Origin: Spirochaetota bacterium
GTDB lineage: Bacteria > Spirochaetota > UBA4802 > UBA5550
Direction of reading: 5' to 3'
Length of the DNA stretch: 64,000 bases
NCBI GenBank assembly: GCA_016928865.1
Contig: JAFGJX010000062.1
Coordinates: 1 to 64,000, forward strand
Part shown: in pieces, positions 1 through 64,000 of the stretch
How positions within the stretch are numbered: the stretch's first letter is position 1
How the letters are laid out: each line of letters starts with the position of its first letter
Notes under the pieces: generated by a model
The model's database searches: none
The model's input: the letters and a program-made list of their open reading frames with translations, nothing else
What the model was told of the DNA's origin: nothing
Translations under genes and position numbers: made by a program

Positions 1-131
1 CTCCAAGATGAGATTTCCCTTGGCCTTCGGGCCACTGAAGACTCCTTGAAGACTACAAGGTTGATAGGCTGGAGGTGTAAGCGCAGCAATGTGTTCAGCC
101 GACCAGTACTAATCAGTCGTGAGGCTTGACC
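1..131 (+). rRNA. 23S ribosomal RNA, 3' end (partial)
   Basis: The first ~130 bases match the conserved 3' end of bacterial 23S rRNA: TTGATAGGCTGGAGGTGTAA at about 61-80, GTACTAATC near 106-114, and the terminal GTGAGGCTTGACC ending near 131. The gene begins outside the window. A strong terminator follows within ten bases, so transcription appears to end here with no linked 5S gene. The exact mature 3' end is approximate. Confidence 0.93.
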
Positions 132-139
132 ATATTATA

Positions 140-176
140 ATACGCCCAGGGCACATGCCCTGGGCGTATTTTTTTG
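140..176 (+). terminator. Rho-independent terminator of the rRNA transcript
   Basis: A near-perfect 14-bp stem, ATACGCCCAGGGCA (140-153) against TGCCCTGGGCGTAT (156-169), is followed by a run of eight T on the plus strand. This is a textbook intrinsic terminator just after the 23S end. From 177 to 357 I see no 5S rRNA, tRNA or other gene. Confidence 0.92.
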
Positions 177-357
177 TACGTATGTCTGTTTGCACTTTTG
201 TGTCCGCTGTCATTGCGCCGGTTGAAAGGAAATAATTTTCTTGTTGTATTATGCCTGCCGGTCTGATACAGGTTGTTATCCGGAAAATGTCTGCAGCGAC
301 AAAGACTGAATGAAGCTTATGCGCTGGAATTGTTAAAACAGCTTCGGGGATGCTTAC

Positions 358-681
358 ATGGAGATATATTCTCGTGAGTATAAATCGCATATCATACTCG
401 TTCCGAATGGTGATATAGATTATTTCAGCGTCGGCGAATTGAAAAATGCGGTTTTTAAGCTGATACAGGGAAAAATCAGGAGTATTATAATCGACCTGAA
501 AAAAGTGGAATATATTGACTCCTCGGGTTTCGGCCTGATTGTCGCAGCGTGCCGGGCGATGAATGATTACAACGGGAAGCTGGGCCTCATGAATGTTCGG
601 GACGATATCATGGCCCTGTTGAAGCTGGCAACATTCAATACGATAATGGATATCTATAAAAGCGAACGGGAATTAAAATAG
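358..681 (+). CDS. STAS-domain anti-sigma factor antagonist
   Basis: This 107-residue protein is a single STAS domain of the SpoIIAA/RsbV type, the usual length for the family. The hallmark loop YIDSSGFGLI (Asp54-Ser55-Ser56-Gly57) holds the serine that partner-switching kinases phosphorylate. Such proteins, when unphosphorylated, bind an anti-sigma or HATPase kinase and release its target. No sigma factor or SpoIIE phosphatase lies next to it; the downstream neighbour, a histidine kinase, is on the opposite strand. A related STAS-like/HATPase pair occurs at 57288-58191, but a link between them is only a guess. The ATG at 358 is preceded by a weak GGGG about eight bases upstream. The family call is firm; the partner is unknown. 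Confidence 0.9.
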   Translation: MEIYSREYKSHIILVPNGDIDYFSVGELKNAVFKLIQGKIRSIIIDLKKVEYIDSSGFGLIVAACRAMNDYNGKLGLMNVRDDIMALLKLATFNTIMDIYKSERELK

Positions 682-744
682 ATCCGGAATGATGCGATTC
701 CTGATTGAACTGATCTGCAGGCTGTTGGCTGCGGATGAAGCCGA

Positions 745-2205
745 TTATACAGAGATACTGGTTTCTACAGGGAAACGGATGGTGAATTGTGTTCCCAGGT
801 TGTCTGATTGGATGTCGACAACGGCTTTGTGATCCTTAAGGATTTTACTGCAGATAGAGAGCCCTATTCCGGTACCATGGTGCCTCCTCTTGGTGGTGAA
901 AAACGGCGACCAGATTCGGTGTTTGATCTCCTCGGATATGCCGCTCCCGTTGTCCTGAATGATCATCATGACCGCTCCTTCTGCGGCGGATGTTGTGATC
1001 CGAATAACCCCGCTTTCTTCAGGCGAATCATATGCCTTCTCGAGTATCGCGTCCTTTGAATTCATTATGATATTAACGATCAGCTGTTCAAGAGAAATCT
1101 TGTCGCCGGGTATCTTGGGGATGGTGTCGTCAAGGACGAATACAAGGTCGATGTTTTTTTTCTTGAGTTGAATATTGATAAGGTCGATTGCCTCGAGGAT
1201 AACCTTGTTAAGATCAACCTGCCTGATAGAAAACGGATTTTTTTTGGAGAAGTTCCTGATGTGATCGATGATGGACGATGATTTGTCGACCAGCGAACAT
1301 ATCTTCAAGAGTTCAGACACTGCCTGGAGATTTTCAAACTCTTCGGAGTTTATATCATCAATCATGTTCTGGGCGATTCCTTTGATCCCGGTCAGCGGCT
1401 GGGCGAGCTCGTGAGCGATCCCGGTGGTCAGCTCCGCAAGGCTTGCATGACGCGCCATCTGCGACAGTTCAAGGTCTTTTTCAACTATTATCTTTCTGCA
1501 CGATTCATTGCTCTGCTTAAGTCGGGTTATACGATGTGTTAACTTTTTGTTTAATTCGTTAATCACGGAGAATTGCCTGAGGATGCCGGACATGCGTTTT
1601 TTTAGATTGTATGCCATGAGCAATGAGACCGCAATGCTCATCAGTCCGGCAGATAAAATAAGGTGGATTTCATTCAGCATGTATACGGTAAGGGAGAGAT
1701 ATGCAAAATTCAGGGAAATCAGTACGATAAAAAACACCGATATCAACTCGTGCCTGCCGGGAAAAACAATGTAGATGATATAGAGGTAGAAAAGTACATG
1801 GAGGAGATATATCAGCAGCCGATATTTGCCCGGGATGATAAGACAGGCGATAAGCGCGGCAGCGGAGACCAGATAGATCGGCAGGATGGAAGAATGGCGA
1901 TACTGGTTATACTTGTGCCTTATTATTGTGGAGAGCGTAATGGGATATAAGCATAATCCAAGCACGGTCATGAAGGGTATGGCTTCTATTTCCAGCAGCT
2001 TGTTGTAGCGCAAAAAGATCGGGGTGACGATAAGCAGCATGGCCGCGCTATTGGGAAGGAGCCGTTTGGCAAATCCGATAAAAAAGAACAGGACTCCAAT
2101 GCACAGCTCTACGACCGAGGTGTAGAATATGAAATTTATTGCTATGGGATAGAGTATTTCCATGCGGTGACATAATTTCCCGGAATTAATAACTTCAATT
2201 GACAT
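745..2205 (-). CDS. Membrane sensor histidine kinase
   Basis: The N-terminal ~210 residues are a run of about six or seven hydrophobic helices with no recognised periplasmic domain. A short coiled linker follows, then a HisKA dimerisation domain with the phosphoacceptor at His265 in HELAQPLTGIKG. The C-terminal HATPase domain shows an N box (IVNIIMNSKDAI), G1 (DNGSGI) and G2 (GTGIGLSICSK). It should autophosphorylate and pass phosphate to a response regulator; none is encoded nearby, so it is an orphan kinase here. The multi-helix input region suggests sensing within the membrane. The start is uncertain: 2205 or ATG 2163, neither with a clear ribosome-binding site. It is divergent from ychF. 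Confidence 0.9.
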   Translation of the reverse strand: MSIEVINSGKLCHRMEILYPIAINFIFYTSVVELCIGVLFFFIGFAKRLLPNSAAMLLIVTPIFLRYNKLLEIEAIPFMTVLGLCLYPITLSTIIRHKYNQYRHSSILPIYLVSAAALIACLIIPGKYRLLIYLLHVLFYLYIIYIVFPGRHELISVFFIVLISLNFAYLSLTVYMLNEIHLILSAGLMSIAVSLLMAYNLKKRMSGILRQFSVINELNKKLTHRITRLKQSNESCRKIIVEKDLELSQMARHASLAELTTGIAHELAQPLTGIKGIAQNMIDDINSEEFENLQAVSELLKICSLVDKSSSIIDHIRNFSKKNPFSIRQVDLNKVILEAIDLINIQLKKKNIDLVFVLDDTIPKIPGDKISLEQLIVNIIMNSKDAILEKAYDSPEESGVIRITTSAAEGAVMMIIQDNGSGISEEIKHRIWSPFFTTKRRHHGTGIGLSICSKILKDHKAVVDIQSDNLGTQFTIRFPVETSISV

Positions 2206-2312
2206 CTAGAGTAAAAATTTGTAACATGTCAATGTTTTATTGGGTCTCCGCGACTCATAATCGTCGCATGCGTCCGGGCGCTTTTGCAATCATACAAAAC
2301 AGGAAAAAGAAT

Positions 2313-3398
2313 ATGGGCGTTGCATGCGGTATCATCGGCCTCCCGAATGTGGGTAAGTCCACAATTTTTAACGCGCTCTCCGGAGCGGGCGCGCAGATGG
2401 CGAACTACCCATTCTGCACCATTGAACCGAACAGAGGGGTAGTGCCCGTCCCTGACGAAAGGCTCAAAACAATCGCCGCGCTAATTCATAAAGAGAATCC
2501 CATTCCGACCAGGATCGAGTTTATTGACGTAGCGGGTCTTGTCGCGGGAGCCTCAAAGGGAGAGGGCCTCGGCAACAAGTTTCTGGGACACATTCGAAAC
2601 GTCGATGCGCTGGTACATGCGGTCCGATGTTTTTCGAATGATGACGTGGTGCATGTGACCGGGGACGTTGACCCGATACGCGATATCGAGATCATCAACA
2701 CCGAGTTGATCCTCGCTGATATCGAAGTTCTCGAGCGGGGACTGGACAAGGAACAGAAGCTCGCGCGCGGCGGGGACAAGACGTCACGGATGAAAAGCGC
2801 CATGTTTGAGCATATGATTGCCCATCTGAACGGGGGAAACATGCTCTGCACCCTTGAAATGGGGGAGGAAGAGCGGCATCTGCTCGCTGAATTCGGTGTT
2901 ATTACCGACAAACCGGTCATATATCTGGCAAATGTCGACGAGGAGAAGAATTCCAGAAAATACGTAGAGACCATCGCAGGCTACGCGGAGAAGCAGGGGG
3001 CGCGGCATCTGTATCTGATCGGCAAGCTCGAGGAAGAGATATCCGAGCTGCCTGAGGGCGAGAAGCGGGAATACCTTGATGCGATGGGGGTGGAGGAGTC
3101 CGGGCTTGACCGTCTCATCAAAACGGCGTACTCTCTTCTCGATCTCATCACCTACTATACCGCCGCGACCGACCTGCAGGCGTGGACCGTCAGGACAGGG
3201 ACCCCGGCTGCTACTGCGGCCGGGAAGATCCATACCGACTTTGAGCGGGGATTCATCCGCGCCGAGGTATACCGGTATCAGGATCTGGAAACCCACGGCT
3301 CCGAAAAGGCGGTTCGGGAACACGGGCTGTTTCGATCAGAGGGCAGGGATTACGTAGTGCAGGATGGCGATATCATTAAATATTTATTCAATGTATAG
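2313..3398 (+). CDS. ychF: Redox-regulated ATPase YchF (OLA1 family)
   Basis: This 361-residue protein matches the usual YchF length (~363). The P-loop GLPNVGKST sits at residues 9-17, the switch region reads NYPFCTIEPNRGVVPVPD, and the G3 motif is DVAGLV. The nucleotide-specificity motif is NVDE instead of NKxD, as in OLA1/YchF proteins that prefer ATP. A helical domain and a C-terminal TGS domain follow. YchF binds ribosomes and is linked to translation and oxidative-stress control. The reading frame stays open further upstream, but the family N-terminus begins MGVACGIIG, and an AGGA at 2301 supports ATG 2313. Next downstream is a steroid-reductase-like gene on the same strand, 41 bases away. 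Confidence 0.97.
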   Translation: MGVACGIIGLPNVGKSTIFNALSGAGAQMANYPFCTIEPNRGVVPVPDERLKTIAALIHKENPIPTRIEFIDVAGLVAGASKGEGLGNKFLGHIRNVDALVHAVRCFSNDDVVHVTGDVDPIRDIEIINTELILADIEVLERGLDKEQKLARGGDKTSRMKSAMFEHMIAHLNGGNMLCTLEMGEEERHLLAEFGVITDKPVIYLANVDEEKNSRKYVETIAGYAEKQGARHLYLIGKLEEEISELPEGEKREYLDAMGVEESGLDRLIKTAYSLLDLITYYTAATDLQAWTVRTGTPAATAAGKIHTDFERGFIRAEVYRYQDLETHGSEKAVREHGLFRSEGRDYVVQDGDIIKYLFNV

Positions 3399-3439
3399 AG
3401 ATTTTTAAATATTTTCAATTAATACCGGAAGGCAAAAAA

Positions 3440-4204
3440 ATGATTGAACGTCAGATATATCCGATTGTCCTTTATGGCTTCATGGGGGTGGCGGTCATTA
3501 CGTTTATCGCTCTCTTCTTTATTACAGCGCCCTACGGCAGGCACGCGAAAAAGGGCTGGGGCTTTCTGGTGCCGAATAAGGCCGCGTGGGTCATTATGGA
3601 GGCACCTGCGTCACTTCTTTTTCTGCTATATTTTCTGATCAGCGACAAAAATATTACGGCCACGCTCATTGCCCTGCAGATCATATGGCAGATTCATTAT
3701 TTTCATCGATCGTTTATATTTCCTTTCATGCTGCGAAGCGATGAGAAGGTGGCGGTGTCCATTATCATATTTGGCATGATCTTCAATTCGATTAACACGT
3801 ATATCCAGGGAAGATGGGTTTACGCCTTTTCGCCCGATAGCGCCTACCAGGCCGCATGGCTGACCGATCCGCGATTCATCGCAGGGGTCCTTATCTTTGC
3901 TGCAGGTTTTATCATCAACAAGCACTCCGATGCCATAACCCGGCGGTTATGGGACCCGGATAACCCGGGCTATAAAATTCCGTACGGAGGAATGTTCCGG
4001 TTTGTTTCCTCGCCAAATTATCTGGGCGAAATCATCACCTGGATCGGATGGGCGCTCATGACATGGTCGCTGGCAGGGCTCTTCTTCGTCGTCTGGACAG
4101 CGGCAAACCTCGTTCCAAGGGCGCGGGCGAATCATCAATGGTATCTGGAAAAATTTCCGGATTATCCAAAGGATCGGAAAGTGATTATTCCCGGCGTGTA
4201 TTAG
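3440..4204 (+). CDS. Steroid 5-alpha-reductase-like membrane enzyme
   Basis: This 254-residue integral membrane protein has about six hydrophobic helices and a C-terminal domain of the 3-oxo-5-alpha-steroid 4-dehydrogenase family. The signature is unusually complete: PYGGMFRFVSSPNYLGEI, a WxxWALMTWSL helix, NLVPRARANHQWY and a terminal FPDYPKDRKVIIPGVY. These resemble human SRD5A1 and the C-terminal NADPH-binding region. The family reduces a C=C conjugated to a carbonyl using NADPH. The bacterial substrate is unknown and may be a sterol, an isoprenoid or an enoyl lipid. It starts with a good AGGC-type site upstream of ATG 3440. Its 3' end overlaps the convergent gene at 4185 by 20 bases. Confidence 0.88.
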   Translation: MIERQIYPIVLYGFMGVAVITFIALFFITAPYGRHAKKGWGFLVPNKAAWVIMEAPASLLFLLYFLISDKNITATLIALQIIWQIHYFHRSFIFPFMLRSDEKVAVSIIIFGMIFNSINTYIQGRWVYAFSPDSAYQAAWLTDPRFIAGVLIFAAGFIINKHSDAITRRLWDPDNPGYKIPYGGMFRFVSSPNYLGEIITWIGWALMTWSLAGLFFVVWTAANLVPRARANHQWYLEKFPDYPKDRKVIIPGVY

Positions 4205-4901
4205 AAGCAGAGTCGTATTTATCGTATGCGGCCTTGAGATCGTTGAGTTTTTGCTTCTTGTCCCGGATGCCACTCCGGTAGCCGGTTATTATCCTGCCGA
4301 AATCGATATCACCGGTGATGATCCTCTTTCGCTCGGTTTCGATAAATCCGAGGTCCGTGGTTATCTTTACCTGGCTTGCAACCCTGGCGTATTTCATGAC
4401 GCTGTCCCAGTAGGGAAGGGCTTCGGCATAATATCTGTCAGCGATATCAAGGCTTTCGTTGATTTCCTTCGCGTAATCCCAGTTGTAAAAAAGGATCTTC
4501 TGCTTGTCATAACGAGAGGCAATCGAGAGGTATCCGCGCATGATTAGCATGTTGATATGCATATACATCAGGTTTCGGTACTTGAAATATTCGCTGTCGG
4601 ACTCCACCCTCACAAGGGCCATCGAAGGATGCCTGAACTTGCACTGGAGGGCGGTTTTAAGGCGCTCGATGTTTTTTCTTAAGGTATTTTCGTTATAGTA
4701 CAGCTTCAACCCGTACAGTTCGTAATAGTCTTCCAGGTAATGCGGAACCGTCTGGTAGTGAAGGCGCACCCGGGGGATATAGTCTGAAAACGGCACATGC
4801 CGGTTGCGTTCAGATTTTTTGCTGAAATACTGATACTGATAATCCTCCGCGCAGAGGGAAACGGCGGCGAATACAAGCATGATTATAATCAAATTTTTCA
4901 T
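4185..4901 (-). CDS. Exported protein of unknown function
   Basis: This 238-residue protein starts with a signal peptide (MKNLIIIMLVFAAVSLCAED), probably cut by signal peptidase I after LCA. The mature part is charged, rich in Tyr, Arg and Lys, and predicted mostly helical, with stretches such as NESLDIADRYYAEALPYWDS that resemble TPR-like or tetrahelical repeats. I do not recognise a family. The cysteine at the signal end is not in a good lipobox because Leu precedes it. The gene overlaps the 3' end of the steroid-reductase-like gene by 20 bases in convergent orientation. A periplasmic location is likely; function is unknown. Confidence 0.75.
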   Translation of the reverse strand: MKNLIIIMLVFAAVSLCAEDYQYQYFSKKSERNRHVPFSDYIPRVRLHYQTVPHYLEDYYELYGLKLYYNENTLRKNIERLKTALQCKFRHPSMALVRVESDSEYFKYRNLMYMHINMLIMRGYLSIASRYDKQKILFYNWDYAKEINESLDIADRYYAEALPYWDSVMKYARVASQVKITTDLGFIETERKRIITGDIDFGRIITGYRSGIRDKKQKLNDLKAAYDKYDSASNTRRE

Positions 4902-5014
4902 GAATCAGAAGTCTTTAGATATATCAATGTTAACAACATAGGTTCACAATGTAGTATCGGATAATTATATGGAAAAATTAAGCGGTATTACTAATCTGGA
5001 GGGAAACCCCGTGA

Positions 5015-5845
5015 TCACTCAGTAAAAAAGAGCTCGAGATATTCTTTCAGGGCTCTAGTATATTCAAGCTTGATGCCGGTTTCTACCGCCCAGGCAGAAT
5101 CAGGGAATATGCTCAGGGCGGCGCTGAATATCTTTTCTGCCTCGATGATATTGGAAAAAGCCATGCTCTTCTTGAAGTGGCCGCGGTTGTGGCGATCATA
5201 AAAAATCTCCTTGTGCGCTTCATGGAGGTGTTCATCGCCCTTGCGGTACACGCGGTACGCTTCAACATCGGTCTGGTTGGTGTAAGAATCGATAATATTC
5301 AGGCATTCTGAAGCCCGGTAGAAATAATAAAGCATGGTCGTGAATACGTCAAAGTGTTCAATCAGTTCAGGATCATCAGTATTATTCTTCAAACGGCGTA
5401 TGGCGTGATAGCACTTGCGCAATGAAAAGACCATCTTGTTGAATACGGCCCTGTTGGAGACCTTCTCCCGGACAGGCAGGTTATACAGGCCGTACTGGAA
5501 ATACCGGTATAGGGCGTCCTTGGATGTCTCGCGGAGATTAATGAATTGCTTGGTAAGAATTTCGCTATCGATTATGTCCTTATAGGGTCTTTTCTCCTTG
5601 TTCTGACCGGCTTGTCCTTTTTCTGGCTGATCCTCCTGCGGGGTCTCTTCCCTGAAACGACAGCTCATGACCATGGAATACGCCAGGTTAAGCTTGGTCA
5701 TGGCATGGGTTGCCCATTCCGCACGGTGAGGGTTTTTATCAGGATGAAATTTGAATGCAAGCTTCTTGTATGCGGCGGATATCTGCTCATCCGATGCGCT
5801 CGCATCGACATTTAAAAATCTATAATACTGTTCAATGCTGTCCAA
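5015..5845 (-). CDS. DnaJ-domain protein
   Basis: The N-terminus is a J domain (YYRFLNVDASASDEQISAAY, then FHPDKNP with the HPD triad), which stimulates DnaK-type Hsp70 ATPases. The remaining ~200 residues are helical and lack the Gly/Phe-rich, zinc-finger and C-terminal substrate domains of DnaJ, so this is a class C J-protein with a specialised role. I chose TTG 5845 because GGAGG lies four bases upstream and it begins directly before the J domain. ATG 5866 and TTG 5899 are in-frame alternatives without a clear ribosome-binding site. It is divergent from lexA. The Hsp70 partner and client are not visible here. Confidence 0.85.
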   Translation of the reverse strand: MDSIEQYYRFLNVDASASDEQISAAYKKLAFKFHPDKNPHRAEWATHAMTKLNLAYSMVMSCRFREETPQEDQPEKGQAGQNKEKRPYKDIIDSEILTKQFINLRETSKDALYRYFQYGLYNLPVREKVSNRAVFNKMVFSLRKCYHAIRRLKNNTDDPELIEHFDVFTTMLYYFYRASECLNIIDSYTNQTDVEAYRVYRKGDEHLHEAHKEIFYDRHNRGHFKKSMAFSNIIEAEKIFSAALSIFPDSAWAVETGIKLEYTRALKEYLELFFTE

Positions 5846-5925
5846 AAAACCTCCAGGCCTTGTCATGTAATATGGGTGCGCTCGTAGCACCAGCTCCAAG
5901 GCTCGCTGAGTCGAACACGGATTAA

Positions 5926-5939
5926 ATTAATATATTAAT
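5926..5939. repeat. Perfect AT palindrome upstream of lexA
   Basis: ATTAATATATTAAT is a perfect 14-bp palindrome in the AT-rich gap between the divergent DnaJ-domain and lexA genes. It could be an operator, but short AT palindromes arise easily by chance in such sequence. Confidence 0.3.
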
Positions 5940-6047
5940 GACTTGATTTAAATTATTCATTATGAAGTTGTTCCTAACGGAAACATCTTTTGCGACTCTT
6001 CATTTTTTTTCATTTTTTTTTTATTTCAAGAATAAAAAGAATTTTTG

Positions 6048-6077
6048 TTGACATATAAACTCATGTATGCTTATTAT
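6048..6077 (+). promoter_or_regulatory. lexA promoter
   Basis: A perfect -35 TTGACA at 6048-6053 and a -10 TATTAT at 6072-6077 are separated by 18 bases, about 30 bases upstream of the lexA start. An inverted repeat, TATTAT (6072-6077) and ATAATA (6086-6091), overlaps the -10 and the expected start site and is a candidate LexA operator. The Leptospira-type box TTTG-N5-CAAA is not present in intact form. Confidence 0.65.
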
Positions 6078-6107
6078 TTGTATAGATAATATGTCGGGGG
6101 ACTTTCA

Positions 6108-6728
6108 ATGGCATCAAAAGAAAAATTAAAACAGCTTACGGACAAACAGGAAAAAATCTTCGTTTTTATAAAGGAGTCAATACGAGACTCGGGTTTTCCT
6201 CCAACAGTGCGTGAAATCGGGGAAAAATTTCATATCACCGTAAAGGGCGCGTATGATCATGTCAAGGCCATTGAAAAAAAAGGCTTTATAAAAACCGAGC
6301 AAAACAAGTCACGCGCGATTGTAGTCCTCAATGAAGAAGAAGAGATTCCGGTTGATGCAATTAATGTCCCTCTTCTCGGCAGAATTGCTGCCGGTTCTCC
6401 AATTATGGCTCAGGAAAATGTAGAGGAATATCTCAGCTTTCCCAAATCAATGTTCAGAAGCGGTGATTATTTTGCCCTTCATGTCAAAGGGGATTCCATG
6501 ATAGAAGGCGGAATCAATGACGGCGATATCGCAATAATAAAAAAACAGAATAACTGCAATAATGGAGATATTGTTGCCGCATTACTTGAAGATGAGGCTA
6601 CCTTAAAGCGCCTTAAGATTACCGGTAATAAAGCAATGCTTATGCCTGAAAATGCAGCATACCAGCCGATTGTTGCTGAAAATATCGCAATAATGGGGAA
6701 GCTTGTTGCGCTGTTCCGCAAGTATTAA
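6108..6728 (+). CDS. lexA: LexA SOS transcriptional repressor
   Basis: This 206-residue protein has the LexA layout. Residues 1-75 form a winged helix-turn-helix (GFPPTVREIGEKF, then recognition helix VKGAYDHVKAIEKKG). Next come the Ala-Gly autocleavage site in RIAAGSP and the S24 peptidase domain, with catalytic Ser in GDSMIEGG and Lys in DEATLKRL. It represses DNA-damage genes and cleaves itself when bound to RecA filaments. The recognition helix is unlike that of E. coli or Bacillus and resembles my memory of Leptospira LexA, so the operator should differ from both. A strong promoter lies upstream. No other SOS gene is adjacent, and umuDC or recA is not seen. Confidence 0.96.
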   Translation: MASKEKLKQLTDKQEKIFVFIKESIRDSGFPPTVREIGEKFHITVKGAYDHVKAIEKKGFIKTEQNKSRAIVVLNEEEEIPVDAINVPLLGRIAAGSPIMAQENVEEYLSFPKSMFRSGDYFALHVKGDSMIEGGINDGDIAIIKKQNNCNNGDIVAALLEDEATLKRLKITGNKAMLMPENAAYQPIVAENIAIMGKLVALFRKY

Positions 6729-6975
6729 TATCTGTATACAGCCTCTGTTTGTACATGCCAGTTTGTTTAATCCCAGATAATAAAATTATCGTGCTTGACT
6801 CATCGTATGGATTCATGCAATTTTTTTGTGGCAAGTTTTCCCAAAAATTTAAAGAAGTGTCAAATGCTACGTTTTATTTAAGAATGTAGTAAGAGCCCGG
6901 TCATGAATTAAAATCATGTATCCGGTGATGGATCGACAGGGTGAAACGCGGAACAAATAAGTGCGGGTTATACCT

Positions 6976-9873
6976 ATGAAAGCAGTAGCAATTTCGCTGT
7001 CCGTTATTGTATTCGGGCTGGCGCTGTATGGAAATCAATGGCATGATGAGGCCGATCGCTACTGGAATGAAGCGCAAAAATTGAAGAGGAAGCATGAGTA
7101 CAAGCAGGCGATCGAGTATCTGAAGCGAGCCGTGACGGCTGAAAGAAAAAATGAGGATCCCAGGGTTGATGAGCTCATTGCGCAACTTGACGAGATAGCA
7201 CATCTGTATCAGGTGATCGGGAAAATAGATACAGCACTCCACTATTATAAATTATCACTCGCAGTGTCACGAAAGTATGAAAGAGAGGAGAATGAAGCAG
7301 CTGCGTTGAACAGTATCGGCGAGACGTATTTCAGTCTTGGGAGGTATGAAGAGGCGCTGGAATCGCATGTAAAGGCACTTGCCGTTGCTGAAAAGAATGG
7401 CTTTAAAGACCGCGTTATGCTGTCTCTCGCAAATATCGCCACGGCATACAGGGCTCATAAGAATTTTAACATGGCGCTAGATTATTATAAAAGAGCAGAA
7501 AAAAAGGCGTTAGAAATTGGCAGTGCGATAAACAGGGCAGCAATAATAAGCAATATCGGTACACTCTATTTTTATAATAATGATATTGAACAGGCAATTG
7601 AACACTACTCACGCGCTCTTTCCATTGATTTAGAATTCAAAAACAACGAATCGCTGTCGGTAGATCTGAGTAACATGGGAATTGTGTACTCGGCTCAGGG
7701 GAGATACGGCGAAGCGCTGAATAATTTTGAGCAGGCGCTTAAAATTGATGAAAGCAGCAGGAATATGGTCCGCGTGGCTGGGCACCTGAACAGGATTGGC
7801 GACGTATATTTCAATCTCGGTTACAATGATCGTGCTATCGAGTTTTACCACAGGTCACTTGAAATCAATAGCGGGTTGAATAACGAGGTCAATGCCGCTT
7901 TATTGCATGAAGGACTGGGCCGGGTGTATGATTCCATGGGACGGTATGATGACGCGGTGGAACAATATATGAAAGCATTATCCCTCAACAAGCATATGGA
8001 ACTCAATGATAATGTTCTGAACCGGCTCGGCGATATTGGAATGGTGTATGAGTCAAGGGACAGGTATGATGAAGCCGTTGATTACCTGACCAGAGCCATC
8101 AAAATTGACACGAAGGCTGACAGGCGGTCGAAAATCGCGTATAATCTGACTAATATTGGGAAGGTGATGATATCGGCGAAGAGATATGACCTGGCGATTG
8201 ATTATCTCAGGCAGGCGTCTGATATACATCGCGAAACCGGGCAGTATATTTTCGAGGCTGAAGATCTGAAAAATTCAGGTATAGCTTTCTATTATAAAAA
8301 AGAGTATACCAGGGCCGTTGAATATCTCCTTAAGGCTTATGCATCGCTTGATGGTGTAAAAGTGCAGACGGAACGGCTTTTTCATGAAGCCGTGAACGAT
8401 ATCTACCGGTGGCTTGTTGCAGCATATGTAACTACCGGTAACATTGAAGCCGCATATGAAACAAAAGAAAGGTTCAATTTAGAGAAATCATATTATGCAA
8501 GGAACACTGATGAACACTATAAAGGCATATCTGTACCTGGAGGGGGGAAGCTGAAGAAGGATGTTCCAAAGAATGTTGCAGTGGTCATATTTGCAAATAT
8601 GGAATGGGACGATCCACGTGTTATAGTTATATCTTCAGATGCGTCGGCTGGCTATATTCTGGACAAGGCAGCTCTGGTTAAAGCCGTTTATAATGAGCGC
8701 GGCAGTGAAATTGAAAGGTTTATGAGTCAAAAAAAAGGAGACATTATTTTTAATACGCGTCCCGGTTCACGCCGTGATCATTATTACGCCGAATTTGAAA
8801 AGATCATGAATTATTATAGGTTTCTTCTCGGGAAAAAATATATAAGCAAAGATGAGTATGAAACATTGAATTTTCTCGGAAAACAGCTCTATGAATTTTT
8901 ATTCAGGGACGTTGAAAGAGATATGGCGCAAAAATCTGCAATAATAATTCAGCCAGAAGGAGCGCTGACGACAGTGCCCGTTGAATCATTTGTTATGAGA
9001 GATGGCAGGTTCATGGTTGAAAAGTATGATATTCAATATGCCATATCCCAGACATTGAAAGACCGTGTGGACAAAAGAAATAATACCGCCGGTAGAAGAT
9101 CAATTGCCTTGATGAAAGAAATAATACCGCCTCATCCACCGGCAGGAAAGAAGATTGAGTCAGCGCGGCATTTTGACCATATACTCGCGGTTGCTGAAAA
9201 AAAATTACGTGCCGAAGAAGACATCCGTGAGGTTTACGGCTATTTTGGCACTGATAATTTCTGTACCGCAAGTTCCGGAGTATCTGAAATGAAAGTTTTA
9301 GGTGCTTTTGAAAAAAATTCAGACATATATACCGGCGAAGGGGTATCGGAAGCTGCCATCAAGAGATTGTCTGGATCAGGATTGCTCGCGCAATATCGAA
9401 TTATTCATTTTTCCGGGTGCGGCATCATAATTCCAGAGGCGCCACTGCTGTCAGCGCTCGTAGTGTCATCAGGGACAACAGATCGCAGGGACAATGGGCT
9501 ACTGGATACCAGGGAACTGGGAGCTCTGAAAATCGATGCAGACCTCGTGCATATCGATGAATTAAAAATGAACCCAGCCGGTTTCAGCAGAGGTGAAGGA
9601 ATATGGAATCTTTGCGGCCCGTTGATTGATTCCGGCGCACGGGGAATCTCTGTAGCGCTCTGGGATGTTGATAACAAGGCCAGGTTGTTCTTTATTTCAC
9701 GGGTGTATGAACTTATATTGCAAAAGAATATGCCCGCAGGGAAGGCCATATCGGAAGTAAAACGAGGGTTTATAAGGGGTTCATTTAATACCGGAGACGG
9801 GACCGCCACGGAGGGACCAGAAGATTATTCGAATCCGTATTTCTGGGGTTCCTGTATTTATTATGGAAAGTAG
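6976..9873 (+). CDS. Exported TPR-CHAT protein with degenerate protease site
   Basis: After an N-terminal hydrophobic signal or anchor (MKAVAISLSVIVFGLALYG), about eleven tetratricopeptide repeats span roughly residues 20-500, several with the typical Y..A...Y..AL spacing. The C-terminal ~400 residues are a CHAT domain of caspase-like fold. The two catalytic positions are lost: the usual HFATHG motif is HFSGCG (Cys815 replaces His), and the usual LSACET motif is HIDELKMN (Leu863 replaces Cys). The rest of the fold is kept, including GARGISVALWDVDN and PYFWGSCIYYG. It is therefore likely a scaffold or sensor rather than a peptidase. I start at ATG 6976, at the signal peptide; GTG 6961 is in frame. 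It stands alone, with no gasdermin or CRISPR gene nearby. Confidence 0.88.
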   Translation: MKAVAISLSVIVFGLALYGNQWHDEADRYWNEAQKLKRKHEYKQAIEYLKRAVTAERKNEDPRVDELIAQLDEIAHLYQVIGKIDTALHYYKLSLAVSRKYEREENEAAALNSIGETYFSLGRYEEALESHVKALAVAEKNGFKDRVMLSLANIATAYRAHKNFNMALDYYKRAEKKALEIGSAINRAAIISNIGTLYFYNNDIEQAIEHYSRALSIDLEFKNNESLSVDLSNMGIVYSAQGRYGEALNNFEQALKIDESSRNMVRVAGHLNRIGDVYFNLGYNDRAIEFYHRSLEINSGLNNEVNAALLHEGLGRVYDSMGRYDDAVEQYMKALSLNKHMELNDNVLNRLGDIGMVYESRDRYDEAVDYLTRAIKIDTKADRRSKIAYNLTNIGKVMISAKRYDLAIDYLRQASDIHRETGQYIFEAEDLKNSGIAFYYKKEYTRAVEYLLKAYASLDGVKVQTERLFHEAVNDIYRWLVAAYVTTGNIEAAYETKERFNLEKSYYARNTDEHYKGISVPGGGKLKKDVPKNVAVVIFANMEWDDPRVIVISSDASAGYILDKAALVKAVYNERGSEIERFMSQKKGDIIFNTRPGSRRDHYYAEFEKIMNYYRFLLGKKYISKDEYETLNFLGKQLYEFLFRDVERDMAQKSAIIIQPEGALTTVPVESFVMRDGRFMVEKYDIQYAISQTLKDRVDKRNNTAGRRSIALMKEIIPPHPPAGKKIESARHFDHILAVAEKKLRAEEDIREVYGYFGTDNFCTASSGVSEMKVLGAFEKNSDIYTGEGVSEAAIKRLSGSGLLAQYRIIHFSGCGIIIPEAPLLSALVVSSGTTDRRDNGLLDTRELGALKIDADLVHIDELKMNPAGFSRGEGIWNLCGPLIDSGARGISVALWDVDNKARLFFISRVYELILQKNMPAGKAISEVKRGFIRGSFNTGDGTATEGPEDYSNPYFWGSCIYYGK

Positions 9874-9895
9874 GATTTCTTAAGCCTATCAATAA

Positions 9896-12124
9896 TTACA
9901 CAGGACGGATTATATCAGGCGTTATTGCAGACACGTCCCTGCAACCTGTCAGTATCATGGCTTTTTGCATGTCCTTTTTTAGATTGTTGAGATAGTACGA
10001 TACGCCGTTAGCACCCATGCCGACGGCCGATATGGCCAGCGGTCTTCCTATCAGGACAGCTTTTGCGCCAAGTGCAAGGGCCTTCAGAATGTCAACCCCT
10101 TCCCGGAATCCTCCATCAATCAAGACAACGATGCTCTTATTGACAGCATGAACAATGTCCGAAAGGACATCCATCGAACCCATCATTTCATCGAGCACCC
10201 TGCCGCCGTGATTGGAAACGATGATGCCGTACGCACCGGCTTTTACCGCTGCTTCTGCGTCCCTGACGTTCATTATGCCTTTAAGAAAAAATGGGAGCTT
10301 GGTCGAAGCGATGAGGTCCTTCAATTCATTGAAGCTTTTCGGGCCCACCGACTGGTTTTTCATCGCCATGGTTTTAAATACTACGGCATCGATGTCCATG
10401 CCGACGGCGATCGCAGATGCCTTTTCCGCTGCCTTTATTCGCTTGATGATCTCTGCAGTATCGCTCCGCGGTTTGAAAATCGGGATGGCTTTCCCGCCGA
10501 ATTCGGATAACGCCTGGAGGCCTATCTTGTATTTGTCCGGTGTCGCTCCGTCACCGACAAAGGAGATGGTCCCCGCCTTAAGGCATCCGTCGATCACGGC
10601 GCGATTATAATCGAGCTCGTCGATCGCGCCGCCCATGTTCGTGACGGTTCCTGTTATGGGGGCCGCCATGACCGGCAGGGAAAGGGTCATGTCCATGAAG
10701 GGCGCGGAGGTATCGGGCTGAGTGACGTCATGGATAAGCCTCGTGTTAATTTTATATTTTTTTAAAGATGCAATATTTCGACGGAATGACTCGCCAGTCC
10801 CCGTGCCGCCCATGCCGGGAACACCGGTGGGACAATCCCTGCCGTCGCAGGTTTTGCAAACGTAGCATATCTTTTTTAATTTAAACTTTGCAGCGAGATG
10901 TATGGTTTCCATGGATATATCGGATTCCTCTATCATCTCGAAGTTCAATACCCTTGCACATTGATTGACCGAGGCAATTGCCTCATCAAGGGTTTTTCCC
11001 ACGGCGATAATGTGTCCTGCCTTATCCACGTTAGATCGTGGATGCGTGACCTTGTCGCCGGGCGTGACGTTAAGAAAAATTTCCTCTATCCCCGGGACTT
11101 TAAGCGCTTCTTCAAGCCCGGTAATTTTTTTGACGATGCCAGGTTTTGTAATTATGGCCCGTTCGATTGCGGTCTGGTTGAAGACTGGCTCAAGATTGCC
11201 GGGTTCCTGTCCAAGCGCAACCTCGATCGCGGCTTTGATGAGGTCGACGCCGCTGGAAAGAGGGTAGGTGTAAGCTGACATGAATCCACCGGATAGACGC
11301 GCGGCAAGCTCGCCGATCATCGGTCCGTCTTTTGTTATTTTTATGTCGCCCTTGGCAGCGCCAATATCGATTCCGAGCGCGCGTATTCCCATCGTCATTA
11401 TTTCACAGGCGGCATTCAGAATATTTGCAGGAAGAGAAGAAGGCATATTATGGCCGGTTTCGATGAAGTAAGGAGGATATTCAATGATACGGTCGGCAAT
11501 TCCTGTAAAGGTTATTTCATTATTGTAAACGATTGCGTCAATAGATAGCTCGGGACCCTCCATGAATTCTTCCATTATGAGCTCGCCGCTCGGGGAGGCA
11601 TTTTTAGAAAATTTAAAACCGTCAGCTACCTGATTAAGGTTATCAAGACGCATGACGCCACGTGCTCCCATATTATCCGATGGCTTGATCACGACGGGGA
11701 ATTTAAGGATTTTGCCGGCCTTCTTGGCGTCAGAGAGAGACCAAACTGGAAGGAAATTGGGCGATGGCACCCCGTGTTCTTTGAAGCGCATCCGCATTTT
11801 GATTTTGTTTGTTGCTGCTTCAGCATCATCAAATTTTATTCCGGGCAGGTTGAGGGCATTGGCAACGGCCGCGACCGCCATCGAAGCATCGGTCCCTGCA
11901 GTGATGACTGCGTGAATGGGGGTTATCTCGTTCTGAGCCTTTGCGACCCGGACGGATCCCTCGATGTCGCGCGTGCTCATTACGATGGATATGTCGGCTT
12001 CCTTCATCCCCTGCGCGTTTGGGTTGTAATCGGTCACGATAACTTCGTGGCCCATTTTTTTTGCGGTGAGTATCACCGGCATCTGCAATAAGCCGCCGCC
12101 AATTACCATTATCGTTTTTTTCAC
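9896..12124 (-). CDS. ATP-grasp / FMN-dependent alpha-hydroxy-acid oxidase fusion
   Basis: This 742-residue protein joins two enzymes. Residues 1 to ~400 are a CarB/PurK-like ATP-grasp ligase: a pre-ATP-grasp Rossmann unit (IGGGLLQMPVILTAKKMGH), the ATP-binding FPVVIKPSDNMGARGV and the Mg-binding GELAARLSGG. A four-cysteine motif follows (Cys420, 423, 426 and 431, CX2CX2CX4C). Residues ~435-742 are an FMN-dependent alpha-hydroxy-acid dehydrogenase/oxidase barrel with catalytic His639 in SNHGGRVLD and phosphate-binding DGGFREG and GAKAVLIGRP. The cysteine motif resembles that in stand-alone clostridial homologues of the oxidase half, as I remember them. GTG 12124 has GAGGAG six bases upstream. 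The substrate is unknown. It is divergent from the glpX-like operon. Confidence 0.9.
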   Translation of the reverse strand: MKKTIMVIGGGLLQMPVILTAKKMGHEVIVTDYNPNAQGMKEADISIVMSTRDIEGSVRVAKAQNEITPIHAVITAGTDASMAVAAVANALNLPGIKFDDAEAATNKIKMRMRFKEHGVPSPNFLPVWSLSDAKKAGKILKFPVVIKPSDNMGARGVMRLDNLNQVADGFKFSKNASPSGELIMEEFMEGPELSIDAIVYNNEITFTGIADRIIEYPPYFIETGHNMPSSLPANILNAACEIMTMGIRALGIDIGAAKGDIKITKDGPMIGELAARLSGGFMSAYTYPLSSGVDLIKAAIEVALGQEPGNLEPVFNQTAIERAIITKPGIVKKITGLEEALKVPGIEEIFLNVTPGDKVTHPRSNVDKAGHIIAVGKTLDEAIASVNQCARVLNFEMIEESDISMETIHLAAKFKLKKICYVCKTCDGRDCPTGVPGMGGTGTGESFRRNIASLKKYKINTRLIHDVTQPDTSAPFMDMTLSLPVMAAPITGTVTNMGGAIDELDYNRAVIDGCLKAGTISFVGDGATPDKYKIGLQALSEFGGKAIPIFKPRSDTAEIIKRIKAAEKASAIAVGMDIDAVVFKTMAMKNQSVGPKSFNELKDLIASTKLPFFLKGIMNVRDAEAAVKAGAYGIIVSNHGGRVLDEMMGSMDVLSDIVHAVNKSIVVLIDGGFREGVDILKALALGAKAVLIGRPLAISAVGMGANGVSYYLNNLKKDMQKAMILTGCRDVSAITPDIIRPV

Positions 12125-12324
12125 GTCTGGCTCCTCGTTTGCTCGAAATGGCGCGCCGTTCTATAATATGGGAATTGAATGAGGGACGGCGCGATGACAA
12201 CGCATCCATTGCGGAAACAGGGACCGGGACCCGCAAGGGCTGTTATGTCGCATTATACACCAGCATGATTTATCCAGTCAATAATTTAATTAGTGAATGG
12301 TCTCAAATCATGCGGGCAGGGTAG

Positions 12325-12352
12325 TTGAGGCTATAGATGTTCGCGTTAAAAT
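12325..12352 (+). promoter_or_regulatory. Possible promoter of the glpX-like operon
   Basis: TTGAGG at 12325-12330 and TAAAAT at 12347-12352 are 16 bases apart, a fair sigma-70-type match about 100 bases before the glpX-like start. The rest of the 327-base gap between the divergent genes (12125-12451) shows nothing I can name. Confidence 0.35.
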
Positions 12353-12451
12353 TGACACTCTGAAAAAGTCTTGAAAAAAATATCTGATTGCATAGTGTGA
12401 CAATGAGGCTGATGATATCATGCCAGTTGGCAATTCTGCCCGGGAGGAATC

Positions 12452-13402
12452 ATGGATCGATATCTGACCATTGAAGCGGTCCGTCTTACTGAAGCGGCCG
12501 CTCTCTATGCAAGCAGGCATATGGGAAAGGGCGACGAGGAAATAACGTATCATTCGGCCGCGGACGCCATGCACAAGGCCCTATCTTCAATGGACATTGA
12601 AGGTGAGATCGTGATTGGTGCTGATAGCTCGGAAACTGCTCTGTATGAAGGCGTCATGGTGGGGAGCGGGACCGGCAGGGCGGTTGACCTTGCTGTAAAG
12701 CCCCTGGACGGCAAGATGACCTGCGCCCGCGGCGGGCACAACGCAGTTTCGGCAGCGGCGGTTGGCCCCAAAGGGGCGTTCTTTAAAACGCCGTCCCTGT
12801 ATATGGAGAAGATAGCGGTCGGTAAAGACGCGAAAAATATTGTTGATATCAACCAGACTCCGGCCATCAATATAAAGCGCGTAGCGCGCGCGAAAGGGAA
12901 GTATATCGAGGATCTGACCGTGTGCGTTCTTGACAGAAAGCGAAATGAAAAGCTGGTCGAGGATGTCAGAAAGACCGGGGCCAAGATCAGATTCATACGC
13001 GATGGGGACATAACAGGTGCGGTCTCCACCGCGTTCCCGGAGAGCTCGATAGATATTCTCATGGGGATCGGCGGAGCCAAGGAGGCGATTATTGCTGCTG
13101 CCGCGTTGAAATGCATGGACGCGGACATGCAGGCGCGGTTTGTTGATGTCGGCGGGAAAGAAAGGGACATAATACGCGAGCTCGGCATCAATGACCCCGA
13201 GATGATATTCACAACTGCGGATATGGTCATGGGTGACGATGTGATCGTTTCATTGACCGGAGTGACTGATGGGGTCCTCCTGCCCGGTGTCCAGTATGTT
13301 CCAGGCGGTGCGAAGACGAGTTCAATCCTGTTCCGTCAGAAGACACATACGCTCAGATATATCACCGCAATCCATCAATTCGACTTCAAGCCTATCTTCT
13401 AA
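12452..13402 (+). CDS. GlpX-like class II fructose-1,6-bisphosphatase homologue, altered active site
   Basis: The 316-residue protein aligns with E. coli GlpX along its length: IEAVRLTEAAAL, GKGD (Asp28), IVIG, GTGRAVDLAV, GIGGAKEAII, and the late DVIVSLTGVTDGVLLPGV. Several conserved active-site positions differ, however. The IGEGE metal site reads IGADS (56-59), and the DPIEGT loop reads KPLDGK, placing Lys83, Asp86 and Lys88 where Asp85, Glu88 and Thr90 of E. coli stand. Classical phosphatase activity is therefore doubtful; the protein may act on another phosphoester or have lost activity. GGGAGG precedes ATG 12452. The next gene starts five bases after its stop, so they are very probably cotranscribed. 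Confidence 0.85.
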   Translation: MDRYLTIEAVRLTEAAALYASRHMGKGDEEITYHSAADAMHKALSSMDIEGEIVIGADSSETALYEGVMVGSGTGRAVDLAVKPLDGKMTCARGGHNAVSAAAVGPKGAFFKTPSLYMEKIAVGKDAKNIVDINQTPAINIKRVARAKGKYIEDLTVCVLDRKRNEKLVEDVRKTGAKIRFIRDGDITGAVSTAFPESSIDILMGIGGAKEAIIAAAALKCMDADMQARFVDVGGKERDIIRELGINDPEMIFTTADMVMGDDVIVSLTGVTDGVLLPGVQYVPGGAKTSSILFRQKTHTLRYITAIHQFDFKPIF

Positions 13403-13407
13403 TCAGG

Positions 13408-14352
13408 ATGGCTGCAGACCAGCACACGATAATGAAAGACCTAGAAGAATTGTTGAATACAATCTACACCGATATTCGCAAGCAGAATTGCGAACGTGGT
13501 CCCGGAGCGATACCGCAATCCGACAGATTTTATGACTACCTGACGAAAACCTATGGCGTTATTCCCTATGGCATTCCCAAGCTGATCAAGATCCTGGTGG
13601 ACACACATAAGATTTTTTCATTCAATACGGTGGAAGCAAACAGCAGAAAGCAGATACGCAGGGTGGAAGGGCTCGTTGTTGCCGAGGGAAATATCATAAA
13701 AAAACTCCTTGAGATATTTGGTGACGAATTGATGCGTGAATTTTCACATGAGTTTTCGAAAAAGTATTCAATTGAAAAAATCATCAAGGAATTTGTTCCG
13801 AAGATAGACGAGTTCAATAACACGCCGCTGGGAAGGGCCGCCAATATAGTAATAAACCTTATGAGCATTCAATCAGGGCTTGAACGGGCGATTATGCAGT
13901 ACAATCCGAAGTGGCAGGAAAAGCAGCTAAAAATTGAGATAGAAAAATGCGATGGCATTTCTGCGTTTATCGAGCAGGGGGACAAGCAGGCCCGTACAGC
14001 GGATGAGGCTAAATCGATGAGCGTATCGGAGAAAAATCGCAGAATCACCGACATGCCGAAATATGAGGAATTCAAGAGATATATAAGTAAAAATTCGATT
14101 GAAAAGACGCTGGTTGTATACGGCGCGGAATTCTATTCACGGGTCTGTTTCAGGGAATATCAGTTTTCATTGATGCAGAAAATCATCGAAGACGGCAAAA
14201 TAGAGAAAGTTGATGATCTGCGGACGGTGAAAAAAATGCTTCAGAAGACACGCGCGAATTCTGACCAGGACCAGAAGCTTCAGAAATACGCACATGATAT
14301 CAATGATCTCGAGAAAGTTATCAATCAAAAAATCAAGATGGCCGGGGGATAA
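13408..14352 (+). CDS. Conserved-looking hypothetical protein
   Basis: This 314-residue soluble protein is strongly helical and charged (many Lys, Glu and Ile), with no signal peptide, membrane segment or motif that I recognise. Runs such as IEKIIKEFVPKIDEFNN and the C-terminal LQKYAHDINDLEKVINQK look like coiled coil or helical bundle. It lies between the glpX-like gene (five-base gap) and a YhiN-family flavoprotein (stop and start overlap as TAATG), so the three form one operon and are translationally coupled. A role tied to its neighbours is plausible but not shown. Codon use looks normal for the region. Confidence 0.75.
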   Translation: MAADQHTIMKDLEELLNTIYTDIRKQNCERGPGAIPQSDRFYDYLTKTYGVIPYGIPKLIKILVDTHKIFSFNTVEANSRKQIRRVEGLVVAEGNIIKKLLEIFGDELMREFSHEFSKKYSIEKIIKEFVPKIDEFNNTPLGRAANIVINLMSIQSGLERAIMQYNPKWQEKQLKIEIEKCDGISAFIEQGDKQARTADEAKSMSVSEKNRRITDMPKYEEFKRYISKNSIEKTLVVYGAEFYSRVCFREYQFSLMQKIIEDGKIEKVDDLRTVKKMLQKTRANSDQDQKLQKYAHDINDLEKVINQKIKMAGG

Positions 14353-15569
14353 TGAAGCGGGTAGCGGTGATCGGTGGCGGGTCTTCGGGAATCATGGCGG
14401 CCTGTTTCGCATCTGGCGGCGGAAATTCAGTCGTCCTCTTCGAGAAGCAGAAAAAACTTGGGAGGAAAGTGCTCGTCAGCGGTAATGGACGATGCAATAT
14501 TACCAACCGGAACATCGCCGCCGAGAACTATCATGGCGCAAACCCCCGATTCGTGCTCAATGTTTTGTCACGGTTTGGACTCGATGAAACTATTGAATTT
14601 TTCAGGTCAGTGGGTCTTCCTCTTGTTGAAGAGAAAAACGGGAAAATGTTTCCTGCGTCGCTTCAATCAGCTTCAGTCATGAGGATCATGGAATTCGAGC
14701 TCTCTCGTAGAGGGGTAGAGGTGCGGACCCATCGTAAAATAGAAAAAATTCGTCCCGCGAACGGCGGGTTTACCCTGATTACAGCAGGACGGGAAGAGGC
14801 TTGTTTCGACTCAGTGATACTGGCCGCGGGGAGCTGTGCCAACACGCAATCAGGCGGATCACGTGACGGATACGATCTTGCCCGGCAATTGGGTCACACG
14901 ATGCGAGAGCCGTTCCCGGCGATCCTTCCGATTACAATTCCCCTGAAAATTCTGCATCGCCTTCAGGGCGTCAAGTGGGACTGTGCGATCAGGGTAATGA
15001 ATCAAAAAAAGATTACCGGATCGTCGCAAGGGGAGCTTCTTTTTACCGCGTACGGCATCTCGGGACCGGCTGCACTTGATGTGTCACGGGCGGTAAACGA
15101 GGCGATTATCCGCGGTGATAATCCCCGGATAGTCATTGATCTTTTCCCCGGTTATTCGGGAAAGAGTCTTGCTGAGCTGATAGACTCGCTCTGGTCGTTC
15201 GGCTCACGGAGCGCGGCGCTCAGCCTGACCGGTATATTGAAAAATCCCATGCCGGACGTGCTGCTGCGCATGGCAGGCATAGAGCCGTCAACGCCGGTTA
15301 AAGAGCTGGGCAAGAATGCCAGGAACGCCCTTGTGAACATGTTGAAAGGTCTTGTTATCGAACCGGGAAAGCCGCGGGGATTTGACGAGGCGGTGGTGGC
15401 GGCCGGCGGTGTTGTCGTTGATGAGGTAAACCCGGCCACCATGGAGTCGCGACTGGTGAAAAAGTTCTATCTAACCGGCGAGCTCCTCGATATTGACGGG
15501 GACAGCGGCGGGTACAACCTCCAGTTTGCCTGGAGCACCGGCGCGCTGGCCGGCATGGCGCAGCATTGA
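14352..15569 (+). CDS. HI0933/YhiN-family FAD-dependent oxidoreductase
   Basis: At 405 residues this has the family's usual length. It starts with a Rossmann FAD-binding motif (VAVIGGGSSGIMAACFA) followed by the hallmark GRKVLVSGNGRCNITN. Later come ILAAGSCAN, the LLFTAYGISGPAALD insert and a C-terminal AAGGVVVDEVNPATMESR with LYLTGELLDIDGDSGGYN-like FAD contacts. The family (also called BaiN or aminoacetone oxidase-like) is flavin-binding; physiological substrates are poorly known, some members reducing bile-acid intermediates. Its start overlaps the stop of the previous gene by one base. The downstream DUF493 gene is convergent. Confidence 0.92.
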   Translation: MKRVAVIGGGSSGIMAACFASGGGNSVVLFEKQKKLGRKVLVSGNGRCNITNRNIAAENYHGANPRFVLNVLSRFGLDETIEFFRSVGLPLVEEKNGKMFPASLQSASVMRIMEFELSRRGVEVRTHRKIEKIRPANGGFTLITAGREEACFDSVILAAGSCANTQSGGSRDGYDLARQLGHTMREPFPAILPITIPLKILHRLQGVKWDCAIRVMNQKKITGSSQGELLFTAYGISGPAALDVSRAVNEAIIRGDNPRIVIDLFPGYSGKSLAELIDSLWSFGSRSAALSLTGILKNPMPDVLLRMAGIEPSTPVKELGKNARNALVNMLKGLVIEPGKPRGFDEAVVAAGGVVVDEVNPATMESRLVKKFYLTGELLDIDGDSGGYNLQFAWSTGALAGMAQH

Positions 15570-15578
15570 GCATGCGAT

Positions 15579-15830
15579 TCAGAACATCATAATAAAGCCG
15601 TCCACAGATGCAATGCAGGCGCATATCTGTTCCAGGTGGTCTTCCGAATCGAATTCAGCAGTGATAGTATATGATATGAATTTGCTGTTTTTGCTCGGTT
15701 TATGGTCGATACGCGCGTCGATGCCCTGCTCGAGCAACACAAGGGTAATGTTCTCATGCAGATCCTGGCGCATATGGAAAATTGACTTGAAGGTTAATTC
15801 CGCGGGGTAATAGATTTCTTTCTTTTTCAT
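15579..15830 (-). CDS. DUF493 / YbeD-like regulatory protein
   Basis: This 83-residue protein fits the small ACT-like DUF493 (YbeD) family: YPAELTFKSIF at the start, a central KPSKNSKFISYTITAEF strand pair and a C-terminal VDGFIMMF in the place of VRMVL. YbeD has an alpha-beta sandwich fold resembling amino-acid-binding regulatory domains; its role is unclear. The frame is open upstream to 15947, but the homologous region begins at ATG 15830, and the extra N-terminus has no family match. It is divergent from the MgtC-like gene and ends ten bases from the convergent flavoprotein gene. Confidence 0.78.
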   Translation of the reverse strand: MKKKEIYYPAELTFKSIFHMRQDLHENITLVLLEQGIDARIDHKPSKNSKFISYTITAEFDSEDHLEQICACIASVDGFIMMF

Positions 15831-15954
15831 GATTTCATCGAAATCGAACCCCCTATTTCTTGTCAAGTCTATATGAGAATAGTAACAGGGTTGTGTGCCG
15901 GAAACAATGTGCAGATTAGACCGCTTCACATATAGCCCGGGAGGCAATGATTAG

Positions 15955-17289
15955 ATGGAAATGATGAATTTACAACTGCTGCAGCCGTTCGTTGTTGCTA
16001 TCGTTCTGGGCGCGGTGATCGGATTTGAGCGGACATTCGCATCCAGGATGGACCATGAGACGCCCGATTATCTCGGTGGAATCCGTACCTACTCCCTGGT
16101 TGCCCTTTTCGGGTCACTGATGTCGTTTCTCGGGAATAATTATGCGAAAGAGCTCCTGTATCTCGGGTATTCCGCAATCATCATCATGACGGCCGTTTCG
16201 TACTATATTGATTTCAGCAAGCACAATGAGAGCGGGATAACGACGGAAGTGAGCATGCTCATCTGCTTCACCGTGGGCGTGATCATCGAGAGAAATCAGC
16301 TCGTCCTCGCACTTTTTATAACAATTATTACCGCGGTGGTTCTGCACATGAAAAGCTACCTCCATCGCCTCGCAGACATGGTTGAACAGGAGGACATACG
16401 CGCGACGCTCAAATTCGCCATCATAACCTTTATCATCCTCCTGTTCGATCCAGATTTTACCATTCTTCTCCGGGAGGTAGGAATTTTCAATGGAGCCGTG
16501 TTTGACCGGTTCCCGGGGCTCGGTGAGGTAAAGGTGGTGAACCCCTATACGGTCTGGCTCATGGTGGTGCTGGTGTCTGCCATCGGTTTCACCGGTTATA
16601 TAGCCATCAAAATTCTCGGTCAGCGCAAGGGGATCGGTCTTTCCGGTCTGCTGGGCGGGCTGGCGTCGAGTACTGCAACGACAGTTGCGTTTTCAAAGCG
16701 GAGCCGGGAAACCGGCGATGCGGGATCTGCATATCCCTACGCTCTTGCGGTAATCCTCGCCTGCTCCACCATGTTTCCCCGCGTCCTACTCGAGGTCCTT
16801 ATCATCAACCCTGCACTTCTGGGAAAGCTGATCATGGTCATGGGCTCAATGGCCGGAGCCGGCTTCCTCTTCTGTTTCGTTCTCTGGAAGAAGATCGGGC
16901 AGGGCAGAGGAGAGGAGGTGCCATACAAAAATCCGTTCAACATATCACTCGCCTTGAAATTTGCGGTCGTCTTTGCCGTGATTGTGTTCATATCGAGAAT
17001 CGCGGAAGTGCTGTTCGGAAACAGCGGGATATACGCCATCAGCGTGCTGACAGGGCTGTCTGACGTTGACCCGATGACGCTCACCATGAGCCAGATATCC
17101 CGGGACGATCCGTCGAAGCTCGACCAGGCGACAATTGCCATTACGCTGGCTGCGTTCGCGAATACCTTCATGAAGGGGGCGATGGCGGTGATCCTCGGTT
17201 CAAAAAATTTCAAAAAAATTGTTATTGCAGGCTTCGGTATTATCCTTCTGACAGGGACGCTGGTGCTGATTGCCGTAAGCGTGATCTGA
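15955..17289 (+). CDS. MgtC/SapB and DUF4010 membrane protein
   Basis: This 444-residue polytopic protein has about eleven or twelve hydrophobic helices. Residues 1-150 are an MgtC/SapB domain (VLGAVIGFERTFASR, then GGIRTYSLVALFGS), and residues ~180-440 a DUF4010 domain (GLSGLLGGLASSTATTVAFSKRS, and a terminal ANTFMKGAMAVILG). The pairing is common in bacteria, but the transported or sensed ion is unknown; MgtC itself affects magnesium stress and ATP synthase. GGGAGG precedes ATG 15955. An intrinsic terminator follows at 17299, so this is probably a single-gene transcript. Confidence 0.9.
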   Translation: MEMMNLQLLQPFVVAIVLGAVIGFERTFASRMDHETPDYLGGIRTYSLVALFGSLMSFLGNNYAKELLYLGYSAIIIMTAVSYYIDFSKHNESGITTEVSMLICFTVGVIIERNQLVLALFITIITAVVLHMKSYLHRLADMVEQEDIRATLKFAIITFIILLFDPDFTILLREVGIFNGAVFDRFPGLGEVKVVNPYTVWLMVVLVSAIGFTGYIAIKILGQRKGIGLSGLLGGLASSTATTVAFSKRSRETGDAGSAYPYALAVILACSTMFPRVLLEVLIINPALLGKLIMVMGSMAGAGFLFCFVLWKKIGQGRGEEVPYKNPFNISLALKFAVVFAVIVFISRIAEVLFGNSGIYAISVLTGLSDVDPMTLTMSQISRDDPSKLDQATIAITLAAFANTFMKGAMAVILGSKNFKKIVIAGFGIILLTGTLVLIAVSVI

Positions 17290-17298
17290 TATTGAACC

Positions 17299-17327
17299 GG
17301 GAATGGCATCGAGATGCCATTCCCTTT
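17299..17327 (+). terminator. Intrinsic terminator
   Basis: GGGAATGGCAT (17299-17309) pairs perfectly with ATGCCATTCCC (17314-17324) around a four-base loop and is followed by TTTCT. It lies ten bases after the MgtC/DUF4010 stop, and before the end of the convergent transaldolase gene, so it may serve both. Confidence 0.8.
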
Positions 17328-17389
17328 CTATAGTGAAGTGGGCTCCTTGAGTGTGTGACTGAAAAAGTTCTGGGATCCCGGGTATGCCA

Positions 17390-18034
17390 TTACTTTGGAA
17401 TCTTCTTGTAATCCTCGAGAAATCGCGCTATTCCGATGTCCGTGAGCGGATGCTTGATGATCTTCTGGAACACGTCAAAGGGTATGGTCGCGATGTCAGC
17501 CCCGATCAGGGCGGCATGTTTGATGTGGAGCGGGTTCCTGATCGACGCCACGATGATCTCGGTCTCGAAACCGTAATTCGCGTAGATAGTGGAAATCTCA
17601 TCCACAACCTCCATTCCCTCTGATGCGATATCGTCGAGCCTGCCAATGAAGGGGGAGATGTAGGTCGCTCCAGCCTTGGCAGCCATAAGCGCCTGGAGGG
17701 AGTTGAAGCAGAGGGTGACGTTGGTTTTGATCCCCTCGCTGGAAAGAGTCCTGACCGCGCGGAGGCCTTCTTCAATAAGCGGAATCTTTATGTTTATGTT
17801 GTCGCGTATTTTCGCCAGGTCTCGCGCCTCTTTTACCATCCCATCGTATTCGATTGAGATGACCTCAGCGGACACGGGTCCGTCAACTTCCTTCGCGACC
17901 TCGGTTAGTACCTCTCGGTACGGTCGTCCAATCTTGCTCACCAGGGATGGATTGGTGGTGACGCCGTCAAGGATCCCCAGTTCTTTGGCCCGCCTGATCT
18001 CGTTGATATTGGCGGTATCTATGAAGAATTTCAT
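17390..18034 (-). CDS. Transaldolase / fructose-6-phosphate aldolase (TalC/FSA type)
   Basis: The 214-residue protein has the short FSA/TalC length. It starts [16 protein letters not shown], has [12 protein letters not shown], and carries the Schiff-base lysine in [30 protein letters not shown] and GRLDDI complete the barrel. It transfers dihydroxyacetone units in the non-oxidative pentose phosphate pathway or cleaves fructose 6-phosphate; sequence alone does not separate the two. GAGGTGA lies five bases before ATG 18034. It is alone in its transcription unit, convergent with the MgtC-like gene. Confidence 0.94.
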
Positions 18035-18232
18035 TATTTCACCTCGTGCATAAGAATCTGACAGGAGGATTGAATATGGCGGGAATTATGTCAAACAGTT
18101 TTGCCTTTTTCAGTATAACATATAAGATTTATCATTGCATAGAGCCACATTTATCTTCTGAAGCCTGGGAACAGTCATAATCCATGTAATTGGAATTGAC
18201 ACGGCCGTTAATTTTATTCACCATGCGCCTTC

Positions 18233-21200
18233 ATGGAATCATTTTTTCGTAAATTCATGAAAGACCTTGTTGCTTTGTTCGCATCCCCTGCAGGATTGAT
18301 GTTCCTGCTGGCACATTCCCTGGTGTCCGGGTGGAGCTTTTGGTCGTCAGCAGGCACGTACCACACCTTGAGCGCGATCATACGAGACGGAACGATTCCG
18401 GGGCCGGGGCTCTCTCCGATTGACGGCTTTTTCGTGCCCGCGTTCAGGCCCGTGTACCTGTACCTGGCTCTGCTTCTGCCGGTGGTTGTCACGGGGCTGC
18501 TGCGGGGACGTTCCGGCCATGCGGAGCCCAATTTTACCGGGCAGCTATCGCGCATGGCTCTGGCCGTCTGCGTGAAATTCTGCGCAGGCATCGTATACCT
18601 CATCACACTGATAATTTTTTCATTTCCAGCGCTTTATTTCTGGCACATGCTGGGAGGGGGCATTGCTGCCAGGGAAATGATTCTCATTTACACCGGGTAT
18701 TTTCTATATGGTGCCCTGATACTTGCGGTGTCGATATTTTTTGCATCGCTGATACGATCCCGGGCGGTCGCTTCCTGCGCGGCAATGGCGGTGCTGCTTC
18801 TTCCGCACCTTCTCGATTTTATCAGGGAATCTACCGGAGCAGATTACACGTTCGGGCTGCCGTTGCCGCACCGGATGATGGAATATTTTGAACAGGGTAT
18901 CGCGTCGCCCATCGCGGCAGCCTGTTTCGCCGTGCTGATATTTTTCGCTCTTGCCTGCTCCGCGGTTGTGCTGGTGCGCGGGAGGACGATCAGGATGCGC
19001 GCTGCCGCAGTGCTTCTGGTGGCGGCCGTTGCGCTATGCATTGCCGGGAAATCCACAGAGGTGCGCGCGCTTCTCGCGTCAAGCGTGGATATTTCATTTT
19101 GTCATGGCGTACCTGCCGTGTCATCCGTGGTCACAAACGCAGAATTGGTGATCAATGAGTATTCAGCGCCGGCCCTGTATGGCTGGCCAAGTGGGAACGG
19201 TGAAGAACTGGCTGGCTCCTCGCTGCTGGTTTCGCAAATTGATTTTCAAAATATACTGGCAATCTACTGGGGAATTATTCCGCTGCTCATCCTGCTCGCG
19301 AGTGGGGCGCGCGCAGTACGCGCGAGCGGGATGGAGCACGGTAAAAAGAGCGTCATCATTATGGTTGCCACCTGGGTGGTGCTCATTATTGCATGCGCGC
19401 TGGTGCAGGACTTCTATTTGAGGAACCGGCCATGGAAGATATTTCCGTCTGTCCGCGAGGTGCTGCCGCGATGGATGGGGAAAGCAGAACAAATGACAAG
19501 GTCGAAAAGTACGGCAGCAGTGTCTTCTGTTTCTGTGGAGCTTCCGGAGGTCGTTCATGACCCTAATTACATCTATGCAGGCGGGGATTACCAAAACCTG
19601 AAGCGATTTTTTAAGAAACTATCCGACCTTAAGGCCGGGAGGCGTAACACGGTACGTATCGTGCACTACGGCGATTCTCTCATATGGGGAGATTGTTTTT
19701 CCCGAACGATGAAACGCCGGTTCCAGAAGGATTTCGGCGACGGGGGAAGGGGCGTCGTGCCTCCGGTTGAATCCCTGTCCACCACGCTCCAGGACCACAT
19801 AAACAGGACTTCGCCTGACTGGTTCAGCCGGTATGAACTGAGACACGAATTCCGTTCTAATGGGTCCTTCCGTGCGGCACCGGGGCCCTGCACGCTGGTG
19901 GGTTTCACCGGAGAGGGATCGTTTATACGGTCGCCGAATGCAAAAATACGGATGGAGATTCCGCCGGGAAGTGAAAAGTGGCGGCGGATTCAGGTATACC
20001 TCCGTCCTCCGGAAAATGCTGCCCTGGAGTCAGCGGCGTACCATGTGCGCCTTGAGCATGATGCGGGAACAGCTGAACGGGTGCTGATTCCGAAGGGGAC
20101 AAGGCCGCGCGCGGTGACCTTTAACACGCCGCCCACGGAAACGGCGTCCATCAGTTTTCAGGGTTCGGCCGGCCCACTCCCCTCGGTTGACGCGGTCAAT
20201 CTCGAAACGGACGGCGGCGTCGTCTACAGCGCGGTCGTGCGGATGGGGATACACATGGCCTGGTTGAACACGGTCCCGGACCGGTATTTCGCCATCCTGC
20301 GCGAGATCGCGCCAGATCTGCTCATTTTCCAGTTCGGGGTGAATGAGGCGGCATCCCTTGACTCGTTCCCGGAATTCACGCAAGAGACGATGCGAGCCCA
20401 GGTGCGGGAATGGCTGGGAAAATTGAAGCGGCTTTTCCCGGAAACGGACGTTTTGATCGTAGGGCCGCCGGAGCGTCTCCATACCGCCCAGGGAAAGCTC
20501 GTTCCCATGGAGGAAACCATGGAGGTGCGCAGGATCCAGCGCGAGGAAGCGCTGCGCGCCGGCATGGCATTTTTCGACACCTATGAGCTGCTGGGCGGCC
20601 CGGGCCAGATGCTGAAGATGGCCGGAGCGGGCCTGGCAATGGATGACTACACGCATTTTACCGTGCGGGGAGGCGACGCAGCTGCCGGGGGAATGTATGA
20701 TTCGATCATGAACGCCTTCATGAAGAGGAACGACCGGCCGGCAATTGATCTTCGGGCAGGAGAACGGCAGGCCATTATCTTGAATTCTGCTTCGTATGCG
20801 TATTTTCTCTGCGTAACAATTATTGTTGTCATGCTGATCGGGAAACGGGCGGCCTTGCGGTATGTTTTCCTTGCCGGCGCGTCATATTATTTTTACGCGA
20901 CCTGGAACGTCTGGCCAGTGGCCTGCCTTGCCGTGACCACGCTGACCGATTACTCGATGGCGATCATGATATACCGGTCGCGAAAACGGGGAGGCAGGGG
21001 CACCGGATATCTCGCCGCATCTCTCGGTGTCGATCTCGGCATCCTGTTTGCGCTGAAATATTTTGACTTCTTTTCAGATCTGGCGGGCAGGGCGATCAAC
21101 ATGCTGGGGTATCAGGCATCGGTGCCGATTTTGAATATCCTCCTTCCGGTGGGCATATCATTCTACACGTTCCAATCGCTCTCGTATACCATTGACGTGT

Positions 21201-22183
21201 GGCGCGGAGCGATGAAGCCGACAGGAAGCCCGATGAAATATGCGCATTACGTCTCTCTCTTTACCCAGCTCCTCGCGGGACCGATCGTCAGGGCGCGCGA
21301 GTTCCTGCCTGCCCTGAAGAACGGCGCGGGCCACTTCGTCGTTACGTACGGGCATTTCACAACGGCGCTCTTCCTCATACTTACCGGGCTTATTAAAAAA
21401 GCGGGGGCCGACTGGCTGGGTGCGACAATCGTGGACCGTGTGTTCGCGAGCCCGGGCATGTTCACGTCGATCGAGACGCTGGCAGCGATATACGCATACG
21501 GCCTGCAGATATACGGCGATTTCTCCGGGTACAGCGACATCGCCATAGGGAGCGCCTTGCTCCTCGGATACAACCTCACAGAAAACTTCAGGCGGCCGTA
21601 TGCGTCCGCCTCGGTATCTGAATTCTGGCAGCGGTGGCATATTTCCCTGGGGAACTGGCTGCGCGAATACCTGTACATCAGCCTTGGCGGAAACAGGAAG
21701 AGGGTCCTCTTCAATATCGGGATAACCATGCTGCTCTGCGGGCTGTGGCACGGCGCCGCGCTCCCCTTTGTCATGTGGGGCGCGTATCACGGTTGTATCA
21801 TGATCATCGAGCGGGTCTTCGGCCTGAACAGGCGCGGGAAATCGCGGCCGGTGCTTCGCTTTATCAGAGTATTCATAACACTGCACATCGTCCTGTTCGG
21901 GTGGATCATATTCAGGGCGGATTCGTGGGAGACCTTTACCGCTGTCACGCGCTCGCTGGTTCAGTTGAAGGGCGGCGCGGCAAACGTAGGAGCGCTGCTG
22001 GCCTGTGTCATGGCAATGTTTTACGCGGCGCACTACACCCCGATCGCGTGGAAGGAACGCCTGAAGGCGGCGTGGGCGGGTCTTCCGCCTGCGGTGCAGG
22101 GTCTTGCCGCCGCAGGCGTTACGATTTTTCTCTACAACATTGCAACCGCAGACGTGGTGCCTTTTATCTATTTCCGGTTTTAA
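18233..22183 (+). CDS. Permease-like / SGNH hydrolase / MBOAT acyltransferase fusion
   Basis: This 1316-residue protein combines three units. Residues ~1-400 hold about nine or ten membrane helices resembling an ABC-2 (GldF/NosY-type) permease. Residues ~430-850 form an extracytoplasmic SGNH hydrolase: Ser482 in HYGDSLIWGD, FGVNEA as block III, and Asp805/His808 in DDYTH. Residues ~860-1316 are an MBOAT acyltransferase with PVGISFYTFQSLSY, SEFWQRWHISLGNWLREYL and catalytic His1173 in GLWHGAA. MBOAT and SGNH partners (PatA/PatB, AlgI/AlgJ) O-acetylate exported polysaccharide or peptidoglycan, so this is probably a one-chain envelope acyltransferase. No ABC ATPase gene is adjacent. ATG 18233 lacks a clear ribosome-binding site. 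Confidence 0.9.
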   Translation: MESFFRKFMKDLVALFASPAGLMFLLAHSLVSGWSFWSSAGTYHTLSAIIRDGTIPGPGLSPIDGFFVPAFRPVYLYLALLLPVVVTGLLRGRSGHAEPNFTGQLSRMALAVCVKFCAGIVYLITLIIFSFPALYFWHMLGGGIAAREMILIYTGYFLYGALILAVSIFFASLIRSRAVASCAAMAVLLLPHLLDFIRESTGADYTFGLPLPHRMMEYFEQGIASPIAAACFAVLIFFALACSAVVLVRGRTIRMRAAAVLLVAAVALCIAGKSTEVRALLASSVDISFCHGVPAVSSVVTNAELVINEYSAPALYGWPSGNGEELAGSSLLVSQIDFQNILAIYWGIIPLLILLASGARAVRASGMEHGKKSVIIMVATWVVLIIACALVQDFYLRNRPWKIFPSVREVLPRWMGKAEQMTRSKSTAAVSSVSVELPEVVHDPNYIYAGGDYQNLKRFFKKLSDLKAGRRNTVRIVHYGDSLIWGDCFSRTMKRRFQKDFGDGGRGVVPPVESLSTTLQDHINRTSPDWFSRYELRHEFRSNGSFRAAPGPCTLVGFTGEGSFIRSPNAKIRMEIPPGSEKWRRIQVYLRPPENAALESAAYHVRLEHDAGTAERVLIPKGTRPRAVTFNTPPTETASISFQGSAGPLPSVDAVNLETDGGVVYSAVVRMGIHMAWLNTVPDRYFAILREIAPDLLIFQFGVNEAASLDSFPEFTQETMRAQVREWLGKLKRLFPETDVLIVGPPERLHTAQGKLVPMEETMEVRRIQREEALRAGMAFFDTYELLGGPGQMLKMAGAGLAMDDYTHFTVRGGDAAAGGMYDSIMNAFMKRNDRPAIDLRAGERQAIILNSASYAYFLCVTIIVVMLIGKRAALRYVFLAGASYYFYATWNVWPVACLAVTTLTDYSMAIMIYRSRKRGGRGTGYLAASLGVDLGILFALKYFDFFSDLAGRAINMLGYQASVPILNILLPVGISFYTFQSLSYTIDVWRGAMKPTGSPMKYAHYVSLFTQLLAGPIVRAREFLPALKNGAGHFVVTYGHFTTALFLILTGLIKKAGADWLGATIVDRVFASPGMFTSIETLAAIYAYGLQIYGDFSGYSDIAIGSALLLGYNLTENFRRPYASASVSEFWQRWHISLGNWLREYLYISLGGNRKRVLFNIGITMLLCGLWHGAALPFVMWGAYHGCIMIIERVFGLNRRGKSRPVLRFIRVFITLHIVLFGWIIFRADSWETFTAVTRSLVQLKGGAANVGALLACVMAMFYAAHYTPIAWKERLKAAWAGLPPAVQGLAAAGVTIFLYNIATADVVPFIYFRF

Positions 22184-22233
22184 CGCGGCGCAAAGGGCGG
22201 CCGCTCTGGCCCCGGCAGGAAAAAATTAAAGAT

Positions 22234-22261
22234 TTGACACGCAATGCACGCGGTTTAGTAT
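22234..22261 (+). promoter_or_regulatory. Promoter of the fumarase operon
   Basis: TTGACA at 22234-22239 is 16 bases from TAGTAT at 22256-22261. Transcription should start near 22268, which would leave only ATG 22281, not 22266, as a usable fumarase start. Confidence 0.5.
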
Positions 22262-22280
22262 CTCCATGAGAGCGCGAGCC

Positions 22281-23126
22281 ATGAAAACCCGTATACTTCC
22301 CGCACACCTGATAACGAACGCCGTCTCTGACCTCATCTATAAGACGAGCTTCAGCCTGCCCTATGCAGTGGGGAAGCGAATCGAGGAGATGGCCGACAAC
22401 GAGGACACCGAACTCGCGAAGACCGCGCTCAGGGTGCTGGTCGAAAACAACTCCCTGGCGGCCGAGGAGGGGATCCCGCTGTGCCAGGATTGCGGTATTG
22501 TTATCGTATTTCTCGAGATCGGTCAGCAGGTGGTGATTGACGGGAGTATCGCCGAAGCGGTGAACGGCGGCGTGGAAGAGGCGTACCGGAAGTACCATCT
22601 CCGGAAATCGGTGGTTGCCGATCCGTTGAAGAGAAACAATACCGGGACCAACGCGCCGGCGATCATCCATGTCGAGCCTGCCGCGGGCGACAGGGTCAGT
22701 GTCACCGTATACCTCAAGGGAGGCGGCTCGGAAAACATGTCTTCCCTGAAAATGTTCAGACCCACCGATCGCGACTCGGACATCATCGATTATATTGAAA
22801 AGACCGTGGTGAAGGCGGGTTCCAATCCCTGCCCGCCGCTCTTTCTGGGCGTGGGGATCGGCGGTACCGCTGATACCGCAATGCTGAACGCGAAGAAGGC
22901 GGTGCTGCGCGGTCCGGGCACGCGGCACCCTGACCCGGAATACGCCGACCTTGAGGCACGCATTGAGGAGCGTCTGAACGGGACCGGCGTGGGTCCCCTG
23001 GGGTTCGGCGGGAGAAGCACGGTGGGAGGGGTTTTTATCCGCGAGGCCCCCACCCACATCGCCATGCTGCCGGTGGCCCTCAACCTGAACTGCCATTCCC
23101 TGCGCTACGGGAGGGTAGAGCTATGA
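22281..23126 (+). CDS. Class I fumarate hydratase (or tartrate dehydratase), alpha subunit
   Basis: This ~281-residue protein is the N-terminal half of class I [4Fe-4S] fumarases. The three cluster cysteines lie in PLCQDCG, NPCPP and NLNCHS, and the family motifs GSENMSSLKM and GIGGTADTAM are present. With the beta subunit it hydrates fumarate to malate in the TCA cycle; L-tartrate dehydratase cannot be ruled out, since the two differ subtly. The beta subunit gene follows with a four-base ATGA overlap. ATG 22281 is preferred because the promoter leaves too little room for an earlier start. The cluster is oxygen-sensitive, fitting a low-oxygen lifestyle. Confidence 0.93.
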   Translation: MKTRILPAHLITNAVSDLIYKTSFSLPYAVGKRIEEMADNEDTELAKTALRVLVENNSLAAEEGIPLCQDCGIVIVFLEIGQQVVIDGSIAEAVNGGVEEAYRKYHLRKSVVADPLKRNNTGTNAPAIIHVEPAAGDRVSVTVYLKGGGSENMSSLKMFRPTDRDSDIIDYIEKTVVKAGSNPCPPLFLGVGIGGTADTAMLNAKKAVLRGPGTRHPDPEYADLEARIEERLNGTGVGPLGFGGRSTVGGVFIREAPTHIAMLPVALNLNCHSLRYGRVEL

Positions 23127-23677
23127 TGAGCGAGTGGAGAACGGTAACGACGCCGCTCACGGACGGTCTGATAGAGACGCTGAAGGCCGGGGACCGGCTG
23201 CTGCTCACCGGTACCGTGTTCGCGGCACGGGACAGGGCGCACGAGAGGCTCTGCGCCATGGCCGCGCGCGATGAAACGCTCCCGATAGACCCTGCGGGGC
23301 AGATCATCTACTATATGGGCCCGAGCCCGGCGCCACCGGGCAGGGTGATCGGCGCCGCCGGTCCCACCACGTCAAGCCGGATGGACCCCTTCTCCGAGGC
23401 GGTGCTGAAGATGGGCGTCAGGGGGATGATCGGCAAGGGAAAGCGCGACCACGCGACCAGGGAGCTCCTGGCCTGGTACCGGGCCGTATATTTCGCCACC
23501 TTCGGAGGCGCGGGCGCGTACCTGGCAAAGCGGATCTCCGATGCGACGTGCGTCACGTTCGAGGACCTCGGTGCAGAGGCGATATACCTCCTCCGCGTCG
23601 AGCGGTTTCCCCTGGTCGTAATCAATGACATAAACGGCGGCGACCTGTATGAAGATGCGCTTCAAAACAGACGCTGA
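23123..23677 (+). CDS. Class I fumarate hydratase, beta subunit
   Basis: The 184-residue C-terminal half of the two-part fumarase/tartrate dehydratase. It has LKAGDRLLLTGTVFAARDRAH, the glycine-rich YYMGPSPAPPGRVIGAAGPTT and KMGVRGMIGKG, followed by FATFGGAGAYLAKRI. It completes the active site formed with the alpha subunit. The start overlaps the alpha stop as ATGA, showing translational coupling. The 3' end overlaps the Nudix gene by 29 bases. Confidence 0.93.
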   Translation: MMSEWRTVTTPLTDGLIETLKAGDRLLLTGTVFAARDRAHERLCAMAARDETLPIDPAGQIIYYMGPSPAPPGRVIGAAGPTTSSRMDPFSEAVLKMGVRGMIGKGKRDHATRELLAWYRAVYFATFGGAGAYLAKRISDATCVTFEDLGAEAIYLLRVERFPLVVINDINGGDLYEDALQNRR

Positions 23678-24245
23678 TTTCGCCGCGTTCAAGGATGAGC
23701 TGCGCAGCAGGCTCGCGTCGCGGCAGAACCGGGATCTGGAAAAAACGGGCCTCAAGCATTCGGCCGTGATGGTGCTTCTCATGAACAAAGAGGGCGCCGC
23801 GCACGTGCTACTGACGCGGCGCACGGACACCGTGTCAACCCACAAGGGCCAGGTCGCCTTTCCCGGGGGCGGCATGGACGACCATGACGACGACTACCGC
23901 GCCATTGCCTACCGAGAGACCTACGAAGAGGTCGGCATCCCTCCTGAAAAAATCGAATACCTGGGACGGTTCGACGATTACGTCTCGATCACCGGCTTTC
24001 ACGTCACCTGCTTCATCGGCGCTATCGGGTATCCATACGAGTGCATGCCTAACCGAGACGAGATCGAAAGCCACTTTGAAGCGCCGCTGGAGATGTTCGT
24101 GGAGCAGAGGTTCGAGCGCACCGAGATTTACAACTTCGGGGGAAAGGACTACCGCGTCTTCTACTACTACCACGCGAGCTACGAGATATGGGGCCTCACC
24201 GCGCGCATCCTCACCGACTTCGGGGAAAAAATCTGCAGGGACTAA
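23649..24245 (+). CDS. Nudix hydrolase, CoA pyrophosphatase-like
   Basis: This 198-residue protein carries the CoA-pyrophosphatase (NudL/UPF0035) signature VLLTRRTDTVSTHKGQVAFP directly before the Nudix box GGGMDDHDDDYRAIAYRE followed by TYEEVGI. The RExxEE core is intact; the first Glu of the consensus is Asp. Such enzymes split CoA into 4'-phosphopantetheine and 3',5'-ADP with Mg2+ or Mn2+. It overlaps the fumarase beta gene by 29 bases, so it shares that transcript, although no metabolic link is obvious. The stop overlaps that of the convergent gene at 24242 by four bases. Confidence 0.9.
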   Translation: MKMRFKTDADFAAFKDELRSRLASRQNRDLEKTGLKHSAVMVLLMNKEGAAHVLLTRRTDTVSTHKGQVAFPGGGMDDHDDDYRAIAYRETYEEVGIPPEKIEYLGRFDDYVSITGFHVTCFIGAIGYPYECMPNRDEIESHFEAPLEMFVEQRFERTEIYNFGGKDYRVFYYYHASYEIWGLTARILTDFGEKICRD

Positions 24246-25351
24246 AAGTAATACCGCGCTCCCGCGTCCAGGGTCGCCATCATGCCGGTGTTGCCCTTTT
24301 CAAAGAACACGAAATACCCGGGGGACACAAGGATCGCCCAGTGATCGGATATAAGATAGGACGCCTCCAGCCTGAGAAATACATGGGGATCGTAGTAGCG
24401 GGCCGCAGTATAATGATACAGGCCCGGCATGTGGAATTCACCCGAATCGTGAGACAGAATGTTAATGAAATACCCGAGACCCAGTACGGGAGCAAGGCTG
24501 AAACCTTCGGGCAGGCAAAAACGGTACCCGGCAAGAGCGGACAGCGATACCGCGTGATGAGACCGGACTGTTTTATCAGAAGGGAACATGTACCAGTAAC
24601 CGATCTGTATCCCCGCCAGCAGCCCGGGAACGACCAGGTTTTCAGCCCCGCCGCCGAGGATAAATCCCGCACCCGCCCGCGCCATGGATCGGAACACCCC
24701 CACCGGGACGGACGCTGACGGGCTGCCGTGCAGGTACCACCTTCTGGCTTTGCCAGCCGTGCCGTACGATGACGATGTCCGCGCCTCCTCCTTCGTGGCA
24801 ACCCGGAAAAACGGGGCGAGCCGCGCTGCTATCCGCTCCGCGGCAGGGCGGACCGCATCGATTGGCGCTGTTTCAGAGACTGCGGCAAGAACCGCGCCTT
24901 TTTCAACGTCAACCAGGTACAGGGAAAAGGTATAGCGGTCGGATTCCTTCCCGGTAAGGAGGTATTTGCCCGCGCCCTCTTTCGCGAGGCGGGCGTCGTA
25001 TTTCCTGGTGGTGCGGCTCACGGTCCCGTAGATGACGCGGCTCGCCTTCTGGGACCGCGCCGCCTGAAGGGCGCAGGCGCGATCGGCGCAGGGCGCGGCA
25101 AGCCCGGCCTTTTTCATGGCGGCAGCGGCGGCCCGTTCAGATACAAGGTCGCAATTCTTGATCCCGTCGATTTTGCTCCGAATTATGCTGTTTACTGACG
25201 CGGCGTCGGCAGCGCTGAAGTCCAGCGCGCGCAGGCCCTGGAAAAGCGTTTTATGATCAGCTGCAGCTGCGGGGTATGATGCCCCGAGCATTATTGCCAG
25301 TAACAGGAACAGAATACGCACAGGTGACCTCCCCGCCGGGCTACCGGACAT
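24242..25351 (-). CDS. Exported protein: stress-response-like N-domain and beta-barrel C-domain
   Basis: A signal peptide (VRILFLLLAIMLGASYPAAAAD) leads a ~370-residue protein. The first half, with ASRVIYGTVSRTTRKYDARL and YTFSLYLVDVEKGAVLAAVSE, looks like the CsgG/LpoB-type alpha-beta domain often seen in spirochaete envelope proteins. The second half alternates polar and hydrophobic residues and ends in DAGARYYF with a C-terminal Phe, as outer-membrane barrels do. ATG 25351 is preferred, with CAGG before it; 25366 is in frame. I cannot name a function. It is convergent with the Nudix gene. Confidence 0.72.
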   Translation of the reverse strand: MSGSPAGRSPVRILFLLLAIMLGASYPAAAADHKTLFQGLRALDFSAADAASVNSIIRSKIDGIKNCDLVSERAAAAAMKKAGLAAPCADRACALQAARSQKASRVIYGTVSRTTRKYDARLAKEGAGKYLLTGKESDRYTFSLYLVDVEKGAVLAAVSETAPIDAVRPAAERIAARLAPFFRVATKEEARTSSSYGTAGKARRWYLHGSPSASVPVGVFRSMARAGAGFILGGGAENLVVPGLLAGIQIGYWYMFPSDKTVRSHHAVSLSALAGYRFCLPEGFSLAPVLGLGYFINILSHDSGEFHMPGLYHYTAARYYDPHVFLRLEASYLISDHWAILVSPGYFVFFEKGNTGMMATLDAGARYYF

Positions 25352-25504
25352 GTTTACCTGAACCATGAGTGAATACTATTATAACAGAAGCGTGAACGGG
25401 GCAGCGACGGCACGCCCAAATAATTCTTGACGTTCTGATTTTTATCCGGACACCTATCTGGTGTCAATTGTTTTTCCATCAAGCAGACCGCGGGGGAGGA
25501 GAGC

Positions 25505-26077
25505 ATGGGAATACGGAAGAGAAGGATCCTTGACAGGAAGTTCCAGGTGAAGGCGATCGCCACGGCGGCGGCCATTGCCCTGGTTTCGTTTTCGTTCATC
25601 ACCCTGCTGATCCTTGTTTTTTCATTAAAAAACAGGGCCGATATCGGCGCGGAGCGGAAGCGGCTCGAGAAGGCCATTGAAACCCAGGACAATATCGTCA
25701 ACGCTTTCATGCAGTATTCGATGAACGCGCAGAGCGGCTCGCTCAGGCTTTCTATCGGGACAGTGAAGAAGGATCACGAGGAGAGCATGGACGCGATTAA
25801 AAGGCACATCGACGCGCTCGGAAACTACGCGGACGGATATTTTATTCTTCTCATCGCGGCGATCGTGATGACGATCATCGTCATAATTGCGCATTCGCTC
25901 TACATGGTGCGGCTCACGCACCGGATCTCCGGGCCGGTGTTCGTGATGCTGGGGCTCATCCAGGACATGATTGACGGGGAAAAGCCCGAATTCCGCGACC
26001 TGCGCGACAAGGACGAGCTCAAGGAGCTGTACGCGAAGATCGTGGAGCTGGGCGGCATCATGAAGGGGCGTCGGTAG
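25505..26077 (+). CDS. Two-helix membrane protein with HAMP-like tail
   Basis: The 190-residue protein has a basic N-terminus, a transmembrane helix (~17-40), an extracytoplasmic helical region (~45-105), a second transmembrane helix (~112-135) and a short HAMP-like segment (RLTHRISGPVFVMLGLIQDM followed by a charged DLRDKDELKEL). It looks like the sensory half of a chemoreceptor or kinase with no output domain. It may pair with a separate signalling protein; none is adjacent. GGGGGAGGAG precedes ATG 25505, a very strong ribosome-binding site. Confidence 0.75.
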   Translation: MGIRKRRILDRKFQVKAIATAAAIALVSFSFITLLILVFSLKNRADIGAERKRLEKAIETQDNIVNAFMQYSMNAQSGSLRLSIGTVKKDHEESMDAIKRHIDALGNYADGYFILLIAAIVMTIIVIIAHSLYMVRLTHRISGPVFVMLGLIQDMIDGEKPEFRDLRDKDELKELYAKIVELGGIMKGRR

Positions 26078-26097
26078 CGCGCTTTCGCGTGGCTTTC

Positions 26098-27975
26098 CTA
26101 TGGAAGCTGCAGCATAAAGGTTCCTGTGTTGTTCTCCCTGTCCAGCTCGCAGATACGGCTCCTGCCATGCCCGTCGTCGTCGGCCACAATGTAGATGTCC
26201 CTGAGTCCGGAGGTGGGAGAGTCCCAGGTGAAACACACTTCGCGCTCGGCGCAGGGTGCGAGCGTCGGGTTGAGGCTTGCCGTGCCGAGGAGCGACCCGC
26301 CCGATAAAGGATCGCCGTCATAAAAAGAAACCAGCGCGGTTTTCGAGAGGCGGTGCGGGCCGCCGTTACGGACCGTAACGGTGAAATCGACTGCCAGCGG
26401 ATAGGCGGAAACGTCGACGGAAATATCTGAAATCGAAAGGTCGGAGTCGGCGACCGGTTCGGTGATAACCGCCTGACGGAAATGATTTCCGGTGAGCCAG
26501 TACGATCCTTCGTCAACCGGGACCAGTCCTGTTTCGCCGATGTTTGCCACATGGTAATCGCCCTGGTTCCATATCTTCCTGGTATTGGGCCATGTAGTAT
26601 CGATATCGCCGAAGATGACAAGGCCGGTGTGCCCGAGGTTAAAGGCGTAATTGTTCGACGCGACCACGATCTCCGCCTGATTGTCATGGTCAATATCCGC
26701 CACCACGGGCATCTCGTACAGGGTCGCAGATCCGACGTTTACCTCGTATAGAATGAAGCCATCGCTCCCCCTGAAAATCCTGAAATTATACTCGTCGTTC
26801 TGGAGTATCTCCGCGCTCCCGTCTTCGTCGAGGTCAAACGCGGAGCAGCCGATCATGCCGGAGCTGTAGTCCCTTCCGACCGAGCGCCACTTTATGGCGC
26901 CGTCCGTTTCCAGCAGAAAAACGCCTCCGGGGGAGCTCACGCCGATTTCAGGCTGGCCGTCACCGTCCGCGTCAGTGATTACGGGTATGGATCCGTAGGG
27001 ATGATAGACGGGCTGTGTGTACTCCGGGCCCCTGGGCAGATCTACCGGCCCCCACTTGATCGTGCCGTCATGCTCAAGGCAATAGACCTGCGGGCAATCC
27101 GTACCGGTGGCCACCAGTATGATTTCAGGGCTGATATCCTCGTCAAAGTTGCCGGCTGCGGTGGACCCCTGCGCCAGAGAAGCATTCTGCCAGTACACGG
27201 TGCCGTTCGAGCGGTACGCCGTGTTGCCCATGACGACCTCAAGGTCGCCTGTCATGTCCAGGTTCACGGCGCAGGAATTGTGGCGCCCGGTGGTGTGCCC
27301 GGTCCATAAGAGCGTTCCGTCGTTGCGAACAACTGTTGAGTCGGTTATTATTTCCGGCGAGCCGTTATGGTCGATGTCCGCCAGGGAAATGCCGATGGTG
27401 TTGATCATCTCGATAGAGGTGCTCCGCCACAGGTACGTGCCGTCATGGTTGAATGCAAGGAGGCGTATGACGCCGTCCGTTCCGCCCGCGTTGCCCTCGC
27501 GCACGACGATCTCGGGAAGGCTGTCGCCGTCGATGTCGCCGACCGCCATGTTAGTGCCGGGCGCGATGTTGTACCCGGTGACCGTGAACAGGTCGCCGCT
27601 TCCATCGCCGCTCGTGGCCCTCAGGAGGCCATTATTAGTATATAGATTGTTGGTGAACGTCAGGAAAATTATATCGGGAATATCATTATCATCAACCACG
27701 CCGTCGCCGTTGTCGTCGTTCAGATTGGCGACCGCGGGCGCGCTCATGACCTGCATTGATAAAGGTACCGACGTTGAGCCGGTCCACTCCCATTCTATAT
27801 AAGGGTTGATGCCCCGCGCCGGGGGTGCGCATCCGCCTTGCGACGAACCGCAGGAGGAAAAAAGCGGAAGCTCTTTCCGGGCCGCTTCATCGAGCATGTT
27901 TGAGCAGGCGCACAGGCCGGCAATGGCGCACAGGGACAGCGCGAACATCGGACGGCAAATAGCGTCAATGATCAT
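26098..27975 (-). CDS. FG-GAP/VCBS-repeat lipoprotein with CARDB domain
   Basis: This 625-residue exported protein has a signal peptide ending in a lipobox-like LCAC, so it is probably lipidated. The body holds about seven FG-GAP/VCBS blade repeats with Ca-binding motifs such as VGDIDGDSLPEIVVREG, LADIDHNGSPEII and VADIDHDNQAEIVVAS. These form an integrin-like beta-propeller. The C-terminal ~110 residues are a CARDB-type adhesion fold (VSAYPLAVDFTVTVRNGG). Such proteins face the outside and bind ligands or matrix. It stands alone between a HAMP-like protein (convergent) and the AT-rich sugar cluster (divergent). Confidence 0.88.
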   Translation of the reverse strand: MIIDAICRPMFALSLCAIAGLCACSNMLDEAARKELPLFSSCGSSQGGCAPPARGINPYIEWEWTGSTSVPLSMQVMSAPAVANLNDDNGDGVVDDNDIPDIIFLTFTNNLYTNNGLLRATSGDGSGDLFTVTGYNIAPGTNMAVGDIDGDSLPEIVVREGNAGGTDGVIRLLAFNHDGTYLWRSTSIEMINTIGISLADIDHNGSPEIITDSTVVRNDGTLLWTGHTTGRHNSCAVNLDMTGDLEVVMGNTAYRSNGTVYWQNASLAQGSTAAGNFDEDISPEIILVATGTDCPQVYCLEHDGTIKWGPVDLPRGPEYTQPVYHPYGSIPVITDADGDGQPEIGVSSPGGVFLLETDGAIKWRSVGRDYSSGMIGCSAFDLDEDGSAEILQNDEYNFRIFRGSDGFILYEVNVGSATLYEMPVVADIDHDNQAEIVVASNNYAFNLGHTGLVIFGDIDTTWPNTRKIWNQGDYHVANIGETGLVPVDEGSYWLTGNHFRQAVITEPVADSDLSISDISVDVSAYPLAVDFTVTVRNGGPHRLSKTALVSFYDGDPLSGGSLLGTASLNPTLAPCAEREVCFTWDSPTSGLRDIYIVADDDGHGRSRICELDRENNTGTFMLQLP

Positions 27976-28483
27976 GATGAGGTCCCCTGATGTAAATTAT
28001 TGGAAGCCATAAATATCAAAATATCAGACAGCACGCTTCGGCAATCATTTTTTAAATAAAAACATTTTTTTGTTCAAATTATTGTCGTCGACACACTGGT
28101 TTAAAATCGGCTGGAACCCGGGGCATGAATTCGGATATACTGCTGATTCGGCCTCTGTGATGGCGGGAGGAATGCGGGAGCGTATGACGTGGAGTATCGC
28201 TAGCAGCGACTCTGCGAAGAAGGGGTTTACATTACCCTGATACAATAAGTTTCTGTGCCGCAAAGATAGATTTTTCTAGCGGAGAAGTCCCCAATAGCAT
28301 TAACGTTTTTTTCTGCAAAGATTCCCCACTATTTTTCCATCCAGCCAAGATAATCTTTTTCTGAATAAGAGGTATGGCTTAAGATGTAATTGACTGATGG
28401 CATATTGTATAGTCATATATCAAAACAGGATTTATTGTGAGAATGCTTGAAAAAGTTGATGCTAGGAGGCATGGAATATCATC
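27976..28483. other. 508-base gap without a recognisable gene
   Basis: Sequence becomes AT-rich from about 28270. A minus-strand frame of 72 codons at 28045-28263 has no ribosome-binding site or recognisable product, so I do not call it. AGGAGG near 28465 serves the next gene. I see no transposase remnant, tRNA or clear promoter. Confidence 0.5.
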
Positions 28484-28891
28484 ATGGTGCGTATAATTGA
28501 AGGCGGAATGTATACGGATGAACGAGGCGTTGTCGCTTTTGTTAACGGATTCAACTTCAAAGATATAAAACGATTTTATGTTGTATACAATCATAATAAA
28601 GGGTATTTCAGAGGCTGGCATGGGCACAAACATGAAGAAAAATATATTTATGTAGTAAGCGGTTCCGCCCGCATTGGAGTGGTAAATATCGAAACCAATG
28701 AGATGCATTCTTTTTTGCTTGAGGCGAGAACGCCTAAGATTATTTACGTACCTCCTGGCCACGCAAACGGATTCCTGTCACTGACCGATGATACAAAGGT
28801 AATTTTTTTTTCGAACATGACACTTGAGGAGAGCCAGGCGGATATTACAAGGTTCCCGCCTGATACATGGTGCATGCAGGATAAAGCATGA
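28484..28891 (+). CDS. RmlC-like cupin sugar epimerase/isomerase (FdtA/WxcM type)
   Basis: The 135-residue protein is a single cupin barrel of the nucleotide-sugar 3,4-ketoisomerase or RmlC-like group: GGMYTDERGVVAFVNGF, RFYVVYNHN, then RGWHGHKHEEKYIYVVSGSA, in which the histidines line the active site, and YVPPGHANGF. It probably epimerises or isomerises a dTDP-keto-sugar for surface polysaccharide. The downstream reductase overlaps it by four bases (ATGA). The gene is AT-rich: for instance bases 28561-28620 are about 30% GC, against about 65% at 27541-27600, which suggests acquisition from elsewhere. Confidence 0.82.
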   Translation: MVRIIEGGMYTDERGVVAFVNGFNFKDIKRFYVVYNHNKGYFRGWHGHKHEEKYIYVVSGSARIGVVNIETNEMHSFLLEARTPKIIYVPPGHANGFLSLTDDTKVIFFSNMTLEESQADITRFPPDTWCMQDKA

Positions 28892-29700
28892 AGGTCATTA
28901 TTTTTGGCGCAAACGGCATGATGGGACGCTATGCTTATAGCGTGCTGAAAAAACATTATACTTCAGTTCCTCTCATGAGGGATGATTTTGACATCAGGCT
29001 AGTAAGCGAACTGAATGCTGCATTGGAGAGAGTGAGCGTTCAAAAGGGCGATGTTGTAATCAATTGCGCCGGTATTATTAATAAGAGATTGCCTGAAACC
29101 GGAATTAAGGAAATGATTTATGTAAATGCGCTTTTCCCGCGCGCGCTGTCAAATTACTGCGTATTGCGAGGGTCACATCTGGTTCATATAAGCACCGACT
29201 GTGTGTTCTCCGGCAGGCGCGGGCGGTATATTGAAACCGACCCGACCGATGCGGAAGATGAATACGGAATAACCAAGCTGATCGGCGAACCGGAAGATGC
29301 AATGGTGATACGGACCTCGTTCATCGGCGAGGAACCGGGAGCAAAAAGGTCTTTGCTTGAATGGGTAAGAAAACAGAATGGAAGGGTGCCAGGCTATGTC
29401 GATCACCGGTGGAACGGACTCACGTGCTATTCGCTTGCATTGATATTGAAAGAAATTATCGATGGCGGAATTATATGGAAGGGGATACGCCATATCCACA
29501 GCCCGGATTCCCTGACCAAATACGAGCTTCTTTCAATAATTAATAACAGCTATAATCTCGGCCTGGAAATACATCCGGTCAGCGCCGGGTATTGCAACAG
29601 GACTCTTGCAAGCATGCATGAACCTCTTTTTGCAGTCCCCGGAATTGCCATCCAGGTCGAGGAACAAAAAAAATTTCTATTGAGTGATCTCACAGGTTAA
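28888..29700 (+). CDS. RmlD-like dTDP-4-keto-sugar reductase (extended SDR)
   Basis: This 270-residue protein has an N-terminal NAD(P)-binding motif (VIIFGANGMMGRYAY), the CAGIINKR segment, STDCVFSGRRG, and catalytic Tyr and Lys in YGITKLIGE. It belongs with dTDP-4-dehydrorhamnose reductases and related sugar reductases, and probably completes the deoxysugar begun by the upstream cupin enzyme. The start overlaps the upstream stop as ATGA. The C-terminus overlaps the convergent glycosyltransferase gene by 11 bases. RmlA and RmlB are absent here, so the substrate must come from elsewhere in the genome. Confidence 0.85.
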   Translation: MKVIIFGANGMMGRYAYSVLKKHYTSVPLMRDDFDIRLVSELNAALERVSVQKGDVVINCAGIINKRLPETGIKEMIYVNALFPRALSNYCVLRGSHLVHISTDCVFSGRRGRYIETDPTDAEDEYGITKLIGEPEDAMVIRTSFIGEEPGAKRSLLEWVRKQNGRVPGYVDHRWNGLTCYSLALILKEIIDGGIIWKGIRHIHSPDSLTKYELLSIINNSYNLGLEIHPVSAGYCNRTLASMHEPLFAVPGIAIQVEEQKKFLLSDLTG

Positions 29701-30562
29701 GGATAATGTCGACAAGCTGGTCGGCTCCATTCTCGGTAAAGCTGAAATTCTGGCTCGCCCTTATTCGATCCGCCTGGTCGCTGAATTGCAGTGATGTTGT
29801 CTCAAATATCGCTTTTTTTTGGAAATAGACTGTTTCCCAGACCTGGTTGTAACCTCCGCCGCATATTACTAGATCAAATGCGTTGTAATAATCAACGGCG
29901 GGAAAAAGGTTCTCTCCATACAATGACGACATAACAACCTCATATCCGTCACTTTTGAGGAATGAATATTTTTCCATGTGCCGTTCGAAATCACCATGGT
30001 GCCCGCTGAATCCGTAGAAGGCGATTTTTTTGTCGCCACTCAGGCCGATGCGCTGAAGTGATTGTTCCCTTGAAAAAATTTCGTCGTGATTTCTGATAAT
30101 AAGAGGATTAATCCTGGACATGGGTATCGAGCAGGTAAAGGGTTCGATGGCGATAACGCTGTCAAACTGGCTGCTGTTAAATTTCATGCTATGATCATTG
30201 AATTTGATGTTGAAATGCTCTTCGTTTGCATCATCGGAAAGGTATATTTTTTTGCACGAAAGTTCATTGATAAAATGGTATGTCATAAACCACTGGTGGT
30301 TGACGAGGAGGACGTCCGGCTTCAGTTTTTTCAGGGTCTTGAAAAGTATGGAGGTACGGCATCGTTCCGGCGAGAGCTCCGTCTCGGTTTCAAGGGGGAT
30401 CTTGATGTGATGAAAGTCATCAGCCAGGTGCGCAAATGGGGACGTGTGAAGCATTGTATAGGCGCATCTAACCCCCCTGCGGATAAGGGCATTACCGATA
30501 GATATGCCGAAGATGAGCCTGCCCGCACCGCTGATGCCGGAGGTATAGTAAACAATGCGCAC
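29690..30562 (-). CDS. GT-B-type glycosyltransferase (MurG/UGT-like)
   Basis: The 290-residue protein starts with VYYTSGISGAGRLIFGISIG, the glycine-rich turn of GT-B acceptor domains, and ends with the donor-binding GGGYNQVWETVYFQKKAIF, which resembles the GG..T..E region of MurG/UDP-glycosyltransferases. At under 300 residues it is short for the family. It likely adds a sugar to an envelope glycan. It is convergent with, and overlaps by 11 bases, the RmlD-like gene, and shares the AT-rich composition. The lipoprotein gene at 30565-31887 ends two bases upstream on the same strand. Confidence 0.72.
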   Translation of the reverse strand: MRIVYYTSGISGAGRLIFGISIGNALIRRGVRCAYTMLHTSPFAHLADDFHHIKIPLETETELSPERCRTSILFKTLKKLKPDVLLVNHQWFMTYHFINELSCKKIYLSDDANEEHFNIKFNDHSMKFNSSQFDSVIAIEPFTCSIPMSRINPLIIRNHDEIFSREQSLQRIGLSGDKKIAFYGFSGHHGDFERHMEKYSFLKSDGYEVVMSSLYGENLFPAVDYYNAFDLVICGGGYNQVWETVYFQKKAIFETTSLQFSDQADRIRASQNFSFTENGADQLVDIILNL

Positions 30563-30564
30563 GA

Positions 30565-31887
30565 TCAGCAGCTGCTGTAGAATGTAAACAACGACTGAGG
30601 CGGTTCCGGATAGGTGTCCCAGCCGGACCCGGTAATATCCGCGAATGATACTATTCGTTCGTCTTCATTGCCATTCCCATCAAATTCATCGATAACATAC
30701 AGTTTCCTGTTGGTTACTGCAATGAACTCTCTAGGTCCGATAAACGAATCTGATTCGTCCGGCTTCCCCAGAAGAGGTTCGGGAGTTGATAACAGATCGA
30801 GTGATAATCTTACGATCCGTGTGGTAGAATAATAAGATGCATATAAATACCCGCCCTTTACTATCAGGTCATAGGTGTTAGTGTTTCCACAATTATAGCT
30901 GTTGATTTCGCCCGGAAACTCAGTGTTGGGATTATAAGCAACGATCCAGCTTGATGAATCCAGGGAGCTTATATACGTATAATAAATATATCCGGTCGCT
31001 TCATTGACGCAAATGGCCCTGACCGTATTTGTGGCGGAAACAACTGGTTCCGGCGTTCCTCCATCAATATCAACTCTATTGATGTCAGAAAAGTTAGAAT
31101 AATATATCTTGTTTCTTTTTCTGTCAATGGCAATGGATCGTACTCCGTCAAATACTTCAAGGAACAGGATGCAGGTACCCGTTGAAACCCTGCTATCAAT
31201 ATTGTCCATTCTGATAATACCGCCACCAGTGCCGGTGCTAAACGCTAAATTGGCAAAATAAATCCGCTGCTGCGCATCAAAATCAATATCATAGGGGCGT
31301 AATTCATATAAAATTGTCTCCGGAGTATCAAAAAGTTCATTTTCTAAACGACTCCTGACATTCCCGCCATTGATACCATCCATCATGACAATTTTCTGTC
31401 CCGAGTAATCCGGCACCACCAGCCGCATCTCGTCAACGTTCATCACCACCGGCAGGCTCACGGTCGCACCCGGCTTCAGGCTCGCCACGGCCGTTCCCCT
31501 GAATGAGGCGGCAGCGCTCGGGTCGCCCGGCGCCACGTACGCGGTCACCTCGAAGTAGCGGAAATCGCCGGCGGGCACGTTCATGGTTATCACGTCATAG
31601 GGGGCGAACTCCCGGTCTATCACGCCGATGCCGGCGCCGCTGACGCGCACCCTGATCAGGCCGAATGTCGCGGGCGCTGACTGCGCGATCGCGTCGCGCA
31701 CGAAAAGGCTGCGCAGTCTGTCCAGGATGCCGGTTGAAGCGTGCTCTTCCGGGAGGTTAAGGTCGATGATCACCTTCGCCTGGCCGAGCTGTGCAAGATG
31801 CCTGTTTTCCGAGTCGGAACAGGATAGTATTGAAAATGCGAGTATACTCAGCGTTACAGCTACGCAGTGAATCGCATGGCGTTTCAT
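30565..31887 (-). CDS. Propeller lipoprotein, paralogue A
   Basis: The 440-residue protein has a signal peptide with lipobox ILSC, so it is a lipoprotein. Residues ~20-170 form a conserved N-domain (HLAQLGQAKVIIDLNLPEEH, DAIAQSAPATF, then GATVSLPVVMNVDEMRLVVPD). The rest is a beta-propeller with NHL or SMP-30-like repeats, e.g. IAIDRKRNKIYYSNFSDINR and ICVNEATGYIYYTYIS. The neighbour at 32074 is a clear paralogue with the same N-domain but a divergent propeller. Surface or periplasmic ligand binding is likely. It was probably made by tandem duplication. Confidence 0.83.
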   Translation of the reverse strand: MKRHAIHCVAVTLSILAFSILSCSDSENRHLAQLGQAKVIIDLNLPEEHASTGILDRLRSLFVRDAIAQSAPATFGLIRVRVSGAGIGVIDREFAPYDVITMNVPAGDFRYFEVTAYVAPGDPSAAASFRGTAVASLKPGATVSLPVVMNVDEMRLVVPDYSGQKIVMMDGINGGNVRSRLENELFDTPETILYELRPYDIDFDAQQRIYFANLAFSTGTGGGIIRMDNIDSRVSTGTCILFLEVFDGVRSIAIDRKRNKIYYSNFSDINRVDIDGGTPEPVVSATNTVRAICVNEATGYIYYTYISSLDSSSWIVAYNPNTEFPGEINSYNCGNTNTYDLIVKGGYLYASYYSTTRIVRLSLDLLSTPEPLLGKPDESDSFIGPREFIAVTNRKLYVIDEFDGNGNEDERIVSFADITGSGWDTYPEPPQSLFTFYSSC

Positions 31888-32073
31888 GATTGGCTCCAGG
31901 ATGATTGATTGAATGATAATTACTTATAGGATATAGAATGGGAATGGAATTTTCAAGTCTTTTTTGGCATGAAAAAACGGTATGGTGGTATGTGAGAACC
32001 CGTTTTCCATCCCGGTAACTGAACAACCGTCTTAATTATGACTGGATATTGAACGACGGGATTAAAGAGTCCC

Positions 32074-33474
32074 TTATGGAATTTCGTAAAATTGAAACCC
32101 ATCACCCTCATAGGAGTACCATGCCAGTCCATCCATGGTGAGAAAGCCGACGAGCCTGTCAGGAGTATCAAACAAATTTGTGTCGTCCATGACAATGAAT
32201 CCCCTGTTCAGCTTGCCGATGAAGCGCTTCGGGCGGTTGAAAGAATCCGGCATCGGTAAAATCACACCGGACAATGAAACTCCCGTGTACGTCATGTCGC
32301 TGAGCCTGAACTGGCGGACGCCCTGGAAGGAGCCGCTCGTTGAATAGAACTGGGTCACGTATCCAAACGGCCATTTTATCTGCACATCAAAAGATTCGTC
32401 GAATTGTGGATTTCCAGGCAGAGGAGCAAATATGTTTCCAGTCAGGTCCTCCGGATCGCGCGGATTAATTTTCGCGACACCGTATGTTGAGTCGCCATTG
32501 CAGGCAACATACAGGTAGCCCGTGTCATCGTCGACCATCATGCCGCGCATATTGCTGATGCCGGGCAAATTGCCTGCAATAGGGACAGGGTCTTGCGCGT
32601 GCGTTGCCAGATCAACAGCCATGATATTATTATATGTTCCGAAATAGAGTATATTTCGCTTTCTGTCTATTGCCAGGCTGAGTATGTCGGTGCCGGGAGA
32701 TGTGGCGACAGGTACAAGTCCGTCGCCATTGATATTGTCAATTCTGAAAACAATACGATCTTCAGTATAACTCATGTAATTACTGTTAAAGTAGATCCTG
32801 CCACGAGCGTCAAAGTCAATATCGAAGGGAGTGATAGGTTCCTGGGTAGCATTAAAGAACCAGGGGTCTGGTAATGAAAGGTCAGTCCACCATGAAGGCG
32901 TGGGCTGCACTTTGTTTGAGAGCGCGTCTGTCTCAAGAATTACCGGAGTCGGATCGAGTATGCTGTTCATGATGTAGAGCCGGTTGTTCGACAGGTCAGG
33001 TATAACCAGCTTTGTCTCGTACACACTCATCACCACGGGCAGGCTCACGGTCGCGCCCGGGGGAAGGCCCACGATCGAAACGCCGCGAAACGATCGCGCC
33101 GCGCTCAGTGATACGTTCGCGACGTTCGCGGTCACCTCGAAGCGGCGGAGGCTGCCGGCCGGGACGGTCATTGAGATCTCACCGAACTGGGAAAAGCTCC
33201 GAACGATTGGGATAAGGTCCGGGCCCGAGACCTGCACGGTTATGGAGCTGAACAGGGCTGGCGCGCTCTGGGCGATCGCATCAGGCACGAACACGCGGCG
33301 CAGTGCGTCCAGAATGCCGGTTGATGCCTGCTCCTCGGGCATGCCCAGGTCGATGATGACCCTGGCCTGGCCAAGCCGGGCAAGATGACGGCTTTCCGAA
33401 TCGGAACAGGATAAAAATGAAACGGAAGATATACAGAGTGCAGCTGCCAGTGCGGCGATCAGGTTTCGGTTCAT
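32074..33474 (-). CDS. Propeller lipoprotein, paralogue B
   Basis: The 466-residue protein starts with a signal peptide and lipobox FLSC followed by SDSESRHLARLGQARVIID, nearly identical to paralogue A over its first ~50 mature residues (ASTGILDALRRVF and DAIAQSAP are shared). The propeller domain (SLAIDRKRNILYFGTYNNIM, MVDDDTGYLYVAC) has diverged in sequence and length. Duplicated N-domains with variable propellers suggest diversification of the binding part. The 186-base gap to paralogue A has no visible terminator, so they may be cotranscribed. Confidence 0.83.
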   Translation of the reverse strand: MNRNLIAALAAALCISSVSFLSCSDSESRHLARLGQARVIIDLGMPEEQASTGILDALRRVFVPDAIAQSAPALFSSITVQVSGPDLIPIVRSFSQFGEISMTVPAGSLRRFEVTANVANVSLSAARSFRGVSIVGLPPGATVSLPVVMSVYETKLVIPDLSNNRLYIMNSILDPTPVILETDALSNKVQPTPSWWTDLSLPDPWFFNATQEPITPFDIDFDARGRIYFNSNYMSYTEDRIVFRIDNINGDGLVPVATSPGTDILSLAIDRKRNILYFGTYNNIMAVDLATHAQDPVPIAGNLPGISNMRGMMVDDDTGYLYVACNGDSTYGVAKINPRDPEDLTGNIFAPLPGNPQFDESFDVQIKWPFGYVTQFYSTSGSFQGVRQFRLSDMTYTGVSLSGVILPMPDSFNRPKRFIGKLNRGFIVMDDTNLFDTPDRLVGFLTMDGLAWYSYEGDGFQFYEIP

Positions 33475-34199
33475 GGGTCTCTCCGGTACTTGTGGCGTGA
33501 GCTTTTCATGATTATAAGATATTGAGAGAGTATGCAGGCAGCAAGTCTTTTTTGCGCCATGCCGGCATTACGCTGCGGGAGGGACCAGGAAAGCAATATT
33601 TCACAATATGAATGGAGAATATGTACGGGAATCTCACTACAGGCTGCGGTGTATTTATGCCGGGGTGCATAACTCGTGGAATAATTGAAACTTTTTTATT
33701 GTGCAGTGCAAATTGTAAAATTTACGCGGAAATCCCCCCCTGCCTCGTCAAAGATGTCGGCAAGCCGCACAATACATTCTGTTGTCGAATTATTCTTGTT
33801 TTAATTTTAATATTAACAATGCATTTGTATGATGATGTAATGCCATCGCATTACATCCATGCAGCACGCGTTTTTCATCAGATACTATCGCAACAGGTTT
33901 ATCACGCGCAGTAAATAAGCCTCACGGCCTGCTTAATGCATACTTTATTTGCCGCTCCTCGCATTTTCATTATATTGGAGTTGTTGCAAAACTGAATTCT
34001 CAAAGGGGTCTCAGGGGCGAAGCCCCTGAAAAGCCCCCGCCGGGGCTTCACGGTGTGCGTGAGACGCAGTTTCGCAATAAATCTATTGTTCAATGCAACG
34101 TCTCTGTAAAATTACAGGCATCGTGCGAAAAAGATTTGCATTATATCGCAATTGAAGGTACGTTTGCACATCACGCACACCGCCTGTGAGGAGAAACAG
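33475..34199. other. 725-base non-coding gap
   Basis: No convincing gene lies here. A 100-codon plus-strand frame at 33612-33914 lacks a ribosome-binding site and any family resemblance. The right half contains the foldback repeat at 33984-34077. The FecR gene's GAGGAG lies at 34188-34193. Confidence 0.5.
33984..34077. repeat. Foldback (MITE-like) repeat element
   Basis: Terminal inverted repeats TTGCAAAACTG (33984-33994) and CAGTTTCGCAA (34067-34077) match at 10 of 11 positions. Inside are a further pair, GTCTCA (about 34008-34013) and TGAGAC (34060-34065), and two GC-rich hairpins, TCAGGGGC/GCCCCTGA (34011-34029) and AAGCCCC/GGGGCTT (34031-34048). The whole 94 bases can fold into a branched stem. 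It looks like a mobile repeat, but I see no second copy in this window. Confidence 0.6.
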
Positions 34200-34931
34200 A
34201 TGAAACAACATCATGTCCCTTTACTAATTCTTGCCAGCCTGTTTCTTTTCTCCGCGTCCGCGTTTGGAGAAATACGGGTCGTCTCCGTGAAGGGGACCGC
34301 GTCGTACAAGACGGGCGGGCAGTGGGTGCCGATGCAGGCGGGAAACGCGCTCGCGGTGGGGTCAAAGGTGAGCACCGGGGTTAAATCGACCGCGGTCATC
34401 CGGATCAACAAGCATACCCTCACCGTGCATCCTCTCTCCATTGTCAAAATAAGCGACAGCGTTGAGACCGACAGGAGCTCCACCACCAGGATCGGGCTGC
34501 GCCGCGGGTCGGTGCGCGCGAAGGTGGACGAGAACGCGCGGATCAAGACCGTGTTCAGGGTGTCCACGCCGGTCGCGACATCGAGCGTGCGCGGGTGCGA
34601 GCTGACCGTGGGATACGGCCCCACCATGGGACATTACACCATCCAGCACGCCGGAGCAACGGAAGGGACCGGCATGAACGGGATGTCGAATATTATCTTC
34701 GGGAAGCTCCAGTTCAGGCAGAAGCGGGGCAGCGGCACTCCGGAAAATCCGATGACCGGCATGAACAGGTTTTTGACCAGGACCCATCCGAAGTTTATCA
34801 CCAGGGACGAGGAAAGGGCCTTCAGGCTGTTCGGCGACGATTTCACGACCTACCAGCCCGTGACGCGCGGCTCCCTGAACCGGAGCTTCATGGTTCCGGT
34901 AAAGATGTACCTGGTCTGGCCGCGCCAGTAG
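34200..34931 (+). CDS. FecR-domain exported protein
   Basis: The 243-residue product has a signal peptide (VPLLILASLFLFSASAFG) followed by a FecR domain: GTASYKTGGQWVPMQAGNAL, VGSKVSTGVKSTAVIRINKH, and VSTPVATSSVRGCELTVGYG. The C-terminal ~70 residues are basic and Arg-rich. In spirochaetes and deltaproteobacteria this domain often sits beside a CHASE2 adenylate cyclase, as it does here. It probably acts in the periplasm as a signal or peptidoglycan-linked protein. GAGGAG lies before ATG 34200. It heads the four-gene run ending at 39892. Confidence 0.87.
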   Translation: MKQHHVPLLILASLFLFSASAFGEIRVVSVKGTASYKTGGQWVPMQAGNALAVGSKVSTGVKSTAVIRINKHTLTVHPLSIVKISDSVETDRSSTTRIGLRRGSVRAKVDENARIKTVFRVSTPVATSSVRGCELTVGYGPTMGHYTIQHAGATEGTGMNGMSNIIFGKLQFRQKRGSGTPENPMTGMNRFLTRTHPKFITRDEERAFRLFGDDFTTYQPVTRGSLNRSFMVPVKMYLVWPRQ

Positions 34932-35079
34932 GCGCGCCTCTCCGGTCGGGTGTTATTTCGAATGATTTGCGCGCCGCGCAGGCGCGGACCAGTAATAAAT
35001 ATTCATCATGTCCCCGGCCCCCTTCATGCGGCGGGGACTATTGCTAAGCATGACAGAGCCGCATGCAGGGAGGGATTTT

Positions 35080-35526
35080 ATGATACGCGCCGCGTGTGTA
35101 CTCGCCGTTTTGATTGCCGTTACACCGGTATCGGCCCAGCAGATTCAGTTCATCACCGATCTCTCGGAAAAAAAGGTGGTCACCTTCGGCGACGCGGTGA
35201 CCATCTTCATGTACACCCTGGGAAGGGCTCCCGCGGGTTTTGACGCGGACGTTGCCGTGCTTAAGGAGATGAAGCTGCTGAAGCTTAATAAGTATGACAG
35301 GAACGCTCCCCTCAGGCGCGGCATGATCGCCCTGATGGCGGCGAGGCAGCTCAGGCTGAAGGGCTCCCTCTTTTACCTGATGTTCGATACGCAGCGGTAC
35401 GCGCACCGCGCCTGCGTCGCGGAGGAGATCATGGACGCAAGCACCAGCGAGCTTGACACGCTGACCGGAGACGAGCTTCTTGAAGTCATCGCGGCGGTAT
35501 CGGAGCGCATGGAGGCACAACAATGA
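35080..35526 (+). CDS. Small exported protein of unknown function
   Basis: The 148-residue product has a signal peptide (MIRAACVLAVLIAVTPVSAQ) and then a helical mature part with FGDAVTIFMYTLGRAPAGFD and LRRGMIALMAARQLRLKGSL. I do not recognise the family. ATG 35080 follows GGGAGGG, the best start; the frame is open from 35008. The next gene, a predicted outer-membrane protein, overlaps it by four bases (ATGA), which argues for a joint function, perhaps in assembly or as a periplasmic partner of the barrel. Confidence 0.78.
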   Translation: MIRAACVLAVLIAVTPVSAQQIQFITDLSEKKVVTFGDAVTIFMYTLGRAPAGFDADVAVLKEMKLLKLNKYDRNAPLRRGMIALMAARQLRLKGSLFYLMFDTQRYAHRACVAEEIMDASTSELDTLTGDELLEVIAAVSERMEAQQ

Positions 35527-36986
35527 GGCGGATAACGATCATAGCGCTGTCTCTGCTGGTCACGGCCCTCGCGGCCGGCTCTCTGCGCGCGGCTAGGGAT
35601 TCGATAAAGAGCGACCAGTATTTCCCCGAGCTTCAGGGCGACGAGGACATGCGGGTCATAGAATCGAAAAAGAACATGCTGTCGAGCGGGATCAGCTACG
35701 GCGTATGGATCACGCCGACCTTCATGTACCAGGAAACGCCGCAGAGCACCCTGACCTCGCTGACCACAACCTTCCGGGTGTGGTTCAAGACCTATCTCTG
35801 GGACAACAGCTTCCTGTACGTGCGCGGCAAGGACACCTATACCTGGATCATCAGCGATACAGGAGCGGAGAACTATTCGGACACCAACGTTCTCGATCTT
35901 GACATCGGCTATATGGCGATGGCGTCGAAGCGCCGCGAGGTCGATTTCTCCGCCGGCAGGAAATACTTTGTTCTCGGTTCGGGGCTGGTGCTCGACGGCA
36001 GGGGCGACGGAGCGGAGTTTAATTTCTACTCAAAGTATATCAGCATCATGGCGCTCGGATGCTGGACCGGATGGCTGGCGAAGGACGACAACCCCTACGG
36101 CCTGAGCGACCGTGACATTTCGACCGGCGCGAAGCGCGTGTTCGCGGGCGGGAAGCTGTCCACAACCTGGTTCAACCAGACCCTGTACCTGTTCGGCCTT
36201 GCCCAGTTCGATTTCGGCAGGGAGTATTACAATAAAAAAAGGATGCTCACGGCGGCCGTCGCGGGGAACGAAACCTATTTCCAGTACTACGGCCAGAGGA
36301 GCAGGTACGAATCGCAATATTACGGCGCGGGACTCGAGGGCGTGATCGCGAGCGGGCTCTCGTACGCCGGCGAGTTCATCATGGAGCGGGGTAAAAGCTA
36401 TCTTTCAGGCTACACGATCAGGAAGGACATCCTCGCGTATGCGGGCCAGTTCAGGCTCGATTATTATATCGACGTGGTGCTCAAGCCGGTGCTGCAGGCG
36501 CAGTACGCGTTCGGTTCCGGCGATAACAACCGGAAGGACTACCGCGCCCCAAACGGCAACGAGTGGGCCAAGGACCGGGGATTCCTCTACTTCGGCACGT
36601 TCGTGGGCGGGTACGCGCTGAAGCCGCTCCTGTCAAACCTGCACGTGATAAGCGGGAGCCTCTCCTTTTCGCCTTTTTCATGGTCATCAATATTCCAGCT
36701 CAAGAACATGACGTTCACGGCGAAGTACATTTATTACCTGAAATACAAGACCTGGGCTCCCATCAACTACGGTCTGGATGCCACGCGGCCGGATCGCCAT
36801 GTCGGGCAGGGAGTGGACGTGGCTCTCAGGTGGCTGCTCTTCTCGGATTTTTCACTGTTCTGCAATTACGGGTGGTTCAAGCCGGGCAAGGCCTTCGGAT
36901 ACTATTATGATTTCGTGCAGAACCTTACCTATTCCTCCCGCTCGGAGCGTCATTTCGTGATGGCGGGTTGCAACATCAGCTTTTAA
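35523..36986 (+). CDS. Predicted outer-membrane beta-barrel protein
   Basis: The 487-residue product has a signal peptide (RRITIIALSLLVTALAAGSL) and a long body rich in alternating aromatic and polar residues, such as SGISYGVWITPTFMYQET, FYSKYISIMALGCWTGW and TFTAKYIYYLKYKTWAP. It ends in HFVMAGCNISF, with Phe last as in barrels. The RKYFVLGSGLVLDGRGDG stretch is reminiscent of alginate-export-type porins, but I would not assign a substrate. It is coupled by four-base overlap to the small exported protein and followed by the CHASE2 cyclase. Confidence 0.8.
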   Translation: MRRITIIALSLLVTALAAGSLRAARDSIKSDQYFPELQGDEDMRVIESKKNMLSSGISYGVWITPTFMYQETPQSTLTSLTTTFRVWFKTYLWDNSFLYVRGKDTYTWIISDTGAENYSDTNVLDLDIGYMAMASKRREVDFSAGRKYFVLGSGLVLDGRGDGAEFNFYSKYISIMALGCWTGWLAKDDNPYGLSDRDISTGAKRVFAGGKLSTTWFNQTLYLFGLAQFDFGREYYNKKRMLTAAVAGNETYFQYYGQRSRYESQYYGAGLEGVIASGLSYAGEFIMERGKSYLSGYTIRKDILAYAGQFRLDYYIDVVLKPVLQAQYAFGSGDNNRKDYRAPNGNEWAKDRGFLYFGTFVGGYALKPLLSNLHVISGSLSFSPFSWSSIFQLKNMTFTAKYIYYLKYKTWAPINYGLDATRPDRHVGQGVDVALRWLLFSDFSLFCNYGWFKPGKAFGYYYDFVQNLTYSSRSERHFVMAGCNISF

Positions 36987-37084
36987 GAAGAGATTGTTAC
37001 GCCGGGATTCCGCTATGACACGCGAGCCGGAACAGCATCGACAAAATGTTCCCCCTCCGGGTGCGGGAACAGGGAGATAACGAA

Positions 37085-37110
37085 CGGCCTGCGCGGACAC
37101 CGGCAGGCCG
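37085..37110. repeat. Intercistronic hairpin
   Basis: CGGCCTGC (37085-37092) pairs perfectly with GCAGGCCG (37103-37110) around a ten-base loop, in the 146-base gap before the CHASE2 cyclase. There is no T-run, so it is not a classical terminator; it may stabilise mRNA or modulate read-through. Confidence 0.4.
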
Positions 37111-37132
37111 CTGAATTACGAGAGGTGCGCCG

Positions 37133-39892
37133 ATGATAAGAAAATATCTTCAACTGGCCGGGCGGTTCATCGAGAAAAACAGGTATTCCGGCGTTGCAGT
37201 CTCGCTTGTGTCATTCCTGCTGGTAGCGCTCTTCTGTCTGACCACGGTGTACGAGCGGTTCGAGTTGAACCTGTACGACCTCCGGTTCAAGCTCAAGCCG
37301 TCAATTGAAGAATGGGACCGGCTCGCGTTCCTCGATATAGACGAAAACAGCCTCACGATCGTGGGCCAGTTTCCGTGGCCCCGGGACCTGTACGCGCACG
37401 GGATGGACACCCTGAAGGAGATCAACGTCGCGCAGACAAGCTATGATATGATGTTCCTCGACGAATCGCCCCTGACCCTTGATCCGGCCGCGTTTGATAT
37501 GCTGAAGGAAAAGATGAACAAGGAGGGTGGCATAACCCTGTCCGACCTTGACGAGGCCGGTCTGAACAAGGACCGGGTGGTTGCGGACAGCATTGCTTCC
37601 ATGGGACGCGTGGTCCTTTCCTATACAACCAATGACGAGCCGTTAAATTACGACGTGCTCCAGCGTCAGAAGAAGGAATCGTTCAAAATAGCGCAGCGGC
37701 GGTTTTTCGAGAAAGCGAGCGTGAAGCTCTCGCCCGACGAGCTGAAACGATTGGCCCCGCTCGCGGACCCGGACACGAAGAGCATATCCTACCCGATCCC
37801 CGCATTCATGGACGCCGCACGCTCCTTCGGTTTCGTCAACCGCGAGACCGACATTGACGGGACCGTGCGCAAGGTCCAGCTGGTGACGGTATTCGATGGG
37901 CGGATGTATTTTAACCTGGCCATGGTCATGCTGATGGACGCCTGCCGCGTGCCCCTGAAGAATGCCGAGGTATACCCGGGCAAAAGGATCGTGCTGAAAA
38001 AGGCGCTTCATCCCCTGACCCATACGATCGAGGACATCGTAATCCCGATTGACGAACACGGGATGATGTACGTCTCCTGGGCCGGATCGGGGAAGGGCGG
38101 CAGAAGGGAAGATACCTTTCGCCTCGTCCCGTTCTACGCGCTGCTGGAATACCCGCGTCACGTTGAAACCGTGAAGGCGATATTTAAAGAGGAGGACCGC
38201 CTCAAATCCGAACAACTGGCCGGGCTTGAAGAGCAGCTTGAGGACTTTACCGATGCGTTCCAGGCAGCTGGTGGCGATGCGAAAAAGCAATTCGAGGCAG
38301 GCATCGGCGAGCTGAAGAAGCGGATCGGCGCTCTGAAAGAGAACGGTCTCCTGGCCGATCTCGAGGCGCGCATGGAGAAAACCCGGACAGAATACGAAGC
38401 GGCAGCGGATCCGGCGGTCTTAAAGAAGAAATGGGAAGAGATCGTAGACCTCAAGAAGCGCATGAACAGGACGAAGCTTGAATACCAGAAAAATTACGCG
38501 GCCGAGATCGAGAGACTGAAGAAAGAGATCGCCGCAGGGGGCGGGCAGGATAAGCGCGACCAGCTCCGGGACTTCGAATTCATGCACAAGGCCATGGAAC
38601 TGGCGATCCGGGTCGAGGACCTGGCTGACTCAATTGTCCTGATAGGCCTGACCGCGGCCGGCACGCAGGACATTGGCTCCATTCCCCTGCACAACGAGTA
38701 CGCCCGGGTGGGGACCTACCACAACACGATCAACACCATCGTCCAGAACGAATTTATCAGGCGGGTGAACTGGCCGGCCAATCTTGTCATCATGCTATTC
38801 ATTGCCCTTTCCATGGGGTTCGTGATCCAGCGGCTGAACGCAAAGCGGTCGCTCGCCACCATGCTCGCGACGTTCATCGTGCTGAACGCCGCGATCATGC
38901 TCCTGTTCGCGCTGTTCAACATATGGCTGCAGCAGGTGGGGATCGCCCTTGCAATGTTCGTCCCCGCGCTGGCCATCGTGGCCATCAAGTTCATGAGTGA
39001 AGAGAGCCAGAAGCGCTTCATCAAGAGCGCGTTTTCCTATTACCTGTCGCCCAGCGTCATAGACGAGATCATCAAGGACCCGGATTCGCTCGAGCTGGGC
39101 GGCGAGGACCGCGAGATCACCATCTTCTTTTCGGATATAAAGGGATTTTCGACCATATCGGAGAAGCTCACGCCGCGCGAGCTGGTCGTGCGCCTGAACG
39201 AATACCTCACGGAGATGACCGACATCATCCTGAAATACAACGGCACGGTGGACAAATATATCGGCGACGCGATTATGGCGTTTTACGGCGCGCCGGTGCT
39301 GATGCCCGATCACCACGTTCAGGCGTGCCTCGCTGCCATAGACATGAAGAAACGGCTGCGCGAGCTGCAGGAAAAGTGGCGGAAAGAAGACGTTGAGCCG
39401 ATCTTCGCCAGGATGGGTATACACTCCGGCAAAGCGACGGTTGGCAACATGGGGTCGCGCACCAGGATGGACTATACCGTCATGGGCGACGCCGTGAACC
39501 TCGCATCGCGCCTCGAGGGCGCGAACAAGTCCTTCAATACAGCGGCCATGATCAGCGGATCGACCTACGAGGGCGCGAAGAAAGAAATTGACGCGCGCCA
39601 GCTCGGCAGGATCAAGGTGGTGGGAAAGCAGGAGGCGGTCGCCATCTACGAGCTGATGGGGCGCCGGGGGCAGCTGCCGGGAAGGATCTATGAGATGCTC
39701 GAGAAGTACAATCAGGGCAGGGAGTATTTCACGAATCGCGACTGGAAGCAGGCCCGGACCCTTTTCCGCGCCGCGCTCAAAATCGTCCCTGACGACGCGC
39801 CCTCCCGGATCTACGCTGAGCAGTGCGATCAGTATATCAAGACCCCGCCGCCGCGCGGATGGGACGGGGTGTTCGTGCTGAAGACGAAATGA
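37133..39892 (+). CDS. CHASE2-domain adenylate cyclase with coiled-coil insert
   Basis: The 919-residue protein has an N-terminal transmembrane helix (~20-40), a periplasmic CHASE2 sensor, and then a long charged coiled coil (~345-480) within CHASE2, before VLIGLTAAGTQDIGSIPLHN. Three membrane helices follow (~540-620). The class III cyclase domain (~650-830) has the metal-binding Asp of FFSDIKGFST, KYIGDAIMAFYG with its second metal Asp and substrate Lys, and TVMGDAVNLASRLEGA. The Lys/Asp specificity pair favours ATP over GTP. The C-terminus holds about 80 TPR-like residues. It likely reports a periplasmic signal as cAMP. The FecR and barrel genes upstream are its probable partners. Confidence 0.92.
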   Translation: MIRKYLQLAGRFIEKNRYSGVAVSLVSFLLVALFCLTTVYERFELNLYDLRFKLKPSIEEWDRLAFLDIDENSLTIVGQFPWPRDLYAHGMDTLKEINVAQTSYDMMFLDESPLTLDPAAFDMLKEKMNKEGGITLSDLDEAGLNKDRVVADSIASMGRVVLSYTTNDEPLNYDVLQRQKKESFKIAQRRFFEKASVKLSPDELKRLAPLADPDTKSISYPIPAFMDAARSFGFVNRETDIDGTVRKVQLVTVFDGRMYFNLAMVMLMDACRVPLKNAEVYPGKRIVLKKALHPLTHTIEDIVIPIDEHGMMYVSWAGSGKGGRREDTFRLVPFYALLEYPRHVETVKAIFKEEDRLKSEQLAGLEEQLEDFTDAFQAAGGDAKKQFEAGIGELKKRIGALKENGLLADLEARMEKTRTEYEAAADPAVLKKKWEEIVDLKKRMNRTKLEYQKNYAAEIERLKKEIAAGGGQDKRDQLRDFEFMHKAMELAIRVEDLADSIVLIGLTAAGTQDIGSIPLHNEYARVGTYHNTINTIVQNEFIRRVNWPANLVIMLFIALSMGFVIQRLNAKRSLATMLATFIVLNAAIMLLFALFNIWLQQVGIALAMFVPALAIVAIKFMSEESQKRFIKSAFSYYLSPSVIDEIIKDPDSLELGGEDREITIFFSDIKGFSTISEKLTPRELVVRLNEYLTEMTDIILKYNGTVDKYIGDAIMAFYGAPVLMPDHHVQACLAAIDMKKRLRELQEKWRKEDVEPIFARMGIHSGKATVGNMGSRTRMDYTVMGDAVNLASRLEGANKSFNTAAMISGSTYEGAKKEIDARQLGRIKVVGKQEAVAIYELMGRRGQLPGRIYEMLEKYNQGREYFTNRDWKQARTLFRAALKIVPDDAPSRIYAEQCDQYIKTPPPRGWDGVFVLKTK

Positions 39893-39902
39893 AACGGCGG
39901 TC

Positions 39903-40544
39903 TTACAGTTTTTCCATCTCGTCCAGAAATTTTTCTATCGGCTGCGCCCCCACCAGGCTGGTGGTTTCATTAATGATGATGCGCGGCACACCGGAGACCT
40001 GATATTTCTGGACCAGGTGCGGGAAGATGGCTGAATCGACCATGTCTGCCCTGATTCTCCTGTTTTCAAGCGCAAGGCGGTGTGCGGTGCTCACGGCACC
40101 GGGGCAGTAGGGTCAGGTGACCATGATGAATACCTGTATATGCACGTCTTTCTGAACTGCGGCGATGCGGGACGCGACCGGCTCCTTCAATGGTTCACGG
40201 AGTCCCGAGACCTCTATCAGGCTTCCGATGAACGAGTTGATCTCGTACCCGCCGGGAAGCCCGAAAAACCTGATGCCCGTGTCGGTGCCGTCTCTATCAG
40301 CCATGGCAATGGCAGGTATTTTGTCGATGTGGAGCCTGTCAGCGGCTTCCCTGTCTTTCTGGAAGTCGTATACCGACAGCTTTATTGCGTCAGACATGCC
40401 GGCGAACTCATCCACGAATGTGTGGGTGTCCTTGCAGGCGGCGCACTCGAACTCCTGGGTGAAATAGGAAAGGCGCACTGGACCCTTCATCTTCCCGAGT
40501 ATACCGGTGATCTGTTGCTTTAACGTATCATCAAACAGGGCCAT
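39903..40544 (-). CDS. Selenocysteine-containing protein disulfide oxidoreductase (double thioredoxin/glutaredoxin fold)
   Basis: Read as one 213-residue protein with UGA at 40113-40115 decoded as selenocysteine (Sec144). The N-terminal thioredoxin unit carries CAAC (Cys34, Cys37) in FECAACKDT. The C-terminal unit reads MVT-Sec-PYCPGAV, i.e. CPYC with Sec for the first Cys (Sec144, Cys147), then the cis-Pro region SGVPRIIINE. The frame is open through both halves and the length matches two-fold PDO/GlrX-type proteins. A hairpin follows the UGA at 40083-40106. AGGAGGT precedes ATG 40544. Annotated naively, this becomes two short genes or a pseudogene. It presumably reduces or exchanges disulfides or peroxides. 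SelA, SelB, SelC and SelD must be encoded elsewhere. Confidence 0.85.
40083..40106 (-). promoter_or_regulatory. Candidate bacterial SECIS element
   Basis: On the minus strand, GGTGC (40100-40096) and GCACC (40090-40086) form a stem around loop CGTGA, extended by TGC/GCA after a three-base bulge. The loop starts 17 bases after the UGA, and a G is among its first two bases. Both agree with the features I recall for bacterial SECIS elements (16-37 bases, small apical loop). It lies inside the coding region, as in bacteria. Confidence 0.6.
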
Positions 40545-40895
40545 GGTTTACCTCCTTTTTTATCGATGATGCCAGACATCGTCTGTCATGCCTGTAATAC
40601 ATGGGTTACCGGTGAGAGCGGAGCCCGGAAAATCAGCGCGTTTGATGAAATACCCGGATTTTATAACCCTGCATACCAATCCAGCATAGAATAGCAGTGA
40701 TAAGCTTAAATCGCAAGAAATTTTTAAGAGGAACATGCCCGCAGCGGCCACATGTGTCATGGTTTCTGTCTTTCTGGAGAGGTGAACATTATTATAGCGC
40801 TGATTCCTCCGGGATGCGAGGCGGTAACTTTTTTACTTTACAGATTCCTAATCCCCTGTATACCTACCCTAGCTATACAACCACCGGAGAACGCG
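40545..40895. other. 351-base gap without a recognisable gene
   Basis: Divergent intergenic region between the selenoprotein and ctpA. Short frames on both strands lack ribosome-binding sites and homology. The extended upstream frame of ctpA reaches 40752, but its extra residues look unlike a signal peptide. I see no clear promoter. Confidence 0.5.
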
Positions 40896-42266
40896 ATGTT
40901 CAAAAAACTGAAAGAGCGGCAGGCGCACCTGCTGATACTGACCTTCCTTACCGGGCTGTTCATAGGCATCAATGTGTCGTTCCTGGCTTCGGCCACGGAG
41001 CCGGCCCACAGGTACCTCGACTATTTTCACCGGGTCTACCAGCTTGTCCTGACCGAGTACGTTGACACGGCGTCGCCGAAGGATATGTTTTACGGCGCCA
41101 TAAAGGGGATGATCAATTCCCTGAACGATCCCTTTACCCGTTTTCTTGACGAGCAATCCTTCGAAGAATTGAAAGAGATGACCACGGGCAAATTCCAGGG
41201 CGTCGGCATTGAGATAACCATCCAGGACGGCAGGGTGGTCGTGGTGACGCCGATAGACGATTCGCCGGCGATGAAGGCGGGGATCCTGTCCGGAGATATC
41301 ATTACCACCATCGACGGGAAGTCGATCAAGGGCATGAAACTGGAAAAGATCGTGAAACTGATCCGGGGCAAACCGAGCAGCACGGTCAAGCTCCGGGTTA
41401 AGCGCGACGGCTATGACGGACCGCTCGAATTCGAGCTCGAGCGTGCGCCGGTGAAGATCACGAGCGTCGAATACGGCATCATGCCGGACAGGAATATCGG
41501 ATACCTGAAGATAAAGAATTTCGGCTCTGAAACGACCCGGGACGTGACCCGGGCGATCAAGGATTTCAACAGGAAGGGAATCTCGAAAATCGTTATCGAC
41601 GTCCGGAACAACCCGGGAGGCCTGCTTAACTCCGCCATCGAGATTTCAGAGCTCCTCCTGGAGCGGGGCAAGACGATCGTATCGACGCGCGGCAGGGAGG
41701 GGAGCGGCAGGGTGCAGTTCTTCAAGTCGGAGAGCGAGCCAATCTACCGCGGCGAGCTGATCATGCTGATGAACAAGGGTTCGGCGTCTGCGTCGGAGAT
41801 CCTTGCGGGAGCAATCAGGGACAATGACAGGGGCAAGCTCATCGGCACGAAAACCTTCGGCAAGGGATCGGTGCAGAAATCGTTTAACCTGGACGACGAC
41901 ATCGGCGTTGCAATCACGGTGGCGCGCTACTACACGCCGTCGGGTGAGCTGATACACAAGAAGGGGATTCGGCCGGACTATGACGTACCACTCGAAAAGC
42001 TTTCTGAAAAGGATATGAAAAACCTCAAGGCGGTCCGCGAAAAGAAACTTCTCGAGCGGTTCGTTCACAAGGATACCGGGTATACTTCCGAAACCAGGGA
42101 AGCGTTTCACAGCTATCTTTCTGCTAACGGCGTGGACCTTGACGCGAAGACGGCCGATTTCTTCTTAAAGGAGTGGATTTTCCGTTTCAGGAAAAAGCCG
42201 CTCTATGATATGGAATTCGACCGGCAGCTCGCTGAAGCGGTCAGGCACCTGGCCGCGGCGAAGTGA
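40896..42266 (+). CDS. ctpA: C-terminal processing peptidase, S41 family
   Basis: This 456-residue protein has an N-terminal transmembrane segment (LLILTFLTGLFIGINVSFLA), a linker, a PDZ domain (~95-180, FQGVGIEITIQDGRVVVV) and the S41 protease domain. The nucleophile Ser lies in NKGSASASEILAGAI and the general-base Lys in GTKTFGKGSVQK. It trims or degrades periplasmic and outer-membrane proteins, usually after a nonpolar C-terminus. GGAGA lies before ATG 40896, which fits the signal anchor; the frame is open to 40752. tsaD follows at once. Confidence 0.94.
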   Translation: MFKKLKERQAHLLILTFLTGLFIGINVSFLASATEPAHRYLDYFHRVYQLVLTEYVDTASPKDMFYGAIKGMINSLNDPFTRFLDEQSFEELKEMTTGKFQGVGIEITIQDGRVVVVTPIDDSPAMKAGILSGDIITTIDGKSIKGMKLEKIVKLIRGKPSSTVKLRVKRDGYDGPLEFELERAPVKITSVEYGIMPDRNIGYLKIKNFGSETTRDVTRAIKDFNRKGISKIVIDVRNNPGGLLNSAIEISELLLERGKTIVSTRGREGSGRVQFFKSESEPIYRGELIMLMNKGSASASEILAGAIRDNDRGKLIGTKTFGKGSVQKSFNLDDDIGVAITVARYYTPSGELIHKKGIRPDYDVPLEKLSEKDMKNLKAVREKKLLERFVHKDTGYTSETREAFHSYLSANGVDLDAKTADFFLKEWIFRFRKKPLYDMEFDRQLAEAVRHLAAAK

Positions 42267-42277
42267 GTTGCTTGTCC

Positions 42278-43261
42278 ATGACCATCGGACTCGGCCTTGA
42301 GAGCTCCTGCGATGAAACCGCTGCCGCGGTCGTGAAGGACGGCAGGACCGTTCTCGCCAATATCATATCCAGCCAGATAGACCTCCACCGTGTGTATTAC
42401 GGCGTGGTGCCTGAGATCGCATCCCGTGCGCACCTGGAGACCATCAATATCCTGATCAACCGAGCGCTCGATGAAGCGGGAATATCGTTCGCCGATCTCG
42501 ATTACGTTGCGGCGACGAACAGGCCGGGGCTGGTGGGATCTCTCCTCGTGGCGCTCCAGTCGGCAAAGGTCATCTCCTATGCCCTGAAGATACCCCTGAT
42601 CGGGGTGAATCACCTGGAAGCCCACCTGTATGCGGCATTCCTTGAAGGACGCGAGCCGGAATATCCCTATATCGGCCTCCTGGTATCGGGCGGCAATACC
42701 GTGCTCTACCATGTCCGGGGCGTGGGCGACATGGAGGTGATCGGCCGTACTGTGGACGACGCCGCGGGCGAGGCCTTTGACAAGGTAGCGAAACATATGG
42801 ACCTGGGATATCCGGGCGGACCGGTCATAGAAAGGCTCGCCCGCACTTCGGGGCGAAAGCCGATCCTCTTTCCCAAAATACTTCCGGAGCCGGGAGACCA
42901 GCGCTTTTCATACAGCGGCATCAAGACCGCCGTGGTAAATTACCTTGCCGCCAATCCCGGGGCAGACCAGGCGGACGTGGTGCACAGCTTTCAGGAGCGG
43001 GTGCTGGAGATACTGGCGCGGCGCGCCTTTGCCGCGGCCCGTTCGCGGGGGATTCGCACGATCGTGGTAGCGGGCGGGGTAGCGGCGAACGGCAGGCTGC
43101 GCGCACTGCTTGCGGAAGGCAGGCGGGACGGCGAGGAGATCATCATCCCGTCGCCGATCCTGTGCACGGACAACGCGGCCATGGTGGCGGGGATCGGGTA
43201 CCGATACTTCGCCGGCGGCCGGTTCGACGGCATGGACATTGACGTGCGTGCCCGGGCGTAA
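42278..43261 (+). CDS. tsaD: tRNA N6-adenosine threonylcarbamoyltransferase TsaD
   Basis: The protein has the classical N-terminus IGLGLESSCDETAAAVV, the metal-binding HxxxH in GVNHLEAHLYA, the phosphate loops LVSGGNTVLYHV and VAGGVAANGRLR, and DNAAMVAGIGY. It transfers the threonylcarbamoyl group to A37 of ANN-decoding tRNAs, with TsaB and TsaE partners located elsewhere. It is ~327 residues, near the family norm. ATG 42278 is preferred on homology; GTG 42263 overlaps the ctpA stop and is possible. It is likely cotranscribed with ctpA. Confidence 0.95.
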   Translation: MTIGLGLESSCDETAAAVVKDGRTVLANIISSQIDLHRVYYGVVPEIASRAHLETINILINRALDEAGISFADLDYVAATNRPGLVGSLLVALQSAKVISYALKIPLIGVNHLEAHLYAAFLEGREPEYPYIGLLVSGGNTVLYHVRGVGDMEVIGRTVDDAAGEAFDKVAKHMDLGYPGGPVIERLARTSGRKPILFPKILPEPGDQRFSYSGIKTAVVNYLAANPGADQADVVHSFQERVLEILARRAFAAARSRGIRTIVVAGGVAANGRLRALLAEGRRDGEEIIIPSPILCTDNAAMVAGIGYRYFAGGRFDGMDIDVRARA

Positions 43262-43355
43262 TTTTACTTGATTTAATTGACCGGAGCGGGTACTATTATC
43301 CCGGGGAATGCGCATGGCTCCATGCCGGCGCATACATCAGGTGCGGGTAACGGCA

Positions 43356-44108
43356 ATGACGAAAACGGGCGTAAGCTTTAACAATCTCGTCGATTTTTCC
43401 CTGAAGATGCTGGAGGATCCGGAACTGTCGGGAGATGCGAAGGAACAGTTTGTCAGGATCCTCGTCGATTATTTTTTCGGCGCCGAAAAGGGCGAGAACC
43501 GCAGCATCGAGCTTTTTCTGAACAACATCGAGCCCCCGTCCTTCATAGGGACGGTAAAATCGGTATTCGATATTTCCGTCGATGAGCTGAGGGACTATGT
43601 CAGAGGAACCACGATGAATGATTCGCTTGCAGGAAGGATCATGCTCTCTCCGCAGTACCTGAAGGCGTTTTACCCTCACCACGCACCCTCCTTTAACAAG
43701 CTCCCGGAGGACGCGCGGTTTGAGCTGATGGACGCGATCAGGGAAAAGAACGATACCATTATATCGGCATTTGAGAAGATGCTCGAGGACCGGGAAGCGG
43801 ACAAAAAGAGGAAAGTCATCACGCTTGTAGCGCTCATTATCAAGAATACGCACCACCGGACTGGCGCTCCCTTCAACAGGCTGCCAAAGAGCGTGGAGGA
43901 GATCATCAGGTCGACATACCATAACACGGACGAAGTGTTCACCGCAAGCCAGAAGCAGATGGCGGACCTGCTGGATGACACGAAGATCAAGCAGATGGTA
44001 AAGACCATGTTCATGGTCAAGCAGTTCAAGGACATTACCGGCATAGCGGAGATTTTCAAGGAAGAGCTGGAGCGATATCGGAAGAGAACGGTCCTGGCGC
44101 GGGGCTGA
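43356..44108 (+). CDS. Hypothetical protein, helical
   Basis: The ~250-residue product is soluble, charged and almost entirely helical, with no signal peptide or membrane segment. Segments such as SFNNLVDFSLKMLEDPELSG and MKMLEDREADKKRK-like stretches have heptad character. I recognise no domain. ATG 43356 is the likeliest start; 43308 is in frame. It sits between tsaD and another unknown gene at 44161, both on the same strand with short gaps (94 and 52 bases), so the two unknown genes probably form one unit. Confidence 0.68.
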   Translation: MTKTGVSFNNLVDFSLKMLEDPELSGDAKEQFVRILVDYFFGAEKGENRSIELFLNNIEPPSFIGTVKSVFDISVDELRDYVRGTTMNDSLAGRIMLSPQYLKAFYPHHAPSFNKLPEDARFELMDAIREKNDTIISAFEKMLEDREADKKRKVITLVALIIKNTHHRTGAPFNRLPKSVEEIIRSTYHNTDEVFTASQKQMADLLDDTKIKQMVKTMFMVKQFKDITGIAEIFKEELERYRKRTVLARG

Positions 44109-44160
44109 CGCCTGCGGAGCCCGGCCTGGTAGAAATTGTCAACAAAGGTTCGCGCGGAAA

Positions 44161-45120
44161 ATGAATTTTATTGAGGAAAAAACACCGAACGGCTATCTCC
44201 TGAAGATATTTTTCGACAAGTGGCAGTTCCTCGCATTTGACCGGCGCGGCAGGTCTATCTACGCCGACAGTGAGGGACGAAGCCTCCTGCACGCCGTTCC
44301 GGTTGTCGTGTTTGTCGGCAAGACGTTTGACATCAGAAGAGATTACGAGCGGAATTATCACCTGTTGAAAATACGGAGCGGGTCCATTATCGTGCCCTAC
44401 ACCGATGTTCGGGACAAGAAAACAAAGTATTTTTTTCTGAATACAGAGAAGGAGATGGACGCGATACCGGTGCGCATGATGATTGTCGAGGACGTGGCGC
44501 AGATGGTTAGAGAGATCGAGGTGAGCGTCCAGCCCGACTATGTAGTGGTCGATGACGCGGTCACCCCTAATGACGTCATTATAATCAAAAACCGCTTCAA
44601 GGTTAACGAGATCATCTACATAGAGCTGGCGAACAACTTCTTCCTGGCGGAGCGTTTGCAGATTCCGGACACTGACCGGGTGATGAATCTCAACATGATG
44701 TCGGCAAACCCGGTGTTCCTCACCAGGATCCACCTTCGCACCATGGACCTCGCGAAGATCAATCAGCTCCTGCTCGATTTTGAGATAACGGCGCCGGACA
44801 CGGAATACATCATGAGTTTTCTTCAAGAAGCGCTCGACAAAGCGGAAGGGGATCCGTCGATGCAGAAGAACATCCCCATGCTTCTGGACCTGGTCAATTC
44901 CTTCAAGTTCTATCACAGCCTCCTGGAAAAGGACGAGACACTGATAAAGCAGATGATAGATTCCACAACGGACGTGAAGAAGCTGACGCCGTTCAGGACC
45001 CTGGTTTCAAAAGTGAAGGCCATGTATCCCGGCGCCGAGGCGCAGAAGCTCTACACGGTCTACGAAAACATCCTGTACGACAAGCTGGAGGAGCTCAAGT
45101 CCGGGATAAAGGTCACCTGA
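44161..45120 (+). CDS. Hypothetical protein
   Basis: The 319-residue product begins with an alpha-beta region (GYLLKIFFDKWQFLAFDRRG), has a middle beta-rich section (PDYVVVDDAVTPNDVIIIKN) and ends in helices (LLDLVNSFKFYHSLLEKDET). There is no signal peptide. I do not recognise the family, although the pairing with the preceding unknown helical protein suggests a shared task. A terminator follows at 45154. Codon use is like that of the neighbours. Confidence 0.7.
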   Translation: MNFIEEKTPNGYLLKIFFDKWQFLAFDRRGRSIYADSEGRSLLHAVPVVVFVGKTFDIRRDYERNYHLLKIRSGSIIVPYTDVRDKKTKYFFLNTEKEMDAIPVRMMIVEDVAQMVREIEVSVQPDYVVVDDAVTPNDVIIIKNRFKVNEIIYIELANNFFLAERLQIPDTDRVMNLNMMSANPVFLTRIHLRTMDLAKINQLLLDFEITAPDTEYIMSFLQEALDKAEGDPSMQKNIPMLLDLVNSFKFYHSLLEKDETLIKQMIDSTTDVKKLTPFRTLVSKVKAMYPGAEAQKLYTVYENILYDKLEELKSGIKVT

Positions 45121-45153
45121 GATCGGGCGGTCATGTGATGCAATACTGCGGGA

Positions 45154-45180
45154 AGGCCGGAACCATCCGGCTTTTTTTAT
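45154..45180 (+). terminator. Intrinsic terminator
   Basis: GCCGGA (45156-45161) and TCCGGC (45166-45171) form a stem around a four-base loop, followed by seven T. It ends the transcript of the hypothetical genes at 43356-45120. Confidence 0.85.
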
Positions 45181-45274
45181 TTTATCAATCGTCCGCGCCG
45201 TTCGTTATACCCATGGTGCCGGCGCAGTCGGCGCAAGTCCCCCGGGCATAGGGACCGGACAGGAGCACTGATGT

Positions 45275-46306
45275 ATGATGCGATATTTTATATCGACTAT
45301 CCTTATGCTGTCTGTTGCTGCAGCGGCCGGCCATGGCGGCGCCGGCTGGTGGAGGCTCTATTTTACGTCTCCCGCAAGGCCGGCCATTCAAAATTGGAAG
45401 AAAAACCCGGAGGCTGGCCTTGTTTCTATAATCGAAAGAGCGCAACGCTCTGTCCACGGCGCATTTTATGATATATCTTCCCGGCCGGTAGCGGGGGCCC
45501 TGATCAATGCCAGGAAGCGCGGGGTGGAAGTGAAACTCGTCATGGACAGGCGGATGAAATCCTCAGAGGAAAGAAGAAGAATTTCCGCGCGGTATGAAGC
45601 TGCGGGCATAGCGTCCGTGATGCGCACCGCCGGGCGGAGCGGGCTTATGCACAACAAGTTCGCGGTTATTGACGGGACATGGCTCTGGACCGGGTCATAC
45701 AATGCAAGCAGGAATGATGCGGTGAAAAACAACAACAATGCGATCCTCATTAACTCGGTAGAGCTTGCCGGAATTTACGAAGACGAGTTCGCCGAGATGT
45801 TTGATGAAGGGATTTTCGGAAACCGGGGCGAACGGCGTCCCTTCGCGGACCTGAGAAAGCGTTATCACGTCAGAATCGGGGAGAACGACATCAACGCCTA
45901 TTTTTCACCGGATGACGACGTCGAAAGGATCATTTTGAAACGCCTGCAAAAAGCGAAATCATCGATATACTTCATGGCCTTTTCATTCACCAGCCCCGCC
46001 ATCGGCGAGATGATGATCCACAGGCACAGGGAGGGAGTCGCGGTGTACGGCCTGTTCGAGCGCAAGGGATCGAGGACCGGCCATTCGCAGTACACGAAGA
46101 TGAAGGTGGAAGGGCTTCCGGTGAAAATGGACCGCGGCCGGGGACTGATGCATCACAAGGTCATCATAATAGACGCCGAGCGGGTCATCATGGGATCGTA
46201 CAATTTTTCAAGGAACGCGAGCAGGTCCAACGACGAGAATATCCTCGTCATAGACAACAGAGAGATCGCGCAAGAGTTTCTGGCTGAATTCAAGCGCCTC
46301 TACTGA
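45275..46306 (+). CDS. Exported phospholipase D-family protein
   Basis: The 343-residue product has a signal peptide and two PLD half-sites, MHNKFAVIDG (His and Lys present) and MHHKVIIIDAERVIMGSYNF, each followed by the GSxN motif (GSYNAS, GSYNFS). Together they make one composite active site that hydrolyses phosphodiesters by a phospho-His intermediate. Substrates range from phospholipids to DNA (Nuc-type endonuclease); the sequence does not decide. Being exported, it acts in the periplasm or outside. Its 3' end overlaps the convergent TPR gene by seven bases. Confidence 0.88.
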   Translation: MMRYFISTILMLSVAAAAGHGGAGWWRLYFTSPARPAIQNWKKNPEAGLVSIIERAQRSVHGAFYDISSRPVAGALINARKRGVEVKLVMDRRMKSSEERRRISARYEAAGIASVMRTAGRSGLMHNKFAVIDGTWLWTGSYNASRNDAVKNNNNAILINSVELAGIYEDEFAEMFDEGIFGNRGERRPFADLRKRYHVRIGENDINAYFSPDDDVERIILKRLQKAKSSIYFMAFSFTSPAIGEMMIHRHREGVAVYGLFERKGSRTGHSQYTKMKVEGLPVKMDRGRGLMHHKVIIIDAERVIMGSYNFSRNASRSNDENILVIDNREIAQEFLAEFKRLY

Positions 46307-48135
46307 CGGCCAGGCGCCGCCGGCGGTTTCTTTCCATTCCGTATAATTTCAAGATATCTTCTGAGCCACTGATTGCCTGGATAGAGGGCCAGGGCGCGAT
46401 TGATGTAGTAGATTGCGAGGTTTCTGCTTCCCATTTTGTGATACACCAGGCCGAGAGAACGGAGGACGTCGCTGTTGCCGGGAGCTATTTTCAACGCGGC
46501 AGCGAGGCCGGGGATGGCCGCCCCCGGCCCGACCCTGGTCTCAATGATCCTGGCACAGCGGAGCCTGAGTCCGACGCTATTGGGATAGAGATGGATGAGC
46601 TGGACAAGGAGCTCTTCGGCGCGTTGCAGGTTCCCGGTCATGCTATAGCAGTCCAGCAGGGAGAGATAGGCCTCCCTGTCGTCATGATTGAGTCGCAGAA
46701 GCTGTTCGAGATCCTGTTGTGCCTGTAAATGATCACGCTCAGACAGCGACAGCAGAGATCCGAGCCGGTAACCGCAGGAAGGGTAGCGGGATGATTTCAG
46801 CGCGAGGATGCGGCGTTGCGCCTCTTCAGCGGGGCCCGTGCGGACGAACAGGCGGGCCATCAGCTCGCTGTGCCGGAGTGAAGCTGGCGCGGCCCGCCTG
46901 ATCTTCTCAATAAGGGGCGCCGCCTCATAGATGCGGCCGCGCTCGATCTCCAGCAGGACGCGCTCGCGCAGGGATTCCAGGTTGCCCGGATCTGCCGCGG
47001 TGGATTGAAGGAGGAGCCGGTCGCGGTCAGCATTATCAACCGCGCCTTGTGCCAGATATAAACGCGCACACGAGCAGCGGGGATGGTCTTCGGGAATTGA
47101 TGAGAGATATTCCGACGCCCTGCCGCCCGGGTTTCCGAACCCCATGGCATAATACAGATAGCCGATCAGGAACCGGGAGTCATGATCAGAAGCGTTCATC
47201 TTTATCAGGGCGGCGACAGCGGGGGAATACCCGGCTTCAATGAGCGTGCCGGGAGTTGTCGTGCCCCCGGGACCAGGCTGTTGCGCTTTTACCCTGCTTC
47301 CGTCCACTGAGGCGATGCGAAACGAAACACGGATACTCCGGTCCGACCCGCATGCTCTCAGCAGGATGCGGTGTGGCCCCGGGGGGAGGATCACCCGTAT
47401 GAAATACTGGTCGTGGTTGAACCCGTGCTCAATGCCATCGCAGAAAATGCGCGCTCCGTCAAGCCAGAGGTCGGTGCGCCCTGATGTGCCGAGGATGAGA
47501 TAGTACTCTCCCGGCCGGGGTACCGCGAAGGAGCGCCGCAGGTAGAAATAAGGGCTTTCCGGCATTGGGAACAGGCCGGCGAAGTCCAGGGTGCCGGTAC
47601 GATCCGGCGCGACCGGGAACCAGCCGTCACCGGGGGCATGACCGGTTGCGCGCTGGATGAAATCCGGGAGCTTCCCTGATGGAGAAGCACGGCCGTATTC
47701 ATCGTCTCCTGCGTCGCTGAAGGGACCGAGCGCGCTGAAATCAAGATATGCGAGCGCGTCCATGATGGCGTCGGCCCGCCGCGTATCCCCCTGTATTCGA
47801 TATTGCTCCGCCCTTATACGATCCGCATGGTCTTTCTCAAACGGACCTGCTGCTGCTTCAATGCTGTCAAGCGTCCGGAGCGCCCGGTCGGTCAGCTCGG
47901 GGTATGCCACGAGTTCGCGCAACCGGTAGAGGTTTGCCGCTATGGAGGCGGCGTCATCCAGGCCAATGCTCCATGCCCGAAGGGATTCGAGTGCTTCCGC
48001 GAACTCTCCCCGCTTGCGATGCCGAAAATATTCTTCTTCGTAGGAACACGCCGGCGATGAAATCACTGTTCGGTCCGGCGTGGCAGCTGCAAGCGTCAGC
48101 AGAAGAATGACTGATATGCGGTAATAGCGTGTCAT
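46300..48135 (-). CDS. Exported TPR-repeat protein
   Basis: The ~610-residue protein has an N-terminal signal peptide (YYRISVILLLTLAAATPD) and a first TPR-like region. Next comes a central beta-sandwich-like domain (~150-280, FYLRRSFAVPRPGEYYLILG, then GTSGRTDLWLDGARIFCDG) resembling PA14 or carbohydrate-binding folds, and then about eight TPR repeats to the C-terminus, e.g. LGLVYHKMGSRNLAIYYINR. It probably scaffolds periplasmic complexes. ATG 48135 fits the signal peptide; 48162 is in frame. It is convergent with the PLD gene. Confidence 0.78.
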   Translation of the reverse strand: MTRYYRISVILLLTLAAATPDRTVISSPACSYEEEYFRHRKRGEFAEALESLRAWSIGLDDAASIAANLYRLRELVAYPELTDRALRTLDSIEAAAGPFEKDHADRIRAEQYRIQGDTRRADAIMDALAYLDFSALGPFSDAGDDEYGRASPSGKLPDFIQRATGHAPGDGWFPVAPDRTGTLDFAGLFPMPESPYFYLRRSFAVPRPGEYYLILGTSGRTDLWLDGARIFCDGIEHGFNHDQYFIRVILPPGPHRILLRACGSDRSIRVSFRIASVDGSRVKAQQPGPGGTTTPGTLIEAGYSPAVAALIKMNASDHDSRFLIGYLYYAMGFGNPGGRASEYLSSIPEDHPRCSCARLYLAQGAVDNADRDRLLLQSTAADPGNLESLRERVLLEIERGRIYEAAPLIEKIRRAAPASLRHSELMARLFVRTGPAEEAQRRILALKSSRYPSCGYRLGSLLSLSERDHLQAQQDLEQLLRLNHDDREAYLSLLDCYSMTGNLQRAEELLVQLIHLYPNSVGLRLRCARIIETRVGPGAAIPGLAAALKIAPGNSDVLRSLGLVYHKMGSRNLAIYYINRALALYPGNQWLRRYLEIIRNGKKPPAAPGRQ

Positions 48136-48261
48136 ATAAAAATTGAAATTAATTAATGTCACTGGCAGGTTTTATTTCAAATATATTTTTAATTTTTTTT
48201 CCGGTTCGTTCGTTACCATGATAACGCTTCGCGCGCGCGTTTTTATCCCTTTGAAAAAAGC

Positions 48262-48966
48262 GTGGAAAAATCTGATATGAATGGAATGCCAATGAGTCAG
48301 CAGAGCAGTACGGTCTTTCTTCTTCCGATTCAGAAATGCCTGGCGGGCGAGGACATTCGCTCGCTGTCCGATCAGGACCTTCTGTCCGTCATAGTCGGAA
48401 CCGGCACAAGGGAGAGCGATGTATTGTCGCTATCCCTGGGGATGCTCCAGCGGTTCGGCGGATTGAGAGGCCTTGCCGCGGCAGGGATCCGCGAGCTGGC
48501 GCAAAGCCGCGGCATCGGCCTGACAAAGGCGGTCAGGATCCACACGGCCTTTGAGATGGGACGGCGCGTGATTACCCGCCCGTCTGACTCCCCGCACCTC
48601 GATTCGCCGGCCTCGGTGTGGGAACTCCTCCTGCCGCGTATGGCCTGCCTGCAGCGCGAGGAATTCAGGGTGCTCATCCTGAACAACAAGAACAGGCTCA
48701 TAAAAAACTCGATGATATCTGCGGGTACGATATCGGAGGCTATCGTGCATCCGCGCGAGGTTTTCCGGGACGCGATACGCGAAAGCGGCGCCGCAGTCAT
48801 CATCGCCCATAACCATCCTACCGGGGAGGCGGTCCCGTCCCGGGAAGACATCGGCACGACACACCGGCTGGTGGAGGCGGGAAAGATCGTGGGGATTCCC
48901 GTGCTGGACCATGTGATCATAACGAACGCGTCCTATTACAGCTTTAAGGAGGATGGGCATATGTAA
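48262..48966 (+). CDS. radC: RadC/JAB-domain protein
   Basis: The ~230-residue protein has a helix-hairpin-helix part (VIVGTGTRESD, LAAAGIRELAQSRGIGLTKA) and a RadC MPN+ domain with the JAMM zinc site in HNHPTGEAVPSREDI (HxH and the later Asp). The name RadC comes from an old DNA-repair assignment that was later questioned; biochemical role is uncertain. GTG 48262 and ATG 48277 are both possible starts; neither has a good ribosome-binding site. It stands alone between a divergent TPR gene and the flavin oxidoreductase. Confidence 0.9.
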   Translation: MEKSDMNGMPMSQQSSTVFLLPIQKCLAGEDIRSLSDQDLLSVIVGTGTRESDVLSLSLGMLQRFGGLRGLAAAGIRELAQSRGIGLTKAVRIHTAFEMGRRVITRPSDSPHLDSPASVWELLLPRMACLQREEFRVLILNNKNRLIKNSMISAGTISEAIVHPREVFRDAIRESGAAVIIAHNHPTGEAVPSREDIGTTHRLVEAGKIVGIPVLDHVIITNASYYSFKEDGHM

Positions 48967-49158
48967 CCTGGTGAACGCGGCGTGTATTTATCGGTGAATT
49001 AAAACGAGCTGCAAAAAATGATTGCACATGACTGAGATGGTGATATCCTTGTAGGCGCAGTGGGGGACGTGCGGTGCCATGCCGCTTAATCGATGCCGGT
49101 GATTTGTCGTGAGCGCTCCCGCTTCACGGAAATGCTTATTATGAAGTATGAGGTGCAT

Positions 49159-50439
49159 ATGGACAGGAAAAAAATGACGCGCAGAAATTTCATCGGCATC
49201 ACAGCCGCTGCCGCTGCCGGTTCTGTCACGGTCCCTGCTTTTATGGGGTGCGGTCCGGTCGAGACCGGCCCTGCGACTCTGGCGCAGTCGGGGATAGAAA
49301 AAAGTCCGACCTCGAAAAAGGCCTTTGAGGCTTCGATGATTGGTCCCGTGAGGCTGAAAAATCGGATCATTCGTTCCGCGGTCTCGATGAACGGCATCGA
49401 CGATGCCGGCCGGCCGACAGAGGCGCTGCTGGGACATTATGCTGATGTAGCGCGGGGCGGTGCGGGCGCAATCATCACCGGCATGCTTGACACCGGCATG
49501 ATGATAGATGATTACCGCTACAAGGACGAATACTTCTCGTCATATAAAAAAGTCCCTGATGTCATCCATTCCCATAACGTGCCCGCCATACAGCAGATTT
49601 CACACCGCGGAAGGCAGAAGAACCTTGATGAATCCGGCGATTTTTTTGTGAATAAAGTGAACGAACGGAGCATCGAGGAAATGATCGATCTGTTCGTGAG
49701 GGCAATTGTCATATCGAAGCGGCTCGGATTCGACGCTGTGCAGCTCCATGGCGCCCACGGCTACGTCCTTTCAGACTTTCTTTCCCCGGCGCGGAACGGC
49801 CGCGACGACCGCTGGGGCGGCTCGACGGACAACAGGTTTCGGGTCATTGCGGAGATTTTCCGGCGCGCCCGGAAAAAGGCGGGGAACTACCCAATCCTGA
49901 TCAAGATCAATGCGTATGACAACCGGAGAAACGGAATGAGGGTAGAAGAGGCGGTCCGGATTGCGCGCCTCCTCGAGTCCGCGGGGTGCGCCGCGATCGA
50001 AGTCTCCTGCGGCGTGATGGACGACGGCTTCAGCACCGTCCGGGTGACGGAGGTGCCGGTGGATGCTCTTGTCGAGTTTTCAAAATACAGGCGGCTGCCA
50101 TCGCCGGTAAAGGCGGTCATGCCCGCCATCGTGCCGCTCATCGCCCGGAGGTTTGAGCCTCTGGAAAATTACAATGTCGCGGCGGCGCGGGAGATTGCCG
50201 GTGCCGTGTCGATACCGGTCATCGTTGTCGGAGGGATCAGGAACAGGGGCGATATCAACGCCATTCTGGAGTCAGGGGCTGCCGACTTCGTGTCCATGGG
50301 CCGTCCCTTTATCATAGAGCCGGATATCGTGAACAGGCTCAGGAAAGGGCCGGGTGCGAAGTCCGCATGCATCAATTGCGGCTACTGCATCATGGCGGCC
50401 AACAGCACCGAGGTGAGATGTTTCTATGGCACACTGTAA
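49159..50439 (+). CDS. Tat-exported NADH:flavin oxidoreductase (old yellow enzyme), lipoprotein-like
   Basis: The 426-residue product starts with a twin-arginine signal (TRRNFIGITAAAAAG) followed by FMGC, a possible lipobox, so it may be exported folded with FMN and then lipidated. The OYE barrel has QISHRGRQ, GAHGYVLSDFLSPARNGRDD, WGGSTDNRFR and VVGGIRNRG. The end has CINCGYCIMAANSTEVRC, the cysteine pattern that binds 4Fe-4S in 2,4-dienoyl-CoA reductase-type relatives, but the FAD/NAD domain that normally follows is absent. It may take electrons from another partner. GAGG precedes ATG 49159. The esterase gene overlaps its end by 14 bases. Confidence 0.87.
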   Translation: MDRKKMTRRNFIGITAAAAAGSVTVPAFMGCGPVETGPATLAQSGIEKSPTSKKAFEASMIGPVRLKNRIIRSAVSMNGIDDAGRPTEALLGHYADVARGGAGAIITGMLDTGMMIDDYRYKDEYFSSYKKVPDVIHSHNVPAIQQISHRGRQKNLDESGDFFVNKVNERSIEEMIDLFVRAIVISKRLGFDAVQLHGAHGYVLSDFLSPARNGRDDRWGGSTDNRFRVIAEIFRRARKKAGNYPILIKINAYDNRRNGMRVEEAVRIARLLESAGCAAIEVSCGVMDDGFSTVRVTEVPVDALVEFSKYRRLPSPVKAVMPAIVPLIARRFEPLENYNVAAAREIAGAVSIPVIVVGGIRNRGDINAILESGAADFVSMGRPFIIEPDIVNRLRKGPGAKSACINCGYCIMAANSTEVRCFYGTL

Positions 50440-51334
50440 GAATTGTTCACGGAATGCGCTTTTTCTCATGTTTTTCTCCCTCTCCTGCGTTTCGCCGGTG
50501 GTGGGCGGTGGCGAAGGGCCTGTCGTTACGCCGGGCGCCTGGCTCAAAGACGTTATAATCGACTATGAATCCGACGGAGTGCGCAATTTCGGAACGGCAC
50601 AGATCTATTTTCCGAAAGGGTATGGCGGCGGCCCTGATGCACGGACGCTGATAGTGCTTCACGGGTACCGGCAAACGCCGGCCGACTGGGAAAAGAGAAC
50701 GCCGATCGCGGCATACGCGGACCGGTACGGCTTCGTACTGGTCTGCCCGGCCATGGCGACCACCCTTTACGAGTCGAAATATTACCCAGAGACCGTGAAC
50801 CGGTGGGCGCCCGTACCCGGGAGCAAGTTTATCGCTGACGTGCTGATGCCGTTCATCCGGAAGAATTTTGGTCTCGGGAAAAGCAGGAAAAATACCGGTA
50901 TATTCGGCATCTCCACCGGCGCCAGGGGGGCCCTGATGCTGGCCGCGCGGCACCCGAAGATGTTCGGCGCCGCAGCAGGCCTTTCGGGAGATTACGACTC
51001 GTCATCCATGAAGAACGACAGGATTCTCACCCAGGTTTTTGGTGCGTACGAGGAGCATCGGGAGCGCTGGGAGGAAGAGGCGAACGTGCTTAAGAGAGCC
51101 GCCGCTCTTAAAAAGACGCCGGTGTACCTCGGTCACGGCGGCCGCGACAGGGTGGTTCCTCCGATGCAGACCGATCTGCTCGCCGGGTGCCTGCGAAGGC
51201 TCGCGGAAGAAAGCGGCGGAGACGAACCTGTTGTGGAGGAGGCGATGAGCGCGGCAGCCGGCCACGACTGGGGCTACTGGGCCGCCATGGTGCCGGAGGT
51301 GCTCGCATTTTTTGATGAGCGGCTCAAGAGGTAA
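50426..51334 (+). CDS. Exported alpha/beta-hydrolase (esterase)
   Basis: The 302-residue product has a hydrophobic N-terminus and a PHB-depolymerase/esterase-type hydrolase fold: LIVLHGYRQTP for the oxyanion hole, nucleophile Ser in GISTGARGA, Asp in GHGGRDRVVP and His in AAGHDWGYW. It is probably secreted and cleaves an ester; substrate unknown. Its start overlaps the old-yellow-enzyme gene by 14 bases, so the two are cotranscribed and perhaps act in one degradative or modification pathway. Confidence 0.85.
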   Translation: MAHCKNCSRNALFLMFFSLSCVSPVVGGGEGPVVTPGAWLKDVIIDYESDGVRNFGTAQIYFPKGYGGGPDARTLIVLHGYRQTPADWEKRTPIAAYADRYGFVLVCPAMATTLYESKYYPETVNRWAPVPGSKFIADVLMPFIRKNFGLGKSRKNTGIFGISTGARGALMLAARHPKMFGAAAGLSGDYDSSSMKNDRILTQVFGAYEEHRERWEEEANVLKRAAALKKTPVYLGHGGRDRVVPPMQTDLLAGCLRRLAEESGGDEPVVEEAMSAAAGHDWGYWAAMVPEVLAFFDERLKR

Positions 51335-51339
51335 AAAGG

Positions 51340-51843
51340 CTACTGCTTTTTTTTCTTCGAAAATATACGTTCCCAGAATGAAACCTCTTCTTCAGATACG
51401 GAGGGATTTTCCTCTTTTTCTTCCGGGACCTTTTCCGCATACTCTTCCTTGATTGTCCTTACGACAAAGTCAGCGAATTTTTCGCTCGTCATCGTTTTTG
51501 CGCTGAAACGGTTTACATAAAAAAGGATATCTTTGTCCGAGGTCACTACCGTGGTCATCTTTGGGTTCGGATCTTTCTTGATGAATTCCTTGATGAGGAA
51601 ATCCGCAGAGTAGTCTATTGAATAGTAGACGTCAATGGTGCCGATACGCTCGCTGCGGACATTGCGAGAGGGACCCTTTCGTCCGTCAAAGACAACCCGG
51701 ATCTTTGATTTTTTTATCTTCTGGAATTCCTTGAGACGGTCGAGCAGGCCCGCGCGCGCGTCATCAAGCATGCCGACAAGCATTTTGCCCTCAAGGTCGG
51801 GGAACTTGTATATGAGATTGAAGCCGTCTATCAGGAGTACCAT
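51340..51843 (-). CDS. YacP-like NYN-domain nuclease
   Basis: The 167-residue protein has the NYN/PIN-like fold of YacP/Rae1: LLIDGFNLIYKF at the start, VVFDGRKGPS, DYSADFLIKEFIKKD and TVVTSDKDI, giving the acidic metal-binding residues. The C-terminal ~35 residues are a charged tail (EKVPEEKEENPSVSEEE). Family members are ribosome-associated or mRNA-cleaving RNases. It ends the minus-strand operon, seven bases after the aminotransferase gene. Substrate is not known here. Confidence 0.85.
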   Translation of the reverse strand: MVLLIDGFNLIYKFPDLEGKMLVGMLDDARAGLLDRLKEFQKIKKSKIRVVFDGRKGPSRNVRSERIGTIDVYYSIDYSADFLIKEFIKKDPNPKMTTVVTSDKDILFYVNRFSAKTMTSEKFADFVVRTIKEEYAEKVPEEKEENPSVSEEEVSFWERIFSKKKKQ

Positions 51844-51850
51844 GAGCTCG

Positions 51851-53038
51851 TTACAGCTGTTTCACGTATCGCTCGATTCGCAGCATTGATTCCCTGATAT
51901 TGTCCATGGAGGTGGCGTAGGAGCAGCGGACATTGTATTCGCCGCACTCGCCGAACGCCCTGCCGGGCACCACCGCGACCTTCTCCTTCTGGAGGAGTCC
52001 CAGCGCGAAGTCCCGACCGTTCAGCCCCGTGGCCGATACGTCGGGGAACACGTAGAAGGCGCCCTCGGGAACCAGGCACTTCAGCCCGATTTCGTTGAGC
52101 CTGCTGCAGATGAAGTTTCTCCGCTTGATGTACTCGTTTTTCATCTGGAGCACGTCCTTCGCCCCCTTGGTGATGGCCTCGATCGCGGCGTACTGGGCGA
52201 TGGACGAAGCGCACAGTGCGGTGTACTGGTGGATCTTCATCATGATGTCGCTGATGTACTGCGGACCTGCCACATACCCGAGGCGCCAGCCGGTCATCGC
52301 GTGCGACTTGGAGAAACCGTTCAGGTAGATGGTGCGCGTTTTCATGTCAGGTATGGTCGCGATCGAGAAGTGGCGCCCCTCGTAGGCGAGAGAGCAGTAT
52401 ATCTCATCGCTGATGACGATGAAATTGTGCCGGATCGACAGCTCGGCGATCGCCTCCAGCGTCTCACGGTCAATGGTCGCGCCCGTCGGGTTCGAGGGAT
52501 AGCTGAGGATGACGGCCTTGGTTTTGGGCGTGATCGCCTTTTTAAAAAGGTCTATGTCGATCTTGAACCGGTCCCGGTAATAGGTAGGAATGACAACCGG
52601 CGTCCCGTGAAGGAGCATCACGTTTGCCGTGTATGAGACATAGCATGGCTCAAAAATAATCACCTCGTCGCCCGGATTGATAATGCTCCGCAGCGCCAGG
52701 TCGAGGCCCTGGCTCACGCCCAGGGTGACGATCAACTCAGTGTCCGGATCGAAGGCGAGGTCATACTCCTTTGCAAGGTAGCGGGAAATAAGATCGCGCA
52801 GCTCCGGGAGCCCGCGGTTCGGGGTATAGTGGGTATTGCCGTCCTTGATCGCGAATATGCCGCTGTCCGATATGCGCCAGGGCGTGGTAAAATCCGGCTC
52901 GCCGACCCCCAGGGATATACAGTCCGGCGTCGAATAGACGATGTCGAAAAATTCGCGTATGCCTGACGGGGGCACGGCACTGCCGGTCCGTGAAACAAGG
53001 GTTTCGGGGCTGTTTTGCTGAACCAGTTTCAGTTTCAT
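51851..53038 (-). CDS. Class I/II PLP-dependent aminotransferase
   Basis: The ~395-residue protein is a fold-type I aminotransferase of the aspartate/aromatic group: LGVGEPDFTTPW, YPSNPTGATI, DEIYCSLAY, and the PLP-binding Lys in NGFSKSHAMTGWRLGY. The substrate cannot be fixed from sequence. ATG 53038 has GGAG eight bases upstream; GTG 53047 is the alternative. It lies between GNAT and NYN genes in the operon headed by tatD and nadB, where an aspartate-linked role is plausible but unproved. Confidence 0.92.
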   Translation of the reverse strand: MKLKLVQQNSPETLVSRTGSAVPPSGIREFFDIVYSTPDCISLGVGEPDFTTPWRISDSGIFAIKDGNTHYTPNRGLPELRDLISRYLAKEYDLAFDPDTELIVTLGVSQGLDLALRSIINPGDEVIIFEPCYVSYTANVMLLHGTPVVIPTYYRDRFKIDIDLFKKAITPKTKAVILSYPSNPTGATIDRETLEAIAELSIRHNFIVISDEIYCSLAYEGRHFSIATIPDMKTRTIYLNGFSKSHAMTGWRLGYVAGPQYISDIMMKIHQYTALCASSIAQYAAIEAITKGAKDVLQMKNEYIKRRNFICSRLNEIGLKCLVPEGAFYVFPDVSATGLNGRDFALGLLQKEKVAVVPGRAFGECGEYNVRCSYATSMDNIRESMLRIERYVKQL

Positions 53039-53111
53039 GGCTATCACTCCAGGGGGTTGCCCCCGCTTTCCAGTATGGGCCGATCCCGCGATGCGATCAG
53101 AAGCAGTGCGA

Positions 53112-53564
53112 TCAATTGCCCTGCTTTTGCGGAAAGTTTTCCATAATTAACTGCTGATTTGATTCAGTAAAGCCAAATTTTTTAAAAATTGCGGATAATT
53201 CTTGATTTTCTCGGGGAATTACGACATCAATTCGCACACACATCCGTTCTGACATTGACTGCTGAAATACCTGGAGAAGCTCCTCCGCTGTCGGTCCGTC
53301 CGAGATGTAACCGGCGCATAGCCACTCGATCATCACCGCGTCATCTTCTCCATCAGGGCGTGCGATAAGGAACCCGGACACCTTCTTTTTATACCGTGCC
53401 ACGAATGATAAGTCCAGTCCGCTTGCCAGGACGTCGGCAAGGGTCCGCTCGTTCCAGACGCGCGCCGCTGCGGTCGCTTGCGTGGAGAAGCATTCCCTGC
53501 CCAGAAGAAAGACCTCACGCAGGTCGTCTGCCTGCATCGGCCGTATTTCGACGCGGCGCTTCAT
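53112..53564 (-). CDS. GNAT-family acetyltransferase
   Basis: The 150-residue protein is a single GNAT domain with IRPMQADDLREVFLLGREC at the start, FLIARPDGEDDAVMIEWL in the acetyl-CoA region and FKKFGFTESNQQLI at the end. The canonical QxxGxG/A loop is poorly conserved, so the acetyl-CoA binding may be atypical. The start overlaps the nadB stop by one base (TGATG), implying translational coupling. The acceptor is unknown; RimI-like protein acetylation is one possibility. Confidence 0.75.
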   Translation of the reverse strand: MKRRVEIRPMQADDLREVFLLGRECFSTQATAAARVWNERTLADVLASGLDLSFVARYKKKVSGFLIARPDGEDDAVMIEWLCAGYISDGPTAEELLQVFQQSMSERMCVRIDVVIPRENQELSAIFKKFGFTESNQQLIMENFPQKQGN

Positions 53565-55225
53565 CAGGACCTGCCGAGCTTCACGAGCTTTGGTTCATGG
53601 TCAGCCTGGAGCAGAACGTTGACCTTGTGACGTCCAGGCGAGGGATGGTCCGCATTGAAGTGCAGGCCGATGCTGTCCTTCCGTGTCATAGCGCTCTTGA
53701 TAATGAGCTTTGCCACGGTCGCCAGGTTGCGGAGCTCGACGATGCGCCAGGTAATGGTGCTCTTTTTATAGTAATCGTGGATATCCTCCGCCAGCAGAAG
53801 TATTCTCTTGTGGGCCTTCTGGAGCCGCTTGTCGGAACGGACGATGCCGACGTAGTCCCACATGAGACGCTTCACGTCCTCAATGTCGTGCTGTACAAGG
53901 ACCCATTCCTCGAGGTCGAAGGTCCCTTTCTTGCTCCAGTCAGGGAATTCCGGCATGGTCCCCGTCCGGTTGAAATTGCTGAGATTTTCGTCCGCCTTGC
54001 GATAGGCCTGGTCGGAAAAGACTATGCCTTCGAGCAGTGAATTGCTGGCGAGCCGGTTGGCTCCGTGTACGCCGGTACAGGCCGATTCGCCGGATACATA
54101 CAGGTTTTCGATCGATGTTTTTCCATCCAGGTCGCTGACCACGCCGCCGCAGAGATAGTGGGCCGCAGGCACGACCGGTATAGGGTCTTTTGATATGTCG
54201 ATTCCCTCATCCAGGCACCTGGCGTAGATGTTCGGGAAGCGGTGCATTAAAAATTTTTTGCTTTTCGAGGTGATGTCCAGATACACGTTGGTCACACCGT
54301 ATTTTTTCAACTCCATATCAATGGTCCGAGCCACGATGTCTCGCGGCGCCAGGTCTTTCAGGGGGTGCACGCGCTCCATGAATCGTTCGCCCCTGCCGTT
54401 AACCAGAACAGCCCCTTCCCCGCGGACGGCTTCGCTGATGAGAAACCTCGGGCCGCCGGCCCTGGGCAGGTAGAGTGCGGTTGGATGAAACTGTATGAAC
54501 TCCATGTCCGCTATCAGGGCGCCAGCACGGTAGGCCATGGCGATGCCGTCACCCGTCGCGATATCCGGATTGGTCGTGTGAAGGTATACCTGCCCGACGC
54601 CGCCCGTCGCGAGCAGGGTCATCTTGGCATTAAAGGTGTTGACCATGCCGGTCGTGTTGTCGAGGATATAGGCGCCGTAGCAGTGAATGCTGTCCCGGCG
54701 TCGTCTCGTTATCTGCAGCTGATGCTCGGTCAGAATGTCGACACCCGTATGGTTCTCGAAGAGCTGGATGTTCGGAATCTCGGATACCTTTTGCAGAAGG
54801 GCGCGCTCGACTTCCTGGCCGGTAAGGTCGCGCGCGTGCACGATGCGGTTCATCGAGTGTCCGCCCTCCCTGCCCAGGTCAAGCACGGCGCCGCCGCCGG
54901 GCCTCTTTTTCTCGGAGAAGTGAGTGCCCCATTCGACGAGCTCCCGTATCCGTTCCGGGCCTGAGCGCACGAGCAGATCGACCGCCTTCCTGTTGCCGAG
55001 TCCCGCTCCGGCCTTCATGGTGTCCTCGATGTGCTTGTCAAAGGAGTCCCCGGGCGAGAGCACCGAAGCGATGCCGCCCTGCGCGTAGTTCGTGTTGGAG
55101 TCGGACTCCTTCTTCTTGGTGACGATGTTAACTGTGCCGATGCGCGACGCCTTGATGGCGAAAGCCAGGCCCGCGATGCCGCTCCCGATGATTAGAAAGT
55201 CGGATTCAAACTTTTTTGGCCGCAT
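53564..55225 (-). CDS. nadB: L-aspartate oxidase
   Basis: At 553 residues this has the standard NadB length. FAD-binding DFLIIGSGIAGLAFAIKAS, the NTNYAQGGIASVL motif, GREGGHSMNRIVHARDLTG, HPTALY and DLDGKTSIENLYVSGESACTG are all present. It oxidises L-aspartate to iminoaspartate for NAD synthesis, with NadA as partner, not present here. It overlaps the tatD gene by 20 bases and the GNAT gene by one base, so it is in the middle of a tightly packed operon. Confidence 0.96.
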   Translation of the reverse strand: MRPKKFESDFLIIGSGIAGLAFAIKASRIGTVNIVTKKKESDSNTNYAQGGIASVLSPGDSFDKHIEDTMKAGAGLGNRKAVDLLVRSGPERIRELVEWGTHFSEKKRPGGGAVLDLGREGGHSMNRIVHARDLTGQEVERALLQKVSEIPNIQLFENHTGVDILTEHQLQITRRRRDSIHCYGAYILDNTTGMVNTFNAKMTLLATGGVGQVYLHTTNPDIATGDGIAMAYRAGALIADMEFIQFHPTALYLPRAGGPRFLISEAVRGEGAVLVNGRGERFMERVHPLKDLAPRDIVARTIDMELKKYGVTNVYLDITSKSKKFLMHRFPNIYARCLDEGIDISKDPIPVVPAAHYLCGGVVSDLDGKTSIENLYVSGESACTGVHGANRLASNSLLEGIVFSDQAYRKADENLSNFNRTGTMPEFPDWSKKGTFDLEEWVLVQHDIEDVKRLMWDYVGIVRSDKRLQKAHKRILLLAEDIHDYYKKSTITWRIVELRNLATVAKLIIKSAMTRKDSIGLHFNADHPSPGRHKVNVLLQADHEPKLVKLGRS

Positions 55226-56006
55226 TGTTCAGAATCTCCAGAAAGTTTCGATATACTGCGTCAGCAACCCGGTCGAGCGGCTCGCCCCGAAGGCCGGCTA
55301 TGAACCGGTAGGTGTGGAGAATGTATTCCGGCCTGTTTTTTTTCCCGCGCAGCGGCACCGGAGTAAGGAACGGCGCGTCGGTTTCGACGAGGAGCCGGTC
55401 CAATGGCACGTAGGCTGCGGAGTCATGAAGTGAGGCGGCGTTCCGATAGGTGACATTGCCGGCGAAAGAGATGTAAAATCCCTTGTCAAGCACACGCCGG
55501 GCAGCCTCGCGGTCGCCGGGGAAGCAGTGCATTATGCCCGCGGTCCCCGGGTAGTCGCCCAGGATGGCCAGGGTTTGCTCCATTGCGTCGCGGGAATGCA
55601 CGATCACCGGTCGTCCAAGCCGGTTTGACAGCTCGATCTGGAAGCGAAAGGAGCGCTCCTGGGTTTCAGGGTCCTGGCGTTTCCGGTAGAAATCGAGCCC
55701 GCATTCGCCTATGCCGAAGAGGAGATGCGCGTCATCCCCGCAAGCGGCGCGTTCCGCCATGTCGGCCAGCTCGCGAAGCTCATCTTTCCCGGCGGGCGAG
55801 GATGGGTGAATCCCGAGAGAATAGAGCACGCCGTCTCCGGCGTGCCGCCTCGCGAAATCCTGTGACCAGCTCGCGCTCGCGGTATCGATAGATATCTGGA
55901 CGGCGTGCCGTATGTCATTCGAACGGAGCTGTGCCATGAGCGAATCTTCCGCAACGGTGCTGTCTTCAAGGGTCAGGTCAAAATGTGCGTGGGAGTCGAT
56001 ATACAT
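55206..56006 (-). CDS. tatD: TatD-family metal-dependent DNase
   Basis: The ~266-residue protein starts MYIDSHAHFD (metal-binding HxH), has GIGECGLDFYR (the Glu ligand), PVIVHSRDA, GIMHCFPGD and ETDAPFLTP. This is the TatD/YcfH signature, a TIM-barrel nuclease acting on DNA 3' ends in oxidative-damage response. ATG 56006 begins at the HxH segment; the frame is open to 56057. It leads the minus-strand operon; nadB overlaps its end by 20 bases. Confidence 0.94.
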   Translation of the reverse strand: MYIDSHAHFDLTLEDSTVAEDSLMAQLRSNDIRHAVQISIDTASASWSQDFARRHAGDGVLYSLGIHPSSPAGKDELRELADMAERAACGDDAHLLFGIGECGLDFYRKRQDPETQERSFRFQIELSNRLGRPVIVHSRDAMEQTLAILGDYPGTAGIMHCFPGDREAARRVLDKGFYISFAGNVTYRNAASLHDSAAYVPLDRLLVETDAPFLTPVPLRGKKNRPEYILHTYRFIAGLRGEPLDRVADAVYRNFLEILNNAAKKV

Positions 56007-56132
56007 GGCGCTCCTCGTGGCGAATTGCCTCTGTCTCTGTATATGAGGCGGGTTCATAATTGCAAGTATAAAATCAGCGATTTATTTGTTGAAATTTATT
56101 GATCGGGCGGTAGTATGTGCATGGGAGGAAAG

Positions 56133-56783
56133 ATGAAGCTATTCGTCATCGGCGACATCCACGGCGAAAAAAAATATTTCAGCGCGGCAGCAGCCATGAT
56201 GGACGCCGCGGATCTGGTGGTGCTCTGCGGCGATCTGTCTCGCTCGGGATTACGCACGAGCGCTGAGGAAATTCTGTCGGAGATTGAGCGTCATACGCGG
56301 AATATCGTCGCGGTGCACGGGAACTGGGACAGCGACGATGTGCGTTCGCTGCTCGAAACAAGGGGTTACAGCGTGCACGGCAGGGGAAGGGTCATCGACG
56401 GGATCGGTTTTTTCGGAGTGGGCGGCTCCAGTCATACGCCGATGAATACCGCGAGCGAATATACCGAGGATGAGATCGGATTTTTTCTCGGCGAGGGATA
56501 CCGGACGGTTAGCGCGGCGAAGAAGAAGATCCTCGTAACGCACGCGCCGCCGCGCCAGGTGCGCGATCGTACGTTTCTGGGACTGCGGGGAGGGAGCAGG
56601 GCCGTCAGGAATTTTATTGAAGACTCGGCGATTGACCTGTGCCTGGCAGGGCATATACACGAGGCCTATGGCACGGAGAAGTTTTCGGATTGCCTCGTGG
56701 TCAATTCAGGGTCCTTTAAAAAGGGAAGATATACCTGTATTGACCTTGCTGAGGAAATTTCGGTGGATCAGGGCAGGCTCTGA
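56133..56783 (+). CDS. Calcineurin-like metallophosphoesterase
   Basis: The ~216-residue protein has the five phosphoesterase blocks: FVIGDIHGE, VVLCGDLSRSG, VAVHGNWDSDD, LVTHAPPR and AGHIHEAYG. These hold the two-metal site. It hydrolyses a phosphomonoester or cyclic phosphodiester; the single-domain, YfcE/Icc-like form does not fix the substrate. ATG 56133 has GGAGG five bases upstream, ruling out the earlier in-frame ATG. It is divergent from the tatD operon. Confidence 0.92.
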   Translation: MKLFVIGDIHGEKKYFSAAAAMMDAADLVVLCGDLSRSGLRTSAEEILSEIERHTRNIVAVHGNWDSDDVRSLLETRGYSVHGRGRVIDGIGFFGVGGSSHTPMNTASEYTEDEIGFFLGEGYRTVSAAKKKILVTHAPPRQVRDRTFLGLRGGSRAVRNFIEDSAIDLCLAGHIHEAYGTEKFSDCLVVNSGSFKKGRYTCIDLAEEISVDQGRL

Positions 56784-56868
56784 TTCCAACCGATGAACAG
56801 CTTTCTTGAAGCGTGCCCTGAACCGTAGTGAATATGCATCATATTTTATAAAAGGGGAGGTTGCGCTC

Positions 56869-57225
56869 GTGATAAGGCAGGAAGAACGGCGGCGATACCG
56901 CAGGGTGGAGAATGAATTCAATGTCAGGATAGCGCGGGAATTAAAATCGAATGAGTTCAAGGATCTCGTCATCGACACCGCTAAGTCAATTAATGTCAGC
57001 GCCAGCGGGATATCGGTTAACATCCTGGAGCGGCTTGATACCCGGGAGATTGTTCGAGTTACCTTCCTGAAGCCGAACACCTTTGAATTTTTCGAAGGCC
57101 TGGCGCGCGTGATGCGGATCGAGGACAAAAAGGACGGATCGTATACTGCGGGGATGCATTTTTTTAATCTCTCGACGTCAGAGATGAACAACCTGGATTA
57201 CTACCTGGGCCTGTGCCATGAATGA
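56869..57225 (+). CDS. PilZ-domain c-di-GMP-binding protein
   Basis: This ~118-residue protein is a single PilZ domain: the RxxxR segment ERRRYRRVENEFNV at the N-terminus, and NVSASGISVNI for the D/NxSxxG motif, then AGMHFFNLS. It should bind c-di-GMP and regulate motility, adhesion or another output. GTG 56869 has GGGGAGG eight bases upstream, much stronger than the upstream TTG 56806. A hairpin follows the gene. Confidence 0.86.
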   Translation: MIRQEERRRYRRVENEFNVRIARELKSNEFKDLVIDTAKSINVSASGISVNILERLDTREIVRVTFLKPNTFEFFEGLARVMRIEDKKDGSYTAGMHFFNLSTSEMNNLDYYLGLCHE

Positions 57226-57259
57226 CATTTTGTTTCAATGAAGCCGCACTGGAGAAGGG

Positions 57260-57283
57260 CCTGGTCCGCGATCGCGGACCAGG
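57260..57283. terminator. Hairpin between convergent genes
   Basis: CCTGGTCCGCG (57260-57270) and CGCGGACCAGG (57273-57283) are perfect inverted repeats, forming a strong 11-bp stem with a two-base centre between the PilZ and STAS-like genes. There is no clean T-run on either side, so termination is likely but not certain. Confidence 0.5.
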
Positions 57284-57287
57284 GTGG

Positions 57288-57638
57288 TCAGACCCCTTTT
57301 ACTGAAATGTTTTTCATTGTCCTGACGATCGTTTCAAGCGCCTTGAATGAAGCGATCTGCCATTTCGAGTCTTTGTCGTAGGTAATTGTCGATTTTATCC
57401 CGCTTTCTTCGAGGTTCTTGATCAGCTGAATGATCGGGGGCACCGTTGAGGAGTTCATGTACTTGAGCTGCTCAAATTTAATTTCCAGCGCCTTGCCCTT
57501 GAGCTTGTCGAAAATATTCTTAAAGTAGGGATTGATGATCGAAGACGGATCTCTCGCTTCGCTTTTTCCAATCCAGGTTATGGTGTTAGGATTGCCTTCT
57601 GTAAGAATTATTTCAAGATCGCTGTCTTTTAAATTCAT
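57288..57638 (-). CDS. STAS-like regulatory protein
   Basis: The 116-residue protein has an alpha-beta layout like STAS and SiaC-type proteins: LEIILTEGNPNTITWIG, then ALEIKFEQLKYMNSSTVPPI, with Ser/Thr just at the loop where STAS antagonists are phosphorylated. No classical DSSG is seen. It follows the HATPase gene by 67 bases on the same strand, which is the layout of a partner-switching pair. I call it STAS-like on fold and context, not on a firm family match. Confidence 0.65.
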   Translation of the reverse strand: MNLKDSDLEIILTEGNPNTITWIGKSEARDPSSIINPYFKNIFDKLKGKALEIKFEQLKYMNSSTVPPIIQLIKNLEESGIKSTITYDKDSKWQIASFKALETIVRTMKNISVKGV

Positions 57639-57705
57639 TCAAATGCTCCTGTAGACCAGTGGGTAGCAGAGTGTATGCAAAAGAACCGGCTCGTGTCAGT
57701 TTTCT

Positions 57706-58191
57706 TTACCTGTATTTTCGCTCGGCCGCTACGGTTAATATGCCATCCCCGTATTTATAGTCAAGCGCAAATTCACCTTCATATGCTATACGGTACAGGC
57801 CGAGCTGGCTCTCGCCCGGCTTGGGGTTTTCCATGAGCTGCTGGAGCCGTTCCGTATACAGGCTGCCCGGATCGCCGCTGACTTTTATCCGCTCAATGTG
57901 CGTTTTCACATTACCCGCATCATATTCATCCCTGATGCCATTGGAAACTTTGATAACTACGGCATCGGATTTCGTAATGAGGTCAAAATTAATGGTGTTG
58001 CCGCCGGAGGATGACGCCCCGTATTTAATCGCGTTCTCAACCAGTTCCACCGCACACATGACCGTCGATTCAATGATATCGTTGCCGGCGCCCTTTTTTT
58101 TCATAAGTCCCTCGGTTTTGTCCCGGACTTCTTTTAAAATGCTCCACGTCGGCGTTATGGATAAACTGATTGTAACCTCATCCTCACTCAT
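57706..58191 (-). CDS. HATPase-type anti-sigma/kinase-like regulator
   Basis: The 161-residue protein has a GHKL ATPase fold: helix I (WSILKEVRDKTEGLMKKKG), N box (AVELVENAIKYGASSS) and VVIKVSNGIRDEYD. It resembles slr1658-type regulators that pair with STAS-like proteins. The later G2 box is weak, so ATP binding may be altered or lost. ATG 58191 has AGGA seven bases upstream; 58218 is in frame. The STAS-like gene downstream is the probable partner. Confidence 0.75.
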   Translation of the reverse strand: MSEDEVTISLSITPTWSILKEVRDKTEGLMKKKGAGNDIIESTVMCAVELVENAIKYGASSSGGNTINFDLITKSDAVVIKVSNGIRDEYDAGNVKTHIERIKVSGDPGSLYTERLQQLMENPKPGESQLGLYRIAYEGEFALDYKYGDGILTVAAERKYR

Positions 58192-58491
58192 GTAGCATTC
58201 CTCGAAAAAAATTGTCAATCAAGCAAAACAGGATCGACATTAGGGTATATGATCAATAACGCATCATATGGCAATCATATTTATACATGTTCCCGGTAAA
58301 GTCAATACAAATATTTGCATACTTTTCTAAAATTAAGTTGCAACACTAGATGCAGAGAGCTTTTTCATCTGTCGAGTCGTCTGATCATAAGTATGATTGT
58401 TTAAAGCATCATACGCAAGGGGAAAAATATTCTTTAAAAGCGATAATTAATTTGACAATTTTATACTGCGCGATAAATATCATATTCTGAT
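58192..58491. other. AT-rich 300-base gap before pyrB
   Basis: An AT-rich divergent region. TTGACA at 58452-58457 is a -35 candidate for pyrB, but the following hexamers (e.g. TAAATA at 58474-58479, 16 bases on) match the -10 poorly. I see no PyrR or pyrimidine leader structure and no gene. Confidence 0.4.
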
Positions 58492-59481
58492 ATGAATTCC
58501 CTCAAAAGAAAAGATCTTCTTGATATTCAGTCGTTATCAATTGAGGAGATTCTTTTAATCTGCCGCTCGGCAAAATATTTCAAAGACATCTTCACCCGTT
58601 CGGTTAAAAGCGTCCCGATCCTCAGGGGGAAGACGGTCTGCACCCTCTTTTATGAGCCGTCGACAAGGACCCGCCTGAGCTTCGAGCTGGCGGCGAAGCG
58701 GCTTTCAGCCGACCTGATAAATTTCTCGGTATCGACATCCAGCGTCGTCAAGGGGGAATCCCTCATCGATACTGTCCATACCCTCGAGGCCATGAAGGTG
58801 GATTACATTGTTATGAGACATGCGGCGTCAATGGCGCCGCATTTTTTATCTCGTAACATCAACGCCTCGGTCATCAATGCCGGGGATGGTTTTCACGCGC
58901 ACCCGACACAGGCCCTGCTGGACGCCTACTCAATCATGGAGCACCTGGGACGGCTTGAGGCGGGTACTCTCGAAGGCCTCAGCATCGGCATCATCGGCGA
59001 TATCAAGCATTCACGGGTGGCCCGCTCTGATATCGAGATCTTTAAAAGACTGGGGGCCGCCGTGACGCTGTGCGGCCCTCCCACCCTGGTGCCCGATACC
59101 TTCGCTCTCTACGATGTCGATATCAGCTATAACCTTGACGACCTGTTGCCCGATCTTGACGTGGTCAATCTCCTGAGGATTCAGAAGGAGCGGCAGAAAG
59201 GCTCGCTTCTTCCATCGCTCCGGGAATACCACCGGCAGTTCGCCCTGACGGTGGAGCGGTTCCGCGCATGCCATGATGATGTTATTGTCATGCATCCGGG
59301 CCCGGTGAACCGCGGCATCGAGATCGATGATGCTGTCATGAACAGCCCGAAGGCAATCATCAACGAGCAGGTAACCAACGGTGTTGCAGTACGCATGGCT
59401 CTCTTTTATCTGCTGGCCGGCGGCGCGCCGCTCGAGGAGATGAACGAGGAACAGCGAGGTACCATTGAAAATAGTAATTAA
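58492..59481 (+). CDS. pyrB: Aspartate carbamoyltransferase catalytic subunit
   Basis: The 329-residue protein has the carbamoyl-phosphate-binding STRTRLSFE, HAASMAPHF-type loop, HPTQALLDAYS, IGDIKHSRVARS and the aspartate-side HPGPVNRGIEI. These identify PyrB, which makes N-carbamoyl-aspartate in pyrimidine synthesis. No pyrI regulatory subunit is present. It overlaps pyrC by 17 bases. An ATG at 58492 is the first possible start. Confidence 0.95.
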   Translation: MNSLKRKDLLDIQSLSIEEILLICRSAKYFKDIFTRSVKSVPILRGKTVCTLFYEPSTRTRLSFELAAKRLSADLINFSVSTSSVVKGESLIDTVHTLEAMKVDYIVMRHAASMAPHFLSRNINASVINAGDGFHAHPTQALLDAYSIMEHLGRLEAGTLEGLSIGIIGDIKHSRVARSDIEIFKRLGAAVTLCGPPTLVPDTFALYDVDISYNLDDLLPDLDVVNLLRIQKERQKGSLLPSLREYHRQFALTVERFRACHDDVIVMHPGPVNRGIEIDDAVMNSPKAIINEQVTNGVAVRMALFYLLAGGAPLEEMNEEQRGTIENSN

Positions 59482-60742
59482 AAACGGGCGCCTCATCGAC
59501 CCGGCGTCGAAAACGGACGAAATGCTGGATGTCCTCGTGGAGGACGACCGTATAGCCGATATCGCGCCCGGCATCAAAGCGAAAAACGACGACGGGGTGA
59601 TCGACGCCGCCGGCTGCCTGGTGCTTCCCGGGCTCATAGATATGCATGTTCATTTCCGCGAGCCGGGACGCGAGGACATTGAGACCATATACGGCGGTTC
59701 GAAGGTGGCGGCCAAGAGCGGTTTCACCTCCGTGTGCACCATGCCGAACACGGACCCGGTCATCGACAACCAGGCACTGGTCCGTTTCATAAAGCTCGAG
59801 GCGGAGAAGGGGCCCATCAATGTTTTCCCGGTGGCCACCATAACAAAGGGGATGAAGGGCGGGGAGATTTCGGAAATGGGCGAGTTGATCAACGCCGGCG
59901 CGGTCGCGTTTACCGACGACGGCCTTCCCGTAATGAGCTCCATTCTCATGCGCCGCGCTCTCGAATATTCTCGGATGTTCAACGTGCCCATAATCACCCA
60001 CTCCGAGGACCTTGAGCTCACCGACGACGGGATCATGAACGAGGGGAGAAATTCCACCATCCTCGGCCTCAAGGGCATCCCCTCCGAATCCGAGGAGGTG
60101 ATGATCGCGCGCGATGTAATCCTCACCCGCCTGTCGGGAGGGCGGCTCCACGTGGCACATGTGTCGTCCGGGGGCTCGGTGGAGATACTCAGGCGCGCAA
60201 AGAGCGACGGGATACGGGTCTCCTGCGAGACGGCGCCGCATTATTTCTCACTCACCGATGACGCGGTCGCAGAATATCTTTCGATGGCAAAGATGAAGCC
60301 GCCGCTCAGGACGGAAGACGACCGGCGGGCTATCATTGAAGGCCTCAGGAGCGGAGTGATCGATGTCATTGCGACCGACCATGCCCCCCATTCCATGAAT
60401 GAAAAGATGCAGGAGCTCGAGTACGCGCCGTTCGGCATAATCGGGCTCGAGACCGCCGTACCCCTTATTATTACGGAGCTGGTGCGGGAGAACGGGTTCT
60501 CCTTCATCGAAGCGTTCGAGAAGGTGACCGTCAATCCCGCCCGTATACTGAAGATCGACCGCGGTGCGTTGCAGGCCGGAAAGATCGCTGACATTACCAT
60601 CATCGACCCTGGAAAAAAGGTTGTCATCACCGAGGATTTCATCCTGTCGAAATGCAAGAACACTCCCTTTCTCGGCAGGGAGCTGTATGGCGCGGTACAG
60701 TATACGCTCTGCAACGGCAATGTCGTTTATTCCCGCAATTGA
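59465..60742 (+). CDS. pyrC: Dihydroorotase (class I)
   Basis: This 425-residue amidohydrolase has GLIDMHVHFREPG (the HxH metal ligands), CTMPNTDPVIDN, HSEDLEL, HVAHVSSGGSVE, ATDHAPHS and the C-terminal GKIADITIIDP. It closes carbamoyl-aspartate to dihydroorotate in the step after PyrB. The start is TTG 59465, with GAGG five bases upstream and overlapping pyrB by 17 bases, which makes the pair translationally coupled. Length and motifs fit the bacterial class I type that often associates with PyrB. Confidence 0.95.
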   Translation: MKIVIKNGRLIDPASKTDEMLDVLVEDDRIADIAPGIKAKNDDGVIDAAGCLVLPGLIDMHVHFREPGREDIETIYGGSKVAAKSGFTSVCTMPNTDPVIDNQALVRFIKLEAEKGPINVFPVATITKGMKGGEISEMGELINAGAVAFTDDGLPVMSSILMRRALEYSRMFNVPIITHSEDLELTDDGIMNEGRNSTILGLKGIPSESEEVMIARDVILTRLSGGRLHVAHVSSGGSVEILRRAKSDGIRVSCETAPHYFSLTDDAVAEYLSMAKMKPPLRTEDDRRAIIEGLRSGVIDVIATDHAPHSMNEKMQELEYAPFGIIGLETAVPLIITELVRENGFSFIEAFEKVTVNPARILKIDRGALQAGKIADITIIDPGKKVVITEDFILSKCKNTPFLGRELYGAVQYTLCNGNVVYSRN

Positions 60743-60772
60743 CCGGGGCGGCGTATTAATCCAGATTTATCC

Positions 60773-60802
60773 TTGACATGGCAAAATCGGCGCGCATATA
60801 CT
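60773..60802 (+). promoter_or_regulatory. Promoter of the small lipoprotein gene
   Basis: TTGACA at 60773-60778 and TATACT at 60797-60802 are 18 bases apart, a strong sigma-70-type pair ~60 bases before the lipoprotein start. Confidence 0.6.
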
Positions 60803-60865
60803 TGATCCCGCGCGGCCGTACCAGTCCCGCACGGCGGGATTGATAACAGTTCACGAGGAGGTCAT

Positions 60866-61147
60866 ATGCGTTTACTATCGGTTCTGATGATTATCATGCT
60901 GGTTTCCACTCTCGGGGTATCATGCAAGAAAAAGGAGATGACCCTTGAGGACTACGCAAAGATAGAGCTTGAGGTCAATCTGCCCGATCCGGCGCTGGAT
61001 GAGGCCAAGGTGAAGGAAGTGGCAGGAAAATACGGCTATAACTATGCGCAGTACAAGGAGATGTTCGACAAGGTGCAGAAGGATCCCGCACTCAAGGAAA
61101 AGCTGGGCGAAATGAGGCTCCAGGAGCAGAAGCCGGAGAACAGGTAA
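60866..61147 (+). CDS. Small lipoprotein
   Basis: The 93-residue protein has a signal peptide and lipobox LGVSC, then a ~73-residue charged, helical mature part (LEVNLPDPALDEAKVKEVAG, YNYAQYKEMFDKVQKDPALK). I do not recognise a family. It has its own strong promoter and a GAGGAGG start site, so it is probably well expressed. The next gene is convergent. Confidence 0.8.
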   Translation: MRLLSVLMIIMLVSTLGVSCKKKEMTLEDYAKIELEVNLPDPALDEAKVKEVAGKYGYNYAQYKEMFDKVQKDPALKEKLGEMRLQEQKPENR

Positions 61148-61167
61148 CTCCACCCGCATGGCGCGGT

Positions 61168-62007
61168 TCATTCTCTCTCAAGGAGCCGCGCCGCATTCAT
61201 TCCCAGTATTCCCGCCTTCCATCGAGGGTCGGGAACCGCTTCATCAATGCTGTCCAGATATCGCGTCGCCTGCAGGAGCGGGTAATCGCTGCCAAAGAGG
61301 ATTCGTTCCGGGCCCGCGATCCTCGCGGCAATCCCGTAAATGTCGTCTGAATAAAGATAGGGAGTGGCCGCGGTATCATAGTAGCAGTGCGCCAGCGCCC
61401 GTTTCACTTCCGGCATAAGTTCGTAAAACACCAGGCCGCCGCCCCAGTGGGAGAGGATCATCGGCACCCCGGGAAATGACGCTATCGTTTCATAGAGTAT
61501 CCCCAGTCCCGGATCGTATTTTCCCGCATAGCGGTGACCCACCGGCTCGTTCACATGCAGGCAGAGAGGCAGCGCACATGACCGGGCCGCGGCGAGAAGC
61601 CTTTCCAGATATCTGACGTTTTCCGGCGTCATGCCCTCCCGGTAAAAGCCGACTTCTCCGACGCCCCCGAGCCCCATATCCTTAATCGACCTCACCCACA
61701 ACTCTACGTCGACGGAATCGTTGATCGGCACCGATCCAAAGGGAACGATAGCGTCCCCTGAAAGGCGGATGACGCGCGCAAAATATTCATTTTGCGCGGC
61801 GCAGAGGTCCTCACGTTCCCAGGGAAAGCCCATTGCCACGGCCCGGTCTATCCCCTGAGCGCGCATCGATTCCATCAGGGTGTCGTGGTCGACAAGGGTC
61901 GACGATGCGTCCCCGTACAGGCGCTGAAAGTGGCGGTCCGCCGAGGCGCGCCGCCTGTCGCCGCATATGTCGGGGCTGAAGATATGCGTATGAAAATCGA
62001 TGATCAT
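61168..62007 (-). CDS. Amidohydrolase-family metal-dependent hydrolase
   Basis: The 279-residue protein has the amidohydrolase-2 layout: IDFHTHIFSP (HxH), GGVGEVGFYREG, PLCLHVNEPVGH, ILSHWGGG and the C-terminal GSDYPLL with metal-binding Asp. It is close to the ACMSD/TIM-barrel hydrolases. The substrate is not clear. It stands alone on the minus strand, and its upstream region (62008-62102) is shared with the divergent beta-barrel gene. Confidence 0.85.
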   Translation of the reverse strand: MIIDFHTHIFSPDICGDRRRASADRHFQRLYGDASSTLVDHDTLMESMRAQGIDRAVAMGFPWEREDLCAAQNEYFARVIRLSGDAIVPFGSVPINDSVDVELWVRSIKDMGLGGVGEVGFYREGMTPENVRYLERLLAAARSCALPLCLHVNEPVGHRYAGKYDPGLGILYETIASFPGVPMILSHWGGGLVFYELMPEVKRALAHCYYDTAATPYLYSDDIYGIAARIAGPERILFGSDYPLLQATRYLDSIDEAVPDPRWKAGILGMNAARLLERE

Positions 62008-62102
62008 CGACGTGGATGATACCGGGGGCGGGGCATTGCATCAATAAGTTTTTTATTTGACTTTATAAAATTATCGCTTAACCTTACCTCCGGGACGCAG
62101 CT

Positions 62103-63440
62103 ATGATCGGTATGGCGTTAAGGCATAATGCAGCATGCTATCTTATTGTCCTGCTGGTGACAGCGGCAGTCTCTCCCGCGCGCGCGGATGCGGCAGCGCT
62201 TACCATGGGCCAGATGCAGGCCGTTTCAACCAACGGATCGCTCGATGTTGCGAGAAACCCGTCGCTCATGACGGCCCAGAACACGGACAACTCGCTGGGG
62301 GTACTTCTCCTTTACGCTCCTCACACACAGCGCCGGTATTCCCACAGTTATTATCAAGACTCCTCGCTTCTCAGCGGCAGTGCGCGCGATCTGCGCCATA
62401 ATGCGGGGACAGTTTCCCTCTCCTACTGCCGAAAGACCTCAGGCGGAATGATCGGCCTTGCCCTGGATACTGACGAGCGGTACAGCGGCGCGTTTACCCG
62501 CTACAAACGGACGTATACCGGCATTGTCAAAGGCAGCTTTTCACATACCGAGATCGGCGGTCAATTGATGCGGCTGTCGCCCCGCTTTGTTTTTTCGTAT
62601 GGAGGAGTTGTGAAGGGTGAACATTCCCTCGGAGTGCAGTGCGCGGCGGGCTATTCATTCTCCAGGGACGATACGGATTACTTCATCGTGGAGAATTTTC
62701 AGCCCGGGCAGAAGCACCATTCTTCAAAGAGGACCGAGGAGGCGCGGGCGGAACTTTCCGCCGGATACTTATACCGGACCGCTGATTCACAGGTCGGTCT
62801 GATGATCAGATCGGGGAGGTTCGGCTGGCAAAAGACGAAAATATATTACAATCGCGCGGACTTTTTTCCCTCCGCGTATTTACCGGTCGCTGTCCAGCTC
62901 AGGTTCGCCGGCAGCGTATCCGAGCCATATACTTTCAAGTATGACCGGGCATTCGGCATAATAGCGGGAGGATACCACCGGCCGGCCCGTTATATCGCCC
63001 TCGCGCTCGAGGGCGAATTCCAGGTGCCGATAGCCTATAACATAAAAGATCTCCGGTTCGATGAAACGACCTATTTTTTTGCACTGCCGCAGAATCTGGC
63101 CGTAAACAGATCGGGCCTTATCTGTATTAGAGCGGGCTTCGAGATACTGCCCGATGGCCCTGCCGTCATCAGCATGGGCGGAACCCTGCGCTTTGTCCGG
63201 GAGAGGAAGAAAGGCATGTACCTGCGTGAAACGGTCAGGACCGAAGAGTACGGGGGCTCGTTCGGTCTCGACATCAGAGCGGTGGATAACCTGCTTATCA
63301 TGGCTGGCGCGCGTATGACATACACCCGCGAACGCAGAAAGGCCGAGATGAGCTACCGGTTCTTCGGCTCGGGTGCGAATGACGGACTCACCACATTCCT
63401 GCATACCGATTGTTTTATCGGAACTTCTGTTGGATTCTGA
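62103..63440 (+). CDS. Predicted outer-membrane beta-barrel protein
   Basis: The 445-residue product has a signal peptide (AACYLIVLLVTAAVSPARAD) and the early motif TMGQMQAVSTNGSLDVARNP, which resembles FadL/OmpP1-type barrels (N-termini with ARNPSL). The body has many alternating strands, e.g. LGVQCAAGYSFSRDDTDYF, and it ends in CFIGTSVGF with terminal Phe. Function unknown; long-chain fatty acid or hydrophobic transport is one possibility. ATG 62103 and 62112 are both in frame. Confidence 0.78.
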   Translation: MIGMALRHNAACYLIVLLVTAAVSPARADAAALTMGQMQAVSTNGSLDVARNPSLMTAQNTDNSLGVLLLYAPHTQRRYSHSYYQDSSLLSGSARDLRHNAGTVSLSYCRKTSGGMIGLALDTDERYSGAFTRYKRTYTGIVKGSFSHTEIGGQLMRLSPRFVFSYGGVVKGEHSLGVQCAAGYSFSRDDTDYFIVENFQPGQKHHSSKRTEEARAELSAGYLYRTADSQVGLMIRSGRFGWQKTKIYYNRADFFPSAYLPVAVQLRFAGSVSEPYTFKYDRAFGIIAGGYHRPARYIALALEGEFQVPIAYNIKDLRFDETTYFFALPQNLAVNRSGLICIRAGFEILPDGPAVISMGGTLRFVRERKKGMYLRETVRTEEYGGSFGLDIRAVDNLLIMAGARMTYTRERRKAEMSYRFFGSGANDGLTTFLHTDCFIGTSVGF

Positions 63441-63478
63441 AAGGATGCTTGTGTATATTTATTTCACAGGGGGGTGCC

Positions 63479-64000
63479 ATGGATATAATTACGGTATTGG
63501 GGATCACATGGCGCAAGGCATCGACGGGCGACCTGATCATTTTCACCGTGGTTATCCTGATCCCGGTATGCATTATCATAATTCTGAAAATAGCGCAGCG
63601 ATTAAAAAGCAGGCGCATTCATGAAGAACAGCTGTTCCTGTTCAAGTTGAAGCGGCTCGGTCTTTCGAATTTTCAGATAAAAATCATCAATAACCTTATC
63701 GAAATTCTCGGCTTCTCAAATCCGAACCAGATCCTTGAAAACCCGGGATATTTTGAACGCGCGATCGGCAGGTTTCTCACTCATGCGCGCGAGAGCGGGC
63801 AGGACGAAGAATCCCAGTGCATGATTTGCAGGGATATTACCGCCATCTATGACAAGCTGTATTTCAAGCTTCTCTTCAAGAAGCCGCTGAAAGACATTCA
63901 TGACATTGACGAACAGCAGTTGATATATTTTTCGGCGGACGGCGGCAAGGTTTTTCTGGGTAAAATAATCGCCCGGGATGAACAGAAATTCAGGCTGATA
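63479..64000 (+). CDS. Membrane-anchored regulatory protein, partial
   Basis: The open frame runs from ATG 63479 to the window end (174 codons), with AGGGGGG just upstream. There is one N-terminal transmembrane helix (LIIFTVVILIPVCIIIILKI), then a soluble helical and alpha-beta region (LSNFQIKIINNLIEILGF, CMICRDITAIYDKLYFKLLF). The layout, with a membrane helix before a soluble region, resembles spirochaete PilZ proteins as I recall them, but the PilZ motifs would lie past 64000 and cannot be seen. I leave it as unassigned. Confidence 0.6.
   Translation, partial: MDIITVLGITWRKASTGDLIIFTVVILIPVCIIIILKIAQRLKSRRIHEEQLFLFKLKRLGLSNFQIKIINNLIEILGFSNPNQILENPGYFERAIGRFLTHARESGQDEESQCMICRDITAIYDKLYFKLLFKKPLKDIHDIDEQQLIYFSADGGKVFLGKIIARDEQKFRLI

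Follow-up and report, generated by a model that had tools for sequence, protein, structure and literature searches.

A minus-strand gene in the 64,000-nucleotide stretch of Spirochaetota DNA analysed here (the window) very probably encodes a selenocysteine (Sec)-containing protein disulfide oxidoreductase (PDO): a two-fold protein homologous to the N-terminal domain of AhpF, in which SelB and a stem-loop would direct insertion of an attacking residue, Sec144, on a likely path from a reductase to peroxiredoxins. The selenoprotein reading is sound and strongly supported by sequence comparison, and belongs to a family known since at least 2006. Comparison with related genes and genomes establishes, at this level, the Sec codon, the Sec machinery, the exchange of Sec with Cys and the pairing with a reductase.

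Reading frame, active sites and fold

From 40544 to 39903 on the minus strand, the window holds a single frame whose sole interruption is a TGA at 40113-40115 (codon 144). Read through this codon, the gene specifies 213 amino acids and ends at a TAA; its standard open reading frame stops at the TGA after 143. The initial annotation had described two minus-strand segments in one frame split only by a TGA, a CAAC motif and a ribosome-binding site in the upstream half, and Sec at the first position of a second CPYC site, all of which are borne out by the features below.

39903..40544, minus strand: Sec-containing PDO gene of 213 codons and a TAA stop, in which the TGA at codon 144 is taken to specify Sec; assigned from the read-through frame, TIGR02187, 1a8l and purifying selection on either side of the TGA.
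40551..40555, minus strand: GGAGG ribosome-binding site, 6 nt ahead of the PDO ATG; assigned from the sequence.
40434..40445, minus strand: codons of the N-terminal C34-A-A-C37 site; assigned from the sequence, both cysteines being invariant in an alignment (n=7).
40104..40115, minus strand: codons of the C-terminal U144-P-Y-C147 site, with TGA at the same codon in six distinct genes and Cys in the other 55.
40085..40101, minus strand: predicted stem-loop of the bacterial SECIS type, CGGUGC-CGUGA-GCACCG, spanning bases 15-31 (numbered with the U of the UGA as base 1), with G22-U23 in the loop; assigned from conservation in Sec homologues.

The PDO protein matches the NCBIfam model TIGR02187 (PDO_seleno_TRX) at 238.6 bits, above the curated cut-off of 185 bits, and does so over essentially its full length (profile positions 2-208 of 209). 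Its nearest solved relative, the P. furiosus PDO 1a8l (E 9.9e-35), aligns from end to end and places its second CPYC opposite U144. This full-length alignment to a two-fold structure predicts two thioredoxin folds, each with its own CXXC or UXXC site (C34-C37 and U144-C147); together with the Sec machinery and the restriction of homologues to Cys or Sec described below, it supports the earlier proposal of a two-fold selenoprotein of the PDO/glutaredoxin-like type. The PDOs of thermophiles (PfPDO 1a8l, SsPDO and Aquifex 2ywm) likewise have two thioredoxin folds with a CXXC in each, that of the second being CPYC, but carry Cys where the spirochaete protein has Sec. A review holds PDOs to be confined to thermophiles (PMC7465337), whereas the present family occurs commonly in this order of Spirochaetota. 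A same-genus genome (G004) encodes two reductase-PDO pairs (L082, L083) whose second site reads CPVC or CPLC, not CPYC.

Other parts of the window were also read. A plus-strand gene at 37133-39892, whose 3' end converges with the PDO gene end 10 nt away, encodes a membrane protein of 919 aa whose sequence resembles a sensor joined to an adenylate cyclase. The 343-aa product of 45275-46306 (plus strand) has two HxK-type motifs (MHNKFAVID and MHHKVIIID), like phospholipase D-family nucleases, and positions 1-133 (plus strand) are the 3' end of a 23S rRNA gene.

Selenocysteine at codon 144 and the stem-loop after it

The genome that contains the window carries selA, selB, selC and selD. On contig C23, selC (C23:42862-42950, 73.2 bits; reported by ARAGORN as tRNA-SeC with anticodon tca) lies side by side with selA (486.7 bits) and selB (302 bits); selD (369.6 bits), on contig C118, has an in-frame TGA of its own (GUAAKIG). 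Judged by this gene set, the genome decodes UGA as Sec. A selA gene is present in all six Sec-PDO genomes, and in 37 of 59 relatives a match exceeds the selA cut-off, an agreement of little statistical power.

We compared residue 144 across 61 homologues from Spirochaetota, Bipolaricaulota, Chloroflexota and archaea, each genome being counted once where it appeared under both an L and a G name (several pairs). Six have Sec, 55 have Cys and none has any other residue. The Sec genes are six distinct Spirochaetota genes from three lineages: that of the window, L021 (same genus, 79% identical), L022, L068, L053 and L061. A maximum-likelihood tree intermingles the Sec and Cys forms within three small groups and requires four or more exchanges between the two residues, in either direction. 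The 68 codons that follow the TGA encode 60 residues identical to those of the nearest relative; for the window and L021, dN over this region is 0.076 and dS 1.016, with similar values for other pairs. These codons are under purifying selection. Because they are conserved, with dN well below dS, the TGA is no chance stop.

Were the TGA a true stop or a pseudogene mutation, only the 143-residue N-terminal fold would be made. That the standard reading frame is cut there, and that the first fold retains its own CAAC, fit such a product; the recurrence of the same TGA in six distinct genes of three lineages, always opposite Cys, the selection on downstream codons and the full Sec machinery in the genome make it very improbable. 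A sequencing or assembly error that turned TGC or TGT into TGA could be entertained, given a 131-contig assembly and Cys relatives with just those codons at position 144, but is scarcely credible when separately assembled genomes (L021, L022, L053, L061 and L068) have the same TGA and the Sec genes also differ from the Cys genes in the downstream stem. Because homologues have Cys and never Trp at this position, a code in which UGA specifies Trp was rejected, as were misassembly and a stop codon.

A published mark of bacterial SECIS elements is a small apical loop that contains a guanosine (PMC1088965), and a predicted stem-loop of this kind stands just after the UGA. In the window it has a 6-bp stem and a 5-nt loop, CGUGA, with a minimum free energy of -9.4 kcal/mol. 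Four of the Sec genes have a 6-bp stem with this loop at bases 15-31, and the other two a 7-bp stem with the loop AGUU at bases 14-31; G22 and U23 of the loop are invariant among them. In L068 a U-A pair of the stem is replaced by C-G, both sides having changed at the cost of a Thr-to-Ala substitution. A complete stem is found in six of six Sec genes and in one of 55 Cys genes (Fisher p 1.3e-7, for sequences that are related and not independent). The single Cys gene is L054, from the same genus as the window, and its stem may be left over from a recent replacement of Sec by Cys or may reflect codon bias. The gene at L100 2319-2960 (G001:C23), a Cys-PDO with a full SECIS-like stem, is the same gene as L054.

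Folding energy tells less. Against shuffled sequences the window hairpin gives z = -0.68, which is not significant, and 11% of synonymous recodings of the window stretch fold as well as the native one (range 1-15%); fold energy by itself was therefore rejected as proof of a SECIS element. A fast search of the genome with Rfam SECIS_1 gave no match, but it gave none in any control genome either and is uninformative; an Rfam search of the PDO gene at a relaxed threshold returned chance matches only. Since thermodynamics alone is unremarkable, support for the hairpin rests on comparison: the initial annotation's claim of a SECIS-like hairpin holds for its spacing and for its completeness in every Sec gene, but not for folding taken alone.

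Reductase partner and proposed electron path

At 33 of 38 loci in related genomes, the gene immediately upstream of the PDO gene encodes a reductase and is read from the same strand, with a gap of 31-150 nt; the same arrangement occurs on a Haliovirga plasmid. When compared with TIGR03140 (AhpF), the upstream reductase matches the C-terminal part of the model (387.6 bits) and the PDO matches the N-terminal domain (105.8 bits). Both scores fall below the whole-protein cut-off of 502.9 bits; AhpF joins its N-terminal domain and FAD/NAD(P)H reductase module in one polypeptide, whereas the spirochaete system divides them between two genes. Sec144, in the second fold of the PDO, stands opposite the first Cys of SCQNC in AhpF; the first fold keeps a CXXC (C34/C37) that AhpF has lost. 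Because the PDO and the reductase match two parts of one AhpF, and C34/C37 have no counterpart there, the pair resembles, from its sequences, an AhpF divided in two and provided with an additional active site.

The window's own genome departs from this arrangement. An AhpF-type reductase gene on contig C52 (L097 2523-3503) has no PDO gene downstream, the next gene being esterase-like and on the opposite strand; the PDO gene stands alone on contig C90, between two plus-strand genes. L021 still has reductase and PDO together. As judged from gene order, the PDO gene is separated from its reductase partner in the window's lineage, so that for this genome the pairing is taken from its relatives.

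Three further peroxiredoxin-family genes in the same genome have an in-frame TGA, and their products may be targets of the Sec-PDO or its partners:

Contig C40: L102, an AhpC-type peroxiredoxin (FTFVUPTE).
Contig C121: L104, a Prx-like protein (UPYC).
Contig C23, close to the selC-selA-selB cluster: L105, a peroxiredoxin-family protein of the TxxU type (DTKLU).

In the mechanism that we propose, SelB and tRNA-Sec would insert Sec at UGA codon 144, helped by the stem-loop after the codon. Electrons would pass from NAD(P)H to the FAD/CxxC reductase (an AhpF-type thioredoxin reductase, on another contig here and adjoining the PDO gene in nearly all relatives) and from there to Sec144/Cys147 at the C-terminal site of the PDO. 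Sec144 would attack target disulfides and Cys147 would resolve the intermediate, with the PDO acting on disulfides or selenenylsulfides of its targets, most likely peroxiredoxins. In UXXC enzymes, the first position, where Sec stands, suits the residue that attacks. We infer this electron path, the nucleophilic role of Sec144 and the peroxiredoxin substrate. In S. solfataricus, thioredoxin reductase reduces SsPDO, which in turn reduces Prx, and the C-terminal site of SsPDO is dominant and carries the thiol-transferase activity (PMC7465337, PMC7278568).

The Sec-PDO could instead serve mainly as a disulfide isomerase or oxidase, or as a general thioredoxin-like reductase, an alternative to which we give somewhat less than an even chance. 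PDO homologues are multifunctional and need both sites for isomerase activity (PMC7465337); the N-terminal CAAC, conserved in the PDO and absent from AhpF, points the same way, as does the lack of a peroxiredoxin gene beside the PDO among the loci listed. The AhpF-type reductase partner and the three Sec-type peroxiredoxin-family genes favour, on the other hand, a peroxide path. We suggest only tentatively that, within one cell, selenium might act at both ends of a relay from the AhpF-type reductase through the Sec-PDO to the AhpC-type Sec-peroxiredoxin on C40, with repeated switching between Sec and Cys at the PDO site in close relatives and relic SECIS elements in Cys revertants such as L054.

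Place among known selenoproteins

The initial annotation held Sec in the second site of a two-fold PDO/glutaredoxin-like protein to be apparently undescribed. This novelty does not survive, since TIGR02187 with UxxC is an already listed selenoprotein family (PMC1794560, PMC9312934, PMC13188914); 'seleno' is part of the model's very name. A 2006 survey gave 'Homolog of AhpF, amino-terminal domain', with two Sec members, from Carboxydothermus and Symbiobacterium (PMC1794560); lists of 2022 and 2026 give TIGR02187, UxxC, as ABB15282.1 of Carboxydothermus hydrogenoformans (PMC9312934, PMC13188914); and four sequences from Asgard archaea were given in 2024 (PMC11227280). The listed proteins, such as ABB15282.1, share with ours the NCBIfam model, the UxxC motif and one Sec per protein (PMC9312934, PMC13188914), but come from Clostridia, Symbiobacterium and Asgard archaea, whereas the window's member is from Spirochaetota. 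The literature tables do not say which fold holds their Sec; by analogy it most likely sits in the second, because AhpF keeps only the second CXXC. A Spirochaetota Sec-PDO was not found in the selenoprotein literature searched, which is no proof of absence.

The gene adds a Spirochaetota member to a sparsely documented selenoprotein family, in a form that automatic annotation would end at codon 143. The conserved reductase-PDO gene pair supplies a likely electron donor, and close relatives with Sec or Cys at one catalytic residue, in which the stem-loop is correspondingly present or lost, provide a set for measuring the cost and benefit of Sec.
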